Assembly: GCA_937948705.1 (NCBI GenBank)
Contig: CALECF010000050.1
Location: 1-30,727 of the forward strand
Origin: an uncultured Anaerosolibacter sp.
GTDB lineage: Bacteria > Bacillota_A > Clostridia > Peptostreptococcales > Thermotaleaceae
Direction: 5' to 3'
DNA length: 30,727 nt
This document shows, piece after piece, positions 1 through 30,727 of this stretch. Under the pieces are notes generated by a model. The model had not been told where the DNA came from and ran no database searches. It saw only the letters and a program-made list of their open reading frames with translations. Position numbers and translations under genes: made by a program. Numbering within the stretch: the first letter of the stretch is position 1; each line of letters opens with the position of its first letter.

Positions 1-1
1 C

Positions 2-412
2 TTCAACGATTTGATGCAGCTCATTGAGAGCACCAGTCCAAATCTCAACATCATTCTTCAAGAATTCATCACGGACAGCTATGGTAGAGATTTGCGGGTG
101 TTCACCATCGGTGGCAGAGCAGTTGCATGTATGGAAAGAAAATCTGCTGAAGGGGGCTTTAAAGCCAATTTTTCTGCAGGTGGTGAGGTTCGAGAATATC
201 CATTAACTCCTGAAATTGAATGGCTTGCCACAGAAGTTTCTAGAACCTTAGGGCTTGAAATTGCAGGTGTAGATCTGCTGTTCCACGGCGATCATTTCAA
301 GATCTGCGAGGTGAACTCGTCTCCGGGCTTTGAAGGTTTAGAACGGTGTTGTCAAGTAGATATTCCCAAAGAAATATTTCACTATTTAAATATCCGTCTA
401 GGTACATTTTAA
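2..412 (+). CDS. RimK-family ATP-grasp ligase, C-terminal part (cut by window edge)
   Basis: The reading frame is open from base 2 and its start lies outside the window, so only about 136 C-terminal residues are visible. They form the second half of an ATP-grasp domain of the RimK/LysX type, which joins an amino acid to a carboxylate by an acyl-phosphate intermediate using ATP and Mg. The strand LQEFI, the charged segment GRDLRVF, GVDLL and the metal/ATP-binding EVNSSPGFEGLE near the end are hallmarks of RimK-like alpha-L-glutamate ligases. The substrate cannot be told from this fragment. A TTG-ATG pair at 11-16 is internal to the domain and is not the true start. It is convergent with the ykuK-like gene, with a strong hairpin between them, and it lies on the lagging strand relative to the origin. 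Family call is firm; exact function is open. Confidence 0.85.
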   Translation, partial: FNDLMQLIESTSPNLNIILQEFITDSYGRDLRVFTIGGRAVACMERKSAEGGFKANFSAGGEVREYPLTPEIEWLATEVSRTLGLEIAGVDLLFHGDHFKICEVNSSPGFEGLERCCQVDIPKEIFHYLNIRLGTF

Positions 413-420
413 TCGTTTAT

Positions 421-472
421 GATAGCCTTCTTGTATGAATACAAGAAGGCTATCTATATCATATAGATAGCC
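421..472. terminator. Two overlapping inverted repeats between convergent genes
   Basis: Bases 421-435 pair perfectly with 440-454 (15-bp stem, 4-base loop). The right arm shares bases 448-454 with a second perfect stem, 448-459 with 461-472. Only one of the two can form at a time. The position between convergent stop codons suggests a bidirectional terminator, but neither side has a clear T-tract. Confidence 0.6.
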
Positions 473-479
473 TCCATAA

Positions 480-962
480 TCACCCTACGCTACTCCCCCG
501 CTTTGATAGCTTATCTGCGATTCCTGTGGACGCATAAGATTCTGGCTTAATACGGCATTTGAAACCTAATGCTCCTACCCAGCCTGCAATTTCTTTCACT
601 AAGCATTTCGTGTCTCCACCTTCTCCAATGTCCACATGAACCTCCATGGTGGCGTCGATTTCGTTCTTTTCAATAAATTCCATAACCTTGGCTGCCAATT
701 CAAGACTATATTGGGTCTCTGCAAATATTTTCTGGCGAAGATCCTTAATCATTTTTAGTTTTTTTATGTCATAAAAAAAGATGCCGCCCTTCGATTTACG
801 TACCAAAGTAATAACAGAAACCATTTTTGTAACCCCTCCATAGCTTTGGGAGTCCGTTCCAATAGAAACAATATATTCACTTTGTATATCTGTCTTTGTG
901 TATTCTTTGATTTTTTGACACACTTCTCGAAAACTTAGTTCTCCATAAGTGATACTTTTCAT
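480..962 (-). CDS. ykuK: YkuK family (DUF458) RNase H-like protein
   Basis: A protein of about 160 residues matching the YkuK/DUF458 family, a predicted RNase H-fold nuclease group of Firmicutes with no settled role. Visible features are the N-terminal strand with IGTDSQS (an acidic residue on the first RNase H-like strand), a second acidic strand VHVDIGEGGDTK in the middle, and a C-terminal YASTGIADKLSKR segment typical of the family. The start is taken at the ATG at 962, eight bases after GGGAGG. A GTG three codons upstream overlaps the ribosome site and is less likely. It is a single gene with its own upstream gap and is not obviously in an operon with the EAL gene at 1120. The family call rests on recalled sequence pattern; biochemical function is unproven. 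Confidence 0.75.
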   Translation of the reverse strand: MKSITYGELSFREVCQKIKEYTKTDIQSEYIVSIGTDSQSYGGVTKMVSVITLVRKSKGGIFFYDIKKLKMIKDLRQKIFAETQYSLELAAKVMEFIEKNEIDATMEVHVDIGEGGDTKCLVKEIAGWVGALGFKCRIKPESYASTGIADKLSKRGSSVG

Positions 963-1119
963 CCAATACACCTCCCAGCACTTTTATTAAACATTATATT
1001 TATAGGATACTCATTTCGAGATATTTATATTGAAGGTATTTAAACCTTAAGTTAATTCTTCATAGAAATGATCATGGTTATATGAGTATCTGATTACACC
1101 TTTTTCCTATGTTTAACCT

Positions 1120-2901
1120 TTACTCATTGGCTTCTCCTATAATATAGTTACTTTCCCAGCATGCCTTGCATTTTTTCTTAATTTTGCTGGCATACTCTGC
1201 CAATTTTGATGCACTTTCAAAGTTATTAAACCGGTTTGTAACAACTGCAATAGACATACTCATCAATGGGAACTTTTCAATGACACAATGTCGATTTTCA
1301 GCCATGATGTATCCATTTTTCCGGTCTATCTCTGAATAAAAATCTAGGATTTTCTTATTAAACTTTTCAATGATTGCTTCACACAGCTTGTGAATCTGAT
1401 GACTCTCCACAATGGCTACGAAATCATCTCCTCCTATATGGCCTAAAAATCCCTCGTGAAAATCAAGGGCTTTCATTCTCTGTTCTATAAGTCCTGCAGT
1501 CATCTCGATTATCTTATCTCCATTGTCAAATCCATAGACATCATTGTAGGGCTTAAAATTATCCAGGTCAAAATAGAGTACTGCATATTTCTTGTTTGAC
1601 GAAATCATATTACTTATCTTTTGTTCAATCAATATATTACCGGGCAACCCTGTTAGAGGGCTCGCATATTTAGCACGTTCCAATTGGATTTCTGTTGTTT
1701 TTTGCAACAAATCCTTAACAGAAACAATTCCATGATATTTATTATCCCTCGTTATGATAATGTAATCATACAAAGCATCTGTATTTCTCATCATCGCAAT
1801 TTCGGAGACTCGGTCCAAAGGTGTATCATAGTCTATAATCAATGGCGACTTATCCATTAGTCGTTCCATACCTCTTTTCATAAAAATAGCATATCCATAT
1901 TGCTTTCCTAAATGATAATAAAAACTGTGCTTCATGAGCAATCCAACGGGTTTATCTTTATCTATTACAGGAAGACCTTGTATCTCCACATTCTTTTCAA
2001 ATAATAAATTCACATGGGCTCCTAAAGTATCTAATCCTATATGTGGTGTAATCTTACTGATTTCGCCGATTTTCATAATAGAAATATTTCGTAACCTTAT
2101 GTCTGGTTTTGTAAGATTCCTTTTTACAATATGTGATTTTATATTGGGATGTATATTAAGAATTTCAGAAGAGGGCCTTTGGATATAATATCCTTGTCCA
2201 TAATGAATACCCAAATCGATCAACACATCCAGTTCCTCGCTATGCTCAATGCCCTCTGCAATTAGTTTAGAATTTGAATGATTACAAAACTCCACAAATG
2301 ATTTTAAAAGAGCTTGTTTTAAAGGATTCTTATGTATATCCCGAATCAACTCCATATCAATTTTCATATATAAGGGTTCTGCGTTAATGAGTAAATTTAA
2401 CCCTGAGTATCCCTTTCCTACATCGTTTATGGCAATATCTAACCCTATATCCTTATACTTTTGTAAAGTATCGCAAAATCGTTTATAATCTTGGATACAG
2501 GTGTGTTCTGTAATTTCATATACAATATAATTCGATCCCGCTTCCCTGGATAAAACAAGATCGTCCAGTAAGCATTCACCCTCCTTATCATTTTCAAAGC
2601 AAAAAGGGTCAATATTTAAAAACAATTTTACACAGTCCGTTTTCTTTTGAAATTTTCTTATGGCATCTAGCTTACAGATTCTCTCTAACTCAACAATCTT
2701 TCCATAGGTTCTAGCCATATCAAATAATACCTTTGGTTCCTCATAGGTCGTACCTTTCGGTCCTCTACATAGAGCCTCATATCCTAATACACTACCATCC
2801 TTTAAAGAGATGATAGACTGAAATACATTCTCTATATCTTCGTTGGCAATAATTTTTTCTAATTTCTTATAGTTCAAAAAATCAATATTGTTATCGCTCA
2901 T
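1120..2901 (-). CDS. EAL-CBS-GGDEF cyclic-di-GMP signalling protein
   Basis: A soluble protein of 593 residues with an EAL domain (about 15-255), a CBS pair (about 270-405) and a C-terminal GGDEF domain (about 415-590); no membrane segments are seen. EAL domains hydrolyse c-di-GMP and GGDEF domains make it; CBS pairs usually bind adenine nucleotides. The EAL part keeps EALCR, the Asn in FLNIDP, the Glu of EITEHT, the Lys of MKIDM and the Glu of AEGIEH. The usual DDFG metal-binding motif reads NDVG (about residue 159), so phosphodiesterase activity is doubtful. The cyclase site is GGDDF with an intact FDLDNFKPYND metal strand and no RxxD inhibitory site at the usual spacing, so cyclase activity is plausible. 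The start is the ATG at 2901, preceded by GGAG; a longer ATG at 2919 has no ribosome site. It is a paralogue of the next gene upstream. Confidence 0.9.
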   Translation of the reverse strand: MSDNNIDFLNYKKLEKIIANEDIENVFQSIISLKDGSVLGYEALCRGPKGTTYEEPKVLFDMARTYGKIVELERICKLDAIRKFQKKTDCVKLFLNIDPFCFENDKEGECLLDDLVLSREAGSNYIVYEITEHTCIQDYKRFCDTLQKYKDIGLDIAINDVGKGYSGLNLLINAEPLYMKIDMELIRDIHKNPLKQALLKSFVEFCNHSNSKLIAEGIEHSEELDVLIDLGIHYGQGYYIQRPSSEILNIHPNIKSHIVKRNLTKPDIRLRNISIMKIGEISKITPHIGLDTLGAHVNLLFEKNVEIQGLPVIDKDKPVGLLMKHSFYYHLGKQYGYAIFMKRGMERLMDKSPLIIDYDTPLDRVSEIAMMRNTDALYDYIIITRDNKYHGIVSVKDLLQKTTEIQLERAKYASPLTGLPGNILIEQKISNMISSNKKYAVLYFDLDNFKPYNDVYGFDNGDKIIEMTAGLIEQRMKALDFHEGFLGHIGGDDFVAIVESHQIHKLCEAIIEKFNKKILDFYSEIDRKNGYIMAENRHCVIEKFPLMSMSIAVVTNRFNNFESASKLAEYASKIKKKCKACWESNYIIGEANE

Positions 2902-3170
2902 TTTATTCACTCCATACAATTCATTGTGAAATTAGGAATTCAGTCCTAGTTACTTTCATTATATAGATATAACTTTTATATGTAGTTAAAATTATGTAAA
3001 TTTTATGACATTTTTTAGTGCAGGCACCTTATTGTTTAAGTTAAAGAATTATTATTCAGTATTTCTCAAAACCTAGACTTAATCTATGGGGCTTTACAAA
3101 GAGCAGACAGCCTCACAGACAAAGACATGAATTACGCAGATTAAAAGTATCTCATTCCTACATAAAGTGC
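2902..3170. other. Intergenic region between the two EAL genes, no gene seen
   Basis: AT-rich upstream region of the EAL-CBS-GGDEF gene. With the neighbouring terminator it makes a gap of about 330 bases. A TATAAT-like string occurs on the minus strand near 2960 without a convincing -35 box. The stretch around 3085-3150 is less AT-rich than its surroundings, but I could not assign it. No ORF, RNA gene or riboswitch core was recognised. Confidence 0.5.
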
Positions 3171-3212
3171 AAAACAGAAGTTCAAGGTTTTATGCCCTAT
3201 CACTTCTGTTTT
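3171..3212 (-). terminator. Intrinsic terminator of the EAL-CBS gene
   Basis: A 10-bp perfect stem (3171-3180 with 3203-3212) lies just downstream of the EAL-CBS stop codon on the minus strand. The 3' arm ends in TTTT. The loop is long (22 bases), so efficiency is uncertain. Confidence 0.6.
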
Positions 3213-3231
3213 ATTAAATCGACACCAATAA

Positions 3232-4473
3232 TCATACCACCGGTTGTTGGAAATCTTCTTTTCGATCATTCAATACAGTTAACAGTTTCCTTACAGATAC
3301 AATACCATAATATTTATTATTTTGGATTACTATAAGATAATCGTAAATATTGCTATCACTTCGCGCAGTGGCTTTTCTACATGCCTCTTGCACAGAAGTA
3401 GAATAGTCAAGAATAAGAGGATTCTTTTCCATAATCTTTACAATACTTTCTTTTAGAAATTCTTCGCTCTTTGATCTCAATGAAATTTCCAGATCTAACT
3501 TTGATTTCATAATAAGTCCAACAGGCTGTGTTTGATCACACACTACTAAGCCCTGTAGATTCTGAATGTTCTGCAAAGCCTCGTTGACCTGTCCAATGGA
3601 GCTAGTCGTTTCTATTGTTTTGTCAATTCTTGCAATTTCTCCTATCTTCATTTCATATAAAAACGTTTCAGTCTTAATCTTTAACTGGTGTCTTGAGATG
3701 ATCTTTTCTTTTACTTGCTGGCTGATTGAAGTAAATTCAGCAGCCGGTCTCTGAAAAAAATATCCCTGTCCATACTGTACGCCTATATCAATTAAGGTGT
3801 TTAACTCATTGACCGTCTCAATTCCTTCCGCAATCAGTTGCATATTGGTGATCTTCGCAAAAGAGTAGAAAGTTTTCATGAGTTCCTGCTTAATGCTTTC
3901 CTTATCAATATCTCTTACCAATGACATGTCAATCTTTATGTATTGAGGGCGGGTTTCTGTCAAGAGTCTTAAACCAGAATAACCAGCACCTGTATCGTCT
4001 ATTGCAATCTTATATCCTTGACTAATATAGTTATCGATTGTCTTTCTGAAGCTTTTGTAATCACTAACAGCTGTTTTCTCTGTAATCTCAAATATAATAT
4101 TACTAGGATTCATTCCAAACTTGGAAATACACTCTTTTGTGGACCCTTTCTTGAATTTTCTATCCTTTATAATCTCTGGATTTACATTTATAAAAAGTAA
4201 TTTACCCGGTGGTAGCTCCCTTGCGTTTTCCAATGCCTTTGTTCTACAGAGTAGCTCTAGTTCCCAAAGACGGTTGAAGTGTTCGGCTGCATCAAATAGA
4301 TTTCCAGGGGACTCAAAAAAAGAATCGCGGGGTCCTCTGCTTAATGCTTCATATCCTAAAATATGACCGTCATCCAATCTTACAATGGGTTGATAGACTG
4401 TTCTGATGGATTTATTCTTTAAAATCTGTATCAATTCATTATAATTACAAATATTTTTTGCTGCCATACTCAC
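3232..4473 (-). CDS. EAL-CBS cyclic-di-GMP phosphodiesterase
   Basis: A 413-residue protein with an EAL domain (about 20-255) followed by a CBS pair (about 270-400). It ends right after the CBS pair, at the point where its downstream paralogue continues into GGDEF. All the usual catalytic positions are present: Glu42 in YEALSR, Asn in INVNPE, Glu in FEITEKT, Asp159-Asp160 in IDDTG, Lys in YIKID, Glu in IAEGIE, and YGQGYFFQRP. It is therefore predicted to be an active phosphodiesterase that linearises c-di-GMP to pGpG, with the CBS pair as a probable nucleotide sensor. The start is GTG at 4473, about six bases after AGGGGATG; the ATG two codons in is a less well spaced alternative. No transmembrane segments are seen. 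The tandem arrangement with the EAL-CBS-GGDEF gene points to duplication and divergence. Confidence 0.9.
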   Translation of the reverse strand: MSMAAKNICNYNELIQILKNKSIRTVYQPIVRLDDGHILGYEALSRGPRDSFFESPGNLFDAAEHFNRLWELELLCRTKALENARELPPGKLLFINVNPEIIKDRKFKKGSTKECISKFGMNPSNIIFEITEKTAVSDYKSFRKTIDNYISQGYKIAIDDTGAGYSGLRLLTETRPQYIKIDMSLVRDIDKESIKQELMKTFYSFAKITNMQLIAEGIETVNELNTLIDIGVQYGQGYFFQRPAAEFTSISQQVKEKIISRHQLKIKTETFLYEMKIGEIARIDKTIETTSSIGQVNEALQNIQNLQGLVVCDQTQPVGLIMKSKLDLEISLRSKSEEFLKESIVKIMEKNPLILDYSTSVQEACRKATARSDSNIYDYLIVIQNNKYYGIVSVRKLLTVLNDRKEDFQQPVV

Positions 4474-4640
4474 AGTTTCATCCCCTATAGTTCATTATTT
4501 TCATATTCATTATATATCACTTTTACTTATCTCCATGTTATAAATATGTTAAATTATGGAGAAATTTGTCGTTGATTTTTTTCTTTATTTATACATGTTT
4601 CTGCTTTCAACTTTATTTTTTACAAGAAAAGTATTCCATG

Positions 4641-4668
4641 AAAAAAAAAAGGCTTTCTAGAAGCCTTT
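4641..4668 (-). terminator. Intrinsic terminator of the HAD-family gene
   Basis: Stem 4648-4655 with 4661-4668, a five-base loop, and on the minus strand a run of about ten T (A-run at 4641-4650). It follows the HAD gene stop at 4682 closely. Confidence 0.9.
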
Positions 4669-4681
4669 CGTTCATCTTTAT

Positions 4682-5272
4682 TTAAGCAATCTTTGTTGAC
4701 TTTTCATTTGAACTTGCAATATATTCCTCTATAAACGTATAGACCTCTTTCCAATCATAGACCCTTGTTATTCCTGGAATTAGCGGTAGTCGATTATAGT
4801 TACAGTCCATTAATAGTACTTCAAAACCAGCTAATGCCAGTTGAATTGCATTTTCATATCTGTCCTCTATAAAAATGTTACAGCTCAATTTCTTTGCTTG
4901 ATTTACCTTATAATGACTTCCTAGCAAATACAGTTCTCCTTGGGGTAGTTCATTTCTATGGAACCATCCTTTGGTTACCTCTTCTAACGTCTTTTCCCTA
5001 GCAGTAATATAATAAAGATTATGCTCTTGATTTAACTTCCAAAGGATTTCTTTTGCGTTCTGCCGTAAATCCGCCTGGGCATGGATTTCCTCACCATACA
5101 TTTCATAAAATTTCAAATAGGTTTCTCTTGGTATTTTTAATACTTCGTGAATATCATAGACTTTCACTTCAGAAGGCTGTATGTTCTTTTCAAAGTATCT
5201 GTTAGCAATGTCCAACCAATAATATGCTCCTGTGATGGTGCCATCAATATCAATACATATATTTAATTTCAT
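4682..5272 (-). CDS. HAD-superfamily nucleotidase-like hydrolase (NT5C/YqfW type)
   Basis: A 196-residue cytosolic hydrolase of the haloacid dehalogenase superfamily. Motif I is IDIDGT, with Asp8 as the nucleophile and Asp10 as the acid/base. Motif II is YYITAR with its Thr. The acidic motif IV appears as FIEDR late in the chain. The size and the helical cap inserted between motifs I and II fit the NT5C/YqfW group related to 5'(3')-deoxyribonucleotidases; the substrate is not readable from sequence. The start is ATG at 5272, preceded by GGAGAG. The gene stands alone, ends in a strong terminator and diverges from the response regulator gene. No link to c-di-GMP signalling is visible. Confidence 0.8.
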   Translation of the reverse strand: MKLNICIDIDGTITGAYYWLDIANRYFEKNIQPSEVKVYDIHEVLKIPRETYLKFYEMYGEEIHAQADLRQNAKEILWKLNQEHNLYYITAREKTLEEVTKGWFHRNELPQGELYLLGSHYKVNQAKKLSCNIFIEDRYENAIQLALAGFEVLLMDCNYNRLPLIPGITRVYDWKEVYTFIEEYIASSNEKSTKIA

Positions 5273-5882
5273 TAAGTATACATCTCTCCTTCCGAATTTA
5301 TATCTCTATTGTATAACTTCATCTTTAATTACAAATTAAAACCGTATTAATTTATTGTTAAGGTTTATTGTTAAAATTAGATTTTTTTTCTATAAGACTC
5401 ATACATTTCCTAGACTTATAATTATAGTCGCAGACTAATTCCTTAACAATTCTTATTGATTAGATTAAAACTTACTTTATTCAGTTTGGTATCAATAATC
5501 TTATCTGTCTCAGATTTGATATTCCGTTAGATTACTTTGTAGAATAGGAGTGGGGCTTCAAATCATCCCCAAAAGCTGTTTAGTATCTATCAATTCATCC
5601 ATATAAATCTGCTGCTATGAGGTAGATAAATTTGTTATTGGAAAACTTAACGAAAACTTTACAAAATTTGATAGTTTTTTAAATTCCAAAGAGTTATGTT
5701 AAATATATGATAATCATATGAGATTTAAATAAATTTAACTTAGAGAAATTTGGTATTTAGGAAAGCATATTACTGTAAGTAATCTATACACACAATGTAA
5801 TAACAACCTTTTCTCATATGGAATAACAGGAAGAATGGCTAGGATTCTGTAGCTAGTATAGCACCTAAAGAGGAGTGGTCTT
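5273..5882. other. 610-bp divergent intergenic region, no gene seen
   Basis: A very AT-rich region separating the HAD gene (minus) from the response regulator (plus), and presumably holding promoters for both. An 11-bp direct repeat TTTATTGTTAA occurs at 5351-5361 and 5364-5374, spaced 13 bp start to start, and could be a regulator site. A weak -35/-10 candidate (TTTACA, 16 bp, TAAATT) lies near 5660-5690. The stretch from 5440 to 5640 has no ORF or RNA that I recognise and may hold decayed sequence. Confidence 0.5.
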
Positions 5883-6578
5883 ATGAGTAGAAAAAAGGCA
5901 CTTGTTGTAGATGATGAGCATCATATTTCGGAATTAATTCAGTTTAACTTAGAGAATAGCAATTTTGATGTTTTGATCAGTGACAATGGTGAAGATGCTA
6001 TCAGAATTGCAGAAGAGCAGACACCCGATGTAATTATACTTGACTTAATGTTACCCGGAATAGATGGGTTTGAAGTATGCAAAAGAATTAGAAGTAGCGA
6101 GAAATCAAGGAAAATACCTATCATTATGTTAACAGCAAAAGGAGAAGAGTTAGATAAGATACTAGGCTTAGAACTTGGAGCAGATGACTATCTTACCAAG
6201 CCTTTTAGCGTAAGAGAGCTGATAGCCCGAATTAAAGCTGTATTACGAAGATTAGAAGATGTACCTAATCACATGACAAAAAAAACTATACAGATTCATG
6301 ACGTTTTTATTGATACAGAAAAGCATGAAGTATATAAAAATGGGAAACTGGTTGAGCTAACTTTAAAGGAATTTGACTTATTACGCATTTTAGCTGAAAA
6401 CAGAGGTAAAGTATTGTCTAGAAATCTGTTAATGACTGAAATTTGGGGATATGGTTATTCTGGAGAGACAAGAACGGTAGATGTTCATATTAGATACCTA
6501 AGAATGAAAATTGAAGATAACGATAGACATCCTATATATATTGAAACAATCCGCGGTGTAGGATATAAATTAAAATAG
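5883..6578 (+). CDS. OmpR/PhoB-family response regulator, kinase partner lost
   Basis: A 231-residue two-component response regulator. The receiver domain (about 1-120) has Asp10-Asp11, phospho-acceptor Asp54 in IILDLMLPG, Thr84 and Lys106 in the TKPF motif, so phosphorylation should work. The winged-helix DNA-binding domain (about 130-231) has the usual EFDLL, the TRTVDVHIRYLR recognition region and the end motif IRGVGYKL. It most resembles the PhoP/PhoB branch that controls phosphate or cell-envelope genes, but the regulon cannot be read here. The start is ATG at 5883, preceded by GAGGAG. A kinase gene should follow; only a 21-codon stub is present, so this regulator is an orphan unless another kinase or acetyl-phosphate feeds it. 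It runs against the main replication direction. Confidence 0.92.
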   Translation: MSRKKALVVDDEHHISELIQFNLENSNFDVLISDNGEDAIRIAEEQTPDVIILDLMLPGIDGFEVCKRIRSSEKSRKIPIIMLTAKGEELDKILGLELGADDYLTKPFSVRELIARIKAVLRRLEDVPNHMTKKTIQIHDVFIDTEKHEVYKNGKLVELTLKEFDLLRILAENRGKVLSRNLLMTEIWGYGYSGETRTVDVHIRYLRMKIEDNDRHPIYIETIRGVGYKLK

Positions 6579-6587
6579 GGGCAGAAA

Positions 6588-6653
6588 ATGAGAAGAAGAA
6601 GTATTACTTCTTTAAACTTAGTCAGTGCAAACTTAAATTTTAGCTGTTTTTAG
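6588..6653 (+). pseudogene. Probable stub of the partner sensor kinase gene
   Basis: Nine bases after the response regulator stop, an ATG follows an AGGGG ribosome site, as expected for a coupled histidine kinase gene. The frame runs for only 21 codons, beginning MRRRSITSLN, and then stops. What follows is noncoding sequence and IS21 debris. The kinase identity is inferred from position alone, because the peptide is too short to match. Confidence 0.5.
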
Positions 6654-6766
6654 GATAAAATTACTGGTTCGTTAAGCATACATTTTTCCGTACAGTCTAA
6701 TTGACCCTCGTTCTAAATCATATATATGAACTTCTGAATGTTTACACCAATTTCTTGATAGACTCA

Positions 6767-6790
6767 GAGCCATCGAGATATCGATGGCTC
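6767..6790. terminator. Perfect 10-bp hairpin beside the IS21 remnant
   Basis: Bases 6767-6776 pair perfectly with 6781-6790 around a GATA loop, just past the istB remnant stop on the minus strand. There is no T-tract, so it may be a terminator or part of the element end. Confidence 0.45.
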
Positions 6791-6800
6791 AAATAACTTT

Positions 6801-7075
6801 CTAAAGTTTCTTTGCTCCATGTTTCTTTCTCATGGAATCGCCAGAGATATGGATCATGTATGAATTGTGCGCAATTCTGTCAAGTACAGCATCAGTGATT
6901 GTTCCTACAAGCAACGTTACCCAAGACGCAACCTAAGTAAGTTTTTCCACTACCTGAAGCACCTGTGATGATCGCATTGAGCCTATCAAACATAAAACTA
7001 CCTGTAGCCAAAGATAGAATTTGACCCTTGTTGATTTAACGATCATGGGAATAATCAATATCTTCTACACAAGAT
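6801..7075 (-). pseudogene. istB: istB remnant (IS21 helper ATPase), internally deleted
   Basis: Read on the minus strand, this holds an IstB-like stretch with VEDIDYS, a stop codon, then the Walker A loop GASGSGKTYL and GNVACRNN. It then jumps directly to the C-terminal part with AVLDRIAHNSYMIHISGDSM and a stop at 6801-6803. Walker B and roughly 100 residues between Walker A and the C-terminal helix are missing, and there is a frame change at the junction (about 6900). IstB is the AAA+ helper of IS21 transposition; this copy cannot work. Confidence 0.85.
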
Positions 7076-7099
7076 TCTCTAAATCAAAAACCCGCCTTA

Positions 7100-7343
7100 C
7101 TAACATACCGCACCACGAACATACCCCTGAGAGGAATCAGTAACAGGTTGCTTAAGTTCATCTTTGGTAAGCTTGTCTTGACCAGTTTTCAGGATGGATT
7201 CAATGTTTTTGTAACCGGGCCGTGTTGTATACTTAAGTGCTCGAATACAAGCATTCTCTATCCTTATGGCAGAGTATTTATCTGCTAGCTTAAGCAACCC
7301 AAAGCAAGATTTGTAAGCTTGTTGCTCTACCTTGTAGTTTTTT
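7100..7343 (-). pseudogene. istA: istA remnant (IS21 transposase C-terminus)
   Basis: About 80 residues of the IstA C-terminal region are readable without a start, including QAYKSCFGLLKLADKYS, ACIRALKY and the terminal GYVRGA. This is the non-catalytic tail; the DDE core and the helix-turn-helix domain are absent. The 5' break falls at about 7343, right at the T-tract of the HD-GYP terminator, which marks one boundary of the deletion. Confidence 0.8.
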
Positions 7344-7380
7344 AAAAAAGAGATTATTTATCCTCATATAAATAATCTCT
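7343..7380 (-). terminator. Terminator overlapping the HD-GYP stop codon
   Basis: A 12-bp inverted repeat AAGAGATTATTT/AAATAATCTCTT spans the last codons of the HD-GYP gene and is followed on the minus strand by a run of T. Coordinates are good to within a base or two. Confidence 0.8.
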
Positions 7381-7960
7381 TTTCTTCTTCTACAATGCAT
7401 ATATTCCTATATTGATTTTCCACCCATTGCTCAAATGCATTAAATACATTTTTATCATATTTATTTTTTTCGCTATACATAATATTTAGTGTTTCATCAA
7501 TTCTATATGCTTGCCTATATTCTCTATTTGAGCTTAAAGCATCAAAAATATCAGCTATTACTATTATTTTTGACTCTAATGGAATTTGATCTCCTTCCAA
7601 GCCAAAATATCCACTTCCATCTACTTTTTCATGATGATAAAGAATAATATTTGAATATTTTCCTAAAGTATTAGATGTTTTGACAATTTGACTACTATAA
7701 AATGCATGCTTCTTTATCTCACAGAATTCTTCATCTGTTAGTTTTCCTTTTTTATATAGTATGGAATTTTCTATCCATGCCTTTCCATAATCATGGATCA
7801 TACCAGCAACTGATACCTCTGTCTTTTGTGAATTAGACAATCTTAATATATCAGCAATATCATAAGCTATCTTAGAAACACGATACCCGTGTTCAATTAC
7901 ATCAAATGGAATTTTTAATTCGTGTTTATATTCGGATGCAATAATGGCTTCATTAAACAT
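7364..7960 (-). CDS. HD-GYP domain cyclic-di-GMP phosphodiesterase
   Basis: A 198-residue protein that is essentially a stand-alone HD-GYP domain, a class of metal-dependent phosphodiesterases that degrade c-di-GMP. Visible motifs are the first His in IEHGYRV, the HD pair with Lys in IHDYGK, KKHA, the paired His in YHHEKVDGSGY and IADIFDAL. The signature GYP reads GYF here, a substitution in the c-di-GMP-associated loop, while the metal ligands look complete. No sensor domain is attached. The start is ATG at 7960 with GGGGAGG six bases upstream; the frame overlaps the end of the preceding HD gene by 8 bases, implying translational coupling. The pair lies downstream of a c-di-GMP riboswitch, so its expression is probably set by the molecule it degrades. 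Confidence 0.88.
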   Translation of the reverse strand: MFNEAIIASEYKHELKIPFDVIEHGYRVSKIAYDIADILRLSNSQKTEVSVAGMIHDYGKAWIENSILYKKGKLTDEEFCEIKKHAFYSSQIVKTSNTLGKYSNIILYHHEKVDGSGYFGLEGDQIPLESKIIVIADIFDALSSNREYRQAYRIDETLNIMYSEKNKYDKNVFNAFEQWVENQYRNICIVEEEKRLFI

Positions 7961-8264
7961 ATTGCACCTCCCCTAACAAATTATCTAGCAGCGTACTAAC
8001 ACTATTTGCAATTCTGTAAATTGCTTGATTTATATTTGTTTTAAATAGTGTATATAATCTAAAGATATCCACATCATGAAGATGCCCTGCTATTTCCATC
8101 TGGATTACTTGTTGATGATTAATACCCATGTGGGAAGAGAATTTCCCACAAAGCTTTTCTACTTCATTACAGTGTTCAAAGGTATAAGGATCTTTTATGT
8201 GGATTACTGCCGTCAAGGCTTGCAATACCCCTTTGACCAATGAGAGCGATTTTTCTTCCTCCAT
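7953..8264 (-). CDS. Short, degenerate HD-domain protein
   Basis: About 103 residues resembling only the N-terminal half of an HD-GYP domain: VIHIKDPYTFEHCNEVE supplies the first His and AGHLHDV the HD pair. After that it loses the usual GK and continues into an unrelated helical tail. It lacks the HH and GYP motifs, so catalysis by itself is unlikely. The ATG at 8264 is chosen because GGGG sits eight bases upstream; an in-frame GTG at 8273 overlaps that site. It is the first gene behind the c-di-GMP riboswitch and overlaps the HD-GYP gene by 8 bases. It may be a regulatory partner of the HD-GYP protein or the leftover of a tandem-HD protein broken by deletion. Confidence 0.65.
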   Translation of the reverse strand: MEEEKSLSLVKGVLQALTAVIHIKDPYTFEHCNEVEKLCGKFSSHMGINHQQVIQMEIAGHLHDVDIFRLYTLFKTNINQAIYRIANSVSTLLDNLLGEVQYV

Positions 8265-8313
8265 GCTATACACCCCTATCCCCAGCCTAATGATCTAAAT
8301 ATCCCCTTTTTAG

Positions 8314-8360
8314 AAAACAAAAATCCTGCTTATAGATCGATAAAGGCCTCTATAGCAGGA
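8314..8360 (-). terminator. Riboswitch expression-platform terminator
   Basis: On the minus strand, just after the c-di-GMP aptamer, TCCTGCTATAG can pair with its near-complement CTATAAGCAGGA (one bulge), followed by a T-rich tract (complement of 8314-8323). It lies about 50 bases before the start of the first HD gene. Its loop contains nine bases complementary to the 5' edge of the aptamer. Confidence 0.82.
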
Positions 8361-8370
8361 GTATTCTCTT

Positions 8371-8466
8371 ACTATCTATCGTGGCAGCCTGGCAATCATC
8401 GTCTCATCAACCTTAGACCCATAGCTTTGCGTCCTTATCTTTCAATAAGTTTGCCTTTATCACACC
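8371..8466 (-). promoter_or_regulatory. Class I cyclic-di-GMP riboswitch (GEMM-I) aptamer
   Basis: The minus strand carries the GEMM-I core in order: GGCAAAC, a short hairpin capped by a GAAA tetraloop (CTTATTGAAAGATAAG), GGACGCAAAGC, then a GGGTCTAAG arm, and GCCAGGCTGCC closing near the 3' end. These are the conserved ligand-binding and tetraloop/receptor elements of the class. The aptamer is followed by a terminator and then by the HD and HD-GYP genes, so c-di-GMP probably controls read-through into the enzymes that destroy it. Whether binding turns the genes on or off is not decided by sequence alone. Confidence 0.93.
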
Positions 8467-8509
8467 TATTCACTTTTCATACCTGTATAAACAATTTCCA
8501 TCTTTAGCT

Positions 8510-8538
8510 ATTTTACCAATCGTGTAAAATTTTGTCAA
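8510..8538 (-). promoter_or_regulatory. SigA-type promoter of the riboswitch/HD-GYP transcript
   Basis: On the minus strand TTGACA (complement of 8533-8538), a 17-base spacer and TAAAAT (complement of 8510-8515). This places the RNA start near 8503, giving a leader of about 240 bases that contains the whole aptamer and terminator. Confidence 0.8.
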
Positions 8539-8616
8539 TATATGTTGGTAAATAATAGTCATTATTTTAATTACATATTTATAATATATTATTTATAATG
8601 TAAATTATATATAGTG

Positions 8617-9618
8617 CTATTTTTTACGAGTGAGGATATTTTCAGCAATTTCATGGAGACTATGTTTGGCGGCGGATTCATTGATTTCTTTTAGAGATGT
8701 CTGTGCTATCTTTATGGCACTCACTGCATCATTGTAAGCTTCTTGTAAGGCATAGCTATCCTGTAAAAGCCTCAAAATCTCCTTATAGGCTTCTTCTGTA
8801 CATCCACGGTTTGCAAAAATCTTTTCTAGGCCTCTTTTATATTCCTCCTGCATCATGAGCTTTAACACAGGCAAGGTTATATTTCCTTCTCTTAAGTCAT
8901 GACCTACAGGTTTCCCTAAAAGTACTGGATCACCGGTGAAATCTAATATATCATCAATAATCTGAAATCCATAACCTATGTGTGTACCATAAATTTTTAA
9001 TGCATTCACTTCCTTTTCTGCAGCTCCACCCGTGATGGCGCCAGCTTGACAACAAGCTGCAATGAGTATTCCCGTTTTTTTATATATTCTATCGTAGTAC
9101 TCCTCTACGGACTGATTAAAGTTAAATCGATTGTCTGCTTGACTAATTTCCCCATCACACATCTCTGTAATAGCTTCTACTGCTAAGGTCATGACGGAAA
9201 TCAATTGATTGCTAGCTAGAATTTCAAAGGCCTTTGCAAATAGATAATCTCCTAACAAAACTGAAGTAAGATTTCCTCTTTCTGCATTTAAGGAAGGTCT
9301 ATTTCTTCTTGTATCTGATTCATCTATGATATCATCATGTACCAAAGATGCCATATGAATTAATTCAAACGCTGCTGCAGTCTTAATTACCTTTTCGTTT
9401 AATTCACCAAAACATTGGGCTGCATTCAACACCAAAAGAGGTCGCAGTCTTTTGCCTCCAGCTCTAATAAGATCAAAGCAGATTTCTTTAGTTTGTCCGC
9501 CGCAATCTGAAACTGCAGTATATAGGGCTTCCTCTACTTGATTCAAGCCCTGAACAGCATAAAAATTAGATGCTTTTTCTTTTTTTTCAATGAACCTTTC
9601 TTCTATAACGCCGCTCAA
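8617..9618 (-). CDS. Long-chain polyprenyl diphosphate synthase
   Basis: A 333-residue trans-prenyltransferase that adds isopentenyl diphosphate units to an allylic primer to build the side chain of menaquinone or a similar long isoprenoid. Visible features are GGKRLRP (substrate binding), the first Asp-rich motif DDIID at 95-99 followed by RRNRPS, KTG near 175, and the second Asp-rich motif in QIIDDILDF, which binds pyrophosphate through Mg. Length and motifs fit the HepT/IspB type; product length cannot be read with confidence. The start is TTG at 9618, seven bases after GAGGAGG. No menaquinone genes are adjacent. The c-di-GMP riboswitch transcript begins downstream on the same strand with its own promoter. 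Confidence 0.9.
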   Translation of the reverse strand: MSGVIEERFIEKKEKASNFYAVQGLNQVEEALYTAVSDCGGQTKEICFDLIRAGGKRLRPLLVLNAAQCFGELNEKVIKTAAAFELIHMASLVHDDIIDESDTRRNRPSLNAERGNLTSVLLGDYLFAKAFEILASNQLISVMTLAVEAITEMCDGEISQADNRFNFNQSVEEYYDRIYKKTGILIAACCQAGAITGGAAEKEVNALKIYGTHIGYGFQIIDDILDFTGDPVLLGKPVGHDLREGNITLPVLKLMMQEEYKRGLEKIFANRGCTEEAYKEILRLLQDSYALQEAYNDAVSAIKIAQTSLKEINESAAKHSLHEIAENILTRKK

Positions 9619-9748
9619 ATTTTTTCCTCCTCATGCATACATATATTATTCATTATTATCTTTAAGCGACATTACTAAACCCATTGTAAACAGTTTTGAT
9701 TGTAAAAAAAAATATTCCTTCGTTATAGATAAAGAATGCCACACAATT

Positions 9749-9840
9749 GTAGGGTGTGGACCTATGTGTCCACCCGCGGGTATTTGCATATGCCCTTGAG
9801 GGCAGCCACCTATGTCTACCCGCCTATGGTATCACCCTAC
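9749..9840. repeat. 92-bp palindromic repeat element, REP/MITE-like
   Basis: An intergenic block ends in 8-bp inverted repeats, GTAGGGTG (9749-9756) and CACCCTAC (9833-9840). Inside are two related hairpin units, each with a central ACCTATGT flanked by G-rich and C-rich arms (GTGGACC...GTCCAC and GGGCAGCC...TACCC). It is clearly more GC-rich than the surrounding AT-rich DNA and has no ORF. It resembles the mobile palindromic repeats scattered in some clostridial genomes. Confidence 0.7.
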
Positions 9841-9904
9841 TCAGTCTTATCTCATTATTTACTTTATTCCCATGCTGTTTCAAAACAATAAATGAGAAAA
9901 TAAA

Positions 9905-9941
9905 AAGAACCCCTCTTTTACTCTAATCCCCTAGGAGTTCT
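9905..9941 (-). terminator. Probable terminator of the 61-residue ORF
   Basis: Arms AGAACCCCT (9906-9914) and AGGAGTTCT (9933-9941) pair with one mismatch, followed on the minus strand by TTTTTATTTT. It lies just past the stop at 9967. Confidence 0.7.
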
Positions 9942-9966
9942 GGTCTATTTAAAATCATTCATAAAC

Positions 9967-10152
9967 CTAAATATTGAAATTCTTTAAAATACGATAAAAC
10001 AGGCTTCTGTTTTTCCTCTTTTCTTCATATTTTCTTTCGATTTCTTCCCGATCCCTCATTCGAATAACGTAACTATCTACCCTGCTTACATAATGATGCC
10101 CAATGGATGCTTCCTCACTCCAATATCGACGCTTAACATCTACCTTTTCCAT
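9967..10152 (-). CDS. Small, highly charged hypothetical protein (61 residues)
   Basis: Not recognised. The protein is rich in Arg, Lys and Glu, with a middle stretch rich in REEIERKYEEKRK that is likely helical, and no membrane segment or Cys motif. Evidence that it is real: an ATG at 10152 with GAGGGTGG at proper spacing, a terminator just after its stop, and no larger overlapping frame. It sits alone between the liv operon terminator and the palindromic repeat. A nucleic-acid or protein-binding role would be a guess only. Confidence 0.55.
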   Translation of the reverse strand: MEKVDVKRRYWSEEASIGHHYVSRVDSYVIRMRDREEIERKYEEKRKNRSLFYRILKNFNI

Positions 10153-10349
10153 ATGTAATCCACCCTCTTTTACTTGTCTTTATATGATATTTTCGCTATT
10201 TAAAGAAGGTTTCCTTTAAGTTTTTATAGACAAATTCCTTGATATATCAACATTTGAGTAGATTTATGCAGTTTTATGTCTAAGTGGTTTTTTCTACCTA
10301 TTTCCTGGGAAATGGACATATTTCTCTGTTTTATTCTTTGAATATCCCT

Positions 10350-10382
10350 AAAAAACAAGAACCAGAGATTTCTCTCTGGCTC
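10350..10382 (-). terminator. Terminator of the liv operon
   Basis: On the minus strand AGCCAGAGA pairs with TCTCTGGTT around a four-base loop and is followed by CTTGTTTTTT. It ends just downstream of the livF stop at 10391. Confidence 0.88.
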
Positions 10383-10390
10383 CCTCATTT

Positions 10391-11101
10391 CTATTTTGCC
10401 TCCCCAAGGTAGGCATTTTTTACTTCTTCATTTGTCAATAGTTCCTTCCCTGGTCCCTCAAGAACAATGGTTCCAGTTTCTAAAACATAACCATAATCTG
10501 CAATTTCTAGGGCCGCCTTGGCATTTTGTTCAATCAATAGAATGGTCATGCCTTGACGATGGATTTCTCTAATAATATTGAAAATTTCTTTTACCAGCAA
10601 CGGTGCTAATCCTAATGAGGGCTCATCCATCATAAATAATTTTGGTTTTGTCATGAGACCCCGTCCTACAGCTAACATTTGCTGCTCTCCACCAGACATG
10701 GTTCCTGCCTTCTGCCACAATCGTTCTTTTAGTCTTGGGAATAATTCATATACCCATTCCATATCTTTCTTAATGCCATCCTTGTCAGACCTACAATATG
10801 CCCCTAAAAAGAGATTTTCCTCCACTGTAAGGTTTGAAAAAACCCGTCTACCCTCTGGTACGAGCACAATACCTTTCTCAACGATATCTTTTGTCTTATA
10901 CTTCGTTAACTCTTCTCCATGATACTGAATGGAGCCCTGGGACGGCTTCGTAATCCCCATAATACTCCGTAATGTTGTACTTTTTCCAGCCCCATTGGCG
11001 CCAATCAATGTGATGATTTTATTCTCAGGAATATCAATATCGATTCCCCGCAGCGCATGAATGCCTCCATAATGAACATTTAGATTTTGAATGTGCAGCA
11101 T
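10391..11101 (-). CDS. livF: Branched-chain amino acid ABC transporter ATPase LivF
   Basis: A 236-residue cytosolic ATPase, one of two that power uptake of leucine, isoleucine and valine or related amino acids. Walker A is GANGAGKST (34-42), the signature is MSGGEQQ and Walker B is FMMDEPSLGL, followed by a switch His region in LLIEQN. LLIEQN and SLGLAPLLV are typical of LivF and separate it from LivG. It is the last gene of the five-gene operon; its ATG follows the livG stop directly, with GGGGGTGG five bases upstream inside livG. Length is normal. Substrate specificity rests on the binding protein and is not resolved. Confidence 0.93.
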   Translation of the reverse strand: MLHIQNLNVHYGGIHALRGIDIDIPENKIITLIGANGAGKSTTLRSIMGITKPSQGSIQYHGEELTKYKTKDIVEKGIVLVPEGRRVFSNLTVEENLFLGAYCRSDKDGIKKDMEWVYELFPRLKERLWQKAGTMSGGEQQMLAVGRGLMTKPKLFMMDEPSLGLAPLLVKEIFNIIREIHRQGMTILLIEQNAKAALEIADYGYVLETGTIVLEGPGKELLTNEEVKNAYLGEAK

Positions 11102-11875
11102 CTAATCCACCCCCAAATATGCTTCAATAACCTTCTCATTGTTTTGAATTTCACTGGGGGTTCCCTGTGCAATGGTTATCCCATGATCCAATACAAAAAT
11201 TCTTTCACAGATCCCCATAACCACCTGCATATGATGTTCAATCATGAATATTGTCAGCTTAAATCGATCTCGAATATCTGCTACAAAATCCATAAGTTCT
11301 AAGGATTCCTTAGGATTCATCCCTGCCGCTGGCTCATCCAAAAGTAACACCTTTGGATTCGTAGCCAATGCTCTGGCAATTTCTAATCTTCTTTGTTTTC
11401 CATAGGGCAAAGAAGTTGATTTCTCATGCATCAGCTCCTGTAAACCTACTTCTTCCAATAAGTGGATAGACTTTTCGTACATTGCCTTCTCTTCTTTCCT
11501 ATAATTAGGAAGCATCAGCATGGCAGAGAATACATCGGACTTTAAGCGAAGATGGTTTGCAATGAGCACATTATCCAATACCGATAATTCCTTGAACAAC
11601 CGGATATTTTGAAAGGTCCTTGCTACACCTAACTTTGTAATCTCATCAGGTCTGTATTGAGTGATATCCACGGCTTCCTTACCATCCTGAAAAAACACAT
11701 TTCCCTCTGTAGGCTTATATACACCTGTAATCATATTAAATGCCGTGGTCTTACCTGCCCCATTTGGTCCAATTAGACCTACGATTTCTCCCTCATTCAA
11801 GTTCATATCAAATTGAGATACTGCCACTAGTCCCCCAAATCGCATGGTGATCTTATCTGCTTTTAAGATACTCAT
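11102..11875 (-). CDS. livG: Branched-chain amino acid ABC transporter ATPase LivG
   Basis: A 257-residue ATPase partner of LivF. Walker A is GPNGAGKTT, the signature loop is the LivG-type [15 protein letters not shown] rather than LSGGQ, and Walker B is [11 protein letters not shown]. The C-terminal end (VIEAYLG) is typical of the LivG C-terminal extension. The gene overlaps the end of livM by 4 bases (ATGA type), so translation is coupled. It would pair with LivF at the membrane under LivH and LivM. Confidence 0.94.
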
Positions 11876-12927
11876 TGTTTCACTTCCTTCTTTTGAGTCT
11901 TATTAAAGCCCTTGATTTTAGAGAACCAATCCCAAGAAAATTCCTTGGTTCCCATCAACCCCTGTTGATAAAACAAAATTACGATCATTAAAAGGAGCGA
12001 AAAAATTACCATACGCATGCCTGGTATTCCCTTTATTTGCACAAATCCTAGGTTGATACTTTCATCCAGTACACGCAGAACCTCCATAGACACAGTAACA
12101 ACAATAGCGGAAATCGTGGTTCCTGTAATACTGCCAATACCACCTAGTACAACAATCAATAATATATTGAAAGTTAATACAAATCGAAACATATTAGGGT
12201 CAATGGTTCCCATTAAATTTCCTAGAAGTGCGCCTCCGATTCCAGCAAAGAAGGCACCCATGGTAAAGGACATTACCTTGTGCTTAAATAAGCTGATCCC
12301 CATTGCTTCTGCAGCAATTTCATCTTCACGAATGGCTTTGAATGCCCTTCCATAGCTGCTTTTTATTAAAAACATCATAAACATTATTGTCACGATGGCT
12401 GTGCCCCAACTCCACCAGATATTGGTATGGGTAGGTAGACCCTTTAATCCTAACGCCCCATTCGTTACGCTCTGTATATTTACAAAAATAACACGAATAA
12501 TTTCACTAAAACCTAAGGTAGCTATGGCCAGATAGTCATCCTTTAATTTCAGCACTGGACTACCAATCAAGAATCCTACAAAGGCCGTTACAACACCTGC
12601 CATGAGTAGGGCTGGAAGGAATGGCCATTCAACCTTTGCTAGAAAAGGAACGATAGGTTTCATAAAATAATTCATTTCCTTCATGGCAGGAGACATGGTC
12701 AGAAGCCCTGCCGTATAAGCACCTACAGCCATAAAGCCTGCATGCCCCAGGGAAAATAACCCAGTAAATCCATTGATTAGATTCATGCTCAATCCTAAAA
12801 TAATATAAATTCCACATAGGTTTAATATTTTCTTTTGATAAGGGTCGAATGTCTTATTGAGTATATATAACAAGATAATAAATCCAAGGATGGCTCCAAT
12901 ATTCAATAATATTTTTTGTTTTTTCAT
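11872..12927 (-). CDS. livM: Branched-chain amino acid ABC transporter permease LivM
   Basis: An integral membrane permease of about 351 residues with around nine hydrophobic segments. It has the LivM family pattern: a middle GSPVLKLKDDYLAIATLGFSE stretch and REDEIAAEAMGI, the coupling loop that contacts the ATPases. The chosen start is the ATG at 12927, with AGGTG six bases upstream. An in-frame GTG at 12936 directly after the livH stop, and an ATG at 12933, are possible but have no well-placed ribosome site. It works with LivH to form the channel. Its hydrophilic C-terminus is rich in Lys. Confidence 0.93.
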   Translation of the reverse strand: MKKQKILLNIGAILGFIILLYILNKTFDPYQKKILNLCGIYIILGLSMNLINGFTGLFSLGHAGFMAVGAYTAGLLTMSPAMKEMNYFMKPIVPFLAKVEWPFLPALLMAGVVTAFVGFLIGSPVLKLKDDYLAIATLGFSEIIRVIFVNIQSVTNGALGLKGLPTHTNIWWSWGTAIVTIMFMMFLIKSSYGRAFKAIREDEIAAEAMGISLFKHKVMSFTMGAFFAGIGGALLGNLMGTIDPNMFRFVLTFNILLIVVLGGIGSITGTTISAIVVTVSMEVLRVLDESINLGFVQIKGIPGMRMVIFSLLLMIVILFYQQGLMGTKEFSWDWFSKIKGFNKTQKKEVKQ

Positions 12928-12936
12928 AGCCATCAC

Positions 12937-13833
12937 CTACACTTTCTCTGATAATTTCTGTCCCATTAAACCAGTAGGCTTAATCAACAGAATCACAATC
13001 AAAAATACAAAGGCAAAAGCATCCCTATACCCAGTAAGATCAGGAAGCATGGCCACCAGCATAATTTCTCCAAGTCCCAAGATAAATCCACCCAACACTG
13101 CGCCCCTGATGTCTCCAATCCCACCAATAACAGCTGCAATGAAGCATTTTAATCCTGGCATCAATCCCATGAGGGGTTCAAGCTTTGGAAATTTTAATCC
13201 CCACATAATTCCGCCTACAGCAGCCAAAACAGAACCAATCCCAAATGTTAGAGAAATAATTTTATCTACATCGATAGCCATCAGTCTTGAAGCTTCATAG
13301 TCCTTAGACACAGCTCTCATGGCCATCCCTGTTTTTGTCTTGTTGATAAAATAAACCAAACCTATTAATAATACGATGGTAATGACAGGTATGAAGAAGT
13401 TAATACTCACTACAGACACACCACCGATATTAAATACTTTACTGAACATTGGTGGAATAGGAAAAGCCTTAGGTCTTCCACCAAAAACAACGATAGCTAG
13501 GTTCTCTATTAAAAAAGAAACCCCTATGGCAGAGATCAACACAGAAATTCTAGGTGAATTTCTTAGGGGACGATACGCTGCTTTCTCTACAACTCTACCA
13601 AAGAAATAAGTAAAAATAATTGCTATTGGAAACGCGATCCACCACAGCTGTATGCCTAACAAAATTACAGCATAAAACGCCACATAGGTAGCAATCATAA
13701 AAATATCTCCATGGGCAAAATTTATTAGCCTTAGAATCCCATAAACCATTGTGTAGCCTATGGCAATTAGGGCATATAAACTTCCCAAAGACATACCATT
13801 GGTTAAATGCTGCATAAATACTTGAAAAGTCAT
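12937..13833 (-). CDS. livH: Branched-chain amino acid ABC transporter permease LivH
   Basis: A permease of about 298 residues with roughly eight hydrophobic segments. Family markers are SLYALIAIGYTMVYGILR and LINFAHGD near the N-terminus, the AYRPLRNSPR loop, and the cytoplasmic coupling loop MRAVSKDYEASRLMAID that docks on LivG/LivF. The start is placed at the ATG at 13833, eight bases after GGGGG; an upstream in-frame GTG at 13848 overlaps that site. It is separated from livJ by about 140 bases without a clear terminator, so the five liv genes likely share one transcript. Confidence 0.93.
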   Translation of the reverse strand: MTFQVFMQHLTNGMSLGSLYALIAIGYTMVYGILRLINFAHGDIFMIATYVAFYAVILLGIQLWWIAFPIAIIFTYFFGRVVEKAAYRPLRNSPRISVLISAIGVSFLIENLAIVVFGGRPKAFPIPPMFSKVFNIGGVSVVSINFFIPVITIVLLIGLVYFINKTKTGMAMRAVSKDYEASRLMAIDVDKIISLTFGIGSVLAAVGGIMWGLKFPKLEPLMGLMPGLKCFIAAVIGGIGDIRGAVLGGFILGLGEIMLVAMLPDLTGYRDAFAFVFLIVILLIKPTGLMGQKLSEKV

Positions 13834-13972
13834 CTTCCTATCCCCCACATCTTTTTTAGTTTATTCATTCAAGTGTTTTTCCCATCATGTATATGAACAC
13901 CGAAAGAACTTGATCTACATGCTCTGTCCATAGATATTGAAGCAACGGGACTTTTATGATCATGGAAATCCT

Positions 13973-15157
13973 CTACTCATTTATAAATGTTACATATTTA
14001 AAACGACCATTTTCAATTTTCTTAATCACAGCGCTTTTTCTTGTATTTCCATGGGCGTCCAGGGTAATACTTCCTGTAGTTCCTTTAAAATTTGCTGTCT
14101 CTGCCAAGGCACCCCTTATCTTTTCAGGGTTCACGGAGTTAGCTCTTTCTATGGCATTCATTAACACGATATATGCATCAAACCCCAAAGCACCAAATGC
14201 ATTGGGAGCCTTACCATATTGTTTCTGATAGGCTTCTATAAATTGATTTGATATTTCTGTAATTGGCGTCTCAGATGTAAAATGAGTACTAAACGTAGCC
14301 CCTTCTACTGCAGACCCACCGATTTCCATAAAGTCATAGGTCTCCCACGTATCCCCACCAATGATGGGTGTTATGATCCCAATTGCTCTAGCCTTTTTGA
14401 TGAACATGGCTGACTCCATATAATTTCCTGGTACAAAGATCACATCTGTTTCCAAGTTCTTCATTAATTCTAGCTGTTCATCAAAATCCCTTTCACCAGA
14501 AACGTAGGATATTACAGAAACAATGCTGTGATCATTCTTTGTAAGTTTTTTAAATGACTCCATAAAATACTGACTCAACCCCAAGGAATACTCCTGGGTT
14601 GTATCTTGTACAACAATTGCTTTCTGTGCATTGAGTTCCTTTACAGCATAGTTAGCCATGACGGTACCTTGAAAAGGATCCATGAAGCATACCCGAAAAT
14701 AATAGGGGTTGTTGTATGTGACCTGAGGATTTGTAGGCGAACATCCCACTGTGGGTATTTTTACCTCTTTTACAATTTCTCCTGCTGCAATAGACAGCGA
14801 ACTGCCATAGCTTCCAATGAGGGCCTTTACATCCTCCTCATAGACAAGCCTTGTTACAGCCTTGGCAGCCATCGACTTATCACTCTTATTGTCTTCTATG
14901 ACCAATTCAACCTTTTTTCCTAAAACCTCAGGAAATAATTGATGGGCCAACTGAATACCTTCTAGGGTCATTTGTCCTCCCGAAGCAGCACCTCCGGTAA
15001 GTGGCTCAAAAACACCGATTTTTATTACCTCAGAACGTTTCTTTTCTATGTCTACTTTGACTCCTAATTTTTCTTCCGTAGATCCGATAATACCTCTAAC
15101 ACAAACGGATAAGAGAATCATACTTATAAATAAAAATAAAGCCGTTCTTCCTTTCAT
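13973..15157 (-). CDS. livJ: Branched-chain amino acid ABC transporter substrate-binding protein
   Basis: A 394-residue periplasmic-binding-fold protein held outside the membrane, delivering the ligand to LivHM. The N-terminus is a basic-hydrophobic signal (MKGRTALFLFISMILLSVC). A Cys follows the hydrophobic core, but the preceding residue is Val, not the usual Gly/Ala/Ser, so lipidation is uncertain. The mature part has IKIGVFEPLTGGAA at the N-terminal lobe, IGSYGSS and the Ser/Thr-rich ligand loops, then GFDAYIVLMNAIERA in the second lobe, all usual for the LivJ/LivK family. The start is ATG at 15157 behind AGGGGGAAG. It is the first gene of the operon, as usual. Ligand could be another small amino acid or amide. 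Confidence 0.9.
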   Translation of the reverse strand: MKGRTALFLFISMILLSVCVRGIIGSTEEKLGVKVDIEKKRSEVIKIGVFEPLTGGAASGGQMTLEGIQLAHQLFPEVLGKKVELVIEDNKSDKSMAAKAVTRLVYEEDVKALIGSYGSSLSIAAGEIVKEVKIPTVGCSPTNPQVTYNNPYYFRVCFMDPFQGTVMANYAVKELNAQKAIVVQDTTQEYSLGLSQYFMESFKKLTKNDHSIVSVISYVSGERDFDEQLELMKNLETDVIFVPGNYMESAMFIKKARAIGIITPIIGGDTWETYDFMEIGGSAVEGATFSTHFTSETPITEISNQFIEAYQKQYGKAPNAFGALGFDAYIVLMNAIERANSVNPEKIRGALAETANFKGTTGSITLDAHGNTRKSAVIKKIENGRFKYVTFINE

Positions 15158-15241
15158 AGGCTTTATGCTTCCCCCTTAACCTGCTCATATCTATTTTTTG
15201 CTTTTTCCTCCTTTTTTAAATTTTTTGAATATATTAACTAT

Positions 15242-15270
15242 ATTTTAAGTTTTTGTAACATTTTTGTCAA
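15242..15270 (-). promoter_or_regulatory. Promoter of the liv operon
   Basis: Minus strand TTGACA (complement of 15265-15270), 17-base spacer, TAAAAT (complement of 15242-15247), about 85 bases upstream of livJ. No leader regulator (T-box, riboswitch) was seen between it and the gene. Confidence 0.78.
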
Positions 15271-15408
15271 CATAATTCCCATTCCACTCTACTGGCAAAT
15301 TTCTAACCACAGGGTGTTCCAACAATTTTTTCTCACTATTTTTATTTTTCCTTGTGGGTTTTATATCTTATGGAATAGAATATATCTATCCATAAATGCC
15401 AGTATCCC

Positions 15409-15437
15409 TTGTTTTTTATCACATTTGGTTATATTAT
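15409..15437 (+). promoter_or_regulatory. Candidate promoter of trpS
   Basis: TTGTTT (15409-15414), 17-base spacer, TATTAT (15432-15437), placing the RNA start about 30 bases before the trpS ATG. This short leader leaves no room for a T-box, and no T-box motif was found further upstream. Confidence 0.55.
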
Positions 15438-15471
15438 ATTGTAAAGCTACTATTTTTGGGGGTGTTTATTC

Positions 15472-16455
15472 ATGAAAAGAGTTTTTTCCGGTGTTCAACC
15501 GACTGGAAATATACATATTGGTAATTATCTAGGCGCCATGAAGCAATTTGTTGATTTGCAAGAAGAAATGGACTGCTTCTTTTGTGTTGTAGATCTTCAT
15601 TCTGTTACTTTACCCCAGGATCCAAAAAGCATTTATTCCCATACGCTGGATGTGGCATCTCTTTATATAGCCATAGGGATTGATCCAAATAAATCTACAA
15701 TTTTTGCCCAGTCCCATGTACCAGCCCATGCAGAGCTTGGATGGCTTCTACAGTGTAATTCATACATGGGAGAGCTTAATAGAATGACTCAATACAAAGA
15801 CAAGAGTAAAGGCAGCGAATCCGTTCCTGTGGGTTTATTCACTTATCCAGCCTTGATGGCTGCAGATATACTCCTATATGACACCCATATCGTACCTGTG
15901 GGAAATGATCAAAAACAACATATTGAGCTATCTAGGGATATCGCTATCCGCTTTAACAATCGATTTGGACATACCTTTGTTGTTCCAGAACCACAAATCA
16001 AAAAATCAGGTGCAAGAATTATGGCATTAGATGATCCAAGCAAAAAAATGAGCAAGAGTACAGAGAATCCACTGAGTAGAATCACACTCCTAGACTCACC
16101 TGCTCAAATAAAGAAGGCAATTATGAAAGCAACCACAGATTCAGAAGGTGAAGTTCGCTTTGATGAACAAAACAAACCAGGAATTAGCAATCTTTTAACC
16201 ATCTATAGTGAATTTTCAGGAATATCTATTGCAGACTTGGAGAAAAAGTATGAGGGTCAAGGGTACGGTTCTTTAAAGAAAGATTTAGTAGAAGTTTTAA
16301 ATATATCCTTAGGAGCTATACAACAACGCTATAATGATATTCGTCATTCTGATGAAATTATGAAAGTTTTAAGAGAAGGTGCTGAGAAAGCTGCCCTTGT
16401 AGCAAATATAACAGTGAAGAAAGTAAAAGAAAAAATGGGTTTTGTAACCCTCTAA
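15472..16455 (+). CDS. trpS: Tryptophanyl-tRNA synthetase
   Basis: A 327-residue class I aminoacyl-tRNA synthetase that charges tRNA-Trp with tryptophan. The HIGH-type motif is HIGN at 15-18, the KMSKS loop is at 192-196, and VPVGNDQKQHIELSRDIA is the TrpRS-specific segment that shapes the active site. Length matches bacterial TrpRS. The start is ATG at 15472 after GGGGG. It is a single gene with its own terminator, convergent with the sigma-factor operon and oriented against the replication fork leaving the nearby origin, which is unusual for an essential gene in this group. No T-box control is visible, unlike many clostridial synthetase genes. Confidence 0.96.
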   Translation: MKRVFSGVQPTGNIHIGNYLGAMKQFVDLQEEMDCFFCVVDLHSVTLPQDPKSIYSHTLDVASLYIAIGIDPNKSTIFAQSHVPAHAELGWLLQCNSYMGELNRMTQYKDKSKGSESVPVGLFTYPALMAADILLYDTHIVPVGNDQKQHIELSRDIAIRFNNRFGHTFVVPEPQIKKSGARIMALDDPSKKMSKSTENPLSRITLLDSPAQIKKAIMKATTDSEGEVRFDEQNKPGISNLLTIYSEFSGISIADLEKKYEGQGYGSLKKDLVEVLNISLGAIQQRYNDIRHSDEIMKVLREGAEKAALVANITVKKVKEKMGFVTL

Positions 16456-16462
16456 TTTTAAG

Positions 16463-16510
16463 ATAAAGGATAGCCCCTATATATGAACAATATAAGGGCT
16501 ATCCTTTATT
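16463..16510 (+). terminator. Terminator of trpS, possibly bidirectional
   Basis: AAAGGATAGCCC (16466-16477) pairs with GGGCTATCCTTT (16496-16507); the stem extends further with AT pairs. It follows the trpS stop by a few bases. A weaker hairpin with a T-run in the minus direction near 16550-16577 may end the convergent sigma operon. Confidence 0.85.
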
Positions 16511-16576
16511 AAGTGTGTGGTACTTATATGTAAATAAAAAATCAAAAAATACAAAAAAGGACTCTATGAGTGTCTT

Positions 16577-17374
16577 CTATATTTCTTTTACTTTTTTTAG
16601 CTCTTTTTTAAATTTTTCAATAGCCTTTTTTTCCATCCTTGATATGGTCATCTGAGATACACCTAGTTCTTCGGCTACCTGTATTTGAGTTTTATCATAG
16701 AAAAATCGATCTCTAATAATCTTTATTTCTATCTCATTTAACTTATCCATACATTGCTGAATAAAGTCCCGATTCTCAATAATATCAAAGTGCTTATCAT
16801 CCTCTCCCACCAGGTCCATAAGCTGTAGATCCTTATCCTCTCCATTACTATCATAACTTAGATCTAAAGATTTCGGCGTGTACACATGACTGGCTTCCAT
16901 TGCTTCAAGCACCTGTTCCTCAGTACACTCTAGATATGCAGCGATATCTTCAATCCTGGGGCTCCTTTGAAGCGTTTGATTTAATACAGTCCGGGCAGTA
17001 TTCACTTTTTTAGATAATTCTTGGATTCTCCGTGGTACACGAATCGACCACCCTTTGTCTCTAAAATGTTTTTTGATTTCCCCAATAATGGTTGGTGTAG
17101 CAAAACTTGAAAACTCGAATCCCCTACTCAGGTCAAATCTTTCTATAGCATAAATAAGGCCTAAAGAAGCTACTTGATAAATATCTTCATATTCAATGCC
17201 TTTGTTTACATATTTTTTTGATAATATTTCAGCGATATATAAATAACGGCTTACAAGGTCATTCCTTATATCCTTATTTTTCGTCTCAGCATATTGCCTA
17301 AATAATTCTTTTTCAATAGCTTTTTTTGGGGAATCTGTACCTTCATTGGCCACAGCACAGGCATCATTATTCAT
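16577..17374 (-). CDS. SigB/SigF-family RNA polymerase sigma factor
   Basis: A 265-residue group 3 sigma-70 factor. Region 2 has the DIYQVASLGLIYAIERFD core-binding helix and GFEFSSFATPTIIGEIKKHFRDKGW for -10 melting. Region 3 has RVPRRIQELSKK, and region 4 ends with a helix-turn-helix (TQIQVAEELGVSQMTISRMEKKA). Region 1.1 is absent. The pattern is that of SigB and its sporulation relatives SigF/SigG; the RsbV/RsbW-like neighbours fit either a stress sigma or a SpoIIA-like unit, and the SigB-type promoter ahead of the operon favours the stress type. Its ATG overlaps the stop of the anti-sigma gene by one base (TAATG) with GGGGAGG upstream, so the two proteins are made together. It is the last gene of the three-gene operon. 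Confidence 0.85.
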   Translation of the reverse strand: MNNDACAVANEGTDSPKKAIEKELFRQYAETKNKDIRNDLVSRYLYIAEILSKKYVNKGIEYEDIYQVASLGLIYAIERFDLSRGFEFSSFATPTIIGEIKKHFRDKGWSIRVPRRIQELSKKVNTARTVLNQTLQRSPRIEDIAAYLECTEEQVLEAMEASHVYTPKSLDLSYDSNGEDKDLQLMDLVGEDDKHFDIIENRDFIQQCMDKLNEIEIKIIRDRFFYDKTQIQVAEELGVSQMTISRMEKKAIEKFKKELKKVKEI

Positions 17375-17829
17375 TAAATATCCTCCCCTAAATACTTAGT
17401 CATCTTAATGATTGTTCCTTCTCCTACATCTGAGATTACATCTACTTCGTCCATTAGAGATTTAATGATAAAGATTCCTAACCCTCCTTCTTTTGGACTT
17501 GTTAGATCAGGCTCCTCTAGCTGGTTACAGCTAAATCCACCCCCATGATCAATGATATGAATGCTGATCTTTTCTTGGTCTAGAAAAAATTTCACATCAA
17601 AATTCTCTTCTTTTTGGCAAACACCATGCTTAATAGCATTGGTACATGCTTCAGAGATAGCAACCTTAATGTCTTCTAACTCTTCTACATTAAACCCCAT
17701 TCTGCTTGCCACTGCAGATGCTGTCAATCGCACGACACTTACATATTCTGGCTTGCTAGGTACAGATATGGACAAGCTATCCGTCATTTGATTTTCCACC
17801 TTCTCTATCTTTATATTATTATTCACCAT
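17374..17829 (-). CDS. rsbW: RsbW/SpoIIAB-like anti-sigma factor, serine kinase
   Basis: A 151-residue GHKL-fold ATPase. The N-box is in VAISEACTNAIKHG, and the ATP-lid region holds IIDHGGGFS and GGLGIFIIKSLMDEV, so ATP binding should be intact. Proteins of this class hold a sigma factor inactive and phosphorylate the antagonist on Ser. It sits between its predicted substrate (RsbV-like) and its predicted target (sigma factor), with 16 bases to the former and a 1-base overlap with the latter, which supports a partner-switching module. The start is ATG at 17829 with a GGGTGA site at long spacing. No PP2C phosphatase or sensor gene (RsbU, RsbP or SpoIIE type) is present in the window. Confidence 0.88.
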   Translation of the reverse strand: MVNNNIKIEKVENQMTDSLSISVPSKPEYVSVVRLTASAVASRMGFNVEELEDIKVAISEACTNAIKHGVCQKEENFDVKFFLDQEKISIHIIDHGGGFSCNQLEEPDLTSPKEGGLGIFIIKSLMDEVDVISDVGEGTIIKMTKYLGEDI

Positions 17830-17845
17830 TAATCAGTTCACCCTT

Positions 17846-18160
17846 CTATTCAATCATAAATATTTTATTAAGACCGGTAATACTTAAGAGCTTGGATATA
17901 TTTGGCTTTGCATTAGAAATGATGATATTTTTATTCTCCTGCTTCAGCCTCTTTAGTGCACCAATGAGCACCCCTAAACCTGTACTATCAATATAATCTA
18001 GCTCTAGGCAATTAATTTTTATACTTGTACTATGTTCATTTAAAATTTGTACCAATGTATCCTTTAATTTACCCGCTGTGTATATATCTATCTCTCCAAC
18101 AACATCTACAATCCATACATCATTTTCTTCGTTTAAAATTGTATTAATCTTCAGTGACAC
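17846..18160 (-). CDS. rsbV: RsbV/SpoIIAA-like anti-sigma factor antagonist
   Basis: A 104-residue single STAS domain. The phospho-acceptor is Ser59 in IDSTGLGVL, the position phosphorylated by RsbW/SpoIIAB kinases. When unphosphorylated, this class binds the anti-sigma factor and frees the sigma factor. GEIDIYTAGKLK in the N-terminal half is typical. The start is GTG at 18160, seven bases after GGGGG. It is first in the operon; a SigB-type promoter lies about 33 bases upstream, so the released sigma factor would raise its own operon. The family is firm, while the split between RsbV and SpoIIAA is inferred from the promoter type. Confidence 0.88.
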   Translation of the reverse strand: MSLKINTILNEENDVWIVDVVGEIDIYTAGKLKDTLVQILNEHSTSIKINCLELDYIDSTGLGVLIGALKRLKQENKNIIISNAKPNISKLLSITGLNKIFMIE

Positions 18161-18192
18161 AATACAACCCCCTTCATTTTTCTCTTAGACTC

Positions 18193-18217
18193 TTACCCTT
18201 AAAAATATTAGTTAAAC
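18193..18217 (-). promoter_or_regulatory. SigB-type promoter of the partner-switching operon
   Basis: On the minus strand GTTTAA (complement of 18212-18217), a 13-base spacer and GGGTAA (complement of 18193-18198). This closely matches the known SigB promoter pattern GTTTAA-N12-15-GGGTAT and starts RNA close to the GTG of the RsbV-like gene. Confidence 0.75.
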
Positions 18218-18261
18218 ATTAAATAAAAAAATCCTCTTTGTTACTCATTATAAACGATATG

Positions 18262-18293
18262 AAAAAAATACGCAAAAGCCATAAGCTCTTGCG
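18262..18293 (-). terminator. Terminator downstream of gyrA
   Basis: Minus strand CGCAAGAGC pairs with GCTTTTGCG (one G-U) around a short loop and is followed by TATTTTTTT. It lies about 150 bases beyond the gyrA stop and just upstream of the SigB-type promoter, separating the two units. Confidence 0.82.
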
Positions 18294-18323
18294 CAACTAT
18301 CAAATAAGGGGGTTTAGGGGTTT

Positions 18324-18353
18324 GATAGGAAAATAACTCGTTATCTTCCTATC
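18324..18353. other. Strong hairpin in the gyrA 3' region
   Basis: GATAGGAAAATAA (18324-18336) pairs with TTATCTTCCTATC (18341-18353) with one mismatch, a G-U on the minus strand. It has no T-tract, so it is an mRNA 3' structure or processing signal rather than a terminator. Confidence 0.55.
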
Positions 18354-18440
18354 ATTACATAGGAATCATTAACGTCTATTCCCTATATCCTATTTATACC
18401 CTTCTATGTTATTTCAAACATTTTTTTGCATCATTCTCTC

Positions 18441-20885
18441 TTATTCTTCGTCTTCCTCTTCAGCACCCTGGGCAACCTTTGCTACAGATACAAGATTTGT
18501 ATCCTGGCCTACTCTCATCAATGTCACACCCTGAGTATTTCTTCCCATTTTTGAGATATGTCTTACCTCTAATCGAATGATAACACCATCTGTGCTAATC
18601 AACATCACATCATTTTCATCGCTTACAACCTTAGCACCTGCAATCATTCCGGTCTTATCCTTTGTATTGTAGGTAATAATTCCTTTTCCGCCTCTAGATT
18701 GAATTCTATACTCATCTAAGTCTGTTCTCTTTCCAAAACCATATTCGCTTACAACCAATAGGTAACTGCCTTCTGATACCAATTCCATGGCTACGATATA
18801 ATCTTCATTGGATAGATTCATGCCTTTAACACCCATGGCAGACCTTCCCATATCTCTTACATCATTTTCATGGAAACGGATAGACATACCCTCTCTCGTA
18901 ACCATAATGACCTCTTGTTGGCCATCAGTTAATTTTACGCTGATTAATTCATCATCTTCCCTTAAGTTGATGGCAATCAATCCTGCTTTTCTAGATGTAT
19001 CAAACTGAGATAATTCTGTTTTCTTGATGATACCCAACTTTGTAGCGGAAATGAGGAATTTATTATTCTCAAATTCTTTAATTGGGATCACAGCAGTTAT
19101 CTTCTCGTTTGGCTGAAGTTGAAGCAGGTTAACAATGGCAGTACCCTTAGCCTGTCTCTTCGCTTCCGGAATTTCATAAGCCTTTAATCGATAAGCTCTA
19201 CCTAAACTCGTAAAGAATAGAATATAATTGTGGGTAGATGTGGTAAACAGATGCTCTACAAAATCCTCTTCCCTAGTAGAGTGTCCTGCTACCCCTTTAC
19301 CGCCTCTTTTTTGGATCTTATAGGTATTGGCTGGAAGCCTCTTAATATATCCAAAATGGGTCAATGTAATGGCAACATCTTCTTCTTGGATTAAATCCTC
19401 CATATCGATCTCATCAGCAGCAGCTGTAATGGCTGTTCTTCTTTCATCTCCATAGGCCTCTTTAACCTCAATCAATTCTTCTTTAATAATATTTAAAAGA
19501 AGCTTTTCATTGGCAAGAATCTCTCTATATTGATTGATCAGCATGATTAATTCTTCATACTCAGCATCAATTTTCTCTCTTTCTAATCCTGTTAATCTTT
19601 GTAGACGCATATCCAAGATAGCCTGTGATTGCTTCTCCGATAAAGAAAATTCACTCATCAACCTGGATTTTGCTTCCTGGGTATTTGCTGAACTTCTAAT
19701 CAGACTGATGACCGCATCAATATGATCAAGGGCGATTTTTAGACCCTCTAATATATGGGCACGATCTTCGGCCTTTGCCAGATCATACTTAGTCCTTCTT
19801 GTAACTACATCTTTTTGATGCTCTAGGTAATGATAGAGCATTTCATAGAGATTTAGTATTTTCGGCTCTCCATTTACCAAAGCAATCATAATAATACTAA
19901 AGGTATCCTGCATTTGGGTATGCTTGTAAAGCTTATTGAGTACAACATTTGCATTGGCATCACGTTTTAATTCTATGACAATACGCATCCCTGTACGATC
20001 GCTCTCATCTCGTAAATCCGATATACCCTCAATTTTTTTATCCCTAACAAGCTCTGCAATCTTTTCGATTAGCTTTGCCTTATTTACCTGATAAGGAATT
20101 TCAGTGACAATAATATGGGTTCTTCCCTTTGCCGTTTGCTCAATTTCTGCATTGCCACGAACAGTTACTTTCCCCTGCCCTGTACGATAGGCGTCTTTAA
20201 TACTTTCATATCCCATGATCGTAGCTCCCGTTGGAAAATCTGGGCCTTTTACGATCTTAATCAAATCCTCAATGTTTGTTTCCCCATCGTCAATCATTCT
20301 TACAGTGGCATCTATGATTTCATTTAAATTATGAGGGGGAATAGACGTGGCCATCCCAACGGCAATTCCATTTGATCCATTGACCAATAGATTTGGATAT
20401 CTACTAGGCATTACAGCAGGTTCTTTTAATGTTTCATCGAAGTTTGATGTAAAATCCACCGTTTCCTTTCCAATATCACGTATCAACTCGATAGCAATCT
20501 TAGACATCCTTGCTTCCGTATAACGCATAGCTGCTGCGCTGTCTCCATCAACGGAACCGAAGTTTCCATGACCATCTACCAATAAATATCTCGTTGAAAA
20601 ATCCTGGGCCATTCTTACCATAGCTTCATAAACAGAGCTATCACCATGGGGATGATACTTACCCAATACGTCACCGACGATACGAGCAGACTTTCTATGG
20701 GGCTTATCAGGAGATAATCCCAACTCACTCATGGCATATAAAATCCTTCTATGAACAGGCTTCAATCCATCCCGTACATCAGGAAGAGCTCGTCCTACGA
20801 TAACACTCATGGCGTAATCAATATAGGACTTCTTCATTTCCTCTTCTATATCAATTTGTAATATCCTGCTTGTATCCTCTGTCAT
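18441..20885 (-). CDS. gyrA: DNA gyrase subunit A
   Basis: An 814-residue breakage-reunion subunit of gyrase, which introduces negative supercoils with GyrB and ATP. The catalytic Tyr is Tyr122 in [10 protein letters not shown], in exact register with E. coli. The quinolone region reads [17 protein letters not shown], with Ser83 and Glu87 (acidic), the usual sensitive-type residues. The C-terminal beta-pinwheel has the GyrA box as [11 protein letters not shown] and repeated blade motifs, and it ends in a short acidic tail (EEEDEE). The length and GyrA box support gyrase rather than topoisomerase IV. The gene follows gyrB by 15 bases and is co-transcribed. Confidence 0.97.
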
Positions 20886-20900
20886 TTTATTTCCCCCTTG

Positions 20901-22880
<1,980 letters not shown>

Positions 22881-22950
22881 TCATAAGTATTTCTTATACT
22901 GTAAAAAAGCAGCTATGCTGCTTTCACCAAGTTTATTGCCGGTTTTTATG

Positions 22951-23247
22951 CTAAAGATGAAGGGCATCCATAAAATTTGTTCGTTTATGAAGGGTGACGG
23001 AAGAGATAGGCGAGTAATAGATTACCGTTTTTATTTCCTTAGATGATTTCCTTGATCTTTTTACTCTCTTCTCCGTAATGATGCAAGACTTTGGTTCTTC
23101 CTCTGATATTTTTAATATAAATCCTTCTTCTTCAGCGATTTTTAAAAATTCCTTGCTATCTTTTGATTTTGATATGGTATGAATATCCACAATCGATATA
23201 ATATCTTTTGTAGGAACAACCACATCTCCGCCCAGATGAAGAAACAT
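22951..23247 (-). CDS. remB: Extracellular matrix regulator RemB (DUF370)
   Basis: A 98-residue member of the DUF370/RemB family (YaaB in Bacillus), commonly found between recF and gyrB in Firmicutes. The N-terminus MFLHLGGDVVVPTKDIISIVDI is the family hallmark; the C-terminal part is basic and ends in a ITEKRVKRSRKS-like stretch. The related RemA is a DNA-binding activator of matrix genes in Bacillus; the role of RemB is less clear. The start is the ATG at 23247 with GGAGG seven bases upstream; an upstream in-frame start is not supported. The position recF-remB-gyrB is conserved and supports the call. Confidence 0.88.
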   Translation of the reverse strand: MFLHLGGDVVVPTKDIISIVDIHTISKSKDSKEFLKIAEEEGFILKISEEEPKSCIITEKRVKRSRKSSKEIKTVIYYSPISSVTLHKRTNFMDALHL

Positions 23248-23371
23248 ACATACGCCTCCTTCATAAAATATCCACATTATATTATAACCTTTTCAATTCA
23301 AGTATAAAAGTTTTTTTACAAATATGGGAAAAGAATGAGACTTTTATCCCTGTTTTTATCAAATCTATCCT

Positions 23372-24496
23372 TTAATTAATATTTATTTCATCCTTTTGAC
23401 GAACAACTGCCTTCTCTACGTAATAAATATTTGATGCTTCTAGATTTAATGTAGATAGCGCATTTAAATCAGTGGTGGTGATAAACGTCTGAATATCCCT
23501 TAGACTTTTTACCAAGAAGGCCTGCCTTTTTATATCTAATTCCGACATCACATCATCTAAAAGTAAAATAGGATATTCTCCCGTTTCCGCTTTCATTAAT
23601 TCAATCTCTGCTAATTTTAAAGAAAGAGCAGAAGTTCTTTGTTGTCCTTGGGATCCAAAAACTCGAATATCAATACCATTCACATAGACCCCAAGGTCAT
23701 CTCTATGGGGTCCTACGGTGGTGGTTCCTCTTTGAATATCTACTTCCATTGCCTTTTTTAGATCCAGATGAAAAACACTTTGAATTTTTTCTTCATCCTT
23801 AATTTCCTTAATACTGCTAAGATACTTAATTTCCAAGGTTTCCTTGTTATCTGTAATTTTTCGATGGAGTAACCTACTTAATGTATTTAACCGAACAATG
23901 AACTTTATTCTCTCTTTAATAATACTGGTTCCCAATTCAACCAACTTTTCATCCCATATATCTAGGGTTGCCATATATTTTCGATCATGATATATCTTTT
24001 TTAATAGATTATTCCGTTGTATCAGTACACGGTTGTATTGACCTAATTGATGGTAATAGCGAGGCTTCATGTTTGATATTTCTAAATCGATAAATTTTCT
24101 TCTCTCCACAGGCCCCTCTTTCACTAGCTTTAAGTCTTCTGGTGAGAATACAATCACATGAACATTGCTGAGCAATTCAGCATTTTTTGTTAAAGTTACT
24201 CCATTTACCTTCATATGTTTTTTCTTATTTTCTTCCATCTTTATTTCAACAGAAACATTGGTGTATCTTTTTTCTCCCTCTACGTGAATATAGGCTTTAT
24301 CCTTATCCATCTTAATGATTTCTCTTTCTTTACTGGTGCGGAAGGATTTTCCTGTTCCTGTCATATAAATAGCTTCTAGTATATTTGTTTTCCCTTGAGC
24401 ATTATCACCGATAAATACATTCATCTTTGGATGAAGCTTTAAGTCCAATTGGTGATAATTTCTAAAGTTAATTAACTTTAACTTTTTTAAGTACAT
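23372..24496 (-). CDS. recF: DNA replication and repair protein RecF
   Basis: A 374-residue SMC-like ATPase that helps load RecA at single-strand gaps. The N-terminal FRNYHQLDL motif and Walker A GDNAQGKTN (30-38) are followed by the arm region with VERRKFIDLEIS. The ABC-type signature GSQGQQRTSALSLKLAE and Walker B LLLDDVMSELD are in the last third. The start is ATG at 24496 after AGGAGCG. It follows the S4 gene by about 65 bases, the usual dnaA-dnaN-S4-recF order. Length is normal. Confidence 0.96.
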   Translation of the reverse strand: MYLKKLKLINFRNYHQLDLKLHPKMNVFIGDNAQGKTNILEAIYMTGTGKSFRTSKEREIIKMDKDKAYIHVEGEKRYTNVSVEIKMEENKKKHMKVNGVTLTKNAELLSNVHVIVFSPEDLKLVKEGPVERRKFIDLEISNMKPRYYHQLGQYNRVLIQRNNLLKKIYHDRKYMATLDIWDEKLVELGTSIIKERIKFIVRLNTLSRLLHRKITDNKETLEIKYLSSIKEIKDEEKIQSVFHLDLKKAMEVDIQRGTTTVGPHRDDLGVYVNGIDIRVFGSQGQQRTSALSLKLAEIELMKAETGEYPILLLDDVMSELDIKRQAFLVKSLRDIQTFITTTDLNALSTLNLEASNIYYVEKAVVRQKDEININ

Positions 24497-24561
24497 GCTG
24501 AGCGCTCCTTGATCTACAAGATCTGATCATCCCTAGAGATCTATTTTGAAAATAAATGCAC

Positions 24562-24774
24562 CTATTCCACGACTTTCACTTTACCTCCTTGAAATTCTAC
24601 AATATCTCCAACCTTAATCTTTTTACCTCTTTGGTATTCTTTTGTTCCGTTTAGCTTTACCATACCATCTTGAATCATTAGCTTTGCATGGCCCCCGGAC
24701 TGTACAAAGTCTGCCATTTTCAACAATTGATCCAACTTAATGTATTCCGCTTCAATTTTTATTTCTTTATACAT
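24562..24774 (-). CDS. yaaA: S4-domain RNA-binding protein YaaA/RlbA
   Basis: A 70-residue protein consisting of a single S4-type RNA-binding domain: IKLDQLLKMADFVQSGGHAK, then VKLNGTKEYQRGKKIKVGDIVEF. This small gene sits between dnaN and recF in most Firmicutes and is called yaaA or rlbA; a ribosome-linked role is suspected. The start is ATG at 24774 behind AAAGGAAG. Family is sure from context and motif. Confidence 0.92.
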   Translation of the reverse strand: MYKEIKIEAEYIKLDQLLKMADFVQSGGHAKLMIQDGMVKLNGTKEYQRGKKIKVGDIVEFQGGKVKVVE

Positions 24775-24980
24775 TTATAAACTTCCTTTCATCCGTCGTT
24801 TCATCTCTATCATGGGATATTTTACGCCCAATTATTCCAATGTATCTATTATATAGAAATATTTCATATTTTGAAAGACAATTATAAATTGACTTACTTT
24901 GACCTTCATTATATGGAATCTTTCTATTTCTTACAAGTTCCATATTTAAAAATCTCTAAAAAACAGAATTTCCTAAATTT

Positions 24981-25011
24981 AAAAAGAGTCCACTGAATGT
25001 GGACTCTTTTT
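24981..25011. terminator. Terminator at the dnaN stop codon
   Basis: AAAAAGAGTCCAC (24981-24993) pairs perfectly with GTGGACTCTTTTT (24999-25011) around a five-base loop, overlapping the dnaN stop. It carries A/T tracts on both sides and so may act in both directions. It would limit read-through from dnaN into the S4-recF genes. Confidence 0.88.
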
Positions 25012-26113
25012 AACCAGCTAATCTAACAGGTAATACCAAATAGGTATAGTTATTCGTATCTGTGGGCTTGATAATACATGGACTTACATTGGTGGTGAAG
25101 TCTAAGTATATTTCATCACTATCCAGTATTTTTAAAGCATCTAAAAAATACTTGGAATTAAACCCTATGTCTATATCCTCACCTTCCAGCTCAATTCGTA
25201 GGTTTTCAAAAACCCTGCCAATCTCAGCATTAGAGGTAATGGTCATCATTTCATCCTTCACAGAAAACTTAATAAGGTTATTTTTTCCTTCTCTGGCAAG
25301 GAGAGACGCTCTTTCAATACTATCCAATAAATCTCTGGTTTTCACCTTTACTCTGGATTTAAATTCCTTGGGGATGATCTGCTTATAATTTATAAATTCT
25401 CCTTCTAGCAGCCTAGAAATAATTCTTACATTTGCCATTTGAAACAAAACATGCTTATCTGTAAAGAATATTTCTACCTTGGAGGTTTCTTCTTCTGATA
25501 AAATTCGATGAATTTCATTCAGTGTTTTTCCTGGAATGACAGCCTTATTGCTAAAATCAGTCTTTATATTCCCTTGTCGTAAGGACAATCTATATCCATC
25601 TAATGCCACCATATTGATGATTCCTTCTTGTATTTCCATGAGTACACCCGTCAAAATAGGTCTTGTTTCATCTAATGCTGTTGCAAAGGCTGTTTGACGA
25701 ATCATATTTTTAAGTAAGTCTTGTGGTATTTCATAAATGTTTTCTTCTTCAATGGCAGGTAACTCAGGAAATTCTACGGAAGGTTGTCCTACCAGTGTAA
25801 ATTCAGAGTTCGCACATTTAATTGTCATATTATTTGATTCATCTACATCAACTTCTACATCGGCATCTGGGAGTTTTCTAATGATATCGCCAAGAAGTCT
25901 TGACGAAATTACAATCGATCCCTCGGAAAGAATGTTAGCCTCGATATAGTTCTCTATTCCAACCTCCAGATCTGTACCTACTAGTTTTAGTTTTTGGCCA
26001 CAGGTCTCAATGAGTATACCTTTTAGTATAGGTAATGTGGTTTTTGTTGAAACGGCTTTTTGAACGATATGAATACTAGCCGCTAGGTGTTTTTGACTGC
26101 AAATAAATTTCAT
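25010..26113 (-). CDS. dnaN: DNA polymerase III beta sliding clamp
   Basis: A 367-residue sliding clamp that tethers the replicative polymerase to DNA. The three-fold clamp repeat is visible as three similar domains of about 120 residues; LKGILIET and the C-terminal TYLVLPVRLAG (the cleft that holds clamp-binding motifs) are typical. The start is ATG at 26113. Its ribosome site AAGGAGG is ten bases upstream, and the spacer between them holds a perfect DnaA box (TTATCCACA on the minus strand). It is preceded by the origin's second half and followed by a terminator overlapping its stop codon. Confidence 0.97.
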   Translation of the reverse strand: MKFICSQKHLAASIHIVQKAVSTKTTLPILKGILIETCGQKLKLVGTDLEVGIENYIEANILSEGSIVISSRLLGDIIRKLPDADVEVDVDESNNMTIKCANSEFTLVGQPSVEFPELPAIEEENIYEIPQDLLKNMIRQTAFATALDETRPILTGVLMEIQEGIINMVALDGYRLSLRQGNIKTDFSNKAVIPGKTLNEIHRILSEEETSKVEIFFTDKHVLFQMANVRIISRLLEGEFINYKQIIPKEFKSRVKVKTRDLLDSIERASLLAREGKNNLIKFSVKDEMMTITSNAEIGRVFENLRIELEGEDIDIGFNSKYFLDALKILDSDEIYLDFTTNVSPCIIKPTDTNNYTYLVLPVRLAG

Positions 26114-26348
26114 ATGTGGATAACCTCCTTGTCTAAAAAAGGAATAAATAAATATAGTTTTTTAGTAGTAATAGTAGTAGGGCGTGTGGATTTGTGGGTA
26201 AGTGCCTGGAGCCTTTGGCATCACATGGCTAGAAGTGGTTCAAAAAGTGTGTATAACCCCACTCCACTTATCCACATATTCTAAAAATAAATCAATCATT
26301 GAAACTTATACACAAACTATGGCTACTTTAGCCACAGTTGAGTGTGTA
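26114..26348. other. oriC: Origin of replication, dnaA-dnaN half (oriC part 2)
   Basis: The gap between dnaA and dnaN holds DnaA boxes of the TTATNCACA type: 26115-26123 (minus), 26248-26256 (TGTGTATAA, minus), 26268-26276 (TTATCCACA, plus) and 26306-26314 (TTATACACA, plus). Weaker boxes TGTGGATTT and TGTGGGTAA lie near 26186-26201. The left part is strongly AT-rich (26125-26162) next to a TAG-repeat tract. This layout matches the DNA unwinding region of Bacillus-type bipartite origins. Confidence 0.85.
26163..26180 (-). other. DnaA-trio repeat of the unwinding site
   Basis: The plus strand reads TAGTAGTAATAGTAGTAG, six trinucleotides of the 3'-GAT-5' type. They are followed by a GC cluster (GGGCG) and inverted DnaA boxes, with AT-rich DNA on the other side. 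This is the order of box, GC cluster, trios and AT-rich DNA known for the basal unwinding system, where DnaA assembles on one strand. Confidence 0.75.
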
Positions 26349-27698
26349 CTATTTACTCTTGATATCTTTGATCATATTTTCTATTTTTGCTTTGAAGTCA
26401 ATATTACTATTGATGTCATTTGTAATTTTTTCGTGGGCATGGATCACAGTTGTATGGTCACGACCGCCAAATTCATCACCGATTTTTGGCAAAGACAAGT
26501 CTGTTAGTTCACGGCATAGATACATAGCTATTTGACGTGGATAAGAAATAGAACGAGTACGCCTTTTTGAGTTAAAATCCTCTAACTTTAATCCACTGTG
26601 TTCTGAAACTACTTCTTTAACAAGGGCCACTGTGATCTGCTTTGGTCTTGATGATGAAATAATATCCTTTAATGCTTCAGTCGCTAATTCTACAGTCACT
26701 TCTTTATTGGTCAGTGAGGAGTATGCCACAATTCGAATCAAAGCACCTTCAAGTTCACGGATATTGGCTTGAATTTTTTTTGCAATATAAAGCATAGCAT
26801 CGTTTGGAACGTCTATATTTTCAACCTCAGCCTTCTTGCGCAAGATGGCAATTCTTGTTTCTAGATCAGGAGGTTGAATGTCCGTAATTAAACCCCATTC
26901 AAAACGAGATCTTAATCGATCTTCTAAAGTAGGGATTTCCTTAGGAGGTCTATCACTGGAAATGATAATTTGTTTATTCGCCTCATGGAGGGCATTAAAG
27001 GTATGGAAAAATTCTTCCTGGGTTCTTTCCTTTCCCGCAATGAATTGAATATCATCCACCAAAAGTACATCTACAGTTCTATACTTATTTCTGAATTCTA
27101 CGTTCTTATCATCACGGATAGAGTTGATCAACTCATTGGTGAATTTTTCAGAGGAAACGTATACTACTTTGGCGTTAGGATTTTGCCCTAGGATATAGTG
27201 ACCAATGGCATGCATCAAGTGGGTTTTTCCGAGTCCAACTCCCCCATAAATAAACAAAGGATTATAGGCCTTTGCAGGGGATTCTGCTACAGCTAAAGAT
27301 GCAGCATGGGCGAAACGGTTACTATTTCCTATGACAAAGGTATCAAAGACATACTTTGGATTTAAGTTGAGCGTATCAAAGCTGTCTGAGAATCCATTGC
27401 TATGATGATGTGCTGGCGCTTGCTGGGCTGCCTTTATGTACTTTTCACTTCCTGGAACAATGAATTCTAGTCGATATTCCTGGGAAGTAATCTGTTTAAT
27501 GGCATTCATGATTAGGTTGGAGTATCTTGCTTCCAATATACCTTTAGAAAAATCATTGATCACACCAAGTACAATGGTGTTTCCATGAATAGAAATAGGT
27601 TCTATGGGTTTTAGCCAAGTATTGTAGCTTACTTCTGTCAGCTCTGTCTTAATTAAGTTGAGAGCTTTTTGCCATATATCTGGCAGATTCATACTCAT
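26349..27698 (-). CDS. dnaA: Chromosomal replication initiator DnaA
   Basis: A 449-residue AAA+ initiator that binds DnaA boxes and melts the origin. Domain I (about 1-80) has [22 protein letters not shown] short linker rich in Ala, His and Ser follows. Domain III has Walker [10 protein letters not shown] (152-160), Walker [10 protein letters not shown] (211-219) and the sensor region. Domain IV ends in the DNA-binding signature with [21 protein letters not shown]. The start is the ATG at 27698, seven bases after AGGAGG. Upstream in-frame codons run into the origin, which encodes a hydrophobic stretch that is not part of the protein. DnaA boxes near its promoter suggest autoregulation. Confidence 0.98.
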
Positions 27699-27776
27699 AT
27701 AGCGACCTCCTATCAGAATGAAATAAAAACAACCCCATAGACAAAATAAAAAAATAATAGGAGTTGAAAATAGAGT

Positions 27777-28166
27777 ATATCCACAAGCTATCCACAAAAA
27801 TTGTTGATAGCTGGGATATTTAAAATATTTTTGTGCATAATTTTTATCAACGAGGAAATGATTAGAGTTGTGGATAAAATAGGGTATAAAAATGTATTTA
27901 TAAAACCCTTATGGGCTTGTACACAAAATTAACAAGTAAAATTGAGAGTCATACACAGTGATAAAGGATACTTTCCCAATACAAGAGGAAGAATGCCCTT
28001 TACTTATACACAACTTTATCCACAGCTGTGTATAAAGTTGAATTTGTTAATAAAAATTTCCACTTATCAACAGTTTGTATTCATCATATCAAATTCAAAA
28101 AGGGATTTCAATCATAAACACAAAAATTATCCACAGGAAAAAAATGTGGTGATATCTTTATCCACA
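27777..28166. other. oriC: Origin of replication, dnaA-rpmH half (oriC part 1)
   Basis: A dense cluster of DnaA boxes. Perfect TTATCCACA copies lie at 28016-28024, 28127-28135 and 28158-28166 (plus) and 27869-27877 (minus). TTATACACA lies at 28004-28012 (plus) and 28027-28035 (minus). TTATGCACA type lies at 27832-27840 (minus), TTATCAACA at 28064-28072, and near-matches at 27777-27785 and 27788-27796. With the dnaA-dnaN cluster this makes a bipartite origin with dnaA in the middle. No protein-coding gene is seen in the stretch. Confidence 0.9.
27822..27850 (-). promoter_or_regulatory. Candidate dnaA promoter with internal DnaA box
   Basis: Minus strand TTGATA (complement of 27845-27850), 17-base spacer, TATTTT (complement of 27822-27827), about 125 bases before the dnaA start. 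The DnaA box at 27832-27840 lies inside the spacer, so DnaA binding would block it. The -10 box is weak. Confidence 0.45.
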
Positions 28167-28188
28167 AAAGGTACCAAAAATTACTTTC

Positions 28189-28217
28189 TTGACAGATTGT
28201 AAGTACGAAGTTATAAT
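28189..28217 (+). promoter_or_regulatory. Promoter of rpmH
   Basis: Perfect consensus TTGACA (28189-28194), 17-base spacer and TATAAT (28212-28217). The RNA would start near 28224, leaving a leader of about 75 bases before the rpmH GTG. Confidence 0.9.
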
Positions 28218-28298
28218 TATTTAGTAAATGCTCATTTTAGGGAGAATATCCCTATCAATAAGATATTATATAGGTAGATTTTGAAGGGGGTGTTTTTC

Positions 28299-28433
28299 GT
28301 GAAGATGACATATCAGCCAAAGAAGAGACAAAGAAAGAAAGAGCACGGTTTTAGAAAAAGAATGAAAACTAAGTCTGGTAGAAACGTTTTAAAAAGACGT
28401 AGATTAAAGGGCAGAAAAAGTTTGACTGCTTAA
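28299..28433 (+). CDS. rpmH: Ribosomal protein bL34
   Basis: A 44-residue, very basic large-subunit protein. The sequence begins [18 protein letters not shown] and has the invariant [19 protein letters not shown]; the last residues SLTA vary slightly from the usual RLTA. The start is GTG at 28299, preceded by GAAGGGGG. It lies divergent from dnaA across the origin, as in nearly all Firmicutes, and leads the rpmH-rnpA-yidD-yidC-jag cluster. Confidence 0.97.
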
Positions 28434-28457
28434 GGGCCGCATAAAGTGGCCTTTTTC
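28433..28457 (+). terminator. Weak terminator or attenuator after rpmH
   Basis: GGCCGC pairs with GTGGCC (one G-U) around a short loop, followed by TTTTT. It may reduce transcription into rnpA, matching the need for more L34 than RNase P protein. Confidence 0.6.
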
Positions 28458-28621
28458 TATAACTACAGATATAGTTAGAAAATTATGAAGTGCATAAAAT
28501 TATGGAAGAGAATTTAAAAAAAAATTCATAGTACATAGGAAAGATTGTGCATACTAAGGAATAAATGACATAATGAAAAGTGCATAAAGAGGAAGGCTTT
28601 CATTAAAAGGAAGGAAAAACC

Positions 28622-28957
28622 ATGGATCATACGTTGCGACTGAAGAAGAACATGGAATTTAAAAAAGTATATGGCAAAGGAAATTCTATGGCAAATCGAC
28701 TATTGGTTCTTTTCATGATGAAAAATGGAGAGGATTTCAATCGTGTGGGTTTTTCTGTGAGTAAAAAAGTCGGAAACAGTGTTGTACGAAATCGTGTAAA
28801 AAGATTGATGAAGGAAAGTTTTCGAGCTAAGGGATCTACAGCTGCCAAAGGATATGATCTAATATTTATCGCTAGGATTAATATAAAGGAAGCACCTTAT
28901 GTAGATGTAGAAAAAGCCATGGTTCATTTACTAAGAAAATCAAAACTATTGAAATAG
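28622..28957 (+). CDS. rnpA: Ribonuclease P protein component
   Basis: A 111-residue basic protein that binds the RNase P RNA and helps mature tRNA 5' ends. The RNR motif is visible as VVRNRVKRLMKESFR, with the N-terminal LKKNMEFKKVYGKG and VGFSVSKKVG stretches that form the substrate cleft. The start is ATG at 28622, behind GGAAGG. It follows rpmH by 188 bases, a longer gap than usual that holds three GTGCATA repeats. Confidence 0.96.
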   Translation: MDHTLRLKKNMEFKKVYGKGNSMANRLLVLFMMKNGEDFNRVGFSVSKKVGNSVVRNRVKRLMKESFRAKGSTAAKGYDLIFIARINIKEAPYVDVEKAMVHLLRKSKLLK

Positions 28958-28966
28958 GTGAAATCA

Positions 28967-29176
28967 TTGAAGGCGATATGTATATGGATGGTGATGATAT
29001 ATAGAAAGTATATTTCTCCTCTCAAGCAACCTTCCTGTAGATTTTATCCAACATGTTCTCAATATGCATTGGAAGCCCTGGAAAAGTATGGGGCTATAAA
29101 AGGAATGATCCTTAGCATCAGAAGGATCTTTAAATGTCATCCGTTCCATCCAGGAGGGTATGACCCTTTAAAGTAG
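28967..29176 (+). CDS. yidD: Membrane protein insertion efficiency factor YidD
   Basis: A protein of about 69 residues with an amphipathic N-terminus ([13 protein letters not shown]) and the conserved Cys/Pro-rich core [15 protein letters not shown], with [22 protein letters not shown] at the end; all are marks of YidD (DUF37). It aids YidC in protein insertion. The start is taken as TTG at 28967 because AGGTG lies six bases upstream; a GTG at 28958, directly after the rnpA stop, is the alternative and adds three residues. It is tightly packed between rnpA and yidC. Confidence 0.93.
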
Positions 29177-29197
29177 AAATGATAGGGGGTAAAAGAT

Positions 29198-29857
29198 TTG
29201 ATCGCAAAACCGTTAGGAATGCTCTTAAATTTCTTATATGGTCTTATTGGAAACTATGGAATTACGATTATTGCGTTTACTGTGATCGTGAAGCTTATTT
29301 TGTTGCCATTAACACTACAGCAGTTAAAGTCAACAAAGCAAATGTCTGAACTACAGCCTAAATTAAAAGAATTGCAGGAAAAATATAAGAATGATAAAGA
29401 AAAATTAAATGCAAAAACAGTGGAATTGTATCAGCAATACAAAGTAAATCCTGTGGGTGGTTGCTTGCCCCTTGTGATTCAGATGCCGATCATTTTTGGT
29501 CTTTTTGCCGTGCTAAGAGAGCCTATGAAGTATATTACTGATCCAAATTTTGTACAGGCTGTGAATGAAGCGTTTCTATGGATTCCAAACTTAAGTAAAC
29601 CAGATCTGCTTGTATTACCTATTTTGGCTGGTATTACAACGTACTTCTCAATGAACTCTGCAAGTACAGGTGCCGCACAGAATCAAACCATGAAAACCAT
29701 GAATATGGTATTCCCTGTGATGATTATATGGTGGGGAAGAAGTTTTCCAGCAGGATTGACGTTATATTGGGTAGTAAGTAACGTATTCCAGATGGGACAA
29801 CAGTACCTTTTACCTAAAGCCGGAAAAGTGGGAACACCTAAGGAGGAGTCAAATTAG
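29198..29857 (+). CDS. yidC: Membrane protein insertase YidC/OxaI/SpoIIIJ
   Basis: A 219-residue insertase with about five hydrophobic segments and a charged cytoplasmic loop (about 45-75) between the first two. The conserved groove residue, usually Arg in the first helix, is Lys here (TVIVKLILLPLTL). GGCLPLVIQMPIIFGLF and the late TLYWVVSNVFQMGQQY are family marks. It lacks a signal peptide lipobox, so it is probably not a lipoprotein, unlike Bacillus SpoIIIJ. The start is TTG at 29198 behind AGGGGGT. It is short for the family but normal for clostridia. Confidence 0.94.
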   Translation: MIAKPLGMLLNFLYGLIGNYGITIIAFTVIVKLILLPLTLQQLKSTKQMSELQPKLKELQEKYKNDKEKLNAKTVELYQQYKVNPVGGCLPLVIQMPIIFGLFAVLREPMKYITDPNFVQAVNEAFLWIPNLSKPDLLVLPILAGITTYFSMNSASTGAAQNQTMKTMNMVFPVMIIWWGRSFPAGLTLYWVVSNVFQMGQQYLLPKAGKVGTPKEESN

Positions 29858-29858
29858 T

Positions 29859-30476
29859 ATGAGATTTACTGAAAAGACTGCAAAAACCGTAGAGGAAGCT
29901 GTAAAAATTGCTTTAGAGGAATTAAAGACTACCCAGGAGCATGTTGAGGTGGAAGTACTAGAGGCACCTAGCAAGGGTATTTTTGGCTTTATTGGAACAA
30001 AGCAAGCCAAAGTGAAGGTTACAGTGATTGATAATCCACAGGAAACGGCTTTAGAATTTCTAAGAAATGTACTAAAGACCATGGGTCTTGAAGCACAATA
30101 CAAAACGAAGTTAAAAGGTGAGACCTTATATGTAGATGTCTTTGGAAAAGATATGGGCATCCTCATTGGACGTAGAGGTCAAACTCTGGATTCCCTACAG
30201 TATCTTGTTAGTTTGGTTGTGAATAAGGACCGTGAAAATTACCTTAGAGTTGTTTTGGATACAGAGGATTATCGAAGAAAGAGAGAGCAAACCCTCATTC
30301 GATTGGCCAATAGATTGGCTCAGAAAGTAAGGAGCTCTCGAAAAGATATCGTTTTAGAGCCAATGAATCCATATGAAAGAAGGATTATTCACTCCGCATT
30401 ACAGAATCATCCTCATGTAGAAACAAAAAGTCATGGTGAAGAGCCTTATCGAAAGGTCATTATTACAGTGAAGTAG
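29859..30476 (+). CDS. jag: RNA-binding protein Jag/KhpB
   Basis: A 205-residue protein with three parts: an N-terminal Jag domain (about 1-55, with EAPSKGIFGFIGTKQAKV), a KH domain (about 75-140, with the LIGRRGQTLDSLQYLV GxxG-type loop) and a C-terminal R3H domain (about 145-205, with NPYERRIIHSALQ). It binds RNA and is linked to cell division and elongation control in other Firmicutes. The start is ATG at 29859, one base after the yidC stop, with AGGAGG inside the yidC end. The pair yidC-jag is conserved. Confidence 0.95.
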   Translation: MRFTEKTAKTVEEAVKIALEELKTTQEHVEVEVLEAPSKGIFGFIGTKQAKVKVTVIDNPQETALEFLRNVLKTMGLEAQYKTKLKGETLYVDVFGKDMGILIGRRGQTLDSLQYLVSLVVNKDRENYLRVVLDTEDYRRKREQTLIRLANRLAQKVRSSRKDIVLEPMNPYERRIIHSALQNHPHVETKSHGEEPYRKVIITVK

Positions 30477-30523
30477 TAAGACAGTTATTTTTTCCTATGA
30501 AAAACAGGTGCAAAGATGATACT

Positions 30524-30553
30524 ACAAAACCCAGTAAGTATACTGGGTTTTGT
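30524..30553 (+). terminator. Terminator after jag
   Basis: ACAAAACCCAGTA (30524-30536) pairs perfectly with TACTGGGTTTTGT (30541-30553) around AGTA. It ends the rpmH-jag cluster. Confidence 0.9.
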
Positions 30554-30727
30554 TAATATGTAGGAAAAAATATCTATATGATTTGTACATATGAATTATT
30601 AAAGGGATTGCCTTTCCCTGTATTTCGAAAAGTCCTAAAGAAGCCCCATCACTTTGTTGGTTGGATCTGTAATGGTTTGGCAGATTATTGGTATAATATA
30701 TATGATTGCATAGCACGAATCCTACAA

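What the first reader, a model, noticed from the sequence alone, without database searches (positions are those of the whole stretch)
7364..8538. c-di-GMP riboswitch in front of the enzyme that destroys c-di-GMP
A full GEMM-I aptamer with consensus promoter, terminator, and then a short HD gene and an HD-GYP gene form one unit. The sequence shows all parts directly; the class I ligand is known for this aptamer family. The inference is a feedback loop: the messenger controls its own phosphodiesterase. Riboswitch control of turnover enzymes is known, but this small stand-alone HD-GYP with a degenerate partner gene is unusual.
Basis: partly seen in the sequence, partly recalled or inferred. Interest (0 to 1): 0.72.

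Follow-up and report, generated by a model that had tools for sequence, protein, structure and literature searches.

The report
Riboswitch-controlled HD-GYP gene, enzyme swapped
A known type of RNA sensor for the bacterial messenger c-di-GMP sits in front of a gene for an enzyme that probably destroys that messenger, and probably shuts the gene off when the messenger is abundant; the sensor's original enzyme gene is cut short here and a different gene of the same class follows it.

Summary
The best Rfam model is the GGC variant, but the window has A where that model has G.

The 'degenerate partner' is a stump. In three related genomes the same leader precedes an intact 194-198-aa HD-GYP gene; DNA similarity to the window stops inside that gene, at 8069. 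A low-GC, different HD-GYP gene (7364-7960) follows; its homologs in two relatives lie elsewhere, with no c-di-GMP aptamer found nearby.

Pairing predicts an OFF switch: the aptamer's 5' strand can pair with the terminator loop as antiterminator in all four leaders (one bound-state proxy disagrees). The feedback would then be positive (double negative), not homeostatic. Nothing was tested at the bench.

c-di-GMP riboswitches before turnover genes are known; 15 of 84 aptamers found in the family precede one. New member of a known kind, with a 5'-strand antiterminator and an enzyme replacement.

The parts
8510..8538 (-). sigma-70-type promoter: TTGACA (8538-8533), 17 nt, TAAAAT (8515-8510)
   Evidence: same hexamers and spacing in L077, L079 and L080
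8379..8464 (-). class I c-di-GMP (GEMM-I) aptamer; best model RF03167 c-di-GMP-I-GGC; core bases G (position 20), A (47), C (92) in recalled Vc2 numbering
   Evidence: 69.1 bits, E 1.4e-14; RF03167 and RF01051 consensus compared; base readout
8453..8462 (-). 5' strand of the predicted antiterminator (TGATAAAGGC), part of the aptamer's ligand-pocket strand
8338..8347 (-). 3' strand of the predicted antiterminator (GCCTTTATCG), in the terminator loop
   Evidence: core GCCTTTATC identical in the 3 orthologous leaders
8314..8360 (-). intrinsic terminator hairpin (8360-8324) and U-tract (8323-8314)
   Evidence: aligned with orthologs
8069..8273 (-). N-terminal piece of the original riboswitch-controlled HD-GYP gene (HD-GYP1); alternative ATG start at 8264
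   Evidence: 91% identical to P0002 over 54% of ORF1; DNA matches to G395 and G351 stop at 8069
7953..8068 (-). tail of ORF1, not aligned with HD-GYP1; GC 0.267
7364..7960 (-). ORF2: complete stand-alone HD-GYP domain gene (HD-GYP2, 198 aa); its ATG overlaps the ORF1 stop; GC 0.28
7346..7383 (.). perfect 16-bp inverted repeat at the end of ORF2, probable terminator
   Evidence: I2
6606..7340 (-). decayed transposon-like remnant beside the insert; the reading as IS21 istA/istB is recalled, no family search was run on it
   Evidence: broken frames on the minus strand

Best explanation
A class I c-di-GMP riboswitch acting as a transcriptional OFF switch controls a small stand-alone HD-GYP phosphodiesterase. 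With little c-di-GMP, the terminator-loop strand (8347-8338) pairs with the aptamer's 5' strand (8462-8453) as it emerges, which opens the ligand pocket, blocks the terminator and lets polymerase read into the HD-GYP gene. With much c-di-GMP, the ligand locks the 5' strand into the aptamer, the terminator forms and less phosphodiesterase is made, so c-di-GMP rises further: a double-negative, that is positive, loop. In the ancestor the controlled gene was HD-GYP1. In the window lineage HD-GYP1 was broken after its HD motif, and a different, low-GC HD-GYP gene (HD-GYP2), next to a transposon-like remnant, took its place behind the same leader. Shown by sequence: the parts, orthologous leaders with an intact enzyme, the breakpoint, and the complementary strands. 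Inferred: ligand identity, OFF direction, enzyme activity, the foreign origin of HD-GYP2 and the order of events.
For: Aptamer match and canonical core bases. Orthologous loci in three genomes with the same neighbour (polyprenyl synthetase), promoter, aptamer (87.2, 83.1, 84.1 bits by RF01051), terminator and an intact HD-GYP gene. Complementarity of the aptamer 5' strand to the region down to the end of the terminator is at the floor of the test (p 0.005, 200 shuffles) in all four leaders; 5 of 57 terminator-bearing leaders reach p<=0.01. RNA folding: antiterminator helix probability 0.98-1.00 in all four when its strand has just emerged, terminator 0; with aptamer helices enforced and the 5' strand held, terminator 0.84, 0.995, 0.985 and 0.24 in window, L077, L079 and L080. 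Class I switches are reported as OFF in C. difficile (PMC11477304, passages; Cd1 in PMC9262584, passages). Breakpoint at 8068/8069; ORF2 GC 0.28; HD-GYP2 homologs in L072 and L073 with no c-di-GMP aptamer at gathering score in about 3.5 kb each. ORF2 keeps the conserved HD-GYP residues and its model (pLDDT 89.5) matches HD-GYP crystal structures first.
Against: No base pair of the antiterminator covaries across the four leaders: its 9-bp core is invariant and only the outermost pair differs (T-A in L077, T-G in the others). The fold result depends on the proxy for the bound state: holding both outer strands of the aptamer without enforcing its helices gives terminator 0.07 in the window, 0.99 in L077, 0.43 in L079 and 0.04 in L080. 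In L079 terminator and antiterminator are about equal in the full-length free RNA (0.45 and 0.50). L080 stays at 0.24 even with the aptamer enforced. GYF replaces GYP in ORF2, and its catalysis is untested. The HD-GYP2 homologs in L072 and L073 have GC 0.375 and 0.362, so they are not the direct source of the window copy. The junction could be an assembly error.
Confidence: 0.68

Rival explanations
1. The riboswitch is an ON switch: c-di-GMP prevents termination and induces the phosphodiesterase, giving ordinary negative (homeostatic) feedback.
For: It is the more intuitive wiring; a closely related aptamer fold acts as ON switch in the cGAMP-sensing pilM element (PMC9262584, passages).
Against: The terminator and the aptamer use separate sequence and can coexist, while the antiterminator cannot coexist with the pocket. 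The aptamer's 3' strand pairs only weakly with the terminator region in the four leaders (duplex -5.9 to -7.0 kcal/mol against -14.2 to -16.1 for the 5' strand). None of 42 tested leaders looked ON-like in either strand test, though most showed no change and so say nothing.
Confidence: 0.13
2. The rearranged operon is a decaying relic: the riboswitch still works, but HD-GYP2 landed behind it by chance and its regulation has no function.
For: ORF1 is broken, a decayed transposon-like remnant lies next to the insert, and the insert has a low GC content.
Against: Promoter, aptamer, antiterminator and terminator are intact, ORF2 is intact with its motifs, and its start overlaps the ORF1 stop, which suits translation from the same message.
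Confidence: 0.3
3. The contig is chimeric at 8068/8069, so the riboswitch and HD-GYP2 were never neighbours.
For: The two sides have different nearest relatives: genes between 1120 and 6578 are 89-94% identical to G351 over the parts that align, genes to the right of 8617 77-88% to G351 and 80-90% to G395. No whole genome is held for the window.
Against: Window 1-1016 is again G395-like at 84%, so a two-piece chimera does not explain it. The chimeric ORF1 product and the ORF2 product are each listed on 2 contigs, though these may be copies of one assembly.
Confidence: 0.13
4. The aptamer belongs to the GGC variant and senses something other than c-di-GMP.
For: Best Rfam match is RF03167.
Against: The window has A (GACGCAAAGC) where the RF03167 consensus has G (GACGCGAAGC); RF01051 has A. 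The three ortholog aptamers match RF01051 best at 83.1-87.2 bits. Base 20 is G; in one cGAMP riboswitch an A20G change switches selectivity to c-di-GMP (PMC6456294, passages).
Confidence: 0.05

Closest known systems
Cd1 class I c-di-GMP riboswitch of Clostridioides difficile (flagellar operon)
   Same: Class I aptamer, transcriptional OFF logic, terminator compatible with aptamer, antiterminator that unfolds the ligand pocket (PMC9262584 and PMC11477304, passages).
   Different: Cd1's antiterminator pairs with the aptamer-stabilising strand on the 3' side (its pairs involve C87 and G86); here the predicted one uses the 5' strand. The target is an HD-GYP gene, not flagellar genes.
E. coli PdeL, a c-di-GMP-repressed phosphodiesterase
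   Same: Expression of a phosphodiesterase is inhibited by high c-di-GMP, described as positive feedback (PMC5052742, passages). Same circuit sign as predicted here.
   Different: PdeL regulates its own transcription as a DNA-binding protein (EAL class recalled); here an RNA does the sensing and the enzyme is HD-GYP.
c-di-GMP riboswitches before c-di-GMP turnover genes (GEMM genes)
   Same: Many GEMM-associated genes relate to production, degradation or signalling of c-di-GMP (PMC7266159, passages); here 15 of 84 family aptamers (8 HD-type, 1 EAL, 6 GGDEF).
   Different: The window case has a second, different HD-GYP behind the stump of the first one.
PmGH (4MCW), HD-GYP phosphodiesterase with a tri-nuclear metal centre
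   Same: Top structural match of the ORF2 model (E 3.4e-9, TM-score by query 0.70) and sequence match at 3.8e-26.
   Different: ORF2 is little more than the HD-GYP domain (198 aa against a 369-residue chain) and has GYF for GYP.

Membership tests
c-di-GMP-I riboswitch aptamer (RF01051 and clan CL00126) | covariance-model score above gathering | tested here: met
   69.1 bits to clan member RF03167; one lower-scoring same-clan match suppressed. The RF01051 score of the window itself was not printed.
c-di-GMP-I riboswitch aptamer (RF01051 and clan CL00126) | G20, A47, C92 ligand-contact bases (Vc2 numbering, recalled) | tested here: met
   AAAGGCAAAC, GACGCAAAGC, CTGCC in the window
c-di-GMP-I riboswitch aptamer (RF01051 and clan CL00126) | binds c-di-GMP | not testable with these tools
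   needs in-line probing or ITC
c-di-GMP-I-GGC variant (RF03167) | G at the A47 position (GACGCG; reading of the name recalled) | tested here: not met
   window has A; the alignment shows the mismatch to consensus G
3',3'-cGAMP riboswitch (GEMM-Ib) | A at position 20 | tested here: not met
   window has G
transcriptional OFF riboswitch | antiterminator that excludes the bound aptamer, terminator compatible with it | tested here: met
   computed only, and dependent on the bound-state proxy
transcriptional OFF riboswitch | ligand lowers read-through | not testable with these tools
   needs in vitro transcription
HD-GYP phosphodiesterase (ORF2) | HD_5 domain and H, HD, H, HH, D metal-ligand residues | tested here: met
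   HD_5 5.6e-31; H24, H56 D57, H85, H109 H110, D137 invariant or nearly so in 22 sequences; metal roles recalled
HD-GYP phosphodiesterase (ORF2) | GYP motif | tested here: not met
   GYF here; GYF in P0004 and GYY in L072 and L073; GY itself invariant
HD-GYP phosphodiesterase (ORF2) | hydrolyses c-di-GMP | not testable with these tools
   enzyme assay needed
HD-GYP phosphodiesterase (ORF1) | complete HD-GYP domain | tested here: not met
   similarity to HD-GYP1 stops after HDV; the later conserved residues are absent

The most novel reading that the evidence does not exclude
A one-gene bistable switch made of RNA and enzyme: c-di-GMP represses its own phosphodiesterase through an OFF riboswitch with a 5'-strand antiterminator, and the wiring, not the particular enzyme, is what selection kept, because after the resident HD-GYP was broken a foreign HD-GYP was retained behind the same leader.
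Probability: 0.25. Interest if true: 0.66.

Novelty: new member of a known kind. Interest (0 to 1): 0.42.

Why it matters
If the OFF logic holds, the locus is a compact case of a second messenger blocking its own destruction, a circuit that can hold two stable states and so could commit cells to one life style. A toy model with arbitrary parameters gave three steady states for the OFF wiring in 3 of 14 settings and one for the ON wiring in all 14. It also offers a natural comparison: three relatives carry the intact original enzyme and the window carries a replacement behind a similar leader.

Tried and rejected
ON switch: I looked for pairing of the 3' aptamer strand with the terminator and found only weak pairing in the four leaders. 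GGC-variant ligand: rejected on the A at the diagnostic base. ORF1 as a conserved heterodimer partner: rejected because the three orthologous loci have one intact gene there. The protein search with ORF1 found two proteins among 4 candidates, itself and the 183-aa P0002, but its length limit (1.75 times the query) would hide full-length homologs of 194 aa or more, so that search says little by itself. Source of the ORF1 tail: not found; the genes upstream of HD-GYP2 in L072 and L073 are of other kinds. Mobile-element ends: a repeat search of 6540-8120 gave no convincing terminal inverted repeats or target duplication around the insert. Covariation of the antiterminator: I had only four leaders; a search of 393 genomes of the order gave 4 matches at E<=1e-46, the three known orthologs and one of 43% identity. 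Survey of switch logic in other leaders: 36 of 42 showed no change with the 5' strand held and 35 of 42 with either or both strands held, so the method cannot assign logic to most. Of the other five HD-type leaders, four showed no change and L146 changed only with both strands held. The paper that, as I recall, described the GGC variant (10.1093/nar/gkx699) is not held; one search found three papers naming it, of which I saw passages of one. Searches for print on a c-di-GMP riboswitch before an HD-GYP gene (20 of 28, 20 of 68, 4 of 4 and 2 of 2 papers listed) showed no title or abstract start that describes it. Of the papers listed there I saw passages of PMC5052742, PMC4744006 and PMC6456294, none of the others, and most subscription papers are missing from the library.

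Full report
WHAT IS THERE. All parts lie on the minus strand. A promoter TTGACA-17-TAAAAT (8538-8510; 11 of 12 consensus bases) precedes a class I c-di-GMP aptamer at 8464-8379 (RF03167, 69.1 bits, E 1.4e-14). A hairpin at 8360-8324 with a U-tract at 8323-8314 follows. Then come ORF1 (8273-7953, 106 aa; ATG alternative at 8264) and ORF2 (7960-7364, 198 aa), whose start overlaps the stop of ORF1. A perfect 16-bp inverted repeat within 7346-7383 closes the unit.

THE APTAMER. The highest-ranking model is c-di-GMP-I-GGC, not the main family RF01051. The RF03167 consensus reads GACGCGAA at the junction after the second helix and RF01051 reads GACGCAAA. The window reads GACGCAAA. With G in AAAGGCAAAC and C in CTGCC it has the G20/A47/C92 set of the c-di-GMP pocket (Vc2 numbering recalled). 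The three orthologous aptamers match RF01051 best with 87.2, 83.1 and 84.1 bits; the RF01051 score of the window was not printed. In one cGAMP riboswitch an A20G change switches selectivity to c-di-GMP (PMC6456294, passages). I take the ligand to be c-di-GMP; this was not measured.

THE PARTNER GENE IS A STUMP. A protein search with ORF1 returned itself and a 183-aa HD-GYP protein, 91% identical over 54% of ORF1 (longer homologs are outside that search's length limit). In genomes G329, G351 and G395 the same polyprenyl synthetase, promoter, aptamer and terminator are followed by an intact HD-GYP gene of 194-198 aa and then a convergent gene, a DUF2600 protein by Pfam in the G395 copy, the one tested. 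DNA matches between window and G395 or G351 run from the right to 8069 and stop there, inside this gene; G329 matches to about the same place at the translated level. ORF1 keeps the sequence up to HDV and lacks the later conserved residues.

THE REPLACEMENT. ORF2 is a different HD-GYP gene (32-37% identical to the HD-GYP1 orthologs). Its closest relatives are the G. ferrireducens protein (58%) and genes in G405 (57%) and G329 (49%). In those two genomes it sits beside a gene like that for YdjM (Pfam run on the G405 copy) and no c-di-GMP aptamer reached gathering score in the 3.5 kb fetched. ORF2 has GC 0.28 and the ORF1 tail 0.267; neighbouring genes have 0.33-0.35 to the left and 0.37 to the right. 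Of 28,556 overlapping windows of the insert's size elsewhere in the contig, 285 are as low. The homologs in G405 and G329 have GC 0.375 and 0.362, so the low GC points to another donor. A decayed transposon-like remnant fills 6606-7340 (IS21 label recalled). Further left, pieces of 1029-6605 are collinear with G351 contig C45, at 87-93% in the four longer pieces and 80% in one short one; G351 lacks part of the first EAL gene. So a rearrangement or insertion broke HD-GYP1 and put HD-GYP2 behind its leader. A chimeric contig is not excluded; 1-1016 being G395-like again (84%) argues against a simple two-part chimera.

IS ORF2 A WORKING ENZYME. HD_5 matches at 5.6e-31. H24, H56-D57, K60, H85, H109-H110-E111, D114 and D137 are invariant or nearly invariant in 22 aligned sequences; GYP is GYF. 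The AlphaFold2 model (pLDDT 89.5, pTM 0.85) matches PmGH, DvhD and PA4781 HD-GYP domains first. By sequence the best solved chain is a cGAMP phosphodiesterase (1.8e-27), PmGH close behind (3.8e-26), so substrate choice is open.

HOW IT PROBABLY WORKS. The strongest complementary pair in the leader is 8462-8453 with 8347-8338: the aptamer's 5' strand, including the pocket G, with the loop of the terminator (-12.8 kcal/mol). Its 9-bp core is identical in the three orthologs, so there is no covariation to support it. Of 85 leaders tested (84 family aptamers plus the window) 57 have a terminator-like hairpin; the 5'-strand complementarity reaches p<=0.01 in 5 of 57, namely the window, its three orthologs and one other. 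When the loop strand has just been made, the antiterminator helix has probability 0.98-1.00 in all four; in the full-length free RNA it is 0.999, 0.999, 0.50 and 0.999 (window, L077, L079, L080). With the aptamer helices enforced and the 5' strand held, terminator probability is 0.84, 0.995, 0.985 and 0.24 in the same order. Against this, holding both outer strands without enforcing the helices gave 0.07, 0.99, 0.43 and 0.04. On balance the design fits an OFF switch, as reported for class I switches in C. difficile (PMC11477304, passages). Cd1 uses the aptamer's 3'-side strand for its antiterminator (PMC9262584, passages), so use of the 5' strand is a difference. An OFF switch on a phosphodiesterase makes c-di-GMP protect itself: positive feedback, as described for PdeL in E. 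coli (PMC5052742, passages). A toy model allowed three steady states for OFF in 3 of 14 settings and one for ON in all 14 (arbitrary parameters).

HOW COMMON. In the 16 genomes of the family of G329, 15 hold 84 aptamers at E<=1e-6; in larger genomes only the first 148 candidates were scored, so 84 is a lower bound. The first same-strand ORF of 60 aa or more downstream, picked by script, is HD-type for 8 of 84, EAL for 1 and GGDEF for 6 (Pfam on the 80 distinct ORFs gives HD 8, HD_5 5 and GGDEF 6). The HD-GYP1 locus is in 3 of 393 genomes of the order, plus a 43% match in a fourth. [quoted passage not shown] another that many GEMM-associated genes relate to production, degradation or signalling of c-di-GMP (PMC7266159, passages). 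This is a new member of a known kind with an unusual history.

SIDE FINDING. All six GGDEF-gene aptamers carry A at position 20, while six of eight HD-type ones carry G (Fisher p 0.0008 for GGDEF against the rest, not corrected for relatedness; 3 of 85 aptamers with unreadable base dropped). This hints that cyclase genes here may answer to a different or second dinucleotide.

Noticed in passing
84 aptamers of the family of G329 (in loci L077, L079, L080 and L138-L207): Class I aptamers split by base 20: A in all 6 before GGDEF genes, in 2 of 8 before HD-type genes and in 19 others; A20 is the cGAMP-type base, so part of this regulon may sense cGAMP.
   Followed up: partly
L080, between the terminator and the HD-GYP1 start (about 2095-2280): G395 has well over 100 nt of extra sequence, with an inverted repeat seen by eye, between terminator and gene that the other leaders lack; no Rfam match at gathering score there.
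   Followed up: no
window 9889-10390: About 500 nt conserved in G395 (inside an 83.9% DNA match) with only short ORFs such as 9967-10152 (61 aa); Rfam gave one match far below its gathering score.
   Followed up: partly
window 1120-4473; L225 1271-1765: An EAL-CBS-GGDEF and an EAL-CBS gene lie near the riboswitch unit; the first is cut short in G351.
   Followed up: no
window 5883-6578; L225 4376-5068: A response-regulator gene without a neighbouring kinase ORF, next to the rearranged stretch; the G351 copy also has no adjacent kinase ORF.
   Followed up: no
L202 (G405:C1:2316800-2325400), L192, L194: Several class I aptamers lie within a few kb of each other in these loci (4, 3 and 3 of the 84); their genes were not matched to domains one by one, but the tally of all targets includes 10 transglutaminase-type proteins.
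   Followed up: no
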